This document shows, in pieces, positions 1-64,000 of a stretch of DNA of 64,000 bases. Below the pieces are notes generated by a model that worked only from the letters and a program-made list of their open reading frames with translations, made no database searches and was not told where the DNA came from. This stretch comes from Gemmatimonadota bacterium (GTDB taxonomy: Bacteria > Gemmatimonadota > Gemmatimonadetes > Longimicrobiales > Gaopeijiaceae), in NCBI GenBank assembly GCA_028873595.1, contig JAPPOV010000009.1:1-64000 (forward strand), in the 5' to 3' direction. How positions within the stretch are numbered: position 1 is the first letter of the stretch; every line of letters begins with the position of its first letter. The position numbers and the translations under genes were made by a program.

Positions 1-1166
1 GGATCTTCTGTGTGGTCTCCCAGCTCGTGGGCTCGGAGGGGGGCAAGCTTTTTCCAGGAGGGTCTGCCGCGTTCGGACCTGATGGCTCCGAGCTCGCGCG
101 TGCCCCGCTCTTCGAGGAAGGGAGCACCCTGGCTAACCTGGATCCTCGGACGATCGACCGGGTGAGAGGTGCGGCCCCGCTCCTCTCCGATCTGGAGCAG
201 GCGCTCCCATGCCTCCAGGGATCCCTGGACCGGGCGGTTGCGCGCGGGTCGGGGGAGGAAGAGCGCGAGTCCGAGAAAGAAGGGGCATCCGCGGCTGTCC
301 TGGGCGGGTTGGGCCCTACGGACGCGGCGGCCCCGGACATTCGAGACACGAGCCTTCTTGATATCGATGCTTCGCTGGTGGAACGGACGCTCGTCGAGTT
401 CATCCGGGAAGAAGTGCAGCGTCGCCGCGGCTTCGAACGTGTCGTTGTAGGCGTTTCCGGTGGCGTCGACTCGGCGGTATCCCTCGCTCTGGCCTGTCGC
501 GCGGTGGGCCCCGAGAACGTGTACGGTTTTCGACTCCCGTACCGGAGCTCAAGCCAGGAAAGCCTCGACCACGCGCAACTGGTCCTGGACGCGACGGGCG
601 CGCACGGTCGTACGATCGAGATCACAGCCCCCATCGATCGTTATGTCGAGGAGTACGAGCCGGACATTTCGCCCCTTCGGAAAGGGAATCTCATGGCGCG
701 ACTCCGAGCCGTGATCCTCTTCGACCAGTCCGCAGGCCTGGGCGCGCTCCCGCTGGGTACCGGGAACAAGAGTGAACGCCTGCTCGGGTACTTCACCTGG
801 CACGCTGATGACTCACCGCCGATCAACCCAATTGGGGATCTCTTCAAGACGCAAGTGTGGGCCCTCGCACGACACTTGGGCGTACCCTCGGCGATCATCG
901 AGAAGCCCGCGACAGCCGATCTCGTAAAGGGGGTGAACGACGAAGACGAGCTCGGGATCTCCTACCATGACGCCGATCCGATTCTCTTCTGGCTGACCCG
1001 GGGATACCATGCGTCGGACCTGGAGCCAATGGGTTTTGAAGCGGGGGCCATCGAGACGGTTCGCCGACGCCTCGAGTCGACGCACTGGAAGCGTGAGCTG
1101 CCGACTGTCGCCGTGCTTTCATCGAGTGCCATCGGCGAGTTCTACCTTCGGCCTGTAGACTACTAG
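1..1166 (+). CDS. nadE: Glutamine-dependent NAD+ synthetase, 5' end cut by window edge
   Basis: Amidates deamido-NAD to NAD+, the last step of NAD biosynthesis, in the cytoplasm. The open frame runs in from the window edge: its first codons (from base 3) match the end of a nitrilase-type glutaminase domain, so the ATG-like start at 12 is internal. The synthetase domain begins near base 390 and carries the PP-loop SGGVDSA (about 451-471), then the GTGNKSE and FKTQVWALA segments. About 60 residues of acidic, Ala/Gly-rich linker, longer than usual, separate the two domains. The stop overlaps the stop of the convergent downstream gene by 4 bp. The family call is firm; the amount of missing N-terminus cannot be judged from this window. 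Confidence 0.93.
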   Translation, partial: IFCVVSQLVGSEGGKLFPGGSAAFGPDGSELARAPLFEEGSTLANLDPRTIDRVRGAAPLLSDLEQALPCLQGSLDRAVARGSGEEERESEKEGASAAVLGGLGPTDAAAPDIRDTSLLDIDASLVERTLVEFIREEVQRRRGFERVVVGVSGGVDSAVSLALACRAVGPENVYGFRLPYRSSSQESLDHAQLVLDATGAHGRTIEITAPIDRYVEEYEPDISPLRKGNLMARLRAVILFDQSAGLGALPLGTGNKSERLLGYFTWHADDSPPINPIGDLFKTQVWALARHLGVPSAIIEKPATADLVKGVNDEDELGISYHDADPILFWLTRGYHASDLEPMGFEAGAIETVRRRLESTHWKRELPTVAVLSSSAIGEFYLRPVDY

Positions 1167-2188
1167 CCGGGAGCAATCCGCCGACGCATCTGCTCTAGAA
1201 GGGGCAGAGGCGTCAATTCGCCGTCGATGATCGCGGCGAGTTCCTCCTCGCGACGCCAGCGCGCCTCCAGCTCCGCCACCTCGAGTTCGAGCAGCGCCTG
1301 TTCCGCAGCCTCGTTCGCTGCGATCTCCAGAGCGATGCCACCGGTGCGTTGCACGTCCCCCAGACGCTTCCCGTCGCGAAGGACGATCCGGGTGAAGTCC
1401 TGGGGCGAACCGGCCTCCTGAATCAGGTGGGTGGCCTGGAAGACACGCTCCTCCGACGCGCCGGCGAAGTGGTGATAGGCGAGCACCCGACGGAGTGTGC
1501 GATCCGCCTCGTCACCCGTAAGGCGCAGCCCGGCATCGCGATACAGCCCACATCTCGCGCATCGTGACACGATCTCCACCTCTCCAGTCTCTTGAGACAG
1601 GAAGAGTCCAAGAGCATGTCGATCCCGGAACGCCACCGATTGGACGTTGAAGCCACAGTTGGAGCATTCTTGCTGTCCTTTCCAGGCCGAACTTCCGAAA
1701 CGTAACCAACGGGCCGCATCTCTCAGGGTGTCGCTCCCGTGCCCCAGAATGATCCAGACGCCCAGCAACGAGATGCCACCCGCCGCCCAACCGCCCGCGA
1801 CCACCGCACCCGCAGCGACGCTCCCTGCGACACCAAGCTTGTCCCAGTTCCTCTTGCGGCCGGCCAGCTCTTTGCCGTACCGCCACCACGCCTCCTCCTT
1901 CAGCTTCGCCGGCCCAACACGGACAATCTCCAGTGGGCCGGCCCGCATCAAAGCGATGTTATCCGTCCTGGACAGGAGGCGCGCCCGATCCACTGTGACC
2001 TTCTCGAGTTCCTCCAGAGCCTCCCAGCGACCCTCGATCGGCATCAGGGACCAGCGACGGCAGTTTTGGCATATCGCCCAGAGGCGCCCCCGAGAAGGAT
2101 CGAAGGCAAGCCGATAGGCATGCGGTGCGTGCTCGAGCTCCTCGTTCGCCTCGAAGGGCGTGGAGCACACCAGACAGCGGGTGAACAC
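1163..2188 (-). CDS. Hypothetical zinc-ribbon protein with central membrane segment
   Basis: Not recognised as a named family. The 341-aa product has two CxxC pairs near its N-terminus (CLVC and CQNC), a Gly/Ala-rich hydrophobic stretch at about residues 130-160, and two further CxxC pairs (CSNC, CARC). It looks like two zinc ribbons around one membrane hairpin, and the C-terminal third is helical and Glu-rich. I placed the start at the GTG at 2188 because AGAGGAG sits about 9 nt upstream; an in-frame start at 2287 would add 33 unlikely residues. It converges on nadE with a 4-bp overlap and stands alone on this strand. The zinc binding is inferred from the cysteine pattern. Confidence 0.7.
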   Translation of the reverse strand: MFTRCLVCSTPFEANEELEHAPHAYRLAFDPSRGRLWAICQNCRRWSLMPIEGRWEALEELEKVTVDRARLLSRTDNIALMRAGPLEIVRVGPAKLKEEAWWRYGKELAGRKRNWDKLGVAGSVAAGAVVAGGWAAGGISLLGVWIILGHGSDTLRDAARWLRFGSSAWKGQQECSNCGFNVQSVAFRDRHALGLFLSQETGEVEIVSRCARCGLYRDAGLRLTGDEADRTLRRVLAYHHFAGASEERVFQATHLIQEAGSPQDFTRIVLRDGKRLGDVQRTGGIALEIAANEAAEQALLELEVAELEARWRREEELAAIIDGELTPLPLLEQMRRRIAPG

Positions 2189-2571
2189 GGTGCGTGTCTC
2201 CTCTGATGCAGTCCCGGGAGGGCGTGGCAGCAAGGGCAACGCCGCTGATACACAAAACGATACGTTACCGATCCCGGGATTCGTCACTGGCGAGTAGAGC
2301 CTCGGTCATGCTTCTCTCTTCACGGACGCTGGCGTGTTGCCGAAAGAGTGGATTCCCGTCGCGTGGAGTACCGCCCCCACAGGCGCCCGAGAGAGCCAGG
2401 CAATGCGAAGCCGACGTGTGCCATCATGGGTAGTCCAGTCCCACCGTCGTCTCTGTCGAGCGACTACGAAGCAAAGCTTCTGGGGAACTTCCTTCGGCTC
2501 TGATCCTTGGGTAGCTTCAAAGGCGTGAATGTTACGTCCTCACTCCGCCCCGACAGGCTGATCGCAGTCTG
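2189..2571. other. Divergent intergenic region, no gene seen
   Basis: This 383-bp stretch separates the zinc-ribbon gene (leftward) from kdsB (rightward), so it must hold promoters for both directions. Short open frames in it have no Shine-Dalgarno signal and no recognisable product. I saw no convincing -35/-10 pair, RNA gene or strong hairpin. Confidence 0.5.
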
Positions 2572-3348
2572 ATGAGCGGCCAGGTTCTCGGCATCGTGCC
2601 CGCCCGGCTCGCGTCGACCCGGCTCCCCCGAAAGCCTCTCTACCCGCTCCTCGGAAGACCGTTGATCGAGTGGGTTTGGCGGAGAGTCGAATCGATGAAG
2701 ATCCTCGACCACGCGGTCGTTGCCACCGACTCTCCGGATGTTGCAGCGGTATGTGACGCGATCGGGGCGCCCGTCGAAATGACCTCTCCGGATCACCCGT
2801 CGGGCACTGATCGGGTTGCCGAAGTAGCGAATCTGCCCAAGTACCAGGATTTCGACCTCATCGCGAATGTCCAGGGGGACCAGCCGCTCCTCAAGGAGGC
2901 CCACCTGCGCAGCGCAATCGATCTCGTTCGGCGTGACGGATGGCAGGTCGGCACGTGCGCAACCCCGCTACGGACAGAGGAAGCCCGTACAGACCCTTCC
3001 GTAGTGAAGGTCATCCGCGCGGCCTCCGGCCGCGCGCTTTACTTCTCACGTGCGCAGATTCCGTACATGCGGGACGGATCGCCGACGCCGGACGACCTCG
3101 AGCGTAGCCCTTTTCTCCGGCATGTCGGAATCTATGCATACGAACGCACGGCCCTTCAGAACTGGGTCGCGCTCGCGCCGTCTCCGCTGGAGCGGCTCGA
3201 GATGCTGGAGCAACTCCGCCCTCTCGAAGCCGGACTTCTCATCGGTGTCTCGGTTGTTGGAGAGGCAGATCCGGGCGTGGACACGCCCGCAGATGCCCTC
3301 CGGATGGAACAGCAGTTGAGTCGACTCAGCCACCCCACCCCCGTCTGA
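2572..3348 (+). CDS. kdsB: CMP-Kdo synthetase (3-deoxy-manno-octulosonate cytidylyltransferase)
   Basis: Activates Kdo with CTP to CMP-Kdo for transfer to lipid A. The 258-aa product starts with the cytidylyltransferase signature around IVPARLASTRLPRKPL and continues with HPSGTDRVAEV and NVQGDQPLL, the nucleotide- and metal-binding loops. Length is normal for the family. It opens a Kdo/LPS block with pyrG 3 nt downstream, which places CTP synthesis next to its consumer; kdsA and kdsC follow. Start ATG at 2572 directly precedes the conserved first strand. Confidence 0.95.
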   Translation: MSGQVLGIVPARLASTRLPRKPLYPLLGRPLIEWVWRRVESMKILDHAVVATDSPDVAAVCDAIGAPVEMTSPDHPSGTDRVAEVANLPKYQDFDLIANVQGDQPLLKEAHLRSAIDLVRRDGWQVGTCATPLRTEEARTDPSVVKVIRAASGRALYFSRAQIPYMRDGSPTPDDLERSPFLRHVGIYAYERTALQNWVALAPSPLERLEMLEQLRPLEAGLLIGVSVVGEADPGVDTPADALRMEQQLSRLSHPTPV

Positions 3349-5013
<1,665 letters not shown>

Positions 5014-5054
5014 CGCGATGACCTTTCGGCCGAGTGCGTCAGAGGCGCAGTGAG

Positions 5055-5849
5055 ATGTTGGAGACGTTCACACTGATCGCCGGCCCTTGTACGCTCGAAG
5101 ACGATGCCTTGAATCTCGAGATCGCCCGTGCTCTCGCCGAACTGTCCCAGGACACCGGACTCCCAATCGTGTTCAAGGGATCCTTCGACAAGGCGAACCG
5201 CTCCCGGATCGACTCGGCGCGAGGCCCCGGCCTGGACGCGGGTCTCGAGCGGCTTGCGACCGTGCGTTCCAAGACGGGTCTACCCGTCCTCACGGACATC
5301 CATGAGGTGCACCAGGCCGCGCCGGTCGGAGAAGTCGTAGACGTGCTCCAAATCCCGGCTCTTCTCTGCAAACAGACGGATCTCCTCGTCGCGGCCGGGA
5401 GGACTGGACGGGCCGTGAATGTGAAGAAGGGGCAGTGGATGGCTCCCGAAGAAATGGGGCCGGCGCTGCAAAAGGCTCGACAGGCGGGCGCTTCGGAGGT
5501 CGCGGTCACCGAACGGGGAACGATACACGGATATGGAGACCTCGTCGTCGACATGCGCTCGTTCGCACGTCTTCGAGCCGCGACCGACGCGCCCGCCATG
5601 TTCGATGGCACACACGCCGTCCAAAGGCCCGGACTCCAGGGAGGCTCGAGCGGAGGAGACCCAGAGCACATCCCGGCCCTGGTACGAGCGGCCGTCGCTG
5701 CGGGATGTGACGGACTCTTCCTCGAGACTCATCCGGAGCCGGCCAGAGCGCCGTCCGATGGGACGAACATGCTCCCGTTGGAGCAACTCCCCGCACTTAT
5801 CCAAGATGTACTCTCGCTACGCGCGGCATTGATGCCATCGCCCTCCTGA
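5055..5849 (+). CDS. kdsA: 2-dehydro-3-deoxyphosphooctonate aldolase (Kdo-8-phosphate synthase)
   Basis: Condenses PEP with arabinose-5-phosphate to Kdo-8-phosphate. The 264-aa product has the family signatures AGPCTLED, FKGSFDKANRSR and NVKKGQWMAPEEM, the TERG loop, and DGTHAVQRPG. I chose ATG 5055 because AGAGG lies about 9 nt upstream and the conserved fold starts directly after it; a GTG at 5034 would add seven residues. The motif KGQWM has Lys where metal-dependent forms carry Cys nearby; the metal class was not settled. It is co-directional with pyrG and kdsC. Confidence 0.95.
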   Translation: MLETFTLIAGPCTLEDDALNLEIARALAELSQDTGLPIVFKGSFDKANRSRIDSARGPGLDAGLERLATVRSKTGLPVLTDIHEVHQAAPVGEVVDVLQIPALLCKQTDLLVAAGRTGRAVNVKKGQWMAPEEMGPALQKARQAGASEVAVTERGTIHGYGDLVVDMRSFARLRAATDAPAMFDGTHAVQRPGLQGGSSGGDPEHIPALVRAAVAAGCDGLFLETHPEPARAPSDGTNMLPLEQLPALIQDVLSLRAALMPSPS

Positions 5850-5864
5850 TCCGCCCGATACACG

Positions 5865-6434
5865 ATGACGACGATGTCCGACCCGATCCCGGAAGAACTG
5901 GCACGCCGCATCCGCCTTGTCATCTTCGATGTCGACGGCGTACTGACGGACGCAGGTGTGTATGTGGGAGCGACTCCCGGCGGGGAAGCGGTAGAGTTGA
6001 AGCGCTTCAACATTCAGGATGGTGTGGGTCTGAAGATGCTCGGATGGGGTGGACTCGACGTAATCATCGTCTCCGGCCGGGTGTCGGAGGCGACGTCGAT
6101 TCGCGCGGCGGAACTGGGTATCGCGGGATGCTACCAGGAACCGAATGCCCACAAGCTCAGGGTGGTTGAGCGCATTCTCGAGGAGCGTGGTCTGGCGTGG
6201 GACGAAGTGGCCATGATCGGTGACGATATCCCGGACCTGGCGGTGATGCGTCGCGTTGGACTAAAAGCCGCAGTAGCCAACGCAACGCCACCGATCGCTG
6301 CGATCGCCGACTGGCAGTCATCCCAGTCGGGCGGGCACGGGGCGGCTCGTGAATTCTGCGATGCGCTCCTCGCCGCGCGGGGAGACCTCGACAGGGTGGT
6401 GGAGAGATACGTCGAGGATCGGAGTCAGACGTGA
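5865..6434 (+). CDS. kdsC: Kdo-8-phosphate phosphatase (HAD family)
   Basis: Dephosphorylates Kdo-8-phosphate to Kdo, the step between KdsA and KdsB. The 189-aa product is a cap-less HAD phosphatase. Motif I is DVDGVLTDAGVY, motif II is IVSGR, and motif IV is GDDIPDLAVM, as in KdsC. Two ATG codons lie close together (5865 and 5874) and either may be used. The TGA stop overlaps a GTG that opens a small downstream ORF (GTGA). No arabinose-5-phosphate isomerase (kdsD) is present in the window. Confidence 0.94.
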   Translation: MTTMSDPIPEELARRIRLVIFDVDGVLTDAGVYVGATPGGEAVELKRFNIQDGVGLKMLGWGGLDVIIVSGRVSEATSIRAAELGIAGCYQEPNAHKLRVVERILEERGLAWDEVAMIGDDIPDLAVMRRVGLKAAVANATPPIAAIADWQSSQSGGHGAAREFCDALLAARGDLDRVVERYVEDRSQT

Positions 6435-6607
6435 CCGACTGCGGGCCTCGGTCGCCTCAGGTGACCCTTCCCGATGAACCTGGGGCGGGCGCTGAGAGTA
6501 GGATGGAGGCCTGCCGAATCATGGCTCTGCGGGTGGTGACGGAAGCCGGACATCTCCAGGATATTTCGTCTGCACGATCTGATGAGAGCGGGAGCGATCT
6601 GAGATGA
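6431..6607 (+). CDS. 58-aa ORF bridging kdsC and lptC
   Basis: A small frame fills the 169-nt gap between kdsC and lptC exactly. Its GTG start overlaps the kdsC stop (GTGA) and its TGA stop overlaps the lptC ATG (ATGA). Such double overlap is typical of translationally coupled operon genes. The product is soluble, with two Cys and no recognised domain or membrane segment. Third-position GC is about 60% by my count, lower than the surrounding genes, so it may be a leader peptide, a decayed gene or chance. Function unknown. Confidence 0.35.
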   Translation: MTDCGPRSPQVTLPDEPGAGAESRMEACRIMALRVVTEAGHLQDISSARSDESGSDLR

Positions 6608-7164
6608 GGAAAGAACGAGGCCGGAGCAGTGGGCGTATCGTAGCGATGAGTCTCGCGCTGATGACCGCCTTGGCGTGCTCCGAAGAAGTGAATACGCCGG
6701 TGGCCAACGCTGACCTGCAGGCGATGGAAGCCGACTATGTCGCGTACGGCATGGTCAGTTTCGTGACGGCCAGCGGCGTCCGTGAGGGCCGGATCGAAGC
6801 AGATACTGCGTACGTGTATGAAGAGTCGTCGACAGCGATGCTCCGCCAGATGTCGATCGTGTTCTACGATGAATTCGGCGCCGAAAATGCGACCGTGACC
6901 GGAGAATTCGGTGACTGGAACCAGGAGACCAATCGCATGGTGGCTCGCGGTGACGTCGTCCTTCTCATACACGGGGACTCGAGCCGTATCGAGAGTGCAG
7001 AGATCTACTACGACCCGGGTCTGGAGAAAGTATGGAGTGACTCTCTTACTACCCGAATCATGAGCGACGGCAACGTCATGAGCGGGACGGCGTTCGAGTC
7101 AGACATGGCCTTCGAGAACATCACGATCGAGAACATGCGAGGTGGGGCGCGGCGGGTCTTTTAG
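6604..7164 (+). CDS. lptC: LPS export protein LptC, lipoprotein form
   Basis: Periplasmic bridge component that passes LPS from the LptB2FG transporter to LptA. The 186-aa product has a basic N-terminus, a short hydrophobic segment and a lipobox-like LALMTALACS, suggesting lipid anchoring where E. coli uses a membrane helix. The rest is a beta-strand-rich OstA/LptC fold with regular VxGxxxxxN repeats. Context (OstA-like protein and lptB directly downstream, Kdo genes upstream) supports the call. Sequence conservation in this family is low, so assignment rests on fold pattern plus neighbourhood. Confidence 0.82.
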   Translation: MRKERGRSSGRIVAMSLALMTALACSEEVNTPVANADLQAMEADYVAYGMVSFVTASGVREGRIEADTAYVYEESSTAMLRQMSIVFYDEFGAENATVTGEFGDWNQETNRMVARGDVVLLIHGDSSRIESAEIYYDPGLEKVWSDSLTTRIMSDGNVMSGTAFESDMAFENITIENMRGGARRVF

Positions 7165-7191
7165 ACCGCCGTTTTGCCCAGGTTCTGCCCG

Positions 7192-8826
7192 ATGCGTCGT
7201 CTGCGAGCTTCCGTCCTTCTGGGAACGGCATCTCTCCTTTTGGGGATGCTCTCGCCCATACCGCTTGCGGCTCAACAAGGATGCGAGTTCGTCGCACCCG
7301 GAAATGACATCAGCCGGACACTCACCGTTGGCGGGCTGCAAATCACGTATATCACGAACCCGCACTTCCTCTGCGCGGGGGGAGTGGAGATATGGGCCGA
7401 CTCCGCCGAAGCGTTCCCTGGCCGCGGGTATTCTCATTTGATCGGGAACGTGCGTTACGTGGAGAGCGTCCGGGAGCTGACGGCGGACGACGCGCGGTAT
7501 TTCACGAACGAAGGACGCTTGCAAGCCGAAGGTCACGTGACGGTCGTCGACGAGGAGCAGGGGTCCTCGATCGAGAATGGGGACCTGGTCTACCTGCTCC
7601 AGACGAGTTTTCGAGACGTCGCGGAGATGACCGTCACGACCGGTGCCGACGGAATTCGCCCGGTTGCGGTCCTGACGCCGCCGGAGCCCCATGGTGACTC
7701 ACTGACCGCAGCCGAGCCTACGACCGAAGAGGAGTCGGGCTCTTCCCCGGCGTATCGGGTGGTAGGTGACCGGATCTTCCTTCTCGGGGACGGCTACTTC
7801 ACGGCGTCCGGGGATGTCGAGATCGAGCAGGACTCCCTCCTCGCGTTCGCCGACTCTGCAGAGTACGACGCAGAAGGCACCGGCCTCCTCCTCGATGGGA
7901 ATGCCCGCGTCCTGAGCAACGGCTACGATCTCGTAGGCCGCTCCATCACCATGAGCGCTCCGGGCGCGGACGCGAGCACGATCCATGCACGCCGCGAAGC
8001 CAGGGTCGAAGGCGACGACCTCCTGCTCACATCCGCCCAGATCTTCCTCTTCATGCAGGATGACCAACTCGACCGCCTGGTGGCGACTCCGATGGTGGGC
8101 CCGGCGGCGATCAGCGCCGACTCGGTCGACCACGAGCGCCCGGAAGCGACCGTGCAGGACTTCGTACTGACCGCCGACTCCCTCGAGGTGCGCGCGCCGA
8201 ACCAGACGGTGGAACGTGTCTTCGCTTCAGGCTCGGCGCGCAGCGTCTCTCAGGCAGGCGACTCCCTGTCGGTGGAGCTTCTCCCGGAGATCGCTCAGAG
8301 CGACTGGCTCGAGGGCGACACGGTCATTGTCAACTTCGCCCATGTGGGATCTCCTCCGTCAGCGGCCGGCGAGGCTCGGGAAGCCGCCCGCCTCGACGTC
8401 GAGGACATCGTTGCGATCGGTCGGGCGCGGTCACTCTACCGGCTGGCCCCGAGCGACTCTCTGGCTGAACTCGGAGTCGATCCTCCGGCGGTGCATTACG
8501 TCGTGGGAAGCCAGATCCGGATCGAGATGGTGAATCGACAGGTCCAGGGGATGGAGGTTGCTGGGCAAACACAGGGGGTGCACCTCGAGCCTATGCAGCG
8601 TCGGCCACAGGCTGACACCCTCCTTGTCGGCGACACCCTGGCAGTGTTGGATACGATGCGCATCTCGGTCGACACTGCAGGGATCGCGCAGGCGACACCG
8701 ATGGCGGAACTCCACGACGGCGGGCGTGTCCGTGTGACCGACCCATCGACACCCAATCCCACCGTTCCTCGCCCCTCGCGGGCCCGCACAGAGGACCAGC
8801 CGTGGAATCGCCCATGGATCCGATGA
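7192..8826 (+). CDS. OstA/LptA-like LPS transport protein, large form
   Basis: Probable periplasmic LPS-carrying protein of the LptA/OstA superfamily. The 544-aa product starts with a signal peptide ending near LPLAAQQ, then has repeated beta-strand units of the OstA type (for example [19 protein letters not shown] and [17 protein letters not shown]). It is about three times the size of E. coli LptA, with at least two OstA-like blocks and an acidic C-terminal part. ATG 7192 starts the signal peptide; an upstream in-frame start at 7174 adds only six residues. The end overlaps lptB. No lptD is in the window, so this long form may take over part of the bridge; that is inference. Confidence 0.8.
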
Positions 8827-9746
8827 AGGAAGATACCGACATGCCCGATGAAACCTCGAGCGCGCGTGAGTCTGCGCCAGTGGACGCCGAGGACATTCCC
8901 GAGCCAGAGGTGAGCGAAGGTCGTGGTGGCGAGGATGCTCTCACTCCGGCGTCAACATCACCGACGACAACGATGACGAAGGTCGAAGGCGACAGCCGGC
9001 TCTGGGCAGTGGGTCTGACCAAGGCCTATCGAAACCGCCGGGTGGTGGACACGGTGGATATCGAGGTGAGCCAGGGCGAGATCGTCGGCCTCCTCGGGCC
9101 AAACGGTGCAGGGAAGACGACAACCTTCTACATGATGGTCGGGCTCATCCCCCCCGGTTCCGGGACCGTACATCTCGATGACGAGGAACTGACGCGGACC
9201 CCGATGTATCAACGGGCACGAAAGGGCGTTGGGTATCTCGCACAGGAGCCGTCGATCTTCCGAAAGCTCTCGGTCGAAGACAACGTCATGGCGATCCTCG
9301 AGACACTCGGGCTTTCTTCTTCCGAAGAGAACGCCCGTCTCGAGGAGCTCCTTGGCGAGTTGGGCCTCACCGGGCTCCGCCAGAGCAAGGCGTACTCCCT
9401 TTCCGGTGGTGAGCGCCGTCGCCTGGAAATTACGCGCGCATTGGTTCAACGGCCGAAGTTCATGCTGCTCGACGAGCCGTTCGCCGGGATCGATCCGATC
9501 GCGGTCCATGACATCCAGGAGATCGTTCGCGGTCTCAAGGAGCGCGGCATCGGCGTGGTGATCTCAGACCACAACGTCGAACAAACGTTGGAGATCGTGG
9601 ACCGTGCCTACATCATGTATGAGGGCAAGATCAGGGTGAATGGCACGGTTTCCGAGTTAGTTTGGAATGACGAGGTGGCCGAGATCTATCTCGGACCCGC
9701 GCTGACGGCCCGAATGAGAGGCAGGTACCCCCGTCCGGGGGCCTGA
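8823..9746 (+). CDS. lptB: LPS export ATP-binding protein LptB with acidic N-terminal extension
   Basis: Cytoplasmic ATPase that powers LPS extraction through LptFG. The 307-aa product has Walker [10 protein letters not shown], the Q-loop AQEPSIF, signature LSGGERRR, Walker [10 protein letters not shown] and the switch His in ISDHNV, all close to LptB. The first 60 or so residues are an acidic, Pro/Ser/Thr-rich extension not usual in the family. ATG 8823 overlaps the upstream stop (ATGA); ATG 8841 has the better Shine-Dalgarno (AAGGAAG) and would shorten the extension by six residues. rpoN follows, as in many proteobacterial lpt operons. Confidence 0.93.
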
Positions 9747-9800
9747 GGAGGTACTAGACGGTCGATCTCCGCGCGGTACATGCGTGGGTCAAGAGGGCAG

Positions 9801-11309
9801 ATGAGTTCGTTCAACGCCAAACTCTACCAGAGTGCTCAGCTCCGGCAGGAGATGCGGATCAACCCGCGCCTGTACCAGGCGATGGAGTTGCTCTACATGC
9901 CCCTGCTGGATCTTGAGCAGCATCTCAAGGAGCAGATGGAGGAGAACCCCTTCCTCGAGATGCAGGAAGCAGACGACCAGAAAGAAGTCGAACTGAAGGA
10001 AGACACGGTCGATGAGCCTATGGGCGACGACCAAGTGGACTGGGAAGAGATCCTCCTCGACGGCTTCGACGTCGGTGGGCGCCGCGAACAATACGAACAT
10101 CGTGAATTGTTCGAGCCCACGCCGGTCGAGGCGCAGGACCTTCACGATCACCTTCAGGGGCAGCTGATGCTGCTTGCCATCTCCGAGCGGGAGCTTCGTC
10201 TCGGTGAAGAGCTGATCGGGAACATCGACGACGACGGGATGCTCGCGTGCACGCCGGAAGAGTGCGTGGCCAGCCTGAACGACTGGGTCGAAGAAGTCCG
10301 TCTTACCGTGGTTCAGAAGGCGAACGAACTGGAGGACGAGACCGAGCGCTGCGCGGAGCTCGCCGAAATCCAGGAGACGTTTCGTTCGTACGAAGAGATC
10401 GAGGCCGAACGCATGCTCTCTGTCATTCAGCGCTTCGATCCACCGGGTGTGGGGGCCAGGGATGTCCGCGAGTCGATTCTCATCCAGCTGCGGCACCGGC
10501 AGGAGGAGGACTCACTGGCCTACCGAATCGTAGACCAGCACTTCGACGCGCTCATCAACAGGCACCTCACCGACATCGCGAAGGCGATGGGGGTCAAGCC
10601 GATCGAGGTTCAGGATGCCGCAGACTCGATCAGCCACCTCGACCCGAAGCCTGGCTTGAAGTATTCGGTCTCGCCCGAGGAGTACGTCATCCCTGACCTC
10701 ATCGTCGAGATGATCGACGGTGAATACATGGTTTTTGCCAACGATACGAGCCTGCCGCGGCTCCGGATCTCAAAATCGTATCGGGAGGTCGCAAAAGACA
10801 AACGCGCCTTCTCGGGCGAGAACAAGGAATTCATCGCCAGCAAGCTCAACTCCGCGAACTGGATGATCCAGGCGATCGAGCAACGCCGTCAGACGATGCT
10901 CAAGGTCATGAACTTCATCGTCGACAGGCAGCGTGAATTCTTCGAGCGTGGCGTTCAGTACCTCAAGCCACTCACACTCCGAGAGGTGGCCGATCACATC
11001 GAGATGCATGAGTCGACCGTCTCCCGCGTCACGAACAAGAAATTCGTGCAGACGCCCCGAGGCGTGTTTTCGCTCAAGTATTTCTTTTCGAGCGGCCTGT
11101 CGACGACGAGCGGTGAAGAGATCTCTGCACGGGGTGTCCGCGACAAGATCAAGGGCATGGTTTCGGAAGAGGATTCAAAGAAGCCGCTCACGGATCAGGC
11201 GATCGTGAACCTGCTTCAAGCCGAGGGCGTGAAGATCGCGCGCCGGACTGTGGCCAAGTATCGAGATCAGCTCGGGATCCTCCCGGCGCGAATGCGGAAA
11301 CGAGTCTGA
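9801..11309 (+). CDS. rpoN: RNA polymerase sigma-54 factor
   Basis: Directs RNA polymerase to -24/-12 promoters that need AAA+ activators. The 502-aa product has the Gln/Leu-rich activator-interacting region I at its start, an acidic region II (about residues 45-90), the core-binding region, the HTH around HESTVSRVTNKKF, and the RpoN box ARRTVAKYR near the C-terminus. Start is ATG 9801 or ATG 9780 (seven residues longer); a GAGGAGG at 9747-9753 is too far from either to decide. It follows lptB, a conserved arrangement. No sigma-54 activator gene is in this window. Confidence 0.96.
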   Translation: MSSFNAKLYQSAQLRQEMRINPRLYQAMELLYMPLLDLEQHLKEQMEENPFLEMQEADDQKEVELKEDTVDEPMGDDQVDWEEILLDGFDVGGRREQYEHRELFEPTPVEAQDLHDHLQGQLMLLAISERELRLGEELIGNIDDDGMLACTPEECVASLNDWVEEVRLTVVQKANELEDETERCAELAEIQETFRSYEEIEAERMLSVIQRFDPPGVGARDVRESILIQLRHRQEEDSLAYRIVDQHFDALINRHLTDIAKAMGVKPIEVQDAADSISHLDPKPGLKYSVSPEEYVIPDLIVEMIDGEYMVFANDTSLPRLRISKSYREVAKDKRAFSGENKEFIASKLNSANWMIQAIEQRRQTMLKVMNFIVDRQREFFERGVQYLKPLTLREVADHIEMHESTVSRVTNKKFVQTPRGVFSLKYFFSSGLSTTSGEEISARGVRDKIKGMVSEEDSKKPLTDQAIVNLLQAEGVKIARRTVAKYRDQLGILPARMRKRV

Positions 11310-11328
11310 CAGATGGAGTCTCCGTAGC

Positions 11329-12276
11329 GTGCGTCGAGATTTCTCGCTGATCGTTCCGGCGTTCAACGAGGCACCCGTCATCCCGGACCTTGTCCGAGAA
11401 CTCAAGACGGCCTTCGAACGCCACGAGCTGGACGGAGAGGTGCTTCTCGTCGATGATGGCTCGACCGATGGCACTGCCGACCTCGCGGAGAAAGAAGGCG
11501 CTGGCTGGGAACGGTTTCGCGTCCTTCGGCACAAGATGAACCGCGGAAAGACGGAGGCGATGCTCACGGCTGCCGAGGCCGCGTCCGAGCCGCTTCTCGT
11601 TCTGTTCGACGCGGACCTCCAGCACACACCTGACGAGATCCCGCGCTTCCTCGCGCGGCTCGACGAAGGTTGGGACATCGTCACTGGACGGAAGGTGGGG
11701 TCGTATGACAAGAAAGCAGTCTCGTCGATCTACAACCGGCTGTCCCGCAGGATCTTCGACATACCTGTATCCGACCTGAACTCGATGAAGGCCTTCCGGG
11801 CTGAGGTTCTCGGCGGACTTTCGCTGCGGCACGACTGGCATCGCTTCTTCGTCGTACTCGCGCACGCTCGGGGGGCGAACGTCTCGGAGATCGACATCGA
11901 GCTTCACCCGCGGAGGGCAGGGGAGGCCAAATACGGTGGGCCACTCCGGATTCTGATCGGTCTCCTCGACCTCGTCTCGGTATGGTTCCTTCTGCTCTTC
12001 TCTCGCAAGCCGCTGCTGCTTTTTGGGGGAACCGGACTCGCATTGGCGGCCCTGGGGCTCCTGATTGCGGTCGTCACCGTGTACCTGCGGTTCGCGCACC
12101 CGCTGATGGGCTTCGATCCGTACATTCCACCGATGGGGTATCGGCCTCTCCTGTATCTGGTCATGCTGCTCGAGACGCTCGGCTTCCTACTCTTTGGGTT
12201 TGGGCTCGTCTCCGAGCAGGTCGCACAGGTGCGGGATGAGCTCGACACGATGCGAAAGAAAGGCGGATCACCCTGA
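11329..12276 (+). CDS. Family 2 glycosyltransferase with C-terminal membrane helices
   Basis: Likely transfers a sugar onto a polyprenyl phosphate. The 315-aa product has a GT-A fold: IVPAFNEAPV at the start, then VDDGSTDGT and the metal-binding FDADLQH. Two or three hydrophobic helices lie between about residues 210 and 295, as in DPM1/GtrB-type enzymes that act at the inner membrane. Start GTG 11329 lies 20 nt after rpoN. It opens a surface-glycan block: a wecB remnant overlaps its stop and a GT4 enzyme follows. The sugar donor cannot be told from sequence. Confidence 0.85.
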   Translation: MRRDFSLIVPAFNEAPVIPDLVRELKTAFERHELDGEVLLVDDGSTDGTADLAEKEGAGWERFRVLRHKMNRGKTEAMLTAAEAASEPLLVLFDADLQHTPDEIPRFLARLDEGWDIVTGRKVGSYDKKAVSSIYNRLSRRIFDIPVSDLNSMKAFRAEVLGGLSLRHDWHRFFVVLAHARGANVSEIDIELHPRRAGEAKYGGPLRILIGLLDLVSVWFLLLFSRKPLLLFGGTGLALAALGLLIAVVTVYLRFAHPLMGFDPYIPPMGYRPLLYLVMLLETLGFLLFGFGLVSEQVAQVRDELDTMRKKGGSP

Positions 12277-12389
12277 CCGCGAAAAGGGTTCTCCTGGTCG
12301 TCGGGACTCGACCGGAGGTGATCGAGATGGCGCCCGTGCTGAGAGCGGACGACCGAAGATTGGGCGGGCTCCTCCGGCGCTTCACCTGA
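12273..12389 (+). pseudogene. Collapsed UDP-GlcNAc 2-epimerase (wecB/mnaA) remnant
   Basis: A 38-codon frame begins at a CTG overlapping the GT2 stop (CTGA). Its first 25 codons give the near-invariant WecB N-terminus, including VVGTRPEVIEMAPVL. The frame then jumps to a short tail ending in GLLRRFT before TGA, which resembles a WecB C-terminus. An intact enzyme is about 370 aa, so some 330 codons are absent, consistent with one internal in-frame deletion. No catalytic residue remains. Whether the deletion is real or an assembly collapse cannot be decided here. Confidence 0.75.
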
Positions 12390-12400
12390 GCCGACCCCTC

Positions 12401-13516
12401 ATGAAGATCGTCATGCACTGCGTGTACTATCCACCTGAGGTGGGAGGGTTGGAGAGCCACGTACACTACCTGTGCCGAGCCCTGGTGGAGAAAGGTCACC
12501 GCGTCGATGTGATCACATCGCACTCCATGTCCGATACGCCCCGCGCCGAAGTGAGGGACGGTGTGCGCGTCCACCGGACGTGGTTCCCGGGGAAGTCTCC
12601 TGCGGGATGGGTCGCACATGCCGTGGGGTCGCTGCCCAGGACACTGACGGTGGCCCGCGACGCCGACATCTTGCATGCACAGGCGTTCCAGTCGATACCG
12701 CCGATGTTGGTAGCCAGAGCGTGTACAGGCGCTCCGGTGGTCTCGACGTGGCATACCTCTCACTTTCTCCGGCTCGCTGAGAAAACGGGCTGGACGACCC
12801 TCCTCGGGAGATTAGTGGCCGCGGGAGATGCCAATCTTGCAGCGAGTGTCGAGATCGCGGAGGTGGCCGAATCGCTGGCGCCGGGCCATACGGTGCGTCC
12901 GGTCACGAACGGTGTCGAGACGTCGATCTTCAAGGCGACAGCTCCGACCCTGAACGCGCCTGAGGCCGGAAGACGCCGACTGGTCGTTCCACGCCGCCTG
13001 TTCGAAAAGAACGGTGTGGAGTATGCGGTTAGAGCGCTTCCGATCATCGCCGAGCGCCATGACGTAGAAGCAGTACTCGTGGGAGATGGCCCCGAGCGAA
13101 GCCGTCTCGAAGCACTGGCGAAAGCGCTGGGTGTTGCGGATCGTGTCCACTTTCTGGGAGCGCGAGCCCATGACGAAATTCCGGGACTGTTGTCCTCGGC
13201 CGAGCTGGCGATCTTCCCATCGTTGATGGAGGCGACCTCCGTCGCCGCATTGGAGTGCATGGCATGCGAGGTCCCCGTAGCTGCGTCCCGGGTGGGCGGA
13301 TTGCCCGAAATTGTCGACGAACGGGTCGGGGGGCTCTTCGCAGCCGGAGACCCTGTCGCTCTGGCGGAGGTGGTTTCCGAACTTCTCAGCGATCCGAACC
13401 TGCCCATTCGGGGAGCCGCGGGCCGAGCTCGCGTGATGGACTCGTGGAGCAACGAACGTCTGGCCCAGCTTCATCTCGAGTTGTACGAAGAGGTGATCCG
13501 TCGGCATACCGCCTGA
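12401..13516 (+). CDS. Family 4 glycosyltransferase
   Basis: Retaining GT-B enzyme expected to add a sugar to a surface or lipid-linked glycan at the cytoplasmic face. The 371-aa product starts MKIVMHCVYYPPEVGG, the usual N-terminal strand and glycine loop, and has the donor-site segment from EATSVAALECMACEVPVAAS through the Glu before VGGLPEIV. ATG 12401 is chosen because the family's first strand starts there; a longer in-frame start at 12194 would read through the GT2 end and the wecB remnant. It lies between the remnant and the YfhO-like gene. Substrate unknown. Confidence 0.9.
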   Translation: MKIVMHCVYYPPEVGGLESHVHYLCRALVEKGHRVDVITSHSMSDTPRAEVRDGVRVHRTWFPGKSPAGWVAHAVGSLPRTLTVARDADILHAQAFQSIPPMLVARACTGAPVVSTWHTSHFLRLAEKTGWTTLLGRLVAAGDANLAASVEIAEVAESLAPGHTVRPVTNGVETSIFKATAPTLNAPEAGRRRLVVPRRLFEKNGVEYAVRALPIIAERHDVEAVLVGDGPERSRLEALAKALGVADRVHFLGARAHDEIPGLLSSAELAIFPSLMEATSVAALECMACEVPVAASRVGGLPEIVDERVGGLFAAGDPVALAEVVSELLSDPNLPIRGAAGRARVMDSWSNERLAQLHLELYEEVIRRHTA

Positions 13517-13523
13517 GGAGCGC

Positions 13524-16025
13524 ATGAGCGACCGGAACCGCGTGAAGACCGACCTCGAACTGCCCGGCTGGGTTCCACCCGTCGTCTTCGGCGTGCTCAC
13601 CGTGGCACTCTTCCGCGCGTTCGTGTTCAGCGACGAGATGCTCTACGGCGGAGATACCCTCGCGCTGGGCTATGCGGCGCGCGCACTCTATGCCGATGCT
13701 CTGGCAACACTCGGTCGGGTCCCCGGGTGGGCGCCGCACCTCCTTGGTGGCACCCCGTTCCTCGAGGCATTGAGCGGGGGAGATTCGCTGTACCCGCCCT
13801 CTCTGCTTCTGCTGCTCCTTACCGCCCCACATCGCGCGCTGGGGTGGAAGATCGTCCTTCACGTATTCGTCGCAGGTTTCTTTTTCTTCGGCTGGGTACG
13901 GGCGATCGGAGGATCGAAGGTCGCGGCACTCCTCGGAGGCGTCGCGTACATGCTCGCGCCGTTCCTCGTCGGGTTCGTGCATCCGGGTCACGATGGAAAG
14001 ATCTTCGTCACCGCTCTGGCCCCGCTGATGTTCTGGGTGACGGAAAGGCACTTCCGTTCTCCCGGACTTGCGTCATTCGCTGCGATCGGGCTGGTCGTCG
14101 CGGGCATCATCTACACCACCCACTTCCAGATGGCCTACTTCCTTTTCGGAGGCGTGGGCCTGTACGCCATCTTCCGAGCTATCCAGACGGCCCGGGGTGC
14201 GGACGAGGTGACGCCCTGTCTGGACCGTCGTGCGGGAGGAGTGCGCTTCGTGCTCTTCCTTGCAGCCTCGATTGCCGGTGCGGCGGGCGCCGCATGGCAG
14301 CTGGTGCCGGCCGCAGAGTACGTCACGGAATATTCACGACGCATCCAGACCACGGAGATGGCGAGCGGACAAACGGGGCGTGCCTGGTCCAGTTCGTTTT
14401 CGATGAACCCTGAAGAGGTGATGTCTCTCGTTGTCCCCGAGTTCGCCGGGAATTTCGCCGGGGGTGGCGTCGCCTGGGCCACAGGTACGTATTGGGGCCG
14501 CAACGGCTTCAAGGACAACCACGAGTACGCGGGCATCGTGATCCTGCTCCTGGCGGGCGTGTCGTTCCTCGGGGCTGCACGACGCCAGCTGAGGCTCTTC
14601 ATGACCGGACTGGGGACCCTGGCGCTCCTCTTCGCGCTCGGGGCGAATACACCTGTGTGGGGCATCTTCTACGAGCTCGTTCCGGGGATCCGGCTCTTCC
14701 GTGCCCCCGGCATGGCTTCGTTCCTCTTCGGCTTCGCAGCGATCACGATGGGCGCGCTCGGGCTCGATCGTATTGCGTTGCTGGTACGGGAGGGAGACCA
14801 AGAGGAGCTGGACCGCATCCAGAAGCTTCTCTGGCGGGCGACGGCGGGACTCGGTGTCCTCGCACTTCTGATGGTTTCCGGAGTCTTCACCGACATCTGG
14901 ACCAGCTCCGTCTACTCCGATATCGGAGAGCGGCAGCTGCAGGTCGTTGCGTCGCACCTTCCGAACATTGCGCAGGGTGCCTTGATCGCGGTGCTCCTGT
15001 CCGCGGCCCTGGCCGGCCTCGTGTGGGGTGTACGGAAGCATAAGCTGCCCCTGGCAACGGGACTCGGCTTGATCGTCGCCCTCGCGGCTGCGGACTCGTT
15101 TCGCGTCGACCAGCCCTTTGTCCAAACGATGGACTTCTACCCGTGGTCCCAGGCAGATGGGAATATCCGCACGATCCTGGAACGGGAACGGGATGGTGAG
15201 CCTTACCGGCTGTGGTCTCTGGCACGAGGTGATCAGGACGTGAGCGCAGCCATCCACGGGATCGAGCTCGCCGCCGGGCACCACCCCAACGATCTCTCCC
15301 GCTACCGCGAGCTGATCGGGATGGTTGGGTCGGGACAGGCAGTGAATCTCGGGAACCCCAACGTTCGCAGGATCCTGAACGTGAAATATCTCCTGTGGCC
15401 AGACCTCGAGCGTGGGCCGGCACCACAGGGCCCTGTCGTGTCACAGACGCAGCTGGCGGACGGACGGACGTTCCAGACGCTCTTTTCTGATGTGGGGCTG
15501 CCCCGAGCCCGCCTTGTCGGCTCGGCTGTGGTGAAGTCCGATACGGACGCCGTGCCCTACATCCTCAGCGAGGAGCACGACCCCTCGGCGGAAGTCGTCC
15601 TCGCGACCGAACCACGGGTTTCCCTGGGTGCGGCCCCCGTCTCGGGGACCGTCGAATGGATCACGCGTGAGCCCGATCGGATGACCCTTTCGGTGACCTC
15701 CGAACAACCGGCGATCCTCGTGGTCGCCGACAACTGGTTCCCGGCGTGGCAGGCGACGATCGATGGCGAGGCCACCGAGGTCCTGCGTGCCTACCATACC
15801 TTGCGAGCCATCGCAGTCCCGCCCGGAGTGAGCACGATTGAAATGTGGTACGAGGCTCCGCTGCTGAACCAGAGCAGGACCCTCAGCCTGCTGGTCCTGC
15901 TCGGCCTGATCGCATCAGGTAGCCTCGGGCTCGTCCGGTCGCGGCGTCATTCGCGAACCGACGTAGCGGGTGCAACTGGGAACGTGGACGGTCCGAAGGG
16001 GCCCGAACCAACGGCGACGTCCTGA
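13524..16025 (+). CDS. YfhO-family polytopic membrane protein
   Basis: Large integral membrane protein of 833 aa with about a dozen hydrophobic helices in its first 510 residues, then a long extracytoplasmic domain (about 520-800) and a final helix near the C-terminus. This layout and the GGDTLALGYAARALYAD-type N-terminus match the YfhO group, linked in Firmicutes to glycosylation of cell-wall polymers and related to GT-C enzymes. Sits among glycosyltransferases and a flippase-like protein, fitting a role in lipid-linked glycan transfer. The Asp in GGDT could be the GT-C type acidic residue; that is inference. Confidence 0.82.
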   Translation: MSDRNRVKTDLELPGWVPPVVFGVLTVALFRAFVFSDEMLYGGDTLALGYAARALYADALATLGRVPGWAPHLLGGTPFLEALSGGDSLYPPSLLLLLLTAPHRALGWKIVLHVFVAGFFFFGWVRAIGGSKVAALLGGVAYMLAPFLVGFVHPGHDGKIFVTALAPLMFWVTERHFRSPGLASFAAIGLVVAGIIYTTHFQMAYFLFGGVGLYAIFRAIQTARGADEVTPCLDRRAGGVRFVLFLAASIAGAAGAAWQLVPAAEYVTEYSRRIQTTEMASGQTGRAWSSSFSMNPEEVMSLVVPEFAGNFAGGGVAWATGTYWGRNGFKDNHEYAGIVILLLAGVSFLGAARRQLRLFMTGLGTLALLFALGANTPVWGIFYELVPGIRLFRAPGMASFLFGFAAITMGALGLDRIALLVREGDQEELDRIQKLLWRATAGLGVLALLMVSGVFTDIWTSSVYSDIGERQLQVVASHLPNIAQGALIAVLLSAALAGLVWGVRKHKLPLATGLGLIVALAAADSFRVDQPFVQTMDFYPWSQADGNIRTILERERDGEPYRLWSLARGDQDVSAAIHGIELAAGHHPNDLSRYRELIGMVGSGQAVNLGNPNVRRILNVKYLLWPDLERGPAPQGPVVSQTQLADGRTFQTLFSDVGLPRARLVGSAVVKSDTDAVPYILSEEHDPSAEVVLATEPRVSLGAAPVSGTVEWITREPDRMTLSVTSEQPAILVVADNWFPAWQATIDGEATEVLRAYHTLRAIAVPPGVSTIEMWYEAPLLNQSRTLSLLVLLGLIASGSLGLVRSRRHSRTDVAGATGNVDGPKGPEPTATS

Positions 16026-16948
16026 AGACGATCCTGCTTCGGTTGGCGCAGGCGGCTGCGACCATCGTGGTCACATGGTACATCATGACCCGTGCGGGCC
16101 TGTCCCTGACCGAACTCCGGCAGCTTGAGCCCGACGTGTTCCGGCTTCAGGTTGGCGTGTTCGTCCTCTCCTGTGCGCTTCTCTTCGTCGGGTACGCATC
16201 GACCGGCCTCATCTGGGCGCTCATTGTCCGCGACCTCGGCGGCCCGCGACTGGCCTACCGCGACGCGGTGCGCCTCTTCATGATCGGGAACCTCGGTCGG
16301 TATATCCCGGGCAAAGTGTGGCAGATTATGGCCCTCGCGGCGTTGGCCCGTCGGCACGGCGTATCCGCGCCTACAGCGACGGCCGCGGCGATCCTGGGGC
16401 AGGGGACGGGCCTGAGCGCTGCGATGGCCGTCGGTCTTGGCGCGGCGTGGCACTATGGTGCGGATACGGCCTGGCGTTGGGCGGTGCCTACCGTCCTGCT
16501 GGGTGGGACTCTACTGGGGCTGTTTCCGCCGGTATTCCACGCCGTGACGCGCCTCTGGTTTCGCGTTGCCAAGTCGCCCCGCCCGAAGAGCCTGTCCAGC
16601 GTTCACGGGGCGCGCTGGGTTCTGCTAAGTCTCGGCAGTTGGACCGTCTACGCGACGGCGTTCTGGTTGTTCGCCCGTGGGCTCGGCCTGAACCTCGACT
16701 TCGTAGCAGGAACATCAGGCTTCGCTGCGGCCTACGTTCTCGGGTACCTTATGGTGTTCGCCCCGGCCGGAATCGGGGTTCGCGAAGGCTTCCTCGTAGC
16801 ACTCCTGGCATCATCGATCGGGGTGGGGGCGGCGACAGCTCTCGCGGCCGCGGCCCGGCTATGGACGACGGTCGTCGAGGTCATACCCGCGGCCGCGTTC
16901 TGGACCCGACACCTCGCTACCGACGGAGTGACCGACTCCGGTGAGTGA
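16022..16948 (+). CDS. UPF0104 / LPG-synthase-like integral membrane protein, probable CTG start
   Basis: Polytopic protein of 308 aa resembling the lysylphosphatidylglycerol synthase transmembrane region (UPF0104), often encoded with DPM1-like glycosyltransferases and suggested to move lipid-linked sugars. About eight hydrophobic helices are visible, with the conserved NLGRYIPGKVWQ and APAGIGVREGF segments. The frame can start at CTG 16022, overlapping the YfhO stop (CTGA) and adding a basic KTILLR N-terminus typical of the family, or at TTG 16043. The first looks more natural. The end overlaps the next gene by 8 bp. Confidence 0.83.
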   Translation: MKTILLRLAQAAATIVVTWYIMTRAGLSLTELRQLEPDVFRLQVGVFVLSCALLFVGYASTGLIWALIVRDLGGPRLAYRDAVRLFMIGNLGRYIPGKVWQIMALAALARRHGVSAPTATAAAILGQGTGLSAAMAVGLGAAWHYGADTAWRWAVPTVLLGGTLLGLFPPVFHAVTRLWFRVAKSPRPKSLSSVHGARWVLLSLGSWTVYATAFWLFARGLGLNLDFVAGTSGFAAAYVLGYLMVFAPAGIGVREGFLVALLASSIGVGAATALAAAARLWTTVVEVIPAAAFWTRHLATDGVTDSGE

Positions 16949-17666
16949 CGTGCGCATTCTCGTCATCATCCCGACGTACGACGAGGCAGAAAATCTGCCA
17001 CGGATCGTCCCGCGCGTCCTGGAGCAGGACCCACGGATCGAGGTCCTCGTCGTCGATGACGCATCGCCGGATGGCACAGGACGGATCGCAGAGCAGATGG
17101 CGGCCGGCGCGCCGCGAATCCATGTGCTCCACCGGTCGGGTAAGGGAGGGCTGGGCGGCGCCTACCTCGCCGGGTTCGCCTACGGACTCGACGCAGGGTT
17201 CGATATTCTATTCGAGATGGATGCCGACTTCTCCCATCCTCCGGACGCGCTCCCGGGTCTGATCGAGAAGCTTGCGGAGGCGGACGTAGTGATCGGATCC
17301 CGCTACGTGGACGGCCGCGTCACGGTCGTGAACTGGCCGATGAGCCGCTTGCTCATCAGCTATTTCGGTAGCCGGTACGCCCGAATCATCACGGGTATGC
17401 CTGTACGTGACGGGACGGGCGGCTTCAATGGCTGGACGCGCACGGTGCTCGAGAAGGTCGGCCTCGATCGTGTACAGTCGAACGGCTACGCCTTCCAGAT
17501 CGAGCTGAAATTCAGGGCGTTCCGAGCCGGATTTCGCCTGGTCGAGTCTCCGATCCTCTTCACGGAGCGGGATACGGGGGAGTCGAAGATGTCGAAAAAG
17601 ATCGTACGCGAGGCCGTCTGGAGGGTCTGGTGGCTCCGCATTCAGGACATCTTCGGGCTCCTGTGA
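16941..17666 (+). CDS. DPM1-like polyprenol-phosphate glycosyltransferase
   Basis: GT2 enzyme of 241 aa that probably makes a polyprenyl-phosphate sugar. It has IIPTYDEAENLP at the start, then VVDDASPDGTG, the metal-binding MDADFSHPPD and the GTGGFNGW acceptor loop. There are no C-terminal membrane helices, so it is the soluble/peripheral DPM1 type; the neighbouring UPF0104 protein may supply the membrane part. GTG 16941 overlaps the UPF0104 end, and its own stop overlaps the methyltransferase start (GTGA). Confidence 0.92.
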   Translation: MSDVRILVIIPTYDEAENLPRIVPRVLEQDPRIEVLVVDDASPDGTGRIAEQMAAGAPRIHVLHRSGKGGLGGAYLAGFAYGLDAGFDILFEMDADFSHPPDALPGLIEKLAEADVVIGSRYVDGRVTVVNWPMSRLLISYFGSRYARIITGMPVRDGTGGFNGWTRTVLEKVGLDRVQSNGYAFQIELKFRAFRAGFRLVESPILFTERDTGESKMSKKIVREAVWRVWWLRIQDIFGLL

Positions 17667-18460
17667 CCGGCTCGCGTAACGCTCAGGGCGCCGCCGACAC
17701 TTCGGTCGGGCACGACGGCCGCATCGGCAAGGAGTATTACGACTCGAGCCCCTACTTCGATGATCGTGGCGCCGTTCATCTCATGGACTACGAAAGTCCG
17801 TTCCAGAAGTACCGGGTGCGAAAGGTCCTGGAGATTCACACACCAGGCCGGAAGGATCGCGTCGTCGATTTCGGGTGTGGCTGGGGCACCTTTGGCTTCG
17901 CACTGGCAAACAGGACCGGGGAGATTCTCGGCATAGACTTCAGTGAACGCTCGATTGAGATCTGCAACCGACGGCTCGGGGACAATCCACATGCGAATCT
18001 GAGCTTCCTGTGCGCCGACGCTGGAGCGACCGGGCTCGAGGCAGAAGGTGTGGATCTCGTGATCGCGGCTGATCTTTTTGAGCACGTGTACCCGGAGGAC
18101 TCTGCCAGAATCGCCATGGAAGCCTTCCGCATCCTCAAGCCGGGGGGGCGATTTTCCACATGGACACCCCATCGAGGGCACGTCCTCGAGGTGCTCAAGA
18201 ACCGGGACATCATCCTGAAGCGAGACATCAGCCACGTTGACTACAAATCGATGGCGCGCATGCGGTCGTTGCTCCTGGATGCGGGGTTTGAGATCGAAAA
18301 GGCGTATTACGCCGAGTCACACGTTCCGGGCCTGAGGAGCGTAGAGCGGGCCCTGCAATCGTTCGTCCCAGCTCTGCGTCGGCGAATCGCGGTCCTGGGT
18401 CGCAAGCCTCTCTCCGGGACCCGGCCTGCCGGGATGCAGGGCAGGGACCGAAGCGGGTGA
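17663..18460 (+). CDS. Class I SAM-dependent methyltransferase
   Basis: Soluble methyltransferase of 265 aa. The SAM loop is VVDFGCGWGTFGFAL and the acidic ribose-binding position follows at GIDFSER; LFEHVYPED and ILKPGGRF complete the fold. Start is the GTG at 17663 overlapping the previous stop (GTGA); an upstream start at 17630 would sit inside the glycosyltransferase. Stop overlaps the CYTH gene start. Embedded in the glycan block, so the substrate may be a sugar or lipid carrier, but nothing in the sequence fixes it. Confidence 0.87.
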   Translation: MTGSRNAQGAADTSVGHDGRIGKEYYDSSPYFDDRGAVHLMDYESPFQKYRVRKVLEIHTPGRKDRVVDFGCGWGTFGFALANRTGEILGIDFSERSIEICNRRLGDNPHANLSFLCADAGATGLEAEGVDLVIAADLFEHVYPEDSARIAMEAFRILKPGGRFSTWTPHRGHVLEVLKNRDIILKRDISHVDYKSMARMRSLLLDAGFEIEKAYYAESHVPGLRSVERALQSFVPALRRRIAVLGRKPLSGTRPAGMQGRDRSG

Positions 18461-18969
18461 CTGGGACAGTGAGCTGGGAAATCGAACGACGCTTCCTGGT
18501 GCGCGTGCATGAGGACGTGTGGCCCCGTCTCGGGACCGGGTCCCATCTCAAGCAGGGCTATATCCGCAACGGAAGCCCTTCCGTACGCGTCCGGTTCGGC
18601 GAAGAGCGCGGCGCCGTCCTGACCTCGAAGAGCGGATCGGGTATCCGGCGTCGGGAGGTCGAGGTCGTGATCCCGGACCAGATTGCCGAGGCGCTCTTTC
18701 TCTCCGCCGACGATCGTGTGGTCGAGAAGATCCGGTGGAAGGTTGGCCCCTGGGAATTGGACCGATTCATAGGCCCGCTCGAAGGGTTGACGCTCATGGA
18801 AATCGAGCTGGAAGAGGAGCGCGACATGCTTCCTGATCCGCCGCCAGGTGTACAGATACTATGTGAAGTCACCGACGATAAGCGGTATGTTAATGGTCGC
18901 TTAGCTCGCATGAGCAGTGACCAGAAAAGGAACCTGATCAGGAAGGCTTACGCGGAGGTGCAGGGATGA
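18457..18969 (+). CDS. CYTH-domain protein (triphosphate tunnel enzyme family)
   Basis: The 170-aa product is a single CYTH domain, the beta-tunnel fold of inorganic triphosphatases and class IV adenylate cyclases. The N-terminal EIERRFLV corresponds to the ExExK motif with Arg in place of Lys. Alternating charged strands (SVRVRFGE, MEIELEEER) line the tunnel. Start GTG 18457 and stop overlap both neighbours by 4 bp, so it is co-translated with the methyltransferase and RlpA. Activity on triphosphates is the family expectation only. Confidence 0.85.
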   Translation: MTGTVSWEIERRFLVRVHEDVWPRLGTGSHLKQGYIRNGSPSVRVRFGEERGAVLTSKSGSGIRRREVEVVIPDQIAEALFLSADDRVVEKIRWKVGPWELDRFIGPLEGLTLMEIELEEERDMLPDPPPGVQILCEVTDDKRYVNGRLARMSSDQKRNLIRKAYAEVQG

Positions 18970-19523
18970 ACGGGAGCCAGGGCCTTAGCGTGAAGATCGC
19001 GGTGGTGCTGCTCGGCTTCTCGACGACCGGCTGCACGCTCATTGGGTCGCCGGAGCTGGTAAGGCCTGCATCTACGGCTGATGGGTTCGCGTCGGAGACA
19101 CCGCAGCCAGAGCCGCCCAGCCGTAGCGGCAACATGGATGAATACGAGCTGGATGGCGAGACCTATCGTGTCCTGGACACCTCCTACGGGTACGACGAGC
19201 GCGGGGTCGCGTCCTGGTATGGCGAACAGTTCCAGGGTCGGCCGACGAGCAGCGGTGAGCCGTTCGAGATGAACCGCCTGTCTGCTGCCCACAGGACGCT
19301 GCCCATTCCGGCGTGGGTCAGGGTCACCAACCTCACCAACGGGCGAAGCGTGCTCCTGCGGGTCAACGATCGGGGTCCTTTTGCGGACACAGGGCGGCGG
19401 ATCATCGACGTGTCCTATGCAGCCGCCGTGCGCCTCGGGATGGTCGAAGCAGGGACCGCGTCCGTCCGGGTTCAGGCGGTCGAGCCCTGGCAGTACCGCC
19501 TGCGTGAAAACGGATCCAGGTAG
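18966..19523 (+). CDS. rlpA: RlpA-like septal lytic transglycosylase lipoprotein
   Basis: Outer-membrane-anchored enzyme that cleaves glycan strands lacking stem peptides, usually at the septum. The 185-aa product has a signal peptide with lipobox GFSTTGC, then the double-psi beta-barrel: GVASWYGEQFQGRPTSSGE, the AAHRTLP strand and VNDRGPF with the catalytic Asp. No C-terminal SPOR domain is present, so septal targeting by that route is not expected. ATG overlaps the CYTH stop (ATGA). It is the last gene before the dif-like site. Confidence 0.92.
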   Translation: MNGSQGLSVKIAVVLLGFSTTGCTLIGSPELVRPASTADGFASETPQPEPPSRSGNMDEYELDGETYRVLDTSYGYDERGVASWYGEQFQGRPTSSGEPFEMNRLSAAHRTLPIPAWVRVTNLTNGRSVLLRVNDRGPFADTGRRIIDVSYAAAVRLGMVEAGTASVRVQAVEPWQYRLRENGSR

Positions 19524-19642
19524 TCAGCCTCGTCCGGTTGGATCAACCGGGCTGGCCCGTGCGTCCAGGCGCGGGGTTGCGCGCGGAGAAGGGTATCCAG
19601 GAACCAACCGACGAACTGCTACCCCACGTCCTGATTCAACAG

Positions 19643-19670
19643 ACTTAACATAATATATATTATACGAAGT
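19643..19670 (-). other. Probable chromosomal dif site (XerC/XerD recombination)
   Basis: Read on the - strand the 28 bp divide into an 11-bp arm ACTTCGTATAA, a 6-bp centre TATATA and an 11-bp arm TTATGTTAAGT. The second arm matches the strongly conserved XerD-binding half of bacterial dif sites, and the whole closely resembles the dif of B. subtilis as I recall it (about 24 of 28 positions). It lies between convergent rlpA and a TPR gene and is an AT-only core in a GC-rich genome. The coding-strand switch across the window supports a terminus. Confidence 0.85.
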
Positions 19671-19690
19671 CCATTGCCGTTCGAAAAACA

Positions 19691-19724
19691 GGGCGGTTCT
19701 CAGGCAACCCCCCGAAAACCGCCC
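19691..19724 (-). terminator. Intrinsic terminator for the TPR gene
   Basis: An 8-bp perfect stem (GGGCGGTT at 19691-19698 with AACCGCCC at 19717-19724) encloses an 18-nt loop. Read on the - strand it is followed by TGTTTTTCG, a T-rich tail, so it should end the leftward transcript from 19793-20473. Confidence 0.7.
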
Positions 19725-19792
19725 CATTCCATGCGACTCCAGCGCTCACATGATCGCTGCCGAGCTCGCCCCTCGGTCCAAAAGCGTTCGAC

Positions 19793-20473
19793 TCAGGTGT
19801 TGGATCCGCTTCGAATCTCTTCGATGCGCATCTCGAACTGGCCGCGATTCGGCGCATTCTCGTCAAGATCCCCGAGGACCTCCTCATACAGCTCGATGGC
19901 ACCCTCTCCGTCGCCCTGCGCGCTCCGGATCCGCGCCGCGGCAACGAGCGCGTCCCGTACCTGAAAATCGAGGTCAGACCGATCGGCAATGGACAGATAC
20001 GTGTCTTCGGCCTCCTCCCACCGGCCCTCCTGTTCGTACGCCTGCGCCAGGAGCGTGGCGCTCTGGAGCGCTACAGGCGATCCGGGACGCTGTCCGATCG
20101 GCTCGAGAACGGCCAGGGCCTGCTGGGGGTCACCGGACTCGAGGTAAAGCTCCCCGAGCACCAGACGGGCCTCACCCTCGTACGCCGTGCTGCCGAACTG
20201 GTCGAGGAAGGTGGCAAGATCAATCTTGGCGCCCTCCGTGTCATTGATCGAGATCGACTGGTAAATGGTCTCCAGTGACTCTGCCGCCCGCTCGTTCATC
20301 TGCGACCGGAAATTCATGTAGTAGAAGCCACCGGCGATCAGGATGGCGAGGAGAACGCCCCCGACGGTCATGAGCTGCTGGTTGGCTCTTGCCCAGTTGG
20401 TGACCTCGAGAACGCCTACGACAAAGGAGTCGTCGGCATCGTGACTGCTCTGGCTGGTCCTGCGCTTCGACAT
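19793..20473 (-). CDS. Membrane-anchored TPR protein (YfgM/YbgF-like)
   Basis: The 226-aa product has a short cytoplasmic N-terminus (MSKRRTSQ), one membrane helix at about residues 35-57, then helical TPR units in the periplasm. This is the layout of YfgM, an ancillary factor at the SecYEG translocon. Start ATG 20473 is preferred to a longer frame from 20530, which adds 19 residues without a Shine-Dalgarno. It stands alone and ends at the terminator beside the dif-like site. The YfgM comparison is by architecture, not proven orthology. Confidence 0.78.
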   Translation of the reverse strand: MSKRRTSQSSHDADDSFVVGVLEVTNWARANQQLMTVGGVLLAILIAGGFYYMNFRSQMNERAAESLETIYQSISINDTEGAKIDLATFLDQFGSTAYEGEARLVLGELYLESGDPQQALAVLEPIGQRPGSPVALQSATLLAQAYEQEGRWEEAEDTYLSIADRSDLDFQVRDALVAAARIRSAQGDGEGAIELYEEVLGDLDENAPNRGQFEMRIEEIRSGSNT

Positions 20474-20583
20474 AATGGGGTCCGAACGGGGTTCACGGGC
20501 TGCCTGACGCAGGCCCGGAAAAAGCGTCAAAAGCTAGAGGGCGCACACAAACGGGTCAACGAAGTCCGGGTTCTGAGACAGAC

Positions 20584-21300
20584 TCAACCTGCGCCCTTCC
20601 CCCCTTCATCAGACGTCTCGCCGATCCGTGGGCCCTCATATCCGGCGAGCGCCCACAGCTCCCCCGGGCGCCGGATCGAGAGCCGGTTGTCCGACGTGGC
20701 GCCGATGATGCCTTCGTAGATCCAGTCGTTCAGTAGTGTGGTCACGGTCGCACGATGCGCGCCCGACAGATCAGCCAGCACCTGGTGCGTGAGGCGTTCC
20801 GTGAGCTGCATGCCGCGACCCACAGGCTCACCACAGCGCGCGCCGATGTCGATCAGCACCTCGGCCAGCCGTTGAGCAGCGGAGGGTCCATGCGACCCAC
20901 CCTGGGCGTGCCTCAATCGATGCAGTTCCTGTTCCTGTCCCTCCAGATACGCATCCAGGCTGCTCCGCGCCGTCTTGAGCCCGCTCAGGACCGCCGCTTT
21001 CGGGAGCGGCACTACTTCACACCTCGCACCTGCGATGGCCCCGTATCGACGGTGCCCCTCGGTGAAGGCTTCGTCCCCGAACATTTCCCACGGGAGCGCC
21101 ACGGCCACCGTCCGCTGGTTAGCCCCGTTCTCGAAACCGGGAAGAACGAGCCGCATGAAACCGGTTCGAACCAGGAACACCTCGCGTGCCTCGTCACCGG
21201 GTACGTAGAGGGAGCGCCCTTTGACCAGCCGGATTGACTCGGCCTTCTTCACCAATCGATAAAGCTTGCGGTCTCGCGGCGGATGAAGGCGAAACGGCAT
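20584..21300 (-). CDS. Crp/Fnr-family transcriptional regulator
   Basis: Likely DNA-binding regulator of 238 aa: a cyclic-nucleotide-binding-type beta-roll (about residues 20-125), a dimerisation helix, and a Crp-type winged HTH around LTHQVLADLSGAHRATVTTLL. No Fnr-type cysteine cluster is seen at the N-terminus. ATG 21300 has GAGGAG 5 nt upstream. It starts 9 nt after the MFS stop, so the pair is probably co-transcribed. The ligand and targets are unknown. Confidence 0.9.
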   Translation of the reverse strand: MPFRLHPPRDRKLYRLVKKAESIRLVKGRSLYVPGDEAREVFLVRTGFMRLVLPGFENGANQRTVAVALPWEMFGDEAFTEGHRRYGAIAGARCEVVPLPKAAVLSGLKTARSSLDAYLEGQEQELHRLRHAQGGSHGPSAAQRLAEVLIDIGARCGEPVGRGMQLTERLTHQVLADLSGAHRATVTTLLNDWIYEGIIGATSDNRLSIRRPGELWALAGYEGPRIGETSDEGGKGAG

Positions 21301-21309
21301 CGGCACTCC

Positions 21310-22683
21310 TCAGACGTGTGAACCAGCCGTATACGCGCCATCTGACGCCAAAGATGGGTGCAGCGCCAGCCCAACGGCGATCAGGGCAACCGGGAACGAC
21401 AGGAGTGTGGCAGCCTGAGCTCCCATGGCATCAGCCAACATGCCGGTACCCAGAACCCCGATCGCGCCGGTGGCCCACGCGAGCCCCATGACGATACCCG
21501 AGCTGACCGCGGTTCCCGTCGGAATCATCTCCTGAGCCATCACGACCACCGGAGGGAGCGTCGCCATACCCAGGAAGCCGGCCGCTCCCGCGGCCATGAG
21601 ACCGATGAGGCCTTCGGGTCCGATCCAGACGGCGAAGACGTGTGCGGGAAGTGCCCAGAAGCACAGATGCGCCAAGAGCTTACGTCGGTCGACTCGATCT
21701 GCGAGTAAACCCCCGGCGACCGTGCCGAACGCTTGAGCCGAGAGGTAGGCGGTCAGTGCGATCGCGCCGAGTGTCTCCGATCCCCCGGACTCCGCCACGA
21801 TGATCGGCTCCATCGTCAGAAACGCCCGCTGTACGAAGGCCATAACGGCGCTGACCCCGAAGATGAGTCCGAGGGGGCCTTTCAGATGACGCAGGACTTC
21901 CGAGGGCGGTGCTGGTGGAGGACGATGCGCATCTCGAGTCTCCGAGCGCCCGCTTGGCAGGCTCAGATAGATCACCGGCGCGACGACGAAGACGGGAAAC
22001 GCCGCCACCCAGAGCCCGTCCATCCCTCGCGACTGCGCGAGCCAGACGGCGACGACCGGTCCGATCGCGAATCCAACGGAGCCTCCGAAGGCGAAGACGG
22101 AGTAGCGCGCGCCGCCCCCCTTCCCTTCGGAGACACGTACCGCGTACGAAGCCCCCGATGGGTGGAATGCCGCCGACCCGATCCCGCCGACGATGAGCAG
22201 GAGGAGAAGCGACCAGAACCCGGTGGCCCACGCAATCGCCGAGACGAATACCCCGGAGATGATCGGCCCAATGACCGCAAGTCCGCGCCGCCCGTATCGA
22301 TCGGAGAGGAAGCCGAACAACGGCTGAGGCAGCGCCGCCGCCACGGAGAATGCAACGGCCAACGTCGCTGCGAGCGTGATCGACAGACCGAGTTCTCCCA
22401 TGATCCGAGGCAGTAGGGGTGGGACGAACGACGCATACATGTCGTTCACCACATGGGCCGCCGAAACGACGAGCGCGACGCGAAGTGCGGACCGATCGCG
22501 AGTAGGACCGGGTGTCGGCCTGGCTGCTACCTGCACGTGCCGGGACTCCGCATTGAGGGCTCGAGCGGCTTTGAACCGCAGGGAGGAGACCAACGATACA
22601 TCTACCCGGTGGGGAGTTCTACCGACTGGCGTGGATCCCGTCACGCTACAACGTTGGGCGCTGAAGACGGTGCCGAACATCAC
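21310..22683 (-). CDS. MFS transporter, fosmidomycin-resistance (Fsr) type
   Basis: Twelve-helix major facilitator protein. The core begins around VVSAAHVVNDMYASF, a segment typical of the Fsr efflux group, and has the MFS loop motif GFLSDRYGRRG between helices 2 and 3. The listed frame (457 aa) has about 60 residues before helix 1, longer than usual; GTG codons downstream, such as the one before QVAARP, may be the true start. It is upstream of the Crp-family gene on the same strand and divergent from ggt. The substrate is not predictable. Confidence 0.85.
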   Translation of the reverse strand: MMFGTVFSAQRCSVTGSTPVGRTPHRVDVSLVSSLRFKAARALNAESRHVQVAARPTPGPTRDRSALRVALVVSAAHVVNDMYASFVPPLLPRIMGELGLSITLAATLAVAFSVAAALPQPLFGFLSDRYGRRGLAVIGPIISGVFVSAIAWATGFWSLLLLLIVGGIGSAAFHPSGASYAVRVSEGKGGGARYSVFAFGGSVGFAIGPVVAVWLAQSRGMDGLWVAAFPVFVVAPVIYLSLPSGRSETRDAHRPPPAPPSEVLRHLKGPLGLIFGVSAVMAFVQRAFLTMEPIIVAESGGSETLGAIALTAYLSAQAFGTVAGGLLADRVDRRKLLAHLCFWALPAHVFAVWIGPEGLIGLMAAGAAGFLGMATLPPVVVMAQEMIPTGTAVSSGIVMGLAWATGAIGVLGTGMLADAMGAQAATLLSFPVALIAVGLALHPSLASDGAYTAGSHV

Positions 22684-22703
22684 CGTATCCGATCCTCAAC
22701 CGA

Positions 22704-24515
22704 TTGCGCTTCATGCCGTACCCGACTGCCGCCCCGTCCGCTCCAGCCTCGACCACCCCAACACAACGAGCCCTCCGTGTCGAGCGTCGGTGTGCGCCCA
22801 TCCTGATTGCCCTGGCCGTCACCATGGCCACCGCATGTGCGGGCCCCTCCTCCGACGCTGGGTCCGACGCCACGTTCGAGACCACCACGTATGCGCCACA
22901 GAACCGGCCGGACGTTCGCGGTACGCTCGGCGCGGTGTCGGCCGGGCACCCCCTCGCGGCCCAGGCCGGGCTCGAGGTCCTCAAGGACGGTGGCACGGCG
23001 ATGGACGCGATCGTCGCGATGGCCGGCGTACTCGCGGTCACCCGACCACATATGAACGGCATCGGCGGTGATGCGTTCGGGATCTTCTACGACGGCGCAT
23101 CCAGAGAAGTCACGGCCCTCAATGCGAGTGGTCGCTCCGGCGCACTCGCCACGCCCGACTTCTTCACGAGCGCAGGGTACGACGCGGTGCCAGGTGTGGG
23201 GGCGCTGTCGGTCAGCGTACCCGGCGCGGTCGCCGGCTGGGTCGACGCCCACGATCGCTATGGTACGAAGCCCTTCGCCCAGCTACTCGAGCCAGCAATT
23301 CGGTTCGCCCGTGACGGGTTTGCCGTGTCAACGCGCTTGGCGCTGGACTTCGAGGCTCAAGGCGGTGACCTGAACGAATTCGGTCAGGCCCTGTACCTGC
23401 CCAACGACGGCTCCCCTCCTACGGTGGGTACGATCCTGAGCAACCCGGAGCTGGCGGCCTCGCTCGAGACGATCGCTCAGCAAAAGAAGCCGGGATTCTA
23501 CAACGGAGAGATCGCCCGGACGCTTGCCGATTTCGTGGAAGCCCAGGGTGGGCACCTGCGCGCGAGCGACTTTGCGAACCACACGTCGACATGGGTCGAG
23601 CCACTTCGGGTGGACTATCTCGACCACACGTTCATCGTGATGCCACCGAGCACACAGGGACCGGCTCAACTCGCCCTCATGGAGATGTCCAAGCACCACG
23701 ACATCCAAGGGATGGGGCACAACAGCTCGGAGTACCTCCACACTCTGATCGAGCTGAAGAAGCTCGCGTTCGCGGACCGAGACCGTTGGGTGGCGGACCC
23801 GGACAAAGCAGACGTGCCTGTCGCTCGCCTTCTCGACCCCGTCTATCTCCAGGGTCGCGCAGCCCTCGTCGCCCCCGATGTCGCAGCCGACTCCGTCGGG
23901 CCGGGCTTCGGCGACGATCATGCGGCAACCGAGGCCGGCGATCGAAACGACCAGGGTGACACCGTCTACCTGACGGCGGTGGATCAATGGGGGAACGCAG
24001 TCAGCTGGATTCAGAGTAACTTCGCAGGGTTCGGATCCGGGCTACTCGAACCGCAGACAGGCATTATCCTCCACAATCGGGGATCGCTCTATACGCTCGA
24101 GGACGGTCACCCCAATCAGGTGGCGCCCGACAAGCGTCCGTACCACACCCTGTCGCCGATGATGGCATTGCGATCTGACGGGGGCTTCGCCTTCACGCTC
24201 GGCACACCCGGAGGGGACAGCCAGCCGCAGTCGCTCCTGCAGATCACGCACAACATGCTGCTCTTCGGCATGACGCCACAGGAAGCGATCGAGGCACCGC
24301 GGTTCCGTTCCATGTCGGGTGTTCGCGTCTCGATCGAGGATCGCGTGTCGAGAGGTACGCTCGAGGGTCTCGTCTCACGAGGGCATCAACTGAGCGTGAT
24401 CCCCGGCTGGACGGCGACATTCGGTGGGGCACAGATGATCGTTTGGGACCCCGAAAACGGCGTCTTGACCGCAGCGGCCGATCCCCGCCGGGAAGCGTAC
24501 GCGCTGGCGTACTGA
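22704..24515 (+). CDS. ggt: Gamma-glutamyltransferase, exported
   Basis: Hydrolyses or transfers the gamma-glutamyl group of glutathione-like compounds outside the cytoplasm; the precursor self-cleaves before a Thr. The 603-aa product has a signal peptide with a lipobox-like MATACAG, conserved GTAMDAIVA and NGIGGDAF segments, the likely nucleophile Thr at about residue 420 in QGDTVYLT, and GTPGGDSQPQ near the C-terminus. It diverges from the MFS gene with only 20 nt between the frames, so one true start is probably further in. DUF423 follows after 17 nt. Confidence 0.93.
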   Translation: MRFMPYPTAAPSAPASTTPTQRALRVERRCAPILIALAVTMATACAGPSSDAGSDATFETTTYAPQNRPDVRGTLGAVSAGHPLAAQAGLEVLKDGGTAMDAIVAMAGVLAVTRPHMNGIGGDAFGIFYDGASREVTALNASGRSGALATPDFFTSAGYDAVPGVGALSVSVPGAVAGWVDAHDRYGTKPFAQLLEPAIRFARDGFAVSTRLALDFEAQGGDLNEFGQALYLPNDGSPPTVGTILSNPELAASLETIAQQKKPGFYNGEIARTLADFVEAQGGHLRASDFANHTSTWVEPLRVDYLDHTFIVMPPSTQGPAQLALMEMSKHHDIQGMGHNSSEYLHTLIELKKLAFADRDRWVADPDKADVPVARLLDPVYLQGRAALVAPDVAADSVGPGFGDDHAATEAGDRNDQGDTVYLTAVDQWGNAVSWIQSNFAGFGSGLLEPQTGIILHNRGSLYTLEDGHPNQVAPDKRPYHTLSPMMALRSDGGFAFTLGTPGGDSQPQSLLQITHNMLLFGMTPQEAIEAPRFRSMSGVRVSIEDRVSRGTLEGLVSRGHQLSVIPGWTATFGGAQMIVWDPENGVLTAAADPRREAYALAY

Positions 24516-24532
24516 CGGGCCCCTTTGCTCTC

Positions 24533-24898
24533 ATGAAGATATTCCTTGCGCTCGGGGCAATCTTCGCGGCACTCGGGGTCGTATTCGGGGCCTTCGGAGC
24601 CCACGCCCTGCGTTCGACTCTGTCTCCCGACGATCTCGCGACGTTCGAGACCGGCGTACGCTACCAGATGTATCACGCGCTCGGGCTGATCGCCGTCGCG
24701 TGGGCGACGACACAGTGGGAGTCGACCACGGTCACCCTGGCCGGGTGGGCGTTCGTGGTCGGTATTCTGATTTTCGCAGGCAGCCTGTACCTCCTCGTGC
24801 TCTCTGGTCAGCGCTGGCTCGGAGCGATCACACCCATCGGTGGCGTAGCCCTGATTGCTGGTTGGATCCTGCTTGCCTGGAGTGCCTGGAGGGCGTGA
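24533..24898 (+). CDS. DUF423 small membrane protein
   Basis: Integral membrane protein of 121 aa with four hydrophobic helices and the family hallmark AFGAHALRSTLSP followed by TGVRYQMYHALGL. Function unknown across the family (E. coli YgdD). ATG 24533 is chosen because the helix-1 pattern begins there; a frame from 24443 overlaps ggt. Its stop overlaps the sirtuin start (GTGA), so the two are translationally coupled. Confidence 0.92.
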   Translation: MKIFLALGAIFAALGVVFGAFGAHALRSTLSPDDLATFETGVRYQMYHALGLIAVAWATTQWESTTVTLAGWAFVVGILIFAGSLYLLVLSGQRWLGAITPIGGVALIAGWILLAWSAWRA

Positions 24899-25671
24899 CC
24901 GACCCAATGCCCGAGCTCGTCCAGCAGGCGAGCGCGATGCTCGAGAACGCTCAGCGGATCCTCGTCCTCACAGGTGCCGGAGTGTCCGCCGAGTCTGGTG
25001 TACCCACGTTTCGTAGCGAGGGTGGGCTGTGGCGATCCTACCGACCTCAAGAGTTGGCCACGCCCGAGGCCTTTCAACGTGATCCAGCCCTGGTATGGGA
25101 ATGGTATCAGTGGCGTCGTGGGCTCATCGCCGAGTGTGCACCCAACCCTGGCCACCACGCGCTCGCCCGATTGGCGCTGCGTCGCGACGGCATCACACTC
25201 GTGACCCAGAACGTCGACGGCCTGCATCACAGGGCCGCCCGTGACGCAGCAGATTCCCTGGGCGTCATGAATCCTGAGCCCGCGTTTCCACTCGAGGTTC
25301 ACGGAGCCCTTCATCGCGACCGCTGCTCGGGCTGCGGGCGACGCACAGCCGCCTGCACCGAAGGTGATTCCGGCCCGCCCGACTGTACTGACTGCGGCGC
25401 GCCTCTGCGGCCCGATGTCGTCTGGTTCGGAGAGTCCCTTGATCCGCGTGTGATTGGAGCCGCTCAGGAAGCCGCGCTGCATGCGGATGTGTGCCTTGTG
25501 GCCGGCACGAGTGCTCTGGTCTATCCGGCCGCAGGGCTCCCCGAGATTACGCGCCAGTCCGACGGAGTCGTCATCGAGGTCAACCTGGCCCCGACGCCAC
25601 TCACGGCTTCGGCGACCCTATCACTCCGGGGCCCGACAGGCGAAGTCCTTCCGATGATCGTGGGGAGCTGA
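24895..25671 (+). CDS. cobB: NAD-dependent protein deacylase (sirtuin)
   Basis: Removes acyl groups from lysines using NAD+. The 258-aa product has GAGVSAESGVPTFRS, the catalytic-site TQNVDGLH, the catalytic His in EVHGALH, a four-Cys zinc site (CSGC and CTDC), and VVWFGESLD. The YQWRR segment resembles the Tyr/Arg pair of SIRT5-type desuccinylases. GTG 24895 overlaps the DUF423 stop (GTGA); ATG 24907 is four codons in. The frame that opens at 24700 is inside DUF423. Confidence 0.94.
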   Translation: MTDPMPELVQQASAMLENAQRILVLTGAGVSAESGVPTFRSEGGLWRSYRPQELATPEAFQRDPALVWEWYQWRRGLIAECAPNPGHHALARLALRRDGITLVTQNVDGLHHRAARDAADSLGVMNPEPAFPLEVHGALHRDRCSGCGRRTAACTEGDSGPPDCTDCGAPLRPDVVWFGESLDPRVIGAAQEAALHADVCLVAGTSALVYPAAGLPEITRQSDGVVIEVNLAPTPLTASATLSLRGPTGEVLPMIVGS

Positions 25672-25705
25672 GGCCCGGTGAGGTAACGGGCCCCTCCCGC
25701 AGTGC

Positions 25706-26698
25706 TCAGGAGGCTCCGAGGATTTCCACGAGCGTGTCGCCACCCACATTTCCGCCCGAAACGACGACCACGACCGCGCCACCGTCTCTCGGCGCCATCC
25801 AAAGACCTTGGAGCAGCGCCGCGAGTGCGACCGCTCCACCGCCTTCGACGACCATTCGGAGTCGGGTGACAGCGAACCTCATCGCCTCTGCGATCTGCTC
25901 CTCACTGACGGACACGTGCTCATGCACGCGATCGCGCACCATGTCGAAGGAGTACCGGTTGTCGAGCCCGATCCCCCCGGCCAACGCATTCGCCAGGGTC
26001 TCTTCCTCGGGCCGTTCGACGGGATGACCGGCCCGCACGCTCGCCAGCATCACCGCGGCACGGTCCGCCGAAACGCCGACCACAGATGACTCGACCTCCC
26101 GTTCCGCGAGTGCCCCCGCGATACCAGCGACCAAGCCGCCGCCTGAGAGCGGGACGAGCACGGCCGCCAGGGGGCGTTCGCCCATCTGGTCGGCAATCTC
26201 GAGGCCGATGGTCCCCTGGCCTGCGATCACCCACGGATCGTCATAGGCCGACACATACACGCTCCCGGACCGTTCGGCTGCAGCGATGGCCGCAGCTTCG
26301 GACTCGTCGAACGTATCTCCGCAAAGAACCGCTTCGGCGCCACCGGCCCGGATCCCCTCCAGCTTCACAGGGTCGACCCAACGGGGCACGAAGACCCTCG
26401 CAGCGATGCCTGCACGGCCTGCCACGTACGACACAGCCCGCCCGTGATTGCCGCTCGAACACGCGACGATACCGGCCGAGCGCTCCTCCTCCGACAACGA
26501 CTCCAGCCGAGCAGCCGCACCCCGGACCTTGAACGAGCCGGTGACCTGCAGGCACTCCGCTTTGAGCAGAACCTCACGCCCGACCCGTTCACTGAGTTCG
26601 GGCGCAGGAAGCAATGGCGTCTCTCGCGCGTGCCGCTCGACTCGTGCGCGCATGTCGCCACTGCCCGGGAGAACACCCGGTCCTGATGAATGGGTCAC
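25706..26698 (-). CDS. PLP-dependent threonine/serine dehydratase-like enzyme
   Basis: Fold-type II PLP enzyme of 330 aa. It has the Lys-containing TGSFKVRGA loop for the Schiff base, the SSGNHGRAV phosphate-cradle segment and the glycine loop LSGGGLVAGIAGAL. There is no C-terminal ACT domain, so it resembles catabolic threonine dehydratase or serine racemase rather than biosynthetic IlvA. It is convergent with the sirtuin gene (34 nt). Substrate preference cannot be read from the sequence. Confidence 0.88.
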   Translation of the reverse strand: MTHSSGPGVLPGSGDMRARVERHARETPLLPAPELSERVGREVLLKAECLQVTGSFKVRGAAARLESLSEEERSAGIVACSSGNHGRAVSYVAGRAGIAARVFVPRWVDPVKLEGIRAGGAEAVLCGDTFDESEAAAIAAAERSGSVYVSAYDDPWVIAGQGTIGLEIADQMGERPLAAVLVPLSGGGLVAGIAGALAEREVESSVVGVSADRAAVMLASVRAGHPVERPEEETLANALAGGIGLDNRYSFDMVRDRVHEHVSVSEEQIAEAMRFAVTRLRMVVEGGGAVALAALLQGLWMAPRDGGAVVVVVSGGNVGGDTLVEILGAS

Positions 26699-26729
26699 GT
26701 CGATCCCGTCACGCTGATCTTCGGACGCC

Positions 26730-28652
26730 CTAGAAGACGACTCGCGGCCGTTCTTTCAGCTCCGTGATCCACAAGCCCGAGTTCAGATCGGACGAATAGA
26801 TCCGCCCTTTGAAGATCTGGGCGCCCCATGCCATCGGCCAATTCGGCGTCGTGGTCTGATCGTCCGTCGTCAGGATCGTCGCGATCTCGCGGCCCTGCTT
26901 GTAGAGGTCACCTCTGAGTTCCCCGGAGATATCCACGACTCTGAGGCCGGCCTGATAGTATCCGACGTACATCTTGTCGTCCTCGATCCAGACATTGTGC
27001 GCCCCGGCCTCCGGCACCTCGTACTTCGCGACTTCGACGGGATTTTCGATGTCACTCACGTCCAGGACATGAATGTACCCCCGCGCGTGGATCGCCTCGT
27101 TGGCATCCCATCCGGCCGGAAAGATCTCATCTCCCACGAATAGGTACTTTCCGTAACGCCATGCTACGTGAGTATTTCCGATCGGATACTTAAACTGACT
27201 TACGAAGGTCGGCGTGGTTGGCGTGCCGCCATGCGTGCCCGCTCCGACATCGAGGATGACCGCACCGTCATCCCAGTACGAGACGTACGCGTATCCGTCC
27301 TGAACGATGACATCATGCAGAGATCTCTGCTGGTGATCGATGCCCCACCGACCCACCTCGTGGGCAGCCTCAGGGTTCGAGATATCAATCACATGCACGG
27401 CCCGCGTGCCATTATGGACGGCATACACAAGCTCATGCTCCTCGGAGATCCAGACGTTGTGGACCCCACCCGTCACGGTTTCCGTGTACTCGGAGAGGAT
27501 CGTGGGGTGTGCCGGCGTGCTCAGGTCCAGAAAGACCATACCGTTGCGCCGACTCGAAGCGCCCTCGCGCGTCACGATACCCAGACGATTGTTGGGGTGG
27601 ATCTTCACGTCGTTGATACGACGGGCGTCCAGCTGTAGTGAGTCGGTCAGAACCGGATTGGCCGGGTCGGTGACATCCCACACCTTCATCCAGTCCCACA
27701 TGAACGTCCCGATGTAGGCGTAATCACGTCCGTCCACGCCTTCGAACACCCAGACATCCCCGGAATGGTGCTCCGCGATACCACCCCGACCCACCTGGAT
27801 CAATTCAGCGTCGGCGCCGCGAGCCTCCACAACGACCACGCCGCTCACGACGTCGCGTTCCCCCATTCGTGCCGTCACGCGGTATGTCCCCGGCTCTTCC
27901 GCGACGAAGACCCCTTCCCCACCCTCGTCTTCGATCTGGGCCCCTATTCCACTGAGCGACCATTCAGGAAAAGCCCGAACTCTGCCTCCCGAAGCCGTTT
28001 CGGCCGTCGCGGAAAAGCGGATCACGTCCCCTGTGCGCACACGAGACTCCATCGGATCGAGTGCATACGATACTCCGGGGTCCGCTCGGACCTGAAGGGT
28101 CGTGCTCGTCTGCACTCCGGCTCCGGAGACAGTGACAGTCACCGAGCCCTCCGTTCGGGCGAAGACGAGTCCCGCCGCGTCCACCGCGGCCACCGCGGGA
28201 TCTGAACTGGACCAGATGAGTTCAGGATCCTCAACTGGCTCCCCGAGCCGGTTGAAGGCCGACACGCGCACCGGAACGACCTGGCCAGCGTACGGAGTCC
28301 CCGTCCCGACCACGGCGCGAAGCTCCGCGGGCGGAAGTGCGCGTATGACCACCGAAACGGATGTGGGCTGACCCTCCACGACAGCCGTGATACGCGCCAT
28401 ACCCGGATTCAACGCGGTGACGACGCCATCCTGATCCACAGTGGCGAGCTCAGGGGTCGACGCGATCCACCGCACGAAGGCGTCCTCGAGGATGCGCCCC
28501 GCGCCATCACGCGCGGTGACGGTGAGTTGTGCTGTACCGGTTACCTCGATTTCGGCCCGTTCAGGCGAGATCGCAACCTGCGCGGGCTGCGCTTGAGTGG
28601 GCACAACCTGCAAAGCGGCGGCGAGAACGAGCGTTGTTGCAAGACCGGTCAT
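26730..28652 (-). CDS. Secreted Ig-like (BIG2) and LVIVD beta-propeller protein
   Basis: Exported protein of 640 aa. After a signal peptide ending near ALQVVPTQA come about three bacterial Ig-like domains (to about residue 285), recognisable by repeats like TVDQDGVVTALNPGMARITA. The rest is a beta-propeller of LVIVD-type repeats (VWDVTDPANPVL, VIDISNPEAAHEV, VLDVSDIENPVEV), ending WITELKERPRVVF. Such proteins are probably displayed at the cell surface; no enzyme motif is evident. Same strand as the PLP enzyme (31 nt apart) and the TPR lipoprotein. Confidence 0.87.
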   Translation of the reverse strand: MTGLATTLVLAAALQVVPTQAQPAQVAISPERAEIEVTGTAQLTVTARDGAGRILEDAFVRWIASTPELATVDQDGVVTALNPGMARITAVVEGQPTSVSVVIRALPPAELRAVVGTGTPYAGQVVPVRVSAFNRLGEPVEDPELIWSSSDPAVAAVDAAGLVFARTEGSVTVTVSGAGVQTSTTLQVRADPGVSYALDPMESRVRTGDVIRFSATAETASGGRVRAFPEWSLSGIGAQIEDEGGEGVFVAEEPGTYRVTARMGERDVVSGVVVVEARGADAELIQVGRGGIAEHHSGDVWVFEGVDGRDYAYIGTFMWDWMKVWDVTDPANPVLTDSLQLDARRINDVKIHPNNRLGIVTREGASSRRNGMVFLDLSTPAHPTILSEYTETVTGGVHNVWISEEHELVYAVHNGTRAVHVIDISNPEAAHEVGRWGIDHQQRSLHDVIVQDGYAYVSYWDDGAVILDVGAGTHGGTPTTPTFVSQFKYPIGNTHVAWRYGKYLFVGDEIFPAGWDANEAIHARGYIHVLDVSDIENPVEVAKYEVPEAGAHNVWIEDDKMYVGYYQAGLRVVDISGELRGDLYKQGREIATILTTDDQTTTPNWPMAWGAQIFKGRIYSSDLNSGLWITELKERPRVVF

Positions 28653-28706
28653 CTCGGGGTCTCCAGGAGAGTCGAGTCGGGTAGAACGTGGGGCGGGAGT
28701 GCGCGA

Positions 28707-29705
28707 TCAGCGTATGGCCGACCGCGCCAACTCACCCTCGGCGGCCATGTAGCCGAACGCGGACCATTGATTTCGGCCAGTGAGAATACGCTCCCACACC
28801 TGGTGAGCATCGGCCATCCGGCCATTCAACATGTGCCATACACCGAGGCCGTACGCGGTGGTCGTGCTCTGGAGGGTGGCTGCGTCACCACTGGGGCCCA
28901 CAAGGTCCTCCACAGTGCGCTCTCCCTTGAAGAGCATCAGCAGGTTCAAGTACCCGGTGGACTCAATGATCTCCATATCCTCGGAGATTTGGCCAAGGAC
29001 CTCCAGAGCTTCATCCTCCATCCCCAGGCGCATCAGCGTCATGTACAGCCAGTACGAGGTCGCAACCACGGAATCCGGGTGCACTGAGACCTCCAGACAC
29101 CTCCGCTGCGCCCCGAGAGCGGCCTCGAGATCCCCCTGTACGTAGTGGGCCAGCGCACGGTGGTACCAGATGTTGAACTGCAACGTGCTGGTCGGGATGT
29201 TCATGGCGTTCGGAAGGCCGTCGGGCTCGACCTCGTCAGGGAGGCCTGCGGTCAACTCCGCGGCTCGCTCGAAGTCGGCAATGGCCTTTTCGGGCTCGCG
29301 GACCGAGAGATAGCGATGCCCACGATGCCGGTATAGCCGAGCATCTTCCGGATGAAGATCGATGGCATCCGAGTAGATCTCGATCGCCTCGCGATACCGT
29401 CCGAGATAGGCGGTCCTCCGCCCCATCCAGATCAGAGCCTCGACGTCCTCGGGCGCAGCCGCAAGCGCCTCCTCGGCCTCCTCGTACCGTGCCATATATA
29501 CGGCGCGCACCTCTTCGGACTGCTCCGGGGGCATCAGGGTGTCACCCAGGAACGAGATGGCCTCCGCCCCGGGCGGAAGCGGCCTGCTCGTCATCTCTGC
29601 CGGGCTGCCGGCTTCCTGACCGGAGTCCGGTGAGCATGCAACCAGGAGCATTGCCATGGTGGACAGGATCCGCCGGTTCAGGATGGGTCGACGACGTGTG
29701 TTCAT
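28707..29705 (-). CDS. TPR lipoprotein
   Basis: The 332-aa product has a basic N-terminus and lipobox MLLVACS, so it is predicted to be lipid-anchored. Tetratricopeptide units follow (EALIWMGRRTAYLGRYREAIEIY-like pattern and repeats). No catalytic domain is visible. It lies 54 nt upstream of the LVIVD gene on the same strand, and the two may act together at the envelope. The partner protein is unknown. Confidence 0.82.
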   Translation of the reverse strand: MNTRRRPILNRRILSTMAMLLVACSPDSGQEAGSPAEMTSRPLPPGAEAISFLGDTLMPPEQSEEVRAVYMARYEEAEEALAAAPEDVEALIWMGRRTAYLGRYREAIEIYSDAIDLHPEDARLYRHRGHRYLSVREPEKAIADFERAAELTAGLPDEVEPDGLPNAMNIPTSTLQFNIWYHRALAHYVQGDLEAALGAQRRCLEVSVHPDSVVATSYWLYMTLMRLGMEDEALEVLGQISEDMEIIESTGYLNLLMLFKGERTVEDLVGPSGDAATLQSTTTAYGLGVWHMLNGRMADAHQVWERILTGRNQWSAFGYMAAEGELARSAIR

Positions 29706-29843
29706 GCGTGCCCTGCTGTCTGCGGTCGCGTGCTCGAAAGGAGACGGGAATTGACGTCGTACTCGTCGCTACGGCAACATGGTTGGCTACACTCACGGCC
29801 TCCGGTACGTTGGCGCACCCCCTGTGATCCGCCGAACCGCTGC

Positions 29844-30695
29844 ATGACCGTGGTTACCTGCCGACCGAATCGAGTGGCCTTCGCCGCGCTCTGCTTCTCG
29901 CTCTTCTTCTCGCCCCAATCCGCTCGGGCACAGGCGATGGAGCGCGACACGGTTGACGTCTTCTTTCTCGGGAACAGTTACGTCTACTACAACAACCTCG
30001 CGGACCAGCTGGCACGTATCTCAGAATCGCTGCCCGGCCCCGTCCTGCGAACGTCTCACCACCTTCATGGCGGGTATTCGCTGAGGCGCCACCTCGAGGA
30101 CGGGCACCTGCCCAGCGTGCTGGAGGCGAGTGGCCCGGACGGGGAGAACTGGGACGTCGTCATCGTCCAGGAACAGAGTCGCCTCGGAGTGCCGTACGCC
30201 GATGAGGAGGCGGGCGTCCTTGGAGACCCCACATCATTTCTGCAGAGTGTCGCCGAGGTGGGGGACATCGTCTCGGAGAACGGCGCAGCGATGCTTCTTT
30301 ACATGACGTGGGCGAAGGAAGCGTTCCCGGATCAGACCGCCGCACTCGCGCGGGCGTACACCGAGGCGGGGGTGCAGAACGACGCCGCGGTCGCACCCGT
30401 CGGGCTCGCATGGGATCACGTACGCTCAGAGCGGCCGGACATTCTCCTCTTCCACCCCGACGGATCTCACCCGTCTCCCGCCGGCACGTACCTCGCCGCG
30501 TGCATCTTCTACGCTGAGCTCACGGGCCAGCCACCTTTAGGTGCTTCGGTCGAGCTATATGGTTTCGAGATGCAAACTCCGGGGGTTATCGTCAGTGATG
30601 ACCCGATCCCGCTTGTTCGACTCGATCCCGAAATGGCTACCTATATTCAGGATGTCGCTTGGCAGCTGACACGGCGCAGCCCTCCCCAGGGATAG
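29844..30695 (+). CDS. SGNH/GDSL-like hydrolase (DUF4886-type), exported
   Basis: The 283-aa product has a signal peptide ending near SARAQA. An SGNH-like core follows: block I FLGNSYVYYNNLA with the candidate nucleophile Ser, then VIVQEQS, and the C-terminal Asp-His pair in HPDGSHPSPAGTYLAA. Probably an esterase or deacetylase in the envelope. I chose ATG 29844 because the signal peptide begins there; a frame from 29730 lacks support. It diverges from the TPR lipoprotein. Confidence 0.83.
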   Translation: MTVVTCRPNRVAFAALCFSLFFSPQSARAQAMERDTVDVFFLGNSYVYYNNLADQLARISESLPGPVLRTSHHLHGGYSLRRHLEDGHLPSVLEASGPDGENWDVVIVQEQSRLGVPYADEEAGVLGDPTSFLQSVAEVGDIVSENGAAMLLYMTWAKEAFPDQTAALARAYTEAGVQNDAAVAPVGLAWDHVRSERPDILLFHPDGSHPSPAGTYLAACIFYAELTGQPPLGASVELYGFEMQTPGVIVSDDPIPLVRLDPEMATYIQDVAWQLTRRSPPQG

Positions 30696-30866
30696 CGGAT
30701 TTGGTTTGCGCAGTTGTCCCATCCAACGATCCCTACTCAGCGAGGAGCACCACCGAGAGGCGTTGTCTCTCCGAACCACTGAGTAAGTTGGCACAACGAA
30801 CTCGACCGAAGCAGGACCTAACCACCCCAAAGCCACAAAGCCTTGAGGGACCCCACGCTTTTGAAG

Positions 30867-30940
<74 letters not shown>

Positions 30941-31352
30941 GACGACTAGTTTCACGATTCGCTAAAATGACCAGCCACGATTAAGTATCCAGACGTTGAA
31001 TACAATCCATCTACCTACGGCTCGAGCAAGATCATCAAACGCACTGGGGATGTCACTGGGAATTGGGAATGATCAACACGCTAACACGCACGCCCGATAG
31101 CACCGCGCGGCGTGTCGCACTCATTCAAACTGGCGAGCTGTTTTGCCGACAGTGAAACCTTCCTGATCGTAGGTCCTTGCCGTAGGTGCGCTACTTGCCG
31201 ACAACCAGCTGCCGACCGACCGAGGCATTGACTCTATGTTGAGTACCTGTGCCCGGAGGTCCCTCTTAGGCGCCACCGGCTTGAAACGGTATACCGCTAG
31301 AGTCGCCATGTGCGACCTCGCAGAGAGAGCCGCTTCGAAGCGCCCCTTTTTA
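30941..31352. other. AT-richer intergenic region upstream of the cohesin-like lipoprotein
   Basis: About 400 bp between the tRNA and the likely start of the lipoprotein gene. Base composition is visibly lower in GC than the left half of the window. It should contain the tRNA-Arg promoter (leftward) and the promoter of the rightward cassette. Frames opening at 31236 or 31308 run into the lipoprotein but would put 34-57 residues before its signal peptide. No integrase, repeat or clear -35/-10 was recognised. Confidence 0.4.
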
Positions 31353-32825
31353 GTGGTCCGACGTCCTCATTTGGGAGTTCTATCCTCACTTTTGGTCGCC
31401 CTCGCATGCGGGGGTAGCAGCCCTTCAGAGCCAGGGGCGCCTCCGGTGAAGCCTACTCCTCCCAGCCTTGCACTAAGCTCAGTGCCCCGCTTCACCAATT
31501 TGTTGACCTTCCCCCTGTCCGGGACCACCCAACCATACGCCTCAGTGTCAGTATCAGGCGGGACCGGGCAAGCCACGGCTAGCGCGAACTCATCTGGGGC
31601 ATTCACAGCAACAGTGCCCTTGCTAGAGAACCAAGGGAACTCACTTACCGTTGTGGCCACCGGACCTACAGGTCTGGCGAGTCAGCCCCTCCAAGTTTCC
31701 CTAACGCACGACAACCTGACTCCCTCGGTGAGTATTCACGAGCCCATCGACTCACATTTCGATTCTGACGGTGACTCCCGAGTCAACATCTCGTTTTCGT
31801 TCTCCGACAGTATCAGCGGAGTTAAGGCGATGGTGGTGGTGAATGATCGCGATATCGGAGCGGGTGTTCCCGGTGCAGGAAAGGCAGCGGGAGCAAACAT
31901 TTTGTCAGCCACTGCGGGGACGTTGGTGGTGGGATTGGACTCCGTGGCTTTCAACACTGGCCTGGATCACGAATTCCCCATAGGAACCAACACCCTAATC
32001 GTCAGCGTCGCCGACTCAGCTGGGAATGTTGCAGCGGACACAACCGCATTCGAGGTCTTCGGCACGGCTCCCTCCTTCTCTATAACTCAGCCGACTGATG
32101 GGCAAATCATGGCTTCATCAGATTTTTCAGTGGCTATCGACTTCAGTGATATCGGAGGGACGATTCATCCCAGCGGCCTCATTCTATCTGCTGACAAGCC
32201 GCTGGTTGGGGTACTCAAACAGGACGGCTCGAGTTCAAGCACCATAGCCGCCGATGAGACGCTAACCAGCCTTTTTGAGGTATCGGATTCATCGGCCACC
32301 TTTGTTAACGAGGGCGATCGTCTGTTTCCAGGCGGAGAGGTTGTTCTGACTGGCTACGCCGAGGACGCTGGCGGAAATCTATCCGCCATCTCAACAGTTG
32401 CAGTGACCTTCCCAGCGCCGGCCCATGCCTTGATGGTGGTCAACACAACTGCGGGTGCCGGGGTTACAGGACATCCGATTCCGGTAGGCTTATCAAACTT
32501 CACGGATCTGGGAGGAGCTCAGTTTACCCTCAACTATGATCCCACGGTGGTTACAGTGGACTCTATAACTTCGGTCGGCCGCGCCCCACAAAACCCATTC
32601 TACGAGATCTCTGAAGATGGCACAGCCGAAATTCTCTTGGTGGATTTGGGTGGCGACCCCATACCAACAGGAAGCGGCGTTGTGGTGAACCTCCACGCAT
32701 CCATCGACTCTGGGTCACCGGCTCAGATCGTAGCTTTAACGATCACTGATGTAGAGATCGCAAACTCGACAGGGATCCCTCTGGATGTCTCTGTCCGGGA
32801 TGGCTCCTTGTCTATTCAACGGTAA
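31353..32825 (+). CDS. Lipoprotein with Ig-like repeats and C-terminal cohesin-like domain
   Basis: Counting from GTG 31353 the product is 490 aa. It starts with a twin-Arg-flanked hydrophobic signal and lipobox LVALACGG, then a Pro-rich linker, two or three Ig/cadherin-like beta domains (TVVATGPTGLAS, LIVSVADSAGNVAAD) and a last domain of about 130 residues. That domain has the cohesin pattern: PVGLSNFTDLGGAQFTLNYD, then VTVDSI, EILLVDLGGDPIPTGSG and a terminal VRDGSLSI strand. The next gene encodes a protein with dockerin repeats, so this could be the anchoring partner. GTG is chosen for its normal signal-peptide length; ATG 31236 and 31308 are alternatives. Lower GC and rarer codons (CTA, TTA, AGA) than its neighbours. 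Confidence 0.78.
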   Translation: MVRRPHLGVLSSLLVALACGGSSPSEPGAPPVKPTPPSLALSSVPRFTNLLTFPLSGTTQPYASVSVSGGTGQATASANSSGAFTATVPLLENQGNSLTVVATGPTGLASQPLQVSLTHDNLTPSVSIHEPIDSHFDSDGDSRVNISFSFSDSISGVKAMVVVNDRDIGAGVPGAGKAAGANILSATAGTLVVGLDSVAFNTGLDHEFPIGTNTLIVSVADSAGNVAADTTAFEVFGTAPSFSITQPTDGQIMASSDFSVAIDFSDIGGTIHPSGLILSADKPLVGVLKQDGSSSSTIAADETLTSLFEVSDSSATFVNEGDRLFPGGEVVLTGYAEDAGGNLSAISTVAVTFPAPAHALMVVNTTAGAGVTGHPIPVGLSNFTDLGGAQFTLNYDPTVVTVDSITSVGRAPQNPFYEISEDGTAEILLVDLGGDPIPTGSGVVVNLHASIDSGSPAQIVALTITDVEIANSTGIPLDVSVRDGSLSIQR

Positions 32826-32834
32826 TTGAGCGCT

Positions 32835-35800
32835 ATGGCTACCTCCCTCAAAAGCTGTTCGAGCATGCCGATACAACACCTCATTGTATTCGCGCTCACA
32901 TGCCTCACTGCCACCCCTTTCGCCGGGTCTGCTCAGGACATCGAGTTCGCGCCCGACCGGCTAATCGTGAAGTATCGACCGGGGACTCCCGGGACGCGCG
33001 GCGCGGCCCTAAGCGCGGCGATTGGGGGACAGGTTGTGAAGCAACTCTCCCTGATTGGCGCCGACCTTGTCAGCCTTCCAGACGACTGGGATGTGCAAGA
33101 CGCTGCAGACTGGTATCGAGGCCAGTTTGGAGTCGAGTATGCTGAACCGGACTACCGGTTCTATCCCATCGAAACCATACCGACTCCACTGTATGGCTCT
33201 GCAAGCGCGAAAGCGACCGTGAGCCCTCTTTACGACATCCCCGACGACCCACGCTTTGAACAACTCTGGGCACTGAACAATACGGGCCAGACAGGTGGAC
33301 GCGAAGATGCTGATATCGACGCGCTTGAGGCTTGGGATGTGACTACCGGCGATGAGACTCTGATTGTTGGAGTGATCGATACCGGGATTGATCCCGAACA
33401 CCCAGACCTAATAGACCAGATGTGGGTGAACGCGGGTGAGATTGCGGACGATGGGATCGATAACGACGGGAATGGCTTTATTGACGACATATACGGTTGG
33501 GATTTCGCTAATGATGACGCGTCCGTTTATGACCTTCCTGATGTAGACGATCACGGCACACACGTAGCTGGAACGGTTGGAGCGACTGCGAACAATGGCG
33601 CCGGCGTGATAGGGGTAGCGCACAACGTTCAAATCATGAGTCTGAAGTTCCTTCACAATGGCGGGTATACCTCGGACGCCATCGATGCAATTCAGTACGC
33701 GATGGACAACGGGGCCCATATGACCCAAAACAGCTGGGGAGGAGGGGGGGCGTCGCTCGCACTCCAAGAAGCGATTGAAGCCTCCGGAGAGGAGGGTATG
33801 CTGTTCATCGCTGCCTCGGGGAACCGCTCAGTGAACACAGATTCCTCACCGATGTACCCCGCGGCTTACCCTTCCGAAAACATCATCTCGGTCAACTCCA
33901 CAAACCACCTAGACGAACTATCAGGGTTCTCCAATTACGGTCTAATTTCAACCGACCTGGGAGCTCCCGGCAGTGCGATCATGAGCACGGTGCCGGAGGG
34001 CGAGTATGCGTCATTTAGCGGAACATCGATGGCCGCTCCGCACGTCACTGGGGTTGCTGTCCTCGTATATAGCGAATTTCCCGATCTCACATACCAAGAG
34101 GTCAAAGACCGCCTGATGCAGAGCGGAGACCCAATCGAGGCACTCGAGGGGAAGTCAGTCAGTGGTCGACGGCTAAACGCATTCAGTGCGCTCGATAACG
34201 ACTCCATCGCGCCGGCCGCAGTCACCGATCTCTCTATCACGGACGATCCAGAGAGGGGAGCCATCACACCTTTCGCGGGAACGGCCCTGACATTGTCTTG
34301 GACGGCACCGGGTGATGACGGTACCACCGGGTCCGCGACCGCTTACGATCTACGTTACTCTACCTCGCCGATCACCACAGATGCCGAGTTCGCGGATGCA
34401 CTTCAGGCTACTCGCGAGCCTCAGCCGGGATCATCCGGCTCGACCGAGACATCCACAGTCATCGGCTTGAATCCTGAGAGCACCTACTACTTTGCGGTAA
34501 AAGCCAGCGATAACGTTGGAAACCAGTCGGCTCTATCTAACTCTCCCGACGGCGAGACCGGCTTAGTCACAGTCCTCTTCAGCGATGGAGCTGAGACTGC
34601 AGACAGTGAGCGCCTCTGGGATGCTGACCCACCATGGACCCGAACTTCACTTGGGAGCAGCCCGGACGACTCTACGGTGCCCCTCGGGGGAGACTGGAGT
34701 TGGGTAACTAGCGAGGAGGAGTACACAAATGGCCTTAACGCCAGTCTTACCTCCATTCCGATAGACCTCAGCAACGCCTCTAACCCAGTCCTTCAGTTCG
34801 ATCATCGCTACGAGATTGAATCTGGATGGGACTTCGGCTTCGTTGAGGCCTCAATAGATGAAGGACTGACATGGAGCGAGCTGGAGAGCTTCACCGGCAG
34901 CCAGTCAGAGTGGACGAGCGCATCGTTGACCCTGAATGACTTCACCGGCAGCGGAGCATTTCAGGTACGATTCCGTCTCCAGACAGACGCGTCGGTAGTG
35001 GACGATGGGTGGAATTTAGATGACATACGCCTCATTGCAGACACAGAGGGCGTCCTTCTAATCGAAACTGCTCTGGATGCATCTGGAGACACCGCTCTCG
35101 TGACCCTAGCACTGACCAATAAAGAGCTGGTGACCGGGGTTAGCTACCAGTTCTCTTGGGCGGGCCAAGGCGAATCACCTGGTGTACACCCGCTTTCGTT
35201 CGACGCGAGCAGCCTCACAGCCAGAGCATCAAGCCTGACGCACTCCACGGAGGTCGATACCGACGAGCATCAGCTAACAGGGATCCTTGTCAGTACATCC
35301 GGAGATGGCACGATCGAGCCTGGAGAAGGACCCATAGTGGAGTATCGGTTTCCGCTGAACGGAGACCTGTCGTCAACTGGTTCCGGATACATCACCGTTG
35401 TAGAAACGGGCAGCCCCGCCTCCGGAGAGCTTCCTGATATATCAGTTTCCGTGCCCTTCGCTCTTGCCGAGGGAGACCTTTCAGACGCCTCGGGTAACCC
35501 ACTCGTGGCTGGCTTAAACGTTGGATCACCGTTGGTACTCCGGGATAGCATCCTGAATGCGGATGTCGATCTTGATGGGGCACTGGATATCAACGACGTC
35601 GTGGTGATGATCGATTTTTATCTCGGTCGCACAGAAATGTCCGGCCTAGAAATGGCCCTCGCCGACACGTATCGGGACGGGCGCTTGAACGTGGTGGATA
35701 TTGTCAGAGCCATAAACCTCGTCCTAGGCCGTGAGATCGGGAATTCGCCCGCTACGGTTCAGACGCTAGCCTCCAAATCTCTCAAGCCTCGCCCAGATCT

Positions 35801-36350
35801 CGCTGTATCACTCGGAGCAGCCCTGGCGTCGGCAACCCAAGGCCCGTCTGACCCAAGTTCAATTGTGGCTGAAGTTCCGGGGGGAGTTGTGGGACTCGAG
35901 GTCGGCATCGAGCACGGTGCTTCCCAGGTAAGAGGTTCTAGACTGTTACTGGACGAGTCCGAATATCAAATGGTTGAGAAAATCGGGCACACCAGCTCTA
36001 GATTCATGATCTATAGTTTGAGCAACACGCCCCTTCCCGACGGATCCGAACGGCTAATCGCACTTGATCTGGATCAGTCCACGGGCTCGGCTTCAGAGGG
36101 CAGAGACAACTCGATCTACCTCACTGAAGTGCTGGGTGTTGACGCCGCAGGCTCGCCGATTTATCAGCCGATCGATCCCGTGACTGCAATTAGAGAGCTA
36201 CTCGGCCAGTCGGCGTTGGCCCTATCGGAAAAAGTCCAACTCGATCGCCGAGGCAACGACGACGGTGTGTTCAATCTGGGTGACGTGCTCTCGCTGATGG
36301 AAAGATCTGGAATGTTTTCGATTAATTCGAACGACGGGGTGGCCCGATGA
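32835..36350 (+). CDS. Secreted subtilisin-like protease with Fn3, jelly-roll and dockerin-type repeats
   Basis: A 1171-aa serine protease (S8). Order: signal peptide; propeptide-like RLIVKYRPGT region; catalytic domain with Asp182 (VIDTGIDPEHP), His240 (DDHGTHVAGT) and Ser398 (GTSMAAPHV); an Fn3 domain (about 460-560); a MAM/jelly-roll-like domain (about 565-740, ending DDGWNLDDIRLIA); a cohesin-like beta domain (about 745-900); a two-repeat dockerin (DVDLDGALDIND and DTYRDGRLNVVD, each ending in an LGR segment, about 908-962); another beta domain; and a lone calcium-loop-like repeat (NDDGVFNLGDV) near the C-terminus. Start is ATG 32835 rather than TTG 32826. It follows the cohesin-like lipoprotein at once and overlaps the next gene (ATGA). 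Confidence 0.9.
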   Translation: MATSLKSCSSMPIQHLIVFALTCLTATPFAGSAQDIEFAPDRLIVKYRPGTPGTRGAALSAAIGGQVVKQLSLIGADLVSLPDDWDVQDAADWYRGQFGVEYAEPDYRFYPIETIPTPLYGSASAKATVSPLYDIPDDPRFEQLWALNNTGQTGGREDADIDALEAWDVTTGDETLIVGVIDTGIDPEHPDLIDQMWVNAGEIADDGIDNDGNGFIDDIYGWDFANDDASVYDLPDVDDHGTHVAGTVGATANNGAGVIGVAHNVQIMSLKFLHNGGYTSDAIDAIQYAMDNGAHMTQNSWGGGGASLALQEAIEASGEEGMLFIAASGNRSVNTDSSPMYPAAYPSENIISVNSTNHLDELSGFSNYGLISTDLGAPGSAIMSTVPEGEYASFSGTSMAAPHVTGVAVLVYSEFPDLTYQEVKDRLMQSGDPIEALEGKSVSGRRLNAFSALDNDSIAPAAVTDLSITDDPERGAITPFAGTALTLSWTAPGDDGTTGSATAYDLRYSTSPITTDAEFADALQATREPQPGSSGSTETSTVIGLNPESTYYFAVKASDNVGNQSALSNSPDGETGLVTVLFSDGAETADSERLWDADPPWTRTSLGSSPDDSTVPLGGDWSWVTSEEEYTNGLNASLTSIPIDLSNASNPVLQFDHRYEIESGWDFGFVEASIDEGLTWSELESFTGSQSEWTSASLTLNDFTGSGAFQVRFRLQTDASVVDDGWNLDDIRLIADTEGVLLIETALDASGDTALVTLALTNKELVTGVSYQFSWAGQGESPGVHPLSFDASSLTARASSLTHSTEVDTDEHQLTGILVSTSGDGTIEPGEGPIVEYRFPLNGDLSSTGSGYITVVETGSPASGELPDISVSVPFALAEGDLSDASGNPLVAGLNVGSPLVLRDSILNADVDLDGALDINDVVVMIDFYLGRTEMSGLEMALADTYRDGRLNVVDIVRAINLVLGREIGNSPATVQTLASKSLKPRPDLAVSLGAALASATQGPSDPSSIVAEVPGGVVGLEVGIEHGASQVRGSRLLLDESEYQMVEKIGHTSSRFMIYSLSNTPLPDGSERLIALDLDQSTGSASEGRDNSIYLTEVLGVDAAGSPIYQPIDPVTAIRELLGQSALALSEKVQLDRRGNDDGVFNLGDVLSLMERSGMFSINSNDGVAR

Positions 36351-36772
36351 GCCGGTTGAACTGGACCATATCCATCATGGCCACCCTTACGATCATGACT
36401 GGATGTTTTGACGACGAAGGAGTTGGCCCAAGCGTGCTCAGCACTACTGAGATCCCAGCATTAGACGTACACATTGCGAACGCCACTGGAGATTCAGGAG
36501 CCTTACTGCTCGAGGTCGTCGGTGCCGGGATTGACTCGGTCGTGTCTTCAACGCACCAGGTGTTCGCAGAGTCAACCGGACCCGAACGAATGAGAGTGTT
36601 GGTGGTAGGTACGTTTCGGGGGGAGGCAGTAGCTCGGGTTTGGATCTCCAACCCAGGCGCTACTACCGAAGCATATCAGGTTCTCCTGGAGCAGGTCGCC
36701 TCTGCCGAGGGTTATGAACAACAGTCACCTGCTGATTACTCGCTCCGGTTAGTGGCAGTAGAGGACGATTGA
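36347..36772 (+). CDS. Small lipoprotein of the protease cassette
   Basis: The 141-aa product has a signal peptide with lipobox LTIMTGC, followed by an acidic linker and one beta-rich domain resembling a short cohesin/Ig-like fold (IPALDVHIANATGDSGALLLEV start, ending in SLRLVAVEDD). ATG overlaps the protease stop (ATGA), so it is translationally coupled. No known family recognised. It could be an accessory or chaperone-like partner of the protease or of the upstream lipoprotein; that is inference from position only. Confidence 0.75.
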   Translation: MSRLNWTISIMATLTIMTGCFDDEGVGPSVLSTTEIPALDVHIANATGDSGALLLEVVGAGIDSVVSSTHQVFAESTGPERMRVLVVGTFRGEAVARVWISNPGATTEAYQVLLEQVASAEGYEQQSPADYSLRLVAVEDD

Positions 36773-36924
36773 CCGGCTTCTGCGTGCTCAACCACGGCTC
36801 AGCAGAGACATGCCTCACCGAACAGAGTAAACCGGAGCAATCCAGACCCTTCGGGAGTCGCCCGAGGGGAAGAGTGTCAACAACCACAATTCACCACATC
36901 GATGAAAAGGAGCAGCATCACATT

Positions 36925-38064
36925 ATGCTACGGAACACCCTCATCTCGACCATCACGGCCCTAGCCGCTGCACTCGGCGCTGTAAGCCTAACAGCCCAAG
37001 ATCAATGGCTTAGCGAAACGAGCTGCTCGGACGTAGCACACGCAATCGTGAACGAGGGCATCACCGCGTGGGGCAACGTCGAGCATGGCCGAGCGAAAGG
37101 CATGTATCAGGCGGCCCTCGTCGTAGACCCCGACTGCCTGGCCGCAAAGATCGCTCTCGCGGACATGGCGAACGGTTCTGACTGGGGCACACGTTCATCC
37201 CAGATGGCAGCCCTCGCCGATGCCTCAGGAACGCCCTCGGAAATGGCCTGGCTAGAGGTGATGGGAGCCTCAAACGGGCCAAACGCGGCCTATGAAGTGG
37301 CGCAGAACATGCCCAATGATGCCCTGTTTCATTACTGGGGGTCGTGGAGCGAAACGTCGGAATCGGCCATAGCCGGACACATGGCCTTCGCGGAGCGATT
37401 CCCCTCCCTTGCGGGCGCCTCGTTGAACAATCTGGCGTACGCTTACGCACAAGGGGACGGTGTGGACACCGACGAGGTCAAAGCCAGAGAATTCCTGCGG
37501 TCGTATCTGAGGGTATACAACGAAGCGAATGCTCATGACTCCTTCGCTGAAATTTCAGCCATCTTCGGAGACTATGAGGGCGCTATTCGTCACCAGCAGC
37601 ACGCTGTGGACCGCGGTGGCGCAACCGTGTACGGTGAGCGTGTGGGCCTCTACTGGCGTCTGTCGAATAAAGACGAGTTCACACAGTCAGTGGTAGACGC
37701 GGTAGAGGTGCTGGCCAACCCCGACGCGCCGGAAGAAGAAACGGCTGCAGTCCTGTCTGATCAGTCGGTGATGTGCCTCTCGAGCATGGTTCCTTGTGCG
37801 GTCATGACCGCTGCTGAGTACATGGCCACTGCCAACAACACGGAGTGGCTATCCATGTCCGCGAACGACATCGATGTAATGTTCAACGACATGATGACCT
37901 ACGCTGTCGCCACCCATCACAACACAGGTCAGTACGTGCTGGATGGCCAAACCGTCGATTATTCGGTCCGGGTATCTTCAGTGTGGGAGGTCACCAACCA
38001 GGGGGTCCACCTGATCACGGCTAACTGGGCACCCATGGGTGGTGCTGGCCTACCGGGCAGCTGA
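36925..38064 (+). CDS. Exported TPR protein
   Basis: The 379-aa product has a signal peptide ending near VSLTAQ and then TPR-like helices (EHGRAKGMYQAALVVDPDCLAAKIALADMA pattern, split over several units). The last 70 residues form a beta-rich segment ending VHLITANWAPMG, reminiscent of a SnoaL-like domain. ATG 36925 follows AAAGGAG by about 14 nt; the frame opening at 36769 lacks a signal. It is downstream of the protease cassette and ends at a strong hairpin, so it may belong to the same transcript. Base composition is closer to the host genome. Confidence 0.78.
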   Translation: MLRNTLISTITALAAALGAVSLTAQDQWLSETSCSDVAHAIVNEGITAWGNVEHGRAKGMYQAALVVDPDCLAAKIALADMANGSDWGTRSSQMAALADASGTPSEMAWLEVMGASNGPNAAYEVAQNMPNDALFHYWGSWSETSESAIAGHMAFAERFPSLAGASLNNLAYAYAQGDGVDTDEVKAREFLRSYLRVYNEANAHDSFAEISAIFGDYEGAIRHQQHAVDRGGATVYGERVGLYWRLSNKDEFTQSVVDAVEVLANPDAPEEETAAVLSDQSVMCLSSMVPCAVMTAAEYMATANNTEWLSMSANDIDVMFNDMMTYAVATHHNTGQYVLDGQTVDYSVRVSSVWEVTNQGVHLITANWAPMGGAGLPGS

Positions 38065-38114
38065 TGCAGCATGAACCAGAGGGCTGATCGCCTAGCCACT
38101 CTTGTCGAAAGAAC

Positions 38115-38147
38115 GTGGGCCCACCTTCACGATGAAGGTGGGCCCAC
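38115..38147 (+). terminator. Perfect 15-bp inverted repeat, probable terminator
   Basis: GTGGGCCCACCTTCA (38115-38129) and its exact complement (38133-38147) flank a 3-nt loop. It is 50 nt after the TPR gene and before the leftward gene ending at 38276, so it can end transcripts from both sides. No long T-run follows on either strand, so termination could need other factors. Confidence 0.65.
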
Positions 38148-38275
38148 TTCGTGTAGACCGTGTCCCGCATTCCACTCGAAAGCTCATCGGTCCAGGGGCT
38201 CTGCGAGACCCGGTCGCGCGCGCCGTTCACACGCTCGCACCAACGCAAAGCGGGCCTGGTGTGCGACCGACGTCC

Positions 38276-38818
38276 CTACCTCTCCGTTGGGCGAGGCTCC
38301 TCGACTATCGAAGGCGGGGCTTCTTCGGCGCGGCGCCCGGTCAGATACCCCTCACAGAAGGCTCTCAGGGTTGTCTCAAGCCGGCTCATTCCGTGATGCG
38401 TGCGCAGGCCGGCCTCTCCCTCGCGATGAAGGGCGTCCTTCAGCCTGGACACGGCATCAAAGAGTTCCATGACGTATGGATGCTCCCGCGAGACGACGTC
38501 TACCGGATCACGGTGGGCGCCGAGATCCATACCGACGACCACACCCTCCTCCACCGATTCGATCCCACGTGTCCGGGACTGCGCCTGTACGAGCAGTTCA
38601 CCACTCCGCTGTGGAATCGGTTCATCAGGTGAGATCAACGCATCGAACAGGCCCTCCCGGCGCTCCGGCATCGGTGCATCGGGCGAGATGAGCGCCCCTT
38701 CAACCGTCTGCGTCTCACTCGGCGCGTCCACAGCCCGTTGAATTCCGTAGGTTCGACGGCGCATGCCCGGGGGAAAGGCCGGAGGAGGAAGACGGCGTCT
38801 CTCGTTCTTTTCGCTCAT
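38276..38818 (-). CDS. Hypothetical protein with duplicated ISPDxPxP segment
   Basis: Unrecognised cytoplasmic protein of 180 aa. The N-terminal part is basic and Pro-rich; the middle holds two copies of a short unit (ALISPDAPMPERREGL and ALISPDEPIPQRSGEL); the C-terminal 90 residues are helical (YVMELFDAVSRLKDAL). ATG 38818 is taken because the product then starts MSEKNERRR; the frame from 38854 adds 12 residues. Codon use fits the host. Transcribed toward the perfect hairpin at 38115-38147. Confidence 0.62.
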   Translation of the reverse strand: MSEKNERRRLPPPAFPPGMRRRTYGIQRAVDAPSETQTVEGALISPDAPMPERREGLFDALISPDEPIPQRSGELLVQAQSRTRGIESVEEGVVVGMDLGAHRDPVDVVSREHPYVMELFDAVSRLKDALHREGEAGLRTHHGMSRLETTLRAFCEGYLTGRRAEEAPPSIVEEPRPTER

Positions 38819-38910
38819 CGCCACGTGCTCCCTGCAGACTGCGTTCACCCACATCGGATCGTCATGCCAATATGTGACGCCCCGAGCCCGTGAACAAAGA
38901 ATCGCTCGGG

Positions 38911-39588
38911 CTACAACAGAAATTCGATGGCAATGAACCCGGCGACAAAGAGGACGCTGAACAGGATGATCAGACGGTTGAAGTGCAGGTCGATGAAGCG
39001 CTCGATCGGGCGGCCAAACCTGTAGACGAGCCCCGCAATGAGGAAGAATCGGAAGCCACGGCTGAGGATAGACGCGAGGACAAAGACCCCGAAATTGATG
39101 TTGAACACCCCGGACGCGAGGGTGAACACCTTATAGGGGATCGGCGTGAGGCCCGCGAGGAACACCGCGGCGAATCCGTTCGCATCGTAGAATTCCCGTA
39201 CGCCCTCGAACGCGACCGGTGTGACGCCGGGTACGTAGCCGAAGAACCAGTCCTGAGCAATGTGCCAGGCTCCGGCCCCGATCGCATATCCGACGATGCC
39301 GCCGAGTACGGAAGCCAGGGTGCAGATCCCGGCGAACCTGAGCGATTTCCGGCTTGCGCCCAGACAAAGCGCGAGAAGGAGTGGGTCAGGAGGTAATGGG
39401 AAGAACGACGACTCAGCAGCCGAGATCAGAAAAAGCGCGGGCACTCCGTAGGGCGTCTCAGCCCAGTGGAGTACCCAGTCGTACAGTCGGCGGATCGGAT
39501 TGTCTCTAGCGGTCGACCCCACGCTGTCTGGGCCGGCTTCGCCCACCTCCGGACTCCACGCCGACGTCTCCTCTTCCTGCTCCGTCAT
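38911..39588 (-). CDS. YqaA/DedA-type (SNARE-associated) membrane protein
   Basis: Integral membrane protein of 225 aa after a 60-residue acidic N-terminal region. It has the family core ISAAESSFFPLPPDPLLLAL, the GYAIGAGAW helix, the FLAGLTPIPYKVFTLASG re-entrant loop, and a conserved arginine at LSRGFRFFLI. YqaA/DedA members are thought to act in lipid-carrier or membrane homeostasis. ATG 39588 has AGGAAGG 7 nt upstream and lies 14 nt after the pcm stop, so it is at the end of that operon. Confidence 0.88.
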   Translation of the reverse strand: MTEQEEETSAWSPEVGEAGPDSVGSTARDNPIRRLYDWVLHWAETPYGVPALFLISAAESSFFPLPPDPLLLALCLGASRKSLRFAGICTLASVLGGIVGYAIGAGAWHIAQDWFFGYVPGVTPVAFEGVREFYDANGFAAVFLAGLTPIPYKVFTLASGVFNINFGVFVLASILSRGFRFFLIAGLVYRFGRPIERFIDLHFNRLIILFSVLFVAGFIAIEFLL

Positions 39589-39601
39589 CCGTACACCTTC
39601 C

Positions 39602-40276
39602 TCATCCCTGTTCATCAGTCCAGGCGAAACGCCCGAGCAGCGGCACGAATGTGACGGCACCACCGACGGGCTTCTGTGTGACGGCGAACCCCGTCTTCTC
39701 CACCAGGATCAACTCCTGCACCTCGCGCGTCCCGACCGGGATGAGCATGCGTCCGCCATCCGCCAGTTGATCCACCAGCGCCTGTGGCACGGACGGCGAA
39801 GCTGCAGACACGACGATGACATCGAAGGGTGCGTACTTCTTCCACCCGATGGTCCCATCACCCACGAGCAGCGCGGCATTCTTTGCACCAAAGTCATCCA
39901 GAGCCTTACGCGCCCTCTGTGAGAGCTCGCGGATGCGTTCGACCGAGTACACTCGATCGGCCATGAGACACAGGAGGGCTGTGAGGAATCCGCACCCGGT
40001 TCCAATCTCGAGCACCACGTCATCGGGCTCCGGGCGCAGGATCGAGAGGTAGTATGCCTGCAGCGACGGCTGCGACGCGGTCTGCCCGAAACCGATCGGC
40101 ACCGGAGCGTCCTCGTACGCCCTGGGCTGTACGCCATCGGGCAGAAAGATGTGCCGCGGCACCCGATCGAAGAGCTGGAGGATCTCTAGCTCGTCCACGC
40201 CCCGGGCACGGATCTCCTCGATCAGCTTTCTGCGATACCCGGCGTACCGAGCGTCGGCTAGAGGGTCAGGTCCCAC
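39602..40276 (-). CDS. pcm: Protein-L-isoaspartate O-methyltransferase
   Basis: Repairs isoaspartyl residues in aged proteins using SAM. The 224-aa product has VPRHIFLPDG, the substrate loop IGFGQTASQP, SAM motif VLEIGTGCGFLTALL, and the VSAASPSVPQALVDQL segment. Start GTG 40276 overlaps the end of surE by 19 bp, the classic surE-pcm pair seen in many bacteria. Transcribed from the gpsA/merR side. Length fits the family. Confidence 0.95.
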   Translation of the reverse strand: MGPDPLADARYAGYRRKLIEEIRARGVDELEILQLFDRVPRHIFLPDGVQPRAYEDAPVPIGFGQTASQPSLQAYYLSILRPEPDDVVLEIGTGCGFLTALLCLMADRVYSVERIRELSQRARKALDDFGAKNAALLVGDGTIGWKKYAPFDVIVVSAASPSVPQALVDQLADGGRMLIPVGTREVQELILVEKTGFAVTQKPVGGAVTFVPLLGRFAWTDEQG

Positions 40277-41007
40277 GCGCGCACGTCCTCGAGGAGTCGA
40301 TAGTTGGTCAGATCAAGGTGTAGAGGCGTCACGGAGACGTATCCGTCGTCGATCGCCTGGAAGTCGGAGTCCTCGGAGCCCCGCCATGTCACTTGCCCCC
40401 CTCCAATCCAGTAATACTCGTTTCCGGAAGGGTCGTTGGCGCGCGTGATGGAGTCGGCGTATCGACGCCGGCCGAGCGAGGTGACCCGGATCCCCTTCAC
40501 GTCCGACGGGTGTACCGGCGGCAAGTTGACGTTGAACAGCGTATCCTCAGGAAAGTCTCCCCGTGACAGGATCTCCTTGAGGATCCGCGCCACGAGTTCC
40601 TCGCACTCCTCGAGCTCTTCGGGAAAAGCGCCGCACCACGAAAACGCCACGGCCGGGATTCCGATGACCGTCGCTTCCATCGCGGCTGCCACAGTCCCCG
40701 AGTAGAGCACGTCCTCGCCCAGATTCGAGCCGTGATTTACCCCGGAGACGCAGACGTCGGGGCGCTCGGCGACGAGTTCATTCACCGCCAGAATGACGCA
40801 GTCCGTCGGTGTGCCGTCCACGATCCAGGCACCGTCGCGTGAGCGGCGTGCGCGTAGGGGATGGTGGAGGGTCAGTGAACTACTGGTGGCACTTTGCTCC
40901 CGATCGGGGGCAACGGTCGTCACGCTACCGAGTGTGGATGCGGCGCGGCCGAGCACGCCTATGCCGGTCGACAGATACCCATCGTCGTTCGTACAAAGGA
41001 TGTTCAG
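40258..41007 (-). CDS. surE: 5'/3'-nucleotidase SurE, CTG start
   Basis: Metal-dependent survival nucleotidase of 249 aa. The metal-binding ILCTNDDGYLS must be at the N-terminus, but no ATG, GTG or TTG precedes it in frame after the upstream stop; the only available start is CTG 41007, which overlaps the MerR stop as CTGA. GGAG lies about 7 nt upstream. The next in-frame start (GTG 40956) would delete both metal-ligand Asp residues. Other motifs: APDREQSATSSS, VSGVNHGSNLGEDVLYSGTV. It overlaps pcm downstream. Confidence 0.93.
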   Translation of the reverse strand: MNILCTNDDGYLSTGIGVLGRAASTLGSVTTVAPDREQSATSSSLTLHHPLRARRSRDGAWIVDGTPTDCVILAVNELVAERPDVCVSGVNHGSNLGEDVLYSGTVAAAMEATVIGIPAVAFSWCGAFPEELEECEELVARILKEILSRGDFPEDTLFNVNLPPVHPSDVKGIRVTSLGRRRYADSITRANDPSGNEYYWIGGGQVTWRGSEDSDFQAIDDGYVSVTPLHLDLTNYRLLEDVRAWDLTL

Positions 41008-41378
41008 CGGGCGTCTCCGGCGGGCGGTGTCAGGACCTCGCGCAGCTCCTCGAGTTCTCTCTTGATTCCTGCCAGAAAATCTCCCGCAACGACGTCGTGA
41101 CCGCTCTCCTTGAGCTCACCTTCCTTACGCATGTCGATGAGCTTCTGATTCGCTCCCTCGATCGTGTACTTCTCTTCATAGAGCAGGTGCTTCACGAGCA
41201 GCACGACCTCTACGTCCCGGGAGCGATAAACCCGATTGCCCGCGCGGTTCTTCGTCGGATTCAGCACAACGAACTGAGTCTCCCAGTAGCGCAGCACATG
41301 CGGCTTGAGGCCCGACAGATCACACACCTCACCGATGGAGTAGTAGACCTTCTTGGCAATGGGTGGTTGATCGCTCAT
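41004..41378 (-). CDS. MerR-family transcriptional regulator
   Basis: DNA-binding protein of 124 aa. The winged HTH begins YYSIGEVCDLSGLKPHVLRYWE, then RSRDVEVVLLVKHLLYEEKYTIEGA and a C-terminal coiled coil. No cysteine metal site is present, so it is the short sensory-domain-less type found beside surE in several phyla. ATG 41378 has a strong GAGGAGGGG site upstream. Its stop overlaps the surE start (CTGA). Target genes unknown. Confidence 0.9.
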   Translation of the reverse strand: MSDQPPIAKKVYYSIGEVCDLSGLKPHVLRYWETQFVVLNPTKNRAGNRVYRSRDVEVVLLVKHLLYEEKYTIEGANQKLIDMRKEGELKESGHDVVAGDFLAGIKRELEELREVLTPPAGDAR

Positions 41379-41403
41379 TACCCCTCCTCTTCATTCGCGA
41401 ACA

Positions 41404-42417
41404 TCACGACCACGTCTCCGGTTTCGGATCCCGCCTCATCAGTTTTTGAAGGGCCTCGACCGGACTGCGACCCTCCTCCACAATCGAACAGACCTCCTCC
41501 ACGATCGGCATCTCCACGTCGTGACGGTGCGCCAGTTCGCGCACGGCTGGAGCGGTCTTCACGCCCTCTGCCACCGCCTTCATGTCCAACAGGATGGCAT
41601 CCAGTGACTCCCCCTGACCCAGCCGGTATCCAACCGTCCGGTTCCGACTGAGGGAACCTGTACATGTCAGTACGAGATCACCCATTCCGGCCAACCCGTA
41701 GAACGTAGCGGGACGGGCTCCCATAGCGAGACCAAGCCGAGCCATCTCGGCCAGTCCGCGCGTCATCAGGGCGGCGGTCGTGTTGTGTGCGTACCCGAGG
41801 CCTGCCGTCATGCCCGCGGCGAGGGCGATCACGTTCTTGAGCGCCCCCCCGAGTTCGACTCCGATGACGTCATTGTTCGTGTACGACCGAAACCATGGCG
41901 TCTGGAACGCATCCTGAACGTGCTCGGCAGCGTCCTGGGAACGACTCGCCACAACGACGGCCGTCGGCGCTCGCTCCGCCACCTCGTGCGCAAAGCTGGG
42001 TCCGGAAAGCACACAGAAGCGTTCCATGAGGCCCGGACCGAGTTCCTCAGCGAGAACCTCGTCCATACGGCGGAGTGAACGAAGCTCAATGCCCTTCGAG
42101 GCGCTCACGACGATCGCATCCGAATCGAGGTGGGGTGCTGCTTCCTGCATCACACTCCGGACCACCTGCGAGGGACTGACGGACACGACGAGTTCAGCTC
42201 CCTCCACCGCTGCCGTCAGATCCGACGTCGCGTGGAGTGACTCAGGTAGCGTCACTCCGTCGAGGTACGGGTTTCGGCGGTGTCGTTGAATCGAGTCCGC
42301 GACCGCGGACTCGTACGACCAGAGACGAACATCGTGCCCGCGCTCGACCAGGACGAGGGCGAGCGCGGTACCCCAGGCACCCGCACCCACGACCGAAGCG
42401 CGTCCCGGATCGCTCAC
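41404..42417 (-). CDS. gpsA: Glycerol-3-phosphate dehydrogenase [NAD(P)+]
   Basis: Reduces dihydroxyacetone phosphate to sn-glycerol-3-phosphate for phospholipid synthesis. The 337-aa product has the Rossmann VVGAGAWGTALA, VSASKGIE, LSGPSFAHEVA, the catalytic Lys in GGALKNVIALAAG, and GLAGMGDLVLTC. GTG 42417 overlaps the plsY stop (GTGA). The next enzyme in the pathway, PlsY, is thus encoded directly upstream in the same operon. Confidence 0.97.
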   Translation of the reverse strand: MSDPGRASVVGAGAWGTALALVLVERGHDVRLWSYESAVADSIQRHRRNPYLDGVTLPESLHATSDLTAAVEGAELVVSVSPSQVVRSVMQEAAPHLDSDAIVVSASKGIELRSLRRMDEVLAEELGPGLMERFCVLSGPSFAHEVAERAPTAVVVASRSQDAAEHVQDAFQTPWFRSYTNNDVIGVELGGALKNVIALAAGMTAGLGYAHNTTAALMTRGLAEMARLGLAMGARPATFYGLAGMGDLVLTCTGSLSRNRTVGYRLGQGESLDAILLDMKAVAEGVKTAPAVRELAHRHDVEMPIVEEVCSIVEEGRSPVEALQKLMRRDPKPETWS

Positions 42418-43040
42418 GGCGCCTCCTCCGCGGTGACTCCGCTCTCGGCTGCCCGACGGAAACGATTCTCCTCTCCCCGCATCAGGCGACCGATGTTGGA
42501 TCGATGCTTCCAGACGATGAACACTGCGAGGACGGTCGTTAACCAGACCAGAGTGACGCCGCCTTCATGGGGCGTGAATGCGATCAACGGCGGAAGTGCA
42601 GCGGCCACGCTGATGGACGCGAGGGAGACGTAACCGGTCACCCATGTGATCACGAGCCAGATCAGGAAGCCCATACCAACGGCCATGGGAGCGAGAGCCA
42701 GAAACACCCCGGCGCCGGTGGCCATCCCCTTCCCTCCCTTGAACCCGACCCAAGGGCTGCACATGTGGCCCAGGATCGCCGCGACTCCGAACGCGAAACT
42801 CCACGGAAACGCGACCCCTGCGACCGCAGGAAAGAGCGCGGCGGGAGCCCAGCCCTTCGCGATGTCGACCACAACCACCGGCACGGCCGACTTCCAGCCA
42901 AGAACGCGAAGCGCGTTGGTCGCACCAAGGTTCCCCGACCCGTGCTCACGCAGATCGAGACCGTGGACCGCACGACCAACCCAGTAACTCGTCGGGGTGG
43001 CACCGATCAGGTAGGAGAGCGCGAGAAGTACCCAGACCAC
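42414..43040 (-). CDS. plsY: Acyl-phosphate:glycerol-3-phosphate acyltransferase
   Basis: Integral membrane enzyme that makes lysophosphatidate from acyl-phosphate and glycerol-3-phosphate. The 208-aa product has about five helices and the three conserved loops: IGATPTSYWVGR, GSGNLGATNALR and FKGGKGMATGAG. GTG 43040 follows the der stop by 1 nt. It feeds from gpsA downstream in the operon. The C-terminal tail after the last helix is acidic and poorly conserved. Confidence 0.97.
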   Translation of the reverse strand: MVWVLLALSYLIGATPTSYWVGRAVHGLDLREHGSGNLGATNALRVLGWKSAVPVVVVDIAKGWAPAALFPAVAGVAFPWSFAFGVAAILGHMCSPWVGFKGGKGMATGAGVFLALAPMAVGMGFLIWLVITWVTGYVSLASISVAAALPPLIAFTPHEGGVTLVWLTTVLAVFIVWKHRSNIGRLMRGEENRFRRAAESGVTAEEAP

Positions 43041-43041
43041 G

Positions 43042-44373
43042 CTAGTCGCCGTCCTTGCCGCTGCGGATTCGAAGCCGGATCGGTGTCCCCATGAACGACC
43101 ACGCGTTCCGGAACCCGTTGTGGATATAGCGAATGTAGTGGTCCGGGATGGCCTTCGGGAAGTTGGCGAAGAGGGCGAACACAGGCGGCCTCACGGACAC
43201 CTGCGTGCCGTACTTGATCTTCACCGCACGACCACGGTGATGAGGCGGCGGCTGGCGGCGTACCAGGGTTTCGAGGACCTCGTTCACCTCGTGGGTATCG
43301 ATCCGACGTGATCGTTCGTCATTCACCGCGAGAATCGTGTCGAGGCATTTGCGGACACGCTGACCCGTCAGGGCAGAGGTGAAGATGATCGGCACCCACT
43401 GCAGAAACGGGTACCGCTCCCGAACCCTTTTCTCCCAGCCGGGGGCGGTCATCGTATCCTTTTCCACGAGATCCCACTTGTTCGCGATCAGGATCAGCGC
43501 ACGACCGGCCTCCCACGCCTTCTCGGCGATCCGGATGTCTTGTGCGTGAAGATCGTCCTCACTCGCGTCGACAAGCAGCACACAGACATGGGACGCGAAG
43601 ATCACACGGTCCGTCCGCAGGGCGCTGTAATACTCGATGCTGTCCTTTACGCGGGTGGCGCGGCGGAGCCCGGCGGTGTCCACGAAGACGAGGCTGCGCC
43701 CGTGATAGCGGAATTCGCTGTCGATCGGATCTCGCGTCGTCCCCGCAATCTCCGAAACAACCGTTCGATCCTCACCGACCAGTCGATTCACGAAGCTGGA
43801 TTTGCCCACATTGGGCTTGCCGACAACCGCCACCCGGATCGTGTCCTCCGCTGGCTCCAGGTCAGCGGCATCCGGCAATTCATTCAGAAGAAGATCGAGC
43901 AGATCTCCGGAACCCTTTCCCGACAGGGCACTTACGGGCACCGGCTCCCCTATCCCCAGCGACCAGAACTCGAGATGGCTCTGATCGTGTGGAAGGTTGT
44001 CGACCTTGTTCACGACCAGCATGACGGGCTTCGAAGCTTTCCGAAGCACTTCGGCCAGGCGTTCGTCGAGCGGGTGAACGCCAGCTTTCCCGTCCACGAG
44101 AAACACGATCACGTCCGCCTGTTCGACGGCAATCATTGCCTGGTCACGGATCGCCACATCCATGCCTTCGTCCGAACCCTCCACCACGCCACCGGTATCG
44201 ACGATCCGAAAAGCGCGTCCCGCCCAGTCCGCGTGTGCGAAGTTGCGGTCTCGTGTGACACCGGGCTGATCGTCGACGATTGCGACCCGACGCCCGATCA
44301 CTCGATTGAAGAATGTGGACTTGCCCACATTCGGCCGGCCGACGACCGCTACGACAGGAATGTGGTCGCTCAT
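43042..44373 (-). CDS. der: Ribosome-assembly GTPase Der (EngA)
   Basis: Tandem-GTPase that helps 50S subunit maturation. The 443-aa product carries two G domains, each with its P-loop (GRPNVGKS and GKPNVGKS), DTGG or DTAG switch II, and NKVD/NKWD specificity motifs, then the KH-like C-terminal domain with ALFANFPKAIPDHYIRY. ATG 44373 overlaps the upstream stop (ATGA); the frame from 44424 is longer but not supported. Middle gene of the DUF512-der-plsY-gpsA-merR-surE-pcm run. Confidence 0.97.
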   Translation of the reverse strand: MSDHIPVVAVVGRPNVGKSTFFNRVIGRRVAIVDDQPGVTRDRNFAHADWAGRAFRIVDTGGVVEGSDEGMDVAIRDQAMIAVEQADVIVFLVDGKAGVHPLDERLAEVLRKASKPVMLVVNKVDNLPHDQSHLEFWSLGIGEPVPVSALSGKGSGDLLDLLLNELPDAADLEPAEDTIRVAVVGKPNVGKSSFVNRLVGEDRTVVSEIAGTTRDPIDSEFRYHGRSLVFVDTAGLRRATRVKDSIEYYSALRTDRVIFASHVCVLLVDASEDDLHAQDIRIAEKAWEAGRALILIANKWDLVEKDTMTAPGWEKRVRERYPFLQWVPIIFTSALTGQRVRKCLDTILAVNDERSRRIDTHEVNEVLETLVRRQPPPHHRGRAVKIKYGTQVSVRPPVFALFANFPKAIPDHYIRYIHNGFRNAWSFMGTPIRLRIRSGKDGD

Positions 44374-45647
44374 GCCGGTTTTGCCCTGAGGGCCTCCGTA
44401 ATCTCGTACCCGGTCAGGACACACGCTCCGCCCACCCTGCTCCGAAAGTCGGCGAGCGCGACATTGTCGATGAACACGTCGTCGGCATTGAGCGCCTCCG
44501 CGGGAAGAACGATCACGTCTTGCTCCGTACAGGGCCCCAGGGCGGCCAGGATATCCTCCCCTCCTAGCAGGCCCGCGATGGTCACTGTCTCGCCGAAATA
44601 ATGGTTGACGGCGTGGACGACCTCGACCTGCGCACCCGTGACGTCGTGAAGCGCGGGAGCGAGATCCCTGATGAACGGCGCCATCGAGCCCCCCGTGACG
44701 AGGCGTATCCGTGCATCGTCGTACCTCGGGGTATCACGTACACCGTTCTTGAAACCGTCCACGAAACGACGAACGGCGCCCACACCGTTCTCGTACAATG
44801 CGCCATCGTCGTAGTACCGAGCGTCAGGAATCTCGCGACCCGCAATCAGATACATCTCATCCGCTGCGTAGCACCATCCCAACGCTCGCTCGTCGAGTGC
44901 CCTCGCGCGCGCCGCATCGACTCGATCGATCGCCTCATCCGCCTCATGCGCCTCGAGCTGCCGCACCGGCCGGTTGAGATTGTACCGGGTCAGACCCACG
45001 GGAACGACGGAAAGCGACCGAATCGATGACCCCAAACTCCAGAGATCCTCGATCGTCCGGTCGAGGTGGACGCCGTCGTTCCACTCTGGGCAAAGCACGA
45101 TCTGCGTGTGCACCTCGAGCCCACCATCGATCAGAGATCGTAGTTGATCCATGATCAAACCCGCGCGCTCATTGACCAGGAGCCGCCTCCGCACATCGGG
45201 TTCCGTGGCGTGCACGCTGACGTACAGGGGCGAGATCCGCTGGTCGACGAGTCGCTGGAGACCCTTGGGGCCCAGGTTCGTGAGGGTGACGTAGCTGCCA
45301 TAGGTGAACGAGAGACGGAAATCGTCGTCTCGAAGCCAGAGCGTCTGTCGGGCCCCTTCCGGATTTCCATCGATGAAGCAGAACACACACTTGTTCGCGC
45401 ACTCTCGAATCGTATCCGGCGCGGGCACAATACCGACAACTTCACCCGGCTCGCGCTCAATCTCGTAGATGGTCGTCTCGCCACCCGGCGACAACGTTTC
45501 GATTTCGAGATCGGTATCGCTCAGCATGAACGTGAGATCGATCCCGTCACGGACACGTTCACCGTTGATACGCACGACGCGCGAGCCGATCTCAAGCGAG
45601 AGCTCGTCGGCGATGCTCCCGGACTCGATTTCAGCGATACGGACCAC
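44370..45647 (-). CDS. DUF512 PDZ / radical-SAM-like iron-sulfur protein
   Basis: The 425-aa product starts with a PDZ domain (RIAEIESGSIADELSLEIGS...), followed by a cysteine cluster CANKCVFCF similar to radical SAM proteins and a DUF512 C-terminal domain. This family is widespread, usually next to der, and its reaction is unknown. Start is probably GTG 45647 before RIAEI; a frame from 45683 adds 12 residues. Stop overlaps der (ATGA). Divergent from the M23 gene. Confidence 0.9.
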   Translation of the reverse strand: MVRIAEIESGSIADELSLEIGSRVVRINGERVRDGIDLTFMLSDTDLEIETLSPGGETTIYEIEREPGEVVGIVPAPDTIRECANKCVFCFIDGNPEGARQTLWLRDDDFRLSFTYGSYVTLTNLGPKGLQRLVDQRISPLYVSVHATEPDVRRRLLVNERAGLIMDQLRSLIDGGLEVHTQIVLCPEWNDGVHLDRTIEDLWSLGSSIRSLSVVPVGLTRYNLNRPVRQLEAHEADEAIDRVDAARARALDERALGWCYAADEMYLIAGREIPDARYYDDGALYENGVGAVRRFVDGFKNGVRDTPRYDDARIRLVTGGSMAPFIRDLAPALHDVTGAQVEVVHAVNHYFGETVTIAGLLGGEDILAALGPCTEQDVIVLPAEALNADDVFIDNVALADFRSRVGGACVLTGYEITEALRAKPA

Positions 45648-45906
45648 GGCAACGACGGCGAGCGGAGGGGGGGTGACGCACATGCAATACGCCGTGCATC
45701 GTCAGCCTGGAAAGCTAATAGTCGCGCGGGGGAGCAACAATTTGGTACTCTGGGGCACGTGGTCGCCCACCGACGCCGTCAGTCTTGACCGCACCAACCC
45801 CGGCTCGACAGCTTCGTCCACGCAGCATCGCCGCGGTATGTCTTACCGGAACCGGAGGTCGCATGAGGTCGGATCGGGCCGTGAAGGTGTCGGGTACACG
45901 GCAGAG

Positions 45907-47286
45907 ATGAGGAATAGACGATGGATCGCGGCAGCGACGGCTCTGGCGCTCGCCGCGGTGGGGTGTGAGCAGGCGGAACAGATCCACGACCGGTTCCGTG
46001 ACCTCACACCGTACGAGGCCTATCAGGACGGACTGACCAACGCCGGTCTCTCGGAGACCGCCCTCGCCAGGGATTGGCTGATCGCTGGGCAGACCGCGGT
46101 GGACGCCGCTGCGCCCGTGTCCCTGCCCTTCGAGGAAGAAGGCTTCATCACTCCTGAAGAGCCGCGGGCCATGGCATATCGGGTGGAGATCGCACGGGGG
46201 CAGAAGCTCACCGCCGAAGTCAGCCTGGACACGGACGACGGCACACGTGTCTTCGTCGACCTGTTCCGTGTGCCGGCATCGCCGGATGATCCACCCCGGC
46301 CCGTCATCTCGACGGATTCGGTTCCGGGCACGTTCGTGCACGAGCCCTGGCGGGCCGGTGAGTACATCCTCCGCCTTCAGCCGGAGCTCCTTCGCGGCGG
46401 CCAGTACCGCGTGACCCTACGCCTGGACGCACAGCTGGCGTTCCCCGTCGAGGGTCGTGACATGCGTGCGGCCTTGAGTCTGTGGGGTGTCGATCGGGAT
46501 GGTGGTCGCCGATCTCACGAGGGCGTGGACATCTTCGCCAAGCGTGGGACGCCGGTGCTCGCGACATCCGCAGGGGTGATCAACCGGGTCGACGTCACGA
46601 ACCTTGGTGGCAAGGTCGTCTGGCTACGCGACCCGGTGCGGAACGCAAATATCTACTTCGCGCATCTCGACAGTCAGTACGTCCAGAACGGCGACCGAGT
46701 GCAGCCCGGCGATACCATCGGGTTCGTCGGCAATACCGGAAACGCGCGCACGACACCGCCACACCTCCACTTCGGCGTATACCGGCGTGGGGAGGGGGCC
46801 GTGGATCCCGCGCCATTCATTCGGCGACCCGTAGGAGAACTCCCCTCGCTGACCGTGGACCTGAGTCGGCTCGGGTCGACCGTGCGCCTCAGTAGCGACG
46901 GCATCCTTCTGCGCGCGGCTCCGGGGACCAACACACCCGTGATCCGAGAGATGTCGGAGCACACGCCGCTTCGCGTTCTCGGTGGTTCCGGTGACTTCTA
47001 CCGTGTGCGCCTGCCTGACGGTATCCAGGGCTACGTTGCGGCACGCCTGACCGAAGATGCGACCGCACCGGTCGGCCAGCAGGCCATCGCCTCGCAGCAG
47101 ACGGTGCTGGCGGCACCGATGAGCGCGGCGCCCGTCGTCTCACGCCTCGAGCAGGGCGCCGAGGTCCCGGTCCTCGGCCGCTTCGATGGAGATGGATACG
47201 TCTACGTGGTGAGTCCGAACGGTGGTTCAGGGTGGGTACAGAACGCTCAGCCGCAAGGTGAGGAACAGAACCAGGACGGTCCCTGA
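45907..47286 (+). CDS. M23 (LytM) peptidase lipoprotein with two SH3b domains
   Basis: Envelope protein of 459 aa. Lipobox ALAAVGC gives a lipidated N-terminus; a beta domain covers about 60-175; the M23 fold has HEGVDIFAKRGTPV (zinc His and Asp) and HLHFGVY (HxH), so it looks catalytically intact. Two bacterial SH3 domains follow (about 305-380 and 385-445), likely binding peptidoglycan. The frame opening at 45469 overlaps the divergent gene and is rejected. It converges on the ExbB-like gene with 11 nt between stops. Confidence 0.93.
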   Translation: MRNRRWIAAATALALAAVGCEQAEQIHDRFRDLTPYEAYQDGLTNAGLSETALARDWLIAGQTAVDAAAPVSLPFEEEGFITPEEPRAMAYRVEIARGQKLTAEVSLDTDDGTRVFVDLFRVPASPDDPPRPVISTDSVPGTFVHEPWRAGEYILRLQPELLRGGQYRVTLRLDAQLAFPVEGRDMRAALSLWGVDRDGGRRSHEGVDIFAKRGTPVLATSAGVINRVDVTNLGGKVVWLRDPVRNANIYFAHLDSQYVQNGDRVQPGDTIGFVGNTGNARTTPPHLHFGVYRRGEGAVDPAPFIRRPVGELPSLTVDLSRLGSTVRLSSDGILLRAAPGTNTPVIREMSEHTPLRVLGGSGDFYRVRLPDGIQGYVAARLTEDATAPVGQQAIASQQTVLAAPMSAAPVVSRLEQGAEVPVLGRFDGDGYVYVVSPNGGSGWVQNAQPQGEEQNQDGP

Positions 47287-47297
47287 AACGCCTCAGG

Positions 47298-47702
47298 TTA
47301 TCTGAGCTTTCGGTTGATCCAGAACTGAAGTGCCAGCCAGGCGACCAGAGATGCGGTGAACAGCCAGAGACCCATCGTGACCGGGGTCACGATCACGAGT
47401 ACGCCCTCCCACATGACCGCGAGCATCGCCTCAAGCTCGGTACGCTCCGCTCCCGTCGCCGCCCGCGCGCCCACGGCCACGCGACCGAAACCGATGACGG
47501 TTCCGAGCAGGCCCACAACCCCACCGAGCACACCCCACGCCAGGACGGTGTGATGGGGTGCCCCCGATGCAGGCAGTTCCTCTTCGAGTTGAGCGACCAG
47601 GAGTGTAGCCCGGGCAATCGTCACAAGGAGGCACGCGCCCACTGCGGCAAGGGGATAGATCCACGGACCCAGCAAGTCGAGCATACGCATCGCGGCGTCC
47701 AC
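47298..47702 (-). CDS. Small MotA/TolQ/ExbB-like membrane protein
   Basis: The 134-aa product has three hydrophobic helices in the order of the proton-channel family: one near the N-terminus, then two at about residues 50-70 and 100-125. The WGVLGGVVGLLGTVIGF and ALLVIVTPVTMGL-type segments resemble TolQ/ExbB helices 2 and 3. No ExbD/TolR partner is adjacent. GTG 47702 lies 3 nt after the stop of a possible 60-aa ORF. The energising role is inferred from fold only. Confidence 0.75.
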   Translation of the reverse strand: MDAAMRMLDLLGPWIYPLAAVGACLLVTIARATLLVAQLEEELPASGAPHHTVLAWGVLGGVVGLLGTVIGFGRVAVGARAATGAERTELEAMLAVMWEGVLVIVTPVTMGLWLFTASLVAWLALQFWINRKLR

Positions 47703-47705
47703 TTC

Positions 47706-47888
47706 TCAGCTCCCCAAGACGGCGGGCATGGTCGAACCCGGCATCATCGGGCAACGCCGGCGCAGAGCTTCGTGTTCGACGACGACCGTCCCTATACGTA
47801 CAGGTGCCGTGGCACCCGCCTCGCTGGCTACGGACGGACCAGTGAGAGGGACGGGCGCCGCACAGGTCATTCGGTCACGCACGCTCAT
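47706..47888 (-). CDS. Possible 60-aa ORF upstream of ExbB-like gene
   Basis: A short frame with a near-ideal ribosome site: GGAGGA 6 nt before ATG 47888. It ends 3 nt before the ExbB-like start, as expected for a two-gene unit. The product has two Cys (MTCAAP and RRRCPM), no membrane segment and no recognised domain. It may be a leader peptide or a small unknown protein. Support is positional only. Confidence 0.42.
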   Translation of the reverse strand: MSVRDRMTCAAPVPLTGPSVASEAGATAPVRIGTVVVEHEALRRRCPMMPGSTMPAVLGS

Positions 47889-48103
47889 TGCTGTCCTCCG
47901 GGTCGGAAGTTATGCCCATGATGAACGAAGTGAGCCCCATTGGGCCAGCGCCGTTCATCGACTTGCTGGATGGCCGGGAACGCCGTCACGCGTCCTGCCC
48001 TGCAGTGACGACTCAACGAACCGAGAACCCTCGGGGCTACCCGAGCGCTTCAACCTGCCCGACATCGGACGGCTGATCCCCACCGGTAGAATCCGGCGCG
48101 ACA

Positions 48104-49924
48104 TCACATGGCGGACGCTCCAGTAAGCCCGATCAGGGTATCCCCGGGCCTGGGCTCGAGGGTCCCACCGACGGCGCTGACGACGACGTCCCCCGTCGGG
48201 CGCATCACGATCAGAGGAACCGCGCCCTCTCCATGCTCGCTGAGCCAATCGTCCAGACCGAACTGATCTGTCAGGGGTGTGGACGTGAACTGTGCACCTG
48301 CACCAAATCGGCGCTGCAGCTCCTGGTATGTCAGGTCTGCACTGCCCAACACACGCGCTCGAAGTTCGGAAGAGAGTTCCGACGATCCTTCGCTGGCAGC
48401 CCGTGATGGTGAAAGCTGGTAGAGATTCTGTCGGCCGAAGAGATGCACGTAGTGCCGCGCGGACAAGGCGTTCACTTCGTCGTTGGCCGTCAGTGCCAGG
48501 AGCTTTCCGATACCAGGAAGTTCGAGTTCCTCGTCCGCCTGGTCGCTCAGTACACTTCCATGATACACGGGGAGGCCTTCTTTCCGCGCGGCACCGACGA
48601 GGCCCACGTTCGTGTCGACGACGAGGACCGGGAGATCCGCCAGCTGAAGCGCACGAGCGAGCCCACGCGCGAACGGGTGGGCCCCGATGATCACAAAGCC
48701 ATTCGGGTTCCGCTCGGCGAGGCCGAGACGGAGCGCCAACGGGCGGCCGATCAGACCGTACACCGCCACCGACCCCGCAATGATCAGAAACATGATCGGG
48801 ACGAGCTCTTCGGCGCCCGCGAACCCCTCCTCCTCCAGACGCAAGGCAAACACGGCAGTGACCGCAGCGGCGACCACACCGCGGGGTGCCATGGCCGAGA
48901 CGAAGATTCGGTCCCTTCGAGATAACCGTCCATCGAGTGTGCAGAGCGCGACAGTCACCGGGCGAACCACCAGGACCAGCAACGCGAGGAAAAGAGCAAA
49001 GCGTGGCCCGAGAATGGCCTGGAGATCACTCCATTCGACGCGTGCAGCCAGAACGATGAAGAGCGCCGAGATGATGAGAACCTGGAGGTTCTCCTTGAAC
49101 TCGGTGATGTGACTTATGTCGACGCGATGCTGGTTGGCCAGAACCACGCCCATCACGGTCACAGCGAGGAGTCCGGATTCGTGCTGGAAGGCGTTCGAGA
49201 GTCCGTACCCGAGCAGGGTCAACGCGAGGGCTGCAGCCGAATGCAGGTGGTCCGGGATCCAATACCGCTCCAAACAAACCACGAGAACGGCGGCAGGCAG
49301 CACGCCGAAGAGTGAGCCGAAGACGAGTGTCTTGCCAATGCCGACGAACGCCGCCGCGACGGCCCCGTCCACGAGGGCCTCGAAGACCAGGACCGCGAGC
49401 ACCGCCCCGATCGGATCGATCAGGATGCCTTCCCATTTGAGGACCGCGCCTCCAGCTCCGGTCGGCCTGATCTGCCTCAGGAGGGGGAGGACCACGGTCG
49501 GTCCGGTCACAGTCAGGATCGACCCGAGCAGGATCGCCAGAGGCCACGAGAGTCCGAGAACGAAATGCGCCCCGACTGCCGAAAGGGCCCAGGTAATCGC
49601 GGCACCTACCGTGACGAGCCGACCCACAACTCGTAACTGATCTCCGAGTTCCGGGAGGTGGAGCGTCAGGGCGCCTTCGAAGAGCAGGATCGCAACCGCG
49701 ATCGCGACGAGTGGGAGCAGCAGATCCCCGAACATCTCGTCCGTTGGGACCAGTCCGATACCGTCCGGGCCGGCTGCCATCCCGAAGAGCAGCAGCAACA
49801 AGATGGCGGGGAGTCTGAGTCGCCAACCCAACCACTGGGCGGCTCCACCGAGTGCAGCGACGGAGACGAGCCCGACAACGAAGGTGTCATTCACGCGAAG
49901 AGAGTCTCGGTCCGAGGCATCCAA
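48104..49924 (-). CDS. CPA1-type cation:proton antiporter with TrkA domains
   Basis: Integral membrane antiporter of 606 aa. About 12 helices occupy the first 390 residues with the family segments LLFEGALTLHLPEL, SILTVTGPTVVLPLL and the ion-site-like EGILIDPIGAVLAVL. The C-terminus carries a TrkA-N Rossmann domain (GFVIIGAHPFARGLARAL) and a TrkA-C-like part, suggesting regulation by nucleotide. It is preceded by 200 nt without a gene and transcribed leftward. Whether Na+ or K+ is moved cannot be read. Confidence 0.92.
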   Translation of the reverse strand: MDASDRDSLRVNDTFVVGLVSVAALGGAAQWLGWRLRLPAILLLLLFGMAAGPDGIGLVPTDEMFGDLLLPLVAIAVAILLFEGALTLHLPELGDQLRVVGRLVTVGAAITWALSAVGAHFVLGLSWPLAILLGSILTVTGPTVVLPLLRQIRPTGAGGAVLKWEGILIDPIGAVLAVLVFEALVDGAVAAAFVGIGKTLVFGSLFGVLPAAVLVVCLERYWIPDHLHSAAALALTLLGYGLSNAFQHESGLLAVTVMGVVLANQHRVDISHITEFKENLQVLIISALFIVLAARVEWSDLQAILGPRFALFLALLVLVVRPVTVALCTLDGRLSRRDRIFVSAMAPRGVVAAAVTAVFALRLEEEGFAGAEELVPIMFLIIAGSVAVYGLIGRPLALRLGLAERNPNGFVIIGAHPFARGLARALQLADLPVLVVDTNVGLVGAARKEGLPVYHGSVLSDQADEELELPGIGKLLALTANDEVNALSARHYVHLFGRQNLYQLSPSRAASEGSSELSSELRARVLGSADLTYQELQRRFGAGAQFTSTPLTDQFGLDDWLSEHGEGAVPLIVMRPTGDVVVSAVGGTLEPRPGDTLIGLTGASAM

Positions 49925-50070
49925 CAGACGCGCAGCGCGCGTGACCGCTCGAATGTAACACTGCGAGCCAGAGAGGATCTTCCGTTTCGATCATCCTGGA
50001 TCCCGGGACGCACATCAAGAGACGGATGTGTCGGCAGGAGGCGCCCCGTGCACAGACAGGGTAAACGACG

Positions 50071-50099
50071 CCCCAGCCAGACACCTGGTCCGGCTGGGG
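50071..50099 (-). terminator. Hairpin downstream of the exported TPR gene
   Basis: CCCCAGCC (50071-50078) pairs with GGCTGGGG (50092-50099) around a 13-nt loop. It lies 24 nt past the stop of the leftward TPR gene (50123). T-richness after it on the - strand is weak, so it may be only a 3' stabilising stem. Confidence 0.5.
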
Positions 50100-50122
50100 T
50101 TTCGTACCTTGTGGCTCGACCG

Positions 50123-51499
50123 CTACCCGATGGTCACCTCGTAGCTGTAACCCCAGACCATCTCGGCAGAATCGAACTGGACATCGACCAGCTCCGCCAT
50201 GTCAGCCGCCCCGACCGAAATGTCCGCGCTCACTGTGCCCAGAGGTGCGTCGCCAGCCCCATAGAATGTGAATACGATGGACACCGTCGAGCCCTCCTCG
50301 AGCGTCTTGTTGATGACCGATCCGCTGACCCGCGCACCGCCATTCCCGAAACGCTGCATCTGAAGCTGATCGAGACTCACCTCGAGATCCTGGGCCGTGC
50401 CCATGGCCGACTGCGTTGCCTCCGAGTCGCCGTTCTGGTTCGCAGCCTGCGCCCAGATCAGCCAACCGTTCTGGCTATACGGATCGAGTTCGACCCAGCG
50501 TTCGGCAACGGCCGGGATGTCCACGTACATTTCGTCCAGAAGCAACGAGCGAGCCCACATCTCGAGTGCGTCTCGGTCCGTTCGATTCAGATCCGCCGCT
50601 TTGCCGAACGCCTGAACCGCATTGACGTAGTCGCTGGCGGAATAGAAGCCCACACCGATCGCAAAGATCGTCTCTCCATCGAGACCGGGCTGCTCAAGCA
50701 GCTCCTGGTACACCTCGAGTGCCTCGTCCTCACGTCCGGCATCCATGAGTACCGTGCCGAGGCTGCGGATATGGTCGGAGTTATCGGGCTCCATCTCCAT
50801 GAGCGCCCGATACGCGTCAGCCGCCAGATCGCTCTGCCCGTCGGCCGCCAGGACCTGAGCCTTCAACAGTGGCAACACACCAGCCTGCTCCTGCCAGCCC
50901 GCCATCGTCACGGAGTCTGTGTTGGCGGCCGTCTCCGACGCCATGAACGCGTCGACTTGATTCATGAAGTGCAATGACCGTTCGAAGTCGCCGAGTGAAC
51001 CGTACAGCTGTGCCACCGTGATCATGATCTCAGGCCGAGCCTGGAAGATCGCATGCGCGTCCTCAAAGATCTCGACAGCGCCCGCGTAGTCACCCGACCC
51101 GACCAGAGGCGAGGCCTCGTTATACAGAGCGATCCAGGTCGATTCACGGATCCCGGAGTCCTCGAATTCGTAAAGCGGGTACAACTCCTGTGCCCGATCG
51201 AAATAGGCGCCCGCGTCTGCGTACTGCTTCAACCCCAACGAGGCCAGTGCGGCAAGCCGGTGTCCCAGTGGGTTGTTGGGGTTCTCGGCGATCTCTCCCT
51301 GAGCGTGCTCGAGGGCCATACGGTAATAGGCCTGCTTCTCCGCCTCGTCATCCGTGTCCTCGGCGTCCTCGATCGCGTCTTCCGCGTCTTCGGTGTAATC
51401 CGTGTCGCGCGGACGTTCGCCTACCTGCGCCGACAAAGATCCACCCGCCAGCATCATCAGAAATGCGATCAGGCCCAGCCCGGTTGCTACCCTCTTCAT
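50123..51499 (-). CDS. Exported TPR protein, paralogue A
   Basis: The 458-aa product has a type I signal peptide ending near GSLSAQ, then an acidic PRDTDYTEDAEDAIEDAED segment, about eight TPR-like units and a C-terminal beta domain (VSGSVINKTLEEGSTVSIVFTFY). It is clearly paralogous to the product of 53385-54791: same PRDTD start, same PLYEF and DRDALEMWARSL segments, same MRFGNGGA-like and VQFDSAE ends. Paralogue B is a lipoprotein whereas this one lacks a lipobox Cys. Function unknown. Confidence 0.85.
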   Translation of the reverse strand: MKRVATGLGLIAFLMMLAGGSLSAQVGERPRDTDYTEDAEDAIEDAEDTDDEAEKQAYYRMALEHAQGEIAENPNNPLGHRLAALASLGLKQYADAGAYFDRAQELYPLYEFEDSGIRESTWIALYNEASPLVGSGDYAGAVEIFEDAHAIFQARPEIMITVAQLYGSLGDFERSLHFMNQVDAFMASETAANTDSVTMAGWQEQAGVLPLLKAQVLAADGQSDLAADAYRALMEMEPDNSDHIRSLGTVLMDAGREDEALEVYQELLEQPGLDGETIFAIGVGFYSASDYVNAVQAFGKAADLNRTDRDALEMWARSLLLDEMYVDIPAVAERWVELDPYSQNGWLIWAQAANQNGDSEATQSAMGTAQDLEVSLDQLQMQRFGNGGARVSGSVINKTLEEGSTVSIVFTFYGAGDAPLGTVSADISVGAADMAELVDVQFDSAEMVWGYSYEVTIG

Positions 51500-51765
51500 G
51501 CACTACGCTCCAGTTTGTCCAAATCCGTTCAGCAGTGATTTTCGCCGCGGTTCCCCAAACGAGCAATACGCTCGGTGCTACTCGTCGCTGCACGCGAGGC
51601 GAGGATGCACGCCTCGACCTTCACGAGGTTCACGTGACGACCCTCATTTCCCGGAAACGCGGGGATCGTGAACTTCCTGGCCTTCCTAGTCGTGGTGAGC
51701 ACGTCATGTTCCCCGGCGTCACTCGACGAGCCCCAGACGGGTGTCCGCCCCCAACGTCTCCGCCC

Positions 51766-52521
51766 CTACAGGGGCTTATCGGGGTTGGCAATCGTCCGCC
51801 ACATATGTGCGCTGGGACTGTTGTCGTAGCCCAGGCCCTCCGGCGGCTGCTTGAAGTTTCGCTCGATGATCTCGACGAAAGGGTCGATCGTGAGTTCCAC
51901 ACCGTCTTCGAAGGCATAGAGGTCACACACGGTGATGAGTCTGGCCTCCATATACCACTCATGGTTCGTCGCATATTCAGCGGCCTGATGGATGTAGTCA
52001 GGGGGCACGTAGTCTTCCCCGAAAATGCGCACGTAGAGATCCGGGTACTCGTAGCCGACCTCCGGATCCGGATAGAACCGCAACGCCCCGTGGTACCGGA
52101 TCCCCCAGGTGATCCGCTCGTCTACATAGGGCTCGTACAGCTGCGCGCCCCACCAGCCGTGGTCGGCCCGAATAAGTCCCTGCACGCCATCGTGAAGCAG
52201 ACACGCCATGACGGTCCGTTCCGGATAACCACTCTTCAACGCGTGATTCGCACTCTGCAGGCAGTGTGATTTCGCTGCGAGCCGCAAATTGAAAAAATCG
52301 ACGAGCGTCGGCTTCTCAGGCATTGGCTCAAGGGGAAACTCCGAGGGCCTCAGCAAAGTTCCGGCTCCACGGGGACCCGCCACCTGTCGCTGCGCCGCGG
52401 CCTCGTCCATCTGGTCGAGCATGTAATGCTCGAGGGCCTCCGCCTTCTCTTCGGGATCCATGAGCTCTAGTGCGCCCACACCCACGGCAGCCAGGAATGC
52501 CTTCCGATCGACCTCAATCAT
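51766..52521 (-). CDS. HD-superfamily (inositol-oxygenase-like) protein
   Basis: Soluble protein of 251 aa. The helical core has a likely metal-binding set: His in AKSHCLQ, the HD pair in ACLLHDGVQGL, His in RADHGWWGA, and another in RYHGALRFYPD. The pattern resembles HD phosphohydrolases and myo-inositol-oxygenase-like folds. The N-terminus has a helix resembling a Tat/lipidation-free leader (KAFLAAVGVGALELMDPEEK). ATG 52521 has GGAGG just upstream; a frame from 52677 is not supported. Substrate unknown. Confidence 0.75.
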   Translation of the reverse strand: MIEVDRKAFLAAVGVGALELMDPEEKAEALEHYMLDQMDEAAAQRQVAGPRGAGTLLRPSEFPLEPMPEKPTLVDFFNLRLAAKSHCLQSANHALKSGYPERTVMACLLHDGVQGLIRADHGWWGAQLYEPYVDERITWGIRYHGALRFYPDPEVGYEYPDLYVRIFGEDYVPPDYIHQAAEYATNHEWYMEARLITVCDLYAFEDGVELTIDPFVEIIERNFKQPPEGLGYDNSPSAHMWRTIANPDKPL

Positions 52522-52738
52522 GCGCCCTCCATGCATTCGGACGAATTGGGGTGGACCCGTTGGCCGATCCCCTGACTCCGTCACTAGTCCCAGACAACTT
52601 TGGTGGTGCGGATACCCTGAGCAACCAGGGAGTTGGTGCGCGAGCCTTCTTTGACAGCCTAGCTCACTGTCTGTCATTTACCCTGACCACGATATCGGGA
52701 GACTCGGCCTCAACCGCCCCTCCATCAGGAGAAAGCGA

Positions 52739-52909
52739 ATGAATCAGTTACACACATATCTCGAAAGCGGCACGTATGTAGGCCTCGATCAATACCTGAT
52801 CCTGCAAAGAAGACTCGATGGTGCGATCGCAGCCAAATTGGGACTGACCGCTCTGGCACCAATGGGTGCCCTGGTGGGGCTGGTCATCGGATATATCGTG
52901 TTCGCCTAG
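52739..52909 (+). CDS. 56-aa single-span membrane peptide
   Basis: Small gene with a strong ribosome site (AGGAGA 6 nt before ATG 52739). The product has a charged N-terminal half (LDQYLILQRRLDG) and one hydrophobic helix over the last 20 or so residues (ALVGLVIGYIVF at the end). It diverges from the HD gene across 217 nt. A 98-codon frame lies on the opposite strand but has no ribosome site. No family recognised. It is just upstream of an integrase remnant. Confidence 0.68.
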   Translation: MNQLHTYLESGTYVGLDQYLILQRRLDGAIAAKLGLTALAPMGALVGLVIGYIVFA

Positions 52910-52969
52910 ATAATTCCTAGGGTGGTCTCGTTGGGGCGTCGGTCCAGTTCGGCTGCAGAGAAGGACGAT

Positions 52970-53125
52970 TCCGACATTCACTGGCAAGTCGAGCGCGAAC
53001 TCGGCCACACGTCCACGGCCATGATCGAAACGCGGTGCGGCCATCTCGCGAACGTGACGGATCGCACCGAAGTCGTGGAAGTCCTCCCCGACCTCGACAA
53101 GCAGCCCGAACGGGTGCCGGCGTAG
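52970..53125 (+). pseudogene. Tyrosine integrase C-terminal remnant, catalytic Tyr replaced by Cys
   Basis: The frame reads WQVERELGHTSTAMIETRCGHLANV. This matches the end of a tyrosine recombinase, where LGHxS is the last His box and the nucleophile is the Tyr of TRYGHL. Here the codon is TGC (Cys). Everything upstream of this box is missing. The frame ends at 53125, 85 nt from the 3' end of tRNA-Gly, a common attachment location. It is best read as the tail of an integrated element that has decayed. Confidence 0.8.
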
Positions 53126-53162
53126 CTATTTGTCACCGCTTACGTTACCCGAAAAACAGTAA

Positions 53163-53197
53163 AAGCCCCGGAAGGACACCAAGTCCACCCGGGGCTA
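53163..53197 (-). terminator. Terminator of tRNA-Gly
   Basis: On the - strand AGCCCCGG and CCGGGGCT form an 8-bp stem (53164-53171 with 53189-53196) around an inner GGAC/GTCC stem. The hairpin is followed by TTTTACTGTTTTTC, a clear T-rich tail. It lies 14 nt past the tRNA. Confidence 0.82.
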
Positions 53198-53210
53198 CCT
53201 GTTACCGCAA

Positions 53211-53283
53211 AGCGGGAGACCGGGCTCGAACCGGCGACCCTCAGCTTGGGAAGCTGATGCTCTACCAACTGAGCTACTCCCGC
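53211..53283 (-). tRNA. tRNA-Gly (anticodon CCC)
   Basis: Cloverleaf on the - strand: acceptor GCGGGAG/CTCCCGC, D stem GCTC/GAGC, anticodon stem TCAGC/GCTGA around TTCCCAA, T arm GCCGG-TTCGAGC-CCGGT. Anticodon CCC reads GGG. The discriminator is T and CCA is not encoded. It has its own promoter and terminator, and an integrase tail lies just beyond its 3' end. Confidence 0.96.
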
Positions 53284-53293
53284 ACGGCTGACA

Positions 53294-53321
53294 AATGTAG
53301 CGGGGGCCCTCAGGCGGTCAA
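53294..53321 (-). promoter_or_regulatory. Sigma-70 promoter of tRNA-Gly
   Basis: On the - strand TTGACC (53316-53321) is followed after 16 nt by TACATT (53294-53299), near-consensus -35 and -10 boxes. The -10 ends 10 nt before the mature tRNA 5' end, a spacing typical of stable RNA genes. Confidence 0.75.
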
Positions 53322-53384
53322 CAAGACGGAGGGCGGCCCCGCCGAAGCTGAACCGCCCCCACAATGAGCCTGCTCAGGTTGAGG

Positions 53385-54791
53385 TCAGTTGACCCGGTAC
53401 CCGTAGCCGCCGACCTGCTCTGCCGAATCGAATTGAACGTTGAAGACCTGGGCCATGTCGACGCCACCCACCGTTACCGTTTGGGTGACTGACCCGATCG
53501 GGGCACCGTCAGTCGCGTAGAACGTGAAGCGCAGAGTGACACTGTCGCCCTGGCTGAGCTTCTTGTTGATCACCGAACCATTGACCTCTGCTCCACCGTT
53601 ACCGAACCGCCGGAGCTGAAGGTCGTTGACGGTGAATTCGAGTGCGTCCACCGACTGAACAGCGTCCCGCGTCGTCTCGGTGTCCTCCAGCTGGTTCGCG
53701 GCCTGCGCCAGGATCAGCCAGGCGTTTTGACCGTTGGGATCCAGACCGATCCAACGCTCAGCAACTGGAGGGATCGTAGCAAACGCCGAATCGAGCTGAA
53801 GGGAGCGGGCCCACATCTCGAGTGCGTCCCGATCGTTCACACTCGCGGTCGACGCGTTGCCGAAGGCCTCTGCCGCATTGTCATAGTCACCGGATTGATA
53901 GAACCCTACTCCGATCGAGAACAACGTCTCCGAATCCAGTCCCGGCATGTCCATCATTTCCATATAGACGGCCGTGGCTTCCACCTCGTTGCCCATCTCC
54001 ATGAGAATGGCCGCGAGACCACGCTTCAGCTCCACGTCGTCCGGCCTCGCAGCGGACATTTGACGATACGTACCCACGGCCTGTTCGAACCTACCCGCAT
54101 CGGCGAGGACCTGAGCTCGGAGAAGCGGCAACGGTTCCAGCTGGTCCTGCCACGAGGCGGCGGTCGCAGAATCGGCCTGCGCCATAGTCTCAGAGTCCGC
54201 AAATGCGAGGGCCGCATCGAGATTCTCAATCGCCGCATCGTGCTCACGCAGCTGGGCGTAGATCTGACCGAGGATCACGTTGGCCTCAGGCCGCCCGTCA
54301 TAGATGGCGTTCGCCCACTCGAAATATTGTGTGGCCGTCTCGTAATCCCCTTGCTGCACGAACGGCGTGCCTTCCTGGTACAGATCGATCCAGGCGCGCT
54401 CACGAACCGAAACGAGGTCGAACTCGTAGAGAGGCCGCAGTTCAATGGCCTTGTCGAAGTACGCGTCGGCGTCCTCGTAATCATCGGTACCGATCGAGGC
54501 CACGCCTGCAAGTCGATACGCGAGGGGGTTCAGCGTGTCTTCCTGGATCGCCATCTCGGCGAACTGCTTCGCCTGAGCGAACAGATCGTCCGCATCGGCT
54601 GGATCCATAGCCTCTTCGGCAGCCTCGATCGCGTCTTCGGCGGCCCGTGTGTTGTCCGTGTCACGAGGGTTCAGGCCAGCGCCCGCTCCACTGATGGCCG
54701 ACATACCACCACCACCACCGCCGCCCGACGCACAGCCGGTCAAAGCGAAGCCGAACACCATCGCCAGGACGAGTCCGAAACGGATCTGCAT
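53385..54791 (-). CDS. TPR lipoprotein, paralogue B
   Basis: The 468-aa product has a signal peptide with lipobox FALTGC followed by a Gly-rich linker, then PRDTDNTRAAEDAIEAAEE, TPR-like helices and a C-terminal beta domain (VNGSVINKKLSQGDSV, ending VQFDSAEQVGGYGY). It is the paralogue of the product of 50123-51499. ATG 54791 is used because GGAGGA lies 7-8 nt upstream; a frame from 54815 adds eight residues. The pair differs in anchoring, one lipidated and one not. Function unknown. Confidence 0.86.
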   Translation of the reverse strand: MQIRFGLVLAMVFGFALTGCASGGGGGGGMSAISGAGAGLNPRDTDNTRAAEDAIEAAEEAMDPADADDLFAQAKQFAEMAIQEDTLNPLAYRLAGVASIGTDDYEDADAYFDKAIELRPLYEFDLVSVRERAWIDLYQEGTPFVQQGDYETATQYFEWANAIYDGRPEANVILGQIYAQLREHDAAIENLDAALAFADSETMAQADSATAASWQDQLEPLPLLRAQVLADAGRFEQAVGTYRQMSAARPDDVELKRGLAAILMEMGNEVEATAVYMEMMDMPGLDSETLFSIGVGFYQSGDYDNAAEAFGNASTASVNDRDALEMWARSLQLDSAFATIPPVAERWIGLDPNGQNAWLILAQAANQLEDTETTRDAVQSVDALEFTVNDLQLRRFGNGGAEVNGSVINKKLSQGDSVTLRFTFYATDGAPIGSVTQTVTVGGVDMAQVFNVQFDSAEQVGGYGYRVN

Positions 54792-55010
54792 CCGGGGTTC
54801 CTCCATTGGGGTCACGTGCGGAATGGACCGAGAAACCTAGAAAAGGCCGCAAATGGCACCAAGGCCTCGATTGCGGTGTGATCCAGGTACCCGTTCGTCT
54901 TACGCGTTCGCGCCGAAAACGTTGCACAGCTCCCGTTCATGCTCCACCGGGTAGCGGACCTGAAGAGGCAAGCAGCGCGACTCGCCGCCTTCCAGCGAAT
55001 CCTGCGTCGG

Positions 55011-56837
55011 TCAGCGGCCGAGATAGGTCAGGATTCGACTCGCCAAGGCCTCCGAAAACCCCGGGATGCGTGCGATCTCATCCCGCGTGGCCTCCTTCAC
55101 ACCGCGCAGCGAGCCGAACCTGCGCAGCAGTGTCTGTTGCTTCTTCGGCCCGACTCCCGGGATATCGCCCAGATCAGACCGAAGCGTTCGCTTGCTGCGG
55201 AGCTTGCGGTTGTAGCGAACGGCGAAACGGTGGGCCTCATTGCGTATGCGCTGGAGAAGGTGGAGCGCACGGTGACGCCGATCCAGAAGGATCGGATCAC
55301 TGCGCCCGGGCATGAACACTTCCTCCTCACGCTTGGCGAGCGCGATCACGGAGACGTCCGGCAATTCGAGACCCTGCAAAGCCTCGACCGCCGCCGACAG
55401 CTGCCCTTTCCCGCCATCGATCACCGCAAGGTCGGGAATAGGCTTTCCCTCTTCCGACACTCGGCGGAAGTATCGGTGCACCACCTCTCCCATGGACCGG
55501 TAATCGTCGTTGCCCCAGTCGCCTTTGACGCGCATGTGGCGGTACATCGCGCGCCTGGGTTCACCGTTCTCGAAGACCACCGCGCTTCCTACAACCTCCG
55601 TACCCTGCGTATGGGAGATGTCAAAGCAGACCATGAGTCTCGGAACCACCTTCAGGTCCAACTCGTCCTGCAGCCTGAACAGCGCCTCTTCGGCACGGTC
55701 AGCAGCGTATTCGAGCGCCGTGACCCGGTCTTCCAGCACCTGGCGAGCGTTCTGCTGCGCCAACTCGACGAGCCGGGCCTTCTCGCCCCGCTGAGGTACG
55801 ATCACGTGAACGCCCCGTCCCGCCGCATCGCTCAGGATTGTCTGGAGGAGGTCGCGATCCCGAAAATCGGCGGCGAGAAGGATCTGACGCGGCAGATCCC
55901 CCATGACGACCTCCCCCGCACTCAGATAGTGGCGAGACACGAGCGAGCTGATCAGGTCGGCCTCCGATTCTTCGCCGATGTTCGCGAAGCGATGGGATTC
56001 TCGACCCAACAGTAGCCCGGCGCGGACCTTGAGGACGACCCCCGCCCCGATCTCGCCGTCTCGTGCCGTGGCGACAACATCGAAGTTGCCACCCTGTGCT
56101 TTATGGACACGCTGTTGGCGTGCGAGGCTGTCGAGCCCTCCGAGGACATCCCTCATCCGCGCGGCTCGCTCGAAGTCGAGCTCCGCAGACGCATCCTGCA
56201 TTCGGGTTTCGATTTCGGCGCGGAGTTCTTCCGTCTCACCTTCCAGGATCCGAAGAATCTCGTCGATCATACCCCGGTAATCGTCTTCGGTCTGGAGCCC
56301 TACACAGGGGGCCTTGCAGCGCCCGATGTGATAATCCAGGCAAGCACGCTCGGGCGCATCCCTTGGAAGGTCGTACCGGCACGATCTTACCGTGTGAAGC
56401 CGCTTGATGAGTTCCAGCGCCTGTCGCATTGGCCCCACGGACGTGTACGGGCCGAAGTACCGGCTCCGATCGTTCACGACCCGCCTGGTCACGAAGACCC
56501 TCGGGAATGGCTCCTGCACCGTGACCTTGATGTACGGATATTTCTTGTCGTCGCGCAGCAGGATGTTGAAGCGGGGTCGGTGCTCCTTGATCAGGTTCGC
56601 TTCGAGGATCAAGGCCTCGCCCTCGCTTCCGACGACGATCGTTTCTACATCGACGATGAGCTTCACCAGCTCTCGATTCTTGGCCGAAAGATCCGCTTCA
56701 CGCTGGAAGTAGCTTCGAACCCGCGGTCTCAGCGACTTCGCCTTCCCCACGTAGAGGACCTGATTCCGCTCGTCGCGGAAGAGGTAGACGCCGGGACGTG
56801 TCGTGACCCTCGCCAGCCGCTCCTTCGAGACCGACAC
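55011..56837 (-). CDS. uvrC: Excinuclease ABC subunit C
   Basis: Makes both incisions in nucleotide excision repair. The 608-aa product starts with a GIY-YIG nuclease (PGVYLFRDERNQVLYVGKAKSL), then a UvrB-interacting helix region (IETRMQDASAELDFERAARMRDVL), the RNase H-like endonuclease domain (CFDISHTQGTEVVGS), and a C-terminal double HhH (DIPGVGPKKQQTLLRRFGSL). GTG 56837 lies 1 nt after the murJ stop. Length is normal for the family. Confidence 0.97.
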   Translation of the reverse strand: MSVSKERLARVTTRPGVYLFRDERNQVLYVGKAKSLRPRVRSYFQREADLSAKNRELVKLIVDVETIVVGSEGEALILEANLIKEHRPRFNILLRDDKKYPYIKVTVQEPFPRVFVTRRVVNDRSRYFGPYTSVGPMRQALELIKRLHTVRSCRYDLPRDAPERACLDYHIGRCKAPCVGLQTEDDYRGMIDEILRILEGETEELRAEIETRMQDASAELDFERAARMRDVLGGLDSLARQQRVHKAQGGNFDVVATARDGEIGAGVVLKVRAGLLLGRESHRFANIGEESEADLISSLVSRHYLSAGEVVMGDLPRQILLAADFRDRDLLQTILSDAAGRGVHVIVPQRGEKARLVELAQQNARQVLEDRVTALEYAADRAEEALFRLQDELDLKVVPRLMVCFDISHTQGTEVVGSAVVFENGEPRRAMYRHMRVKGDWGNDDYRSMGEVVHRYFRRVSEEGKPIPDLAVIDGGKGQLSAAVEALQGLELPDVSVIALAKREEEVFMPGRSDPILLDRRHRALHLLQRIRNEAHRFAVRYNRKLRSKRTLRSDLGDIPGVGPKKQQTLLRRFGSLRGVKEATRDEIARIPGFSEALASRILTYLGR

Positions 56838-56838
56838 G

Positions 56839-58455
56839 TCAGGGTCTCGAGAATCGAATGGGCGATCTCACTCCGAGGACGGCGCCTGCACCGAGATACA
56901 CGAGCCCGAACGGTACGAAAGAGGCCATGGCAACGAGGGCCGGATGCCAGACCGGGAGGGAGAGCTGCACGAGAACACCCGCGGCCGCAGCGCATGTCGC
57001 CGCCAGAGTCATGCGCAGCACCTTGGCCCCCGCAGCACTGTGTGAACCGATTTGCCGGTTGAGTGATCGGCGCAGCATCACGTACTCGATCCAGGCGCCG
57101 GCGCTCGACCCAAGAGCCAATCCGGCCGCACCCAGGCGCAACGTCGAGAAGCCGAACTGATCGGCGGGAAACATCGCGGCGATCCCGACGCTGACAGAGA
57201 TCACCACGCGCAAGTACGCCATGTTCGCCGGTGTCCGGGTGTCCCGGAGGGCGTAGAAGGCCGAGGACAGGACGCGTGAGGATGCAGAGGCGGGGAGGCC
57301 GAGCGCGTACATGGAAAGCACCCCCCACGTGATCAGTGTTTGCGCCTCGCCAAACGCGCCGGTCTGATAAAGAGCCCCAATGATGAGATCGCCCATCATC
57401 AGGTACCCGACCGCCGAAGGGATCAGGAAGAAGAGCGCCCGTTCAAGGGACTGCGCCACCCGCGCCGCGAGTACGTCGCGGTCTCGCCTGCGCATCCGCG
57501 AGAGCTCCGGGAGTTCGGCCGCAGCCACCCCGGTCCCGAACAAAGCGATCGGGAGGTTCGCGAACGTCTGGGCGTACCCCATGACAGCCACGGCGCCGGG
57601 AAGCAACCGGCCTGCCAGGATCATGTCGATCCAGCTGCTGAGGTTGACGACGCCACGCGCGCTGACCACAGGCACGAAGTTCCGCACCGCCTCTGCGACC
57701 CCCGGCACTCCCCCGCCGAGCGAGACGCGCATGCCGCGCGTGTACCGGAGAAGGAACGGCACCTGCACAAGTAACGTGAGGGCCCCACCGAAGAGGGCAC
57801 CCCAAGCCAACGTCACGACCAACGGGCGCCCCTCGAGACCCCAGTACAGAGCTCCACCGATCATCGCGGAGATCATGGTCACGTTCCAGAAGACGGGCGC
57901 CACGAACGAGATGAAGAAGGTCCGGTGGCTGTTCAGGATGCCAAGTGCCCACGCCGAAATCACGAAAAGGCCGGTCATGGGAAAGAGAATTCGGACGAGC
58001 AGTACTGTGAGATCGCGCGTCTCAGGCGTCCACGCCGGAAAGAAGAGAGAGACCAGGATCGGTGCCAGCGCCATGCCCCCCAGAGCGAGCGCGCCGGCGA
58101 GCGCCGTAAGGATACCGAGCGCCGCGCCCGCAAATCGCGCCGCGTCCTCGTCCCGACCGTCCTCCAGGAACTCCGCATAGACCGGGACCAGGGACGCCGA
58201 GAGCGTCCCCTCACCCAGGAGATTGCGGATCACATTCGGCATCCGCAGCGCAGCCCACCAAGCGTCTGCAAAGCCACTGGAGCCGAAGTAGTGCGCAAAC
58301 ACCCGCTCGCGCACAAAGCCGAAGATCTTGCTGATGAAGATCCCCGCCCCGACGTGGGCTGCGCTCCGTCCACCAGCCACGGCCTCCTTGCTGGCGTCCG
58401 GACCCGTTTCCTCCGGATTCACACCTAAACCGGACCGATCAGGCCGTATCGTCAC
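56839..58455 (-). CDS. murJ: Lipid II flippase MurJ
   Basis: MOP-superfamily membrane protein of 538 aa that flips lipid II for peptidoglycan synthesis. About 14 helices; the N-terminal core has ISKIFGFVRERVFAHYFG and LLGEGTLSASLVPVYAEFL, both typical. About 35 residues precede helix 1. GTG 58455 overlaps the upstream 94-aa gene by 17 bp. It is followed by uvrC at 1 nt. The conserved Arg residues of the central cavity occur in the VRERV segment. Confidence 0.94.
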   Translation of the reverse strand: MTIRPDRSGLGVNPEETGPDASKEAVAGGRSAAHVGAGIFISKIFGFVRERVFAHYFGSSGFADAWWAALRMPNVIRNLLGEGTLSASLVPVYAEFLEDGRDEDAARFAGAALGILTALAGALALGGMALAPILVSLFFPAWTPETRDLTVLLVRILFPMTGLFVISAWALGILNSHRTFFISFVAPVFWNVTMISAMIGGALYWGLEGRPLVVTLAWGALFGGALTLLVQVPFLLRYTRGMRVSLGGGVPGVAEAVRNFVPVVSARGVVNLSSWIDMILAGRLLPGAVAVMGYAQTFANLPIALFGTGVAAAELPELSRMRRRDRDVLAARVAQSLERALFFLIPSAVGYLMMGDLIIGALYQTGAFGEAQTLITWGVLSMYALGLPASASSRVLSSAFYALRDTRTPANMAYLRVVISVSVGIAAMFPADQFGFSTLRLGAAGLALGSSAGAWIEYVMLRRSLNRQIGSHSAAGAKVLRMTLAATCAAAAGVLVQLSLPVWHPALVAMASFVPFGLVYLGAGAVLGVRSPIRFSRP

Positions 58456-58723
58456 GTGGAGAGAGCGAGCCTTCCTCCGCGCTCGATCGTTCGGTGAGGA
58501 GTCGATGCACGAACTGGCTCTCTTCGTCCAGCCTCAGAACCTCGGACGTCAGTCGCTCGATCTCACCTTCCAGATAGGCGAGGCGCTCCGACGTCACATC
58601 CGGCGCAGCATCGAGTCCTCGCCGTTCGAGTCGGGATGCGAGAGCCTGCCCGAACCGCGAATCGAGGACGACGGCGAGCAGCGGGATCAGAACGACGAGA
58701 ACGAGGATGAGCTGAAGAAACAT
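58439..58723 (-). CDS. Small membrane/coiled-coil protein
   Basis: The 94-aa product has one N-terminal membrane helix (FLQLILVLVVLIPLLAVVL) and a heptad-like helix (LAYLEGEIERLTSEVLRLDEE), resembling PspB/C-type small proteins only in layout. Its end overlaps the murJ start by 17 bp, so it is probably co-translated with murJ. A 43-nt gap separates it from bshC. Not assigned to a family. Confidence 0.75.
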   Translation of the reverse strand: MFLQLILVLVVLIPLLAVVLDSRFGQALASRLERRGLDAAPDVTSERLAYLEGEIERLTSEVLRLDEESQFVHRLLTERSSAEEGSLSPRDDTA

Positions 58724-58766
58724 GATCGAAAGTTAGAGAGCGCCGGAGGCGGCTGACAGACTCACT

Positions 58767-60374
58767 CTATTCATCTACGCGTGTCGGGTCATTGAGATTC
58801 ACTTCGAATCGTTCGTACACAGCGTCAAGAAACGCGCCACCGTAACGAGTCAGGTAGTACAATGGACTTTGAACGCGTTCCGCTGGTTTCCCGTTCGGCA
58901 TCAGGTGGTTCTGCGCCTTCTGGATCTGGGTGAGCGCGATTTCGCTCTCGCGCTTCACCGCCTGCGTGACCTTCTTCTCGACTTCCCCCAGTGCTGCGAA
59001 CGCCTGACTACGTACCGTCTGAACCGGACCCTTCAAGGTCGGGTCAACGGCACTGACGGCCTGTTGCAGGTCACTCACACCACCGCCGATCGCGCCCCGA
59101 AGCTTTCCGATGGAAGCCTTTACGTCTTCCGGAACTCCCTCGCGTGCAAACTCACTCGCGACTTCGTGGAATGGGCGCTGAAGCGCTTCGATCTCGACGT
59201 CGAACTTTTCGAGGATCTTTCCGATCTTCGTCTCGACCGCGGTGACAGCGAATCTCGGCCAGATCACGGGCATTTCGATCCCGTGCGCCTCGAAGTAGGC
59301 ACCCAACTGAGCGAAATACGCCATCTCACCGGGTCCCCCAACGTACGCCACCGTCGGGAAGACATGGCTTTCGACCACAGGCCTGAGCAACACATTCGGG
59401 CTTAGTGCCTTCGAATCCGCGTTGAAGGCCCCATGGACGTCCGATTCGGTGCGAATCTCGGCCGAGGTACGGAGCCGGAACCCGGCGGGGTCTCGGTACA
59501 GCCGCTCCCGTCCGCCTGGCCCCTCGAGGAACAGGTTCACGCCCTCCTCCATGATCGGCACCTGAAGTTCGTATCCCGCGTCCTCGAGTTCGGCAGCAGT
59601 CGCAGAGAGTACACGCTCCAGCTCCTGCGCTCGGGGCAGTTCCTCGAGCAACAGATCCTTCGACGCGGACTTCACGCCCGGATGTGCTGCATCAGTGAAG
59701 AAAAGGCCGAAGCGACCCATTAGATGTTGCAGCAGGCCATGGAAACCATCGGGTATGGTGCCGCCCGACGTGAACCCTTTGCGGAGGAGCGCGACGAACT
59801 CTTCAGCGAAGTCGGATGCAGGGAGATCCTTGATGAAGTCACTGAGGACGGCATCTGCCTCTCGTGCCAGCTCGATTCGGTGGAGAGACGGTCGACCCTC
59901 CTCCACTGGCGACAGGAGCTCATATCGGCGTAGCACGTTGTCCGTGCCCATGAGGTATGTGTGGCTCGCTTCCTCCCAGTCGTGGTCATCCGAGGCCACC
60001 CAAAAGACCGGGATGACCGGCTTGGCCAGCTTCTTCTCCAGAACCTCTGCGAGTCGCACAGAGGTGAGCGCCTTGTACACGCTGTAAAGCGGTCCGCCGT
60101 AGAGGCCCGGCTGCTGGCCGGTCGTGACCATGTATCCCCCCTGCTCCACGAACGCCTCGAGTCGCTCCGGATCCGCACCGGGAGGAACGATCAGTGCATC
60201 GACCGCGCGCTGCCGTGCCGCCGCATCGAAGCGCGTGTCGACCTCCTCCGACTTCTGCTCGAAGGCGTCCGGCGCCGCATAGTGACGTCGATAGAACGAC
60301 ACCGCCTCGGGTTTGCCCACGAGGTAGTCCCGTACCACCGCCGCTCCGGAAGGGCGCGACACGATCAGTTCCAT
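58767..60374 (-). CDS. bshC: Putative cysteine ligase BshC (bacillithiol synthesis)
   Basis: Adds cysteine to GlcN-malate in the last step of bacillithiol synthesis. The 535-aa product has the N-terminal Rossmann-like part with VTTGQQPGLYGGPLY, the VFWVASDDHDWEEA segment, YVGGPGEMAYFAQLG and a C-terminal coiled coil, all BshC hallmarks, at family length. ATG 60374 lies 1 nt after the rlmH stop. bshA and bshB are not in the window. It implies a bacillithiol-type thiol in an LPS-bearing organism. Confidence 0.93.
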   Translation of the reverse strand: MELIVSRPSGAAVVRDYLVGKPEAVSFYRRHYAAPDAFEQKSEEVDTRFDAAARQRAVDALIVPPGADPERLEAFVEQGGYMVTTGQQPGLYGGPLYSVYKALTSVRLAEVLEKKLAKPVIPVFWVASDDHDWEEASHTYLMGTDNVLRRYELLSPVEEGRPSLHRIELAREADAVLSDFIKDLPASDFAEEFVALLRKGFTSGGTIPDGFHGLLQHLMGRFGLFFTDAAHPGVKSASKDLLLEELPRAQELERVLSATAAELEDAGYELQVPIMEEGVNLFLEGPGGRERLYRDPAGFRLRTSAEIRTESDVHGAFNADSKALSPNVLLRPVVESHVFPTVAYVGGPGEMAYFAQLGAYFEAHGIEMPVIWPRFAVTAVETKIGKILEKFDVEIEALQRPFHEVASEFAREGVPEDVKASIGKLRGAIGGGVSDLQQAVSAVDPTLKGPVQTVRSQAFAALGEVEKKVTQAVKRESEIALTQIQKAQNHLMPNGKPAERVQSPLYYLTRYGGAFLDAVYERFEVNLNDPTRVDE

Positions 60375-60375
60375 C

Positions 60376-60843
60376 TCAGCCTTTGTGGTAGGGTTCCCCG
60401 CGCAGGATCGTACCCGCTCGGTACAGTTGTTCAGCCAGAAACAGTCTCGCCATTTCGTGCGGCAACGTCATGTCCGACAGGGAAAGTCGCAGGCGTGACC
60501 GCTGCAACACCGCGTCGCCGAGGCCGAACGCCCCGCCGATCACGAAGGCGACACCGGACGACGCCTCCATCATCTTCGCCTCGAGCCAATGTGCAAACGC
60601 AGGTGAATCCATACCCGTGCCGTCGCGCGTCATCGCGACCACGTCAAACTGTGGTGGGACCCGGTCCAGGATCCGCTTCGCCTCGGCGTCCTTGACCTGG
60701 CTCGGTGTCATCGATCGGGCTGACTCCTGATGGACCTCGATGAAATCCAGCTTCCAGTACCGGCCGGCTCGCCTCTCGTACTCCCGGACTGCGTCCGAGA
60801 GTTCACCACGGATCTTCCCGACCACGACGACCGTCACCCGCAT
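60376..60843 (-). CDS. rlmH: 23S rRNA pseudouridine-1915 N3-methyltransferase RlmH
   Basis: SPOUT-class methyltransferase of 155 aa acting on assembled ribosomes. It has the RVTVVVVGKI start, the FVIGGAFGLGDAVL SAM knot and LSLSDMTLPHEMARLFLAEQLYRA. ATG 60843 is used; the frame from 60894 adds 17 residues without support. It overlaps lpxK by 10 bp and precedes bshC. Confidence 0.97.
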   Translation of the reverse strand: MRVTVVVVGKIRGELSDAVREYERRAGRYWKLDFIEVHQESARSMTPSQVKDAEAKRILDRVPPQFDVVAMTRDGTGMDSPAFAHWLEAKMMEASSGVAFVIGGAFGLGDAVLQRSRLRLSLSDMTLPHEMARLFLAEQLYRAGTILRGEPYHKG

Positions 60844-61865
60844 TGGACTGGACTCCCGCCTCGTATGAGTGCCCGGACCGCATCCTCTCCCCAATCCCAG
60901 TGAAGCCCCTGCTCCATCACATAGCAGGCCCCGAGCTCCTCCGCGAAGGGTTCGAGCTTCACCGCGTCCTTTTCGGTTACGACGATCGCCCCGTCGCCAG
61001 CCCGGCGGCGCGCATCGAGTACTTCCGACTCGGAAAATTCGTGGTGATCAGCATAACCCCGGAGGACGACCTCCCCGTCCACGACCTCCGCTACGCTCTG
61101 TGCCACCGCGCTGGGGCGCCCGACCGCGGTCAGCACGAGCGCCGAGTCCAGTGCCCTCGCATCAACCGGCTCTCCCGACGGCATTGCGAGCGGCCTCCAC
61201 GCACCCGACACCAGGTGCACGCAGCCGATCACTGGAGTCTCCGGGACCAGATCGAAAACGCGCTGTGCCAATGACCGCGCGTGCTTGGCCGTCGTCGTCC
61301 GCCGCGAGATCACGATGGCATCTGCTCGCCCCAACGCACCATACGGCTCGCGGTACGGTCCACGAGGAAGGACCGGTCCGGGGAACCGATCCTCTGCGGC
61401 AAGGATGACCAGGTCGACGTCACGATCGATCCAGCGGTGCTGGAAAGCGTCATCGAGCACGATCGAGCGTGCGCCGGCGAGCCTGGCTTCGTGGGCACCA
61501 GCGACCCGATCACGCTGCACGAAGACAGGAATGTCGGGCGTCCATCGCCGATGGAGCGCAGGCTCGTCCATGCCGTAGCCTCCATGCACGAGGCACGGCT
61601 TCTTCCCTGCCTCTGCCAGGTCACGCGCCACCCACGACGCGATGGGCGTCTTGCCGGTTCCTCCGACTGCCAGGTTGCCAATCGAGATCACTCTGAGCCC
61701 GTCGATGTGCACGGGGTTCGTATTGTCGAATCGACGGTTTCGACTCTTCACATGGTACCGCCAGACCCACTCGAGTGGCAGCAGCATCACGCTCACGACC
61801 ACACCGAGGAAGCCGGCATCACCGCGCCAGAGGCGATGAGCGAACATCTGGATCGGACCCATCAT
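60834..61865 (-). CDS. lpxK: Tetraacyldisaccharide 4'-kinase
   Basis: Phosphorylates the 4' position of the lipid A precursor at the inner membrane. The 343-aa product has a short N-terminal hydrophobic helix, the P-loop VGGTGKTPIASWVA, the GYGM loop, LDDAFQHRWIDRDVDL and TEKDAVKL near the C-terminus. ATG 61865 overlaps the acyltransferase stop (ATGA). Fourth enzyme gene of the lpxA-lpxB-acyltransferase-lpxK run. Confidence 0.95.
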   Translation of the reverse strand: MMGPIQMFAHRLWRGDAGFLGVVVSVMLLPLEWVWRYHVKSRNRRFDNTNPVHIDGLRVISIGNLAVGGTGKTPIASWVARDLAEAGKKPCLVHGGYGMDEPALHRRWTPDIPVFVQRDRVAGAHEARLAGARSIVLDDAFQHRWIDRDVDLVILAAEDRFPGPVLPRGPYREPYGALGRADAIVISRRTTTAKHARSLAQRVFDLVPETPVIGCVHLVSGAWRPLAMPSGEPVDARALDSALVLTAVGRPSAVAQSVAEVVDGEVVLRGYADHHEFSESEVLDARRRAGDGAIVVTEKDAVKLEPFAEELGACYVMEQGLHWDWGEDAVRALIRGGSPVQCG

Positions 61866-62488
61866 CCCTGATCCCGTTCATTCAACGCAGTCCCGATCTC
61901 TTCGGCGATGCGATCGAGATCTTCTCGAGACGAGTCCCTGGGTATCGATCGCGGCTCAAGGTATTCGATCCGGATCCGCGAGAAGGGTTTCGGCAGAAGA
62001 AACGAGTCCCAGCTGTTGAAGTGCCAGCCCGACGACGCAGTCAGGGCAATCGGAACGACGGGTACCCCGGCTATCTGAGCGGCCGCCAGTGCGCCGGGCT
62101 TGAACACGCCTGGAGGCCCCGTCGGCCCATCCGGTGTCACTGCGAGGTCCCTGCCTTGCCCGGCAGCCCTTACGAGTCCCTTGAGCCCCTTTCGACCGCC
62201 ACGGGCACTGGACCCTCGCACGGTCCCGAATCCGTTGCGATGCAGCACCCGGGTGACGTACTCACCGTCGTCGTGTTCGCTCACGAGGACGACGATCCCT
62301 TCATGGCGGTGGTAGTGGATCAGCGGAAGGAGCTGGCCGTGCCAGAAGACGAACATGACCGGCTGGCCTGCCTCCCGGAACTGGAGATAGTGTCGCTCTC
62401 CAGAACGCTCGACCCGGGTCGTCAGGAAGAGGCCGGCGACAAAGCCCGTCCCGAGGACTCCCGCGCTCTCGAAGCGGATCTCGCTCAC
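61862..62488 (-). CDS. DUF374 lysophospholipid-acyltransferase-like protein
   Basis: The 208-aa product belongs to the LPLAT superfamily, DUF374 type. Catalytic His lies in FVFWHGQLLPL with the acidic partner downstream, and the binding loop TPDGPTGPPGVFKPGA is typical. Between lpxB and lpxK it is well placed to add an acyl chain to the lipid A precursor, in the role LpxL/LpxM play elsewhere; this is inference. GTG 62488 overlaps the lpxB stop (GTGA). Confidence 0.88.
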   Translation of the reverse strand: MSEIRFESAGVLGTGFVAGLFLTTRVERSGERHYLQFREAGQPVMFVFWHGQLLPLIHYHRHEGIVVLVSEHDDGEYVTRVLHRNGFGTVRGSSARGGRKGLKGLVRAAGQGRDLAVTPDGPTGPPGVFKPGALAAAQIAGVPVVPIALTASSGWHFNSWDSFLLPKPFSRIRIEYLEPRSIPRDSSREDLDRIAEEIGTALNERDQG

Positions 62489-63618
62489 GATGCGTCCTTG
62501 ATCAGAGTCAGCGCCATCTCTGCCGTCCGAGCGGACGCGCCGGCTCCCCCCATGTTCGCGATGATGCGCTCGAAGGCGGCCTGCTGCCGTGCTCTGGCAT
62601 CGCTTTCCGATCGGAGCAGTTCGAGGAGCATCGGCGTGACCACCTCCGGAACGACCTCCTCCTGCACCACCTCGGGAACCACGCGCTCACCAAGGAGCAC
62701 ATTCGGCAGCCCGATGTGCTCGACCTTCAGGACGCGCCGTGCGATGAATGCGGTGACAGGACTGGTTCGATAGGCGATGACGAAGGGCGTCCCCTCGAGA
62801 GCGGTCTCCAGTGTCGACGTACCCGACTTCACGAGCGCAACGTCCGCCCACCGCTGAAGCGCGCGCGTCTCGGTCACCGCTCGCATCCCGACACCCTCGA
62901 ACGCCGCCTCGCTCATGGTCTCAGCCCGTGAGAACAGCACCTGCACATCCGGTCTCTCCTGGACCACTGCCCGGGCGATCTGAGCGAAGGCGTCCAGGTG
63001 ATGATCCAGCTCCTGTCGGCGAGATCCGGGGAGTACACTCAGGAGCGGCCGATCGGGGTCGAGCCCCCACCGACGAAAGCACGACGCTCGAGTCGGTACG
63101 TCATCCGACCGGTCGAGGAGCGGATGCCCCACATATTCCGCGTTTGCGCCGTACCGACGCAGGAGGGCCTCTTCGAATGGCAGAACGGTTGCGACCGCAT
63201 CGGTCGTGGATGCCAGTCTCCTGGCTCGCCCGCTCTTCCACGCCCACACCTTGGGCGGGATGTAGTACAGCACCCTGCATCCGCGTTCGTGAGCTACGCG
63301 TGCAATCCGGAGATTGAAGCCCGCGTAGTCCACGAGCACCACCAGATCAGGGCGCTGCCTGTCGATGACGCTGACGATCTCGCGCTCCAATCTCCTGAAG
63401 TACGGAATTCGGGAAAGCACCTCCATGAATCCCATGACGGCCAGTGCGTCCAGTTCCGCGATCAGGTGCACGCCCTGGCCCTTCAGCTGGTCCCCACCCA
63501 TGCCGATGAAACGGGCGGTCGGGACCTGTTCCTTCACGGCACCCACGAACGCGGCAGCGTGTTGGTCCCCGGATACCTCGCCAGCGAGAACCAGGATCGT
63601 TGGGCCGGGATCGGTCAG
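62485..63618 (-). CDS. lpxB: Lipid-A-disaccharide synthase, CTG start
   Basis: Joins UDP-diacylglucosamine and lipid X. The family's N-terminal LVLAGEVSGDQHAA is in frame only if translation begins at CTG 63618, which overlaps the stop of the upstream 44-aa gene as CTGA. No ATG, GTG or TTG precedes this motif back to the previous in-frame stop; the next start (GTG 63546) would delete it. Counting from CTG the protein has 377 aa, normal for LpxB. Later motifs: PPKVWAWKSGR, YVGHPLLD, VLPGSRRQE, SGTSTLETAL. The stop overlaps the acyltransferase gene. Confidence 0.94.
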   Translation of the reverse strand: MTDPGPTILVLAGEVSGDQHAAAFVGAVKEQVPTARFIGMGGDQLKGQGVHLIAELDALAVMGFMEVLSRIPYFRRLEREIVSVIDRQRPDLVVLVDYAGFNLRIARVAHERGCRVLYYIPPKVWAWKSGRARRLASTTDAVATVLPFEEALLRRYGANAEYVGHPLLDRSDDVPTRASCFRRWGLDPDRPLLSVLPGSRRQELDHHLDAFAQIARAVVQERPDVQVLFSRAETMSEAAFEGVGMRAVTETRALQRWADVALVKSGTSTLETALEGTPFVIAYRTSPVTAFIARRVLKVEHIGLPNVLLGERVVPEVVQEEVVPEVVTPMLLELLRSESDARARQQAAFERIIANMGGAGASARTAEMALTLIKDAS

Positions 63619-63749
63619 AAGGCCCAGCTGAGGTACCAGATCACGCCGACGACAACGACCAGATAGAGCATCAGCTTCCGCTGGTGCATCCCTCCGCGCG
63701 TATCCATCCAGTTTGCCTTGCGACGCTTGCGTGCGCGTATCAGGGACAT
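63615..63749 (-). CDS. 44-aa membrane peptide between lpxA and lpxB
   Basis: Small gene of 44 codons with a Shine-Dalgarno-like GAGGT 8 nt before ATG 63749. The first half is basic (RARKRRK) and the second half is one hydrophobic helix ending YLSWAF. Its TGA overlaps the lpxB CTG start. It starts 45 nt after lpxA. The positive-inside pattern predicts an inner-membrane peptide with its tail outside. It could assist lipid A enzymes; not assigned to a family. Confidence 0.72.
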   Translation of the reverse strand: MSLIRARKRRKANWMDTRGGMHQRKLMLYLVVVVGVIWYLSWAF

Positions 63750-63794
63750 GGCGTCAACCTCGCTTCCGGCGCCTTGCGGCCGGGGTGTGTTGCT

Positions 63795-64000
63795 TCACGT
63801 CGTGATGCCGCGCTCACTGGCGCGGATGAATTCGATCATATGCCGAACCTCCGGCACACCCTCGATCTCTTCCTCGGCTCGATCGAGCGCCTTGGAGAGG
63901 TTCACATCGCTCTTGAAGAGCATGCGGTATGCCGCCTTGAGCGCCTTCCGGACATGATCGGACACTCCGCGACGCTCTAGTCCGACTGTGTTGAGACCGG
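63795..64000 (-). CDS. lpxA: UDP-N-acetylglucosamine acyltransferase, C-terminal part
   Basis: The frame enters from the right edge and reads GLNTVGLERRGVSDHV, then a helical tail (AYRMLFKSDVNLSKALDR and HMIEFIRASERG). This is the C-terminal helical domain that follows the left-handed beta-helix of LpxA, which adds the first acyl chain to UDP-GlcNAc. Only the last 67 codons are inside the window. It heads the lpxA-lpxB-lpxK run. Confidence 0.9.
   Translation of the reverse strand, partial: GLNTVGLERRGVSDHVRKALKAAYRMLFKSDVNLSKALDRAEEEIEGVPEVRHMIEFIRASERGITT

Follow-up and report, generated by a model that had tools for sequence, protein, structure and literature searches.

A 28-bp sequence in the window (the whole stretch of 64,000 nucleotides that was analysed) is almost certainly the dif site of a Gemmatimonadota chromosome, acting in the resolution of chromosome dimers. 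The site indicates where the replication terminus of this genome lies, and it provides a dif profile for a little-studied phylum. The 28-mer itself is unremarkable as a dif, and sites of this kind have been predicted within the phylum before: excerpts of Kono et al. 2011 (PMC3025954) include a predicted dif for one Gemmatimonadetes genome, a site of the same kind as the one described here. The original prediction, made from the window, did not cover the phylum, the linkage of xerD to dif or a DnaA-box-like element found beside dif in sister families. The latter two are the parts that go beyond it and are worth following.

The dif core and its uniqueness

Read on the minus strand, the 28-mer has the 11-6-11 organization around a TATATA centre that had been predicted, as confirmed by the sequence (Table 1). 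The arms are imperfectly inverted, with 8 of 11 positions complementary. The last arm had been taken for the XerD half, and it is indeed nearly identical to the XerD arm of E. coli K-12 dif, which likewise spans 28 bp with a 6-bp centre and agrees with the present site at 22 of 28 positions, differing at 6. The predicted distance of about four bases from B. subtilis dif also held, with 4 of 28 positions differing. It can be seen that the site is an AT block in GC-rich DNA (G+C 5/28, compared with 0.655 and 0.59 in the 200-bp flanks) and that it lies between convergent genes, both as originally described. Within the XerC arm, ACTTCGTATA (window 19661-19670) is identical to the ten innermost bases of one loxP arm, perhaps by chance.

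Table 1. Features at and around dif in the window
Feature	Coordinates	Strand	Sequence or basis
dif core, 28 bp, 11-6-11	19643..19670	-	ACTTCGTATAA-TATATA-TTATGTTAAGT, read 19670..19643
XerC-type arm ACTTCGTATAA	19660..19670	-	sequence; arm assigned from known dif sites
Central hexamer TATATA	19654..19659	-	sequence
XerD-type arm TTATGTTAAGT	19643..19653	-	sequence; arm assigned from known dif sites
rlpA-like gene, XerD side, convergent with TPR gene	18966..19523	+	Pfam DPBB_1
TPR gene, XerC side	19793..20530	-	Pfam TPR families
Gene block, XerD side: NAD synthase, then kdsB, pyrG, kdsA, kdsC, lpt genes, rpoN	12..11309	+	NAD_synthase by Pfam; other names by reading

The genome is a 3.23-Mb draft in 52 contigs, 94.6% complete, with dif on a contig of 91 kb. 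Within 3 mismatches the 28-mer occurs once in the whole draft, which agrees with the expectation that it should be the only strong dif in the genome. A 21-base part of it, searched with up to 3 mismatches, gave a mean of 0.00 matches when the window was shuffled 100 times. The real window had matches at dif alone, one per strand owing to the near-palindromic sequence of the site. For a profile, 131 sites from other genomes were used, which remained of 135 loci once the window's own site and three doubtful ones had been removed; against this profile dif scored 55.5, and the best non-overlapping place on the 91-kb contig scored -18.2.

Relatives of the same family carried a site within 3 mismatches in 27 of 96 genomes, one copy in each. 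Across the phylum, a looser pattern with 2 mismatches found sites in 319 of 394 genomes, the other 75 having no match to this pattern; a reversed control pattern was by eye also matched in three of the 394 rows. Thirty genomes of other families, picked among the loose-pattern matches, were all matched again (30/30). Some genomes gave double matches, many of which were the two strands of one near-palindrome and a few of which were separate places; the doubled sites inspected in other families were contig overlaps or strain variants. Among the 27 family sites information content was high within the 28 bp and low outside, falling to 0.71 and 0.50 bits in the adjoining columns and to at most 0.37 bits further out. 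Conservation in the family thus ends at the edges of the 28-mer. The neighbouring genes are shared as well, synteny of rlpA and dif being one of the checks originally proposed. Loci of 3 kb were compared at the 27 family sites, some of these loci being truncated at contig ends; 20 had a TPR homologue on the XerC side and 17 had one of RlpA on the XerD side. The TPR homologue also occurs in some loci of six other families (f2, f4, f6, f7, f9 and f10).

Terminus position and the Xer machinery

On the 91-kb contig GC skew is +0.024 to the left of dif and -0.056 to the right, and the cumulative maximum falls about 50 bases from dif. The predicted change of sign near 19.6 kb is therefore present; skew is nevertheless negative over the contig's first 5 kb. 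The octamer GGGNAGGG, the KOPS of E. coli, is distributed over the two strands as 4/1 to the left of dif and 1/9 to the right (p 0.017). When this contig was pooled with those of five relatives (G005, G022, G061, G113 and G119), the counts were 56/10 and 12/51 (p 2e-14). These results show that the KOPS-like octamers reverse polarity at dif. In the stretches fetched from the relatives, the skew maximum lay about 0.1 kb from dif in G061 and G113 and 2 kb from it in G022, and it was far away in G005 (55 kb) and G119 (15 kb). G022 consists of a single 2.89-Mb contig, on which dnaA and dif are separated by 50.1% of its length; skew sampled over the remainder of this contig was noisy. The separation was 42-45% of the contig in G113, G131 and G157 and just 26% in G251. 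The own genome being fragmented, it is the skew of its dif contig together with the position opposite dnaA in G022 that places dif at the terminus. Taken together, uniqueness, skew and synteny support the original view of the window as the replication terminus and dimer-resolution locus. Points that weigh against the reading as dif are the distant skew maxima of G005 and G119, the short dif-dnaA separation in G251, the 75 phylum genomes that lack a match, the fragmented draft, and Xer genes that are truncated and score low.

Two other readings of the 28-mer are both extremely improbable. A mobile element that exploits XerCD (IMEX type) might use the 28-mer for attachment or have left it as a scar, since such elements carry dif-like sites, as does a viral contig described below, and since contigs end at three of the 27 family dif sites where 0.3 were expected. 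Against this, the draft holds no second copy, the 28-mer sits at the skew maximum, and the doubled sites inspected in relatives were overlaps or strain variants. Its neighbours, moreover, are housekeeping genes in conserved order, and in relatives a single dif lies between these same genes, so that the empty-site arrangement has in effect been seen. According to the other reading, the 28-mer is intergenic AT-rich DNA such as a promoter and looks like dif by coincidence, and one promoter-like match does overlap dif. Neither flanking gene needs a promoter there, however, because the two converge, and such a block would hardly give a profile score so far above the next place or be conserved across the phylum while the flanks differ. 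Profile score and phylogeny rule this reading out. A module of the XerS/difSL type was likewise rejected, as the genome has two Xer genes and no frame read next to dif in the window was a Xer gene.

The three contig ends mentioned above (G041:C13, G091:C12 and G038:C507) lie 1-21 bp from the site, the expectation of 0.3 referring to ends within 150 bp, and dif is a place where assemblies are prone to break. The idea that these ends prove integrating elements is not supported, the doubled sites inspected being overlaps or strain variants. The viral contig (L416, 4.6 kb, a gokushovirus by reading) has overlapping ends and dif-like sites at 71-96 and 4298-4323, which amounts to one site per unit, just ahead of the capsid gene.

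Four tyrosine-recombinase matches were found in the own genome. Two are Xer genes, XerD-like (G000:C36:3) and XerC-like (G000:C27:5) by best NCBIfam model; each is cut within 5 bp of a contig end, and both frames end ahead of the catalytic tyrosine, with scores that do not reach the curated NCBIfam cut-offs. Both genes are whole in G061, G022 and G113. The XerD of G061 exceeds the NCBIfam cut-off, and its whole XerC-like protein scores 289.7 bits, below the cut-off of 335. The own FtsK has alpha, motor and gamma domains (FtsK_gamma 82.5 bits, cut-off 30.6). The own genome is thus predicted to encode XerC and XerD, with both genes cut by contig ends, and in having XerC-like, XerD-like and FtsK-gamma genes it resembles E. 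coli K-12. By analogy with known Xer systems, binding, cleavage and strand exchange by XerCD and activation by FtsK would be expected at the 28-mer. Once an odd number of crossovers has linked two sister chromosomes as a dimer, FtsK, the translocase of the septum, would follow the polar KOPS-like octamers and pair the two dif copies near the terminus, and its gamma domain would activate XerD. XerC and XerD would cut and swap strands at both edges of the 6-bp centre, by which the dimer would be split in two.

Linkage of xerD to dif

Linkage was examined in 88 genomes, of which 80 had been picked for known dif position, mostly on larger contigs, and 8 were others; the own genome and G096, with dif and xerD on different contigs, were excluded from the count. 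The best TIGR02225 match in each genome was taken as xerD. The two lay on one contig in 69 of the 88 genomes and on different contigs in 18, while the best match in G128 was not XerD-grade and was unused. As many as 66 of the 69 had xerD 16.0-45.8 kb from dif (median 21.1 kb), and all 66 genes were on the side of the XerD arm and pointed at dif. G219 has two dif-like matches, of which the copy near xerD was used (65 of 68 when G219 is left out); two overlapping matches tie in G155, where the strand with TTATGT in the XerD arm was taken. The exceptions are G031 and G251, with xerD on the other side at 22 kb and 56 kb respectively, and G224, with xerD 2.2 Mb away. The linkage is present in families f1-f7 and f9.

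In G005 and G022 the order runs xerD - NadE - KdsB - PyrG - KdsA - KdsC - LptB - RpoN - ... - dif, gene names other than NadE and XerD being given by reading. G113 and G119 have the same order with no NadE match, and the part fetched from G061 stops short of xerD. The window begins inside NadE and the own xerD is cut at an end of contig C36, which fits a position of xerD just beyond the block, as in the relatives. Rearrangement, not stable linkage, would be expected there. The linkage of xerD to dif points to selection or to a frozen terminus.

In E. coli K-12 xerD lies about 1.45 Mb from dif, whereas in Gemmatimonadota the distance is usually 16-46 kb. Linkage at the terminus between a recombinase gene and the dif that it serves is described for XerS/difSL and XerH/difH in passages of PMC2731167, where a single recombinase lies directly beside the site; here there are two recombinases, a classical dif and a distance of 16-46 kb. 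The same passages give 194 kb between dif and XerD in Sulfurimonas.

Elsewhere in the window, G+C is lower (0.56-0.60) between 31000 and 38000, near a tRNA gene at 30867-30940. This tract encodes long secreted-looking proteins, one of which (32826-36350) is subtilisin-like by reading.

A DnaA-box-like element in sister families

The 135 dif loci were oriented from XerC to XerD, and the family of the window was designated f1. Three doubtful sites (G290, G144 and G104) were kept in the counts; second copies of a site and L108, where dif is cut, were dropped. A box was scored when TGTGGRNAA, with at most 1 mismatch, started at +5 to +18 beyond the XerD arm. Such a box was present in 39/39 loci of f4, 37/39 of f5, 4/4 of f6, 4/5 of f3 and 3/5 of f2, against a background of 1.5% per window of equal width further out; by genus the counts were 18/18 in f4 and 17/19 in f5. 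In the same interval it was absent from the distant families f7-f11 (0/16 loci) and from f1 (0/26, one f1 locus with missing flank being left out). The start is at +16 in all 39 f4 loci. In f5 it is at +17 (21 loci) or +16 (12), often with a second box at +7 (18) or +6 (7). Three f1 genomes (G009, G016 and G065) have an exact box 11-12 bp out on the XerC side (chance about 2e-7), and two f5 loci (G161 and the doubtful G290) have a box on this side as well. The window itself has no box within 150 bp of dif on either strand, and within 500 bp the sole one-mismatch form lies about 350 bp out on the XerD side.

Of the f4 boxes, 33 of 39 read TGTGGNNAA, fitting TTNTCCACA: 16 are TGTGGAGAA, 15 TGTGGACAA and 2 TGTGGATAA. 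Among the f5 boxes 15 of 33 fit TTNTCCACA and 12 read TGTGGGAAA. DnaA boxes have the form TTNTCCACA or TTTCCCACA, which the commonest forms of the element fit. Judged by sequence, the sister-family element thus appears to match the DnaA box form, and binding of DnaA is, by a modest preference, the most likely reading. Boxes beside dnaA bear on this. Counting positions from the open frame, as the start codon is not proven, TTTTCCACA or TTATCCACA occurs near the start of dnaA in 8 of 9 f4 and 8 of 12 f5 genomes; these are single boxes with a different third base, and no clear cluster was seen beside dnaA in f4 or f5. In f1, TGTGGAAAAC-like boxes follow dnaA, and the own genome has two like boxes 10 bp apart after it; like boxes by dnaA occur in f1 and f11. 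A search for two boxes in 10-bp register gave 11 matches in 11 of 30 chosen genomes, 9 of them at dif, one beside dnaA (G061) and one elsewhere (G161).

Alternatively, the element could be the site of a terminus protein of some other type and not of DnaA, a reading that we consider possible, if on the doubtful side. It would agree with the tandem boxes in 10-bp register, which in f5 genomes and G126 are found at dif and not beside dnaA (the f5 match in G161 being elsewhere), and with the box pointing to dif from either side. The f4 box is also mostly TGTGGAGAA (16/39) or TGTGGACAA (15/39), whereas the boxes at the dnaA start read TTTTCCACA. However, the commonest forms resemble DnaA boxes, the same tandem adjoins dnaA in G061, two like boxes follow dnaA in the own genome, and most f4 and f5 genomes scored have TTTTCCACA or TTATCCACA near the start of the dnaA frame. 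DnaA itself therefore remains the preferred binder. A protein with tandem DnaA domains was considered for this role and rejected, as 11 of 20 f1 genomes have at least 3 PF00308 matches and none of these 11 has the box. PF00308 does occur twice in one open frame (about 590-860 aa), beside an ordinary dnaA, in many genomes of the phylum. Four such loci were inspected (L237 in G113, L238 in G005, L239 in G119 and L240 in G116). By reading, which gave all domain names other than PF00308 here, the next gene is DUF4388/TPR-like in three and not in G005; no DNA-binding tail was seen in the four proteins. Polarity of the KOPS kind was not seen for the box either: G113 has TTNTCCACA 3 times in the 200 kb surrounding dif, once forward and twice reverse on a single flank, in contrast to the polar GGGNAGGG.

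Building on the reading as a DnaA site, we propose tentatively, as a possibility somewhat short of even, that dif in several families is composite. The XerCD core would be joined by between one and three boxes for DnaA, spaced by one helical turn and set at a constant distance from the XerD arm, and the whole would form the end of a terminus block in which xerD lies. The initiator might then serve as an accessory factor of Xer or as a signal for the end of replication, and in the family of the window the element might have disappeared or moved to another position, with dif and the xerD block retained. If the box binds DnaA, initiation and termination would be physically linked in these families, and a classical dif with a 6-bp centre would not always be without accessory DNA. 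That such a dif needs no accessory elements was inferred in proteobacteria (passages of PMC2731167). E. coli K-12 dif has no TGTGGRNAA within 150 bp on the outward strand, whereas the sister families have the box. The plasmid sites cer and psi carry accessory DNA bound by PepA, ArgR or ArcA, about 180 bp in cer (parts of PMC5357621), and resemble the suspected arrangement in having extra protein-binding DNA beside the Xer core; the sister families differ from cer in that their dif is chromosomal, has a 6-bp centre and is accompanied by one to three boxes of 9 bp. In the portions of open-licence PMC text covered (including PMC3025954, PMC5357621, PMC4585315, PMC2731167, PMC3794950 and PMC13220808), no description was found of a DnaA box beside dif or of a conserved xerD-dif linkage with two recombinases.

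When contigs were scanned for dif together with the box, 80 of 117 matches were listed, and 71 of these 80 bear Gemmatimonad titles. Of the nine others listed, six have no XerC arm by eye and L269, labelled as an unidentified bacterium, looks real. Another of the nine, on a Calditrichaeota contig (L333, 1045-1088), also looks like a real dif, and on its XerD side TGTGGAAAA begins near +15; given this locus, the element may be older than Gemmatimonadota.
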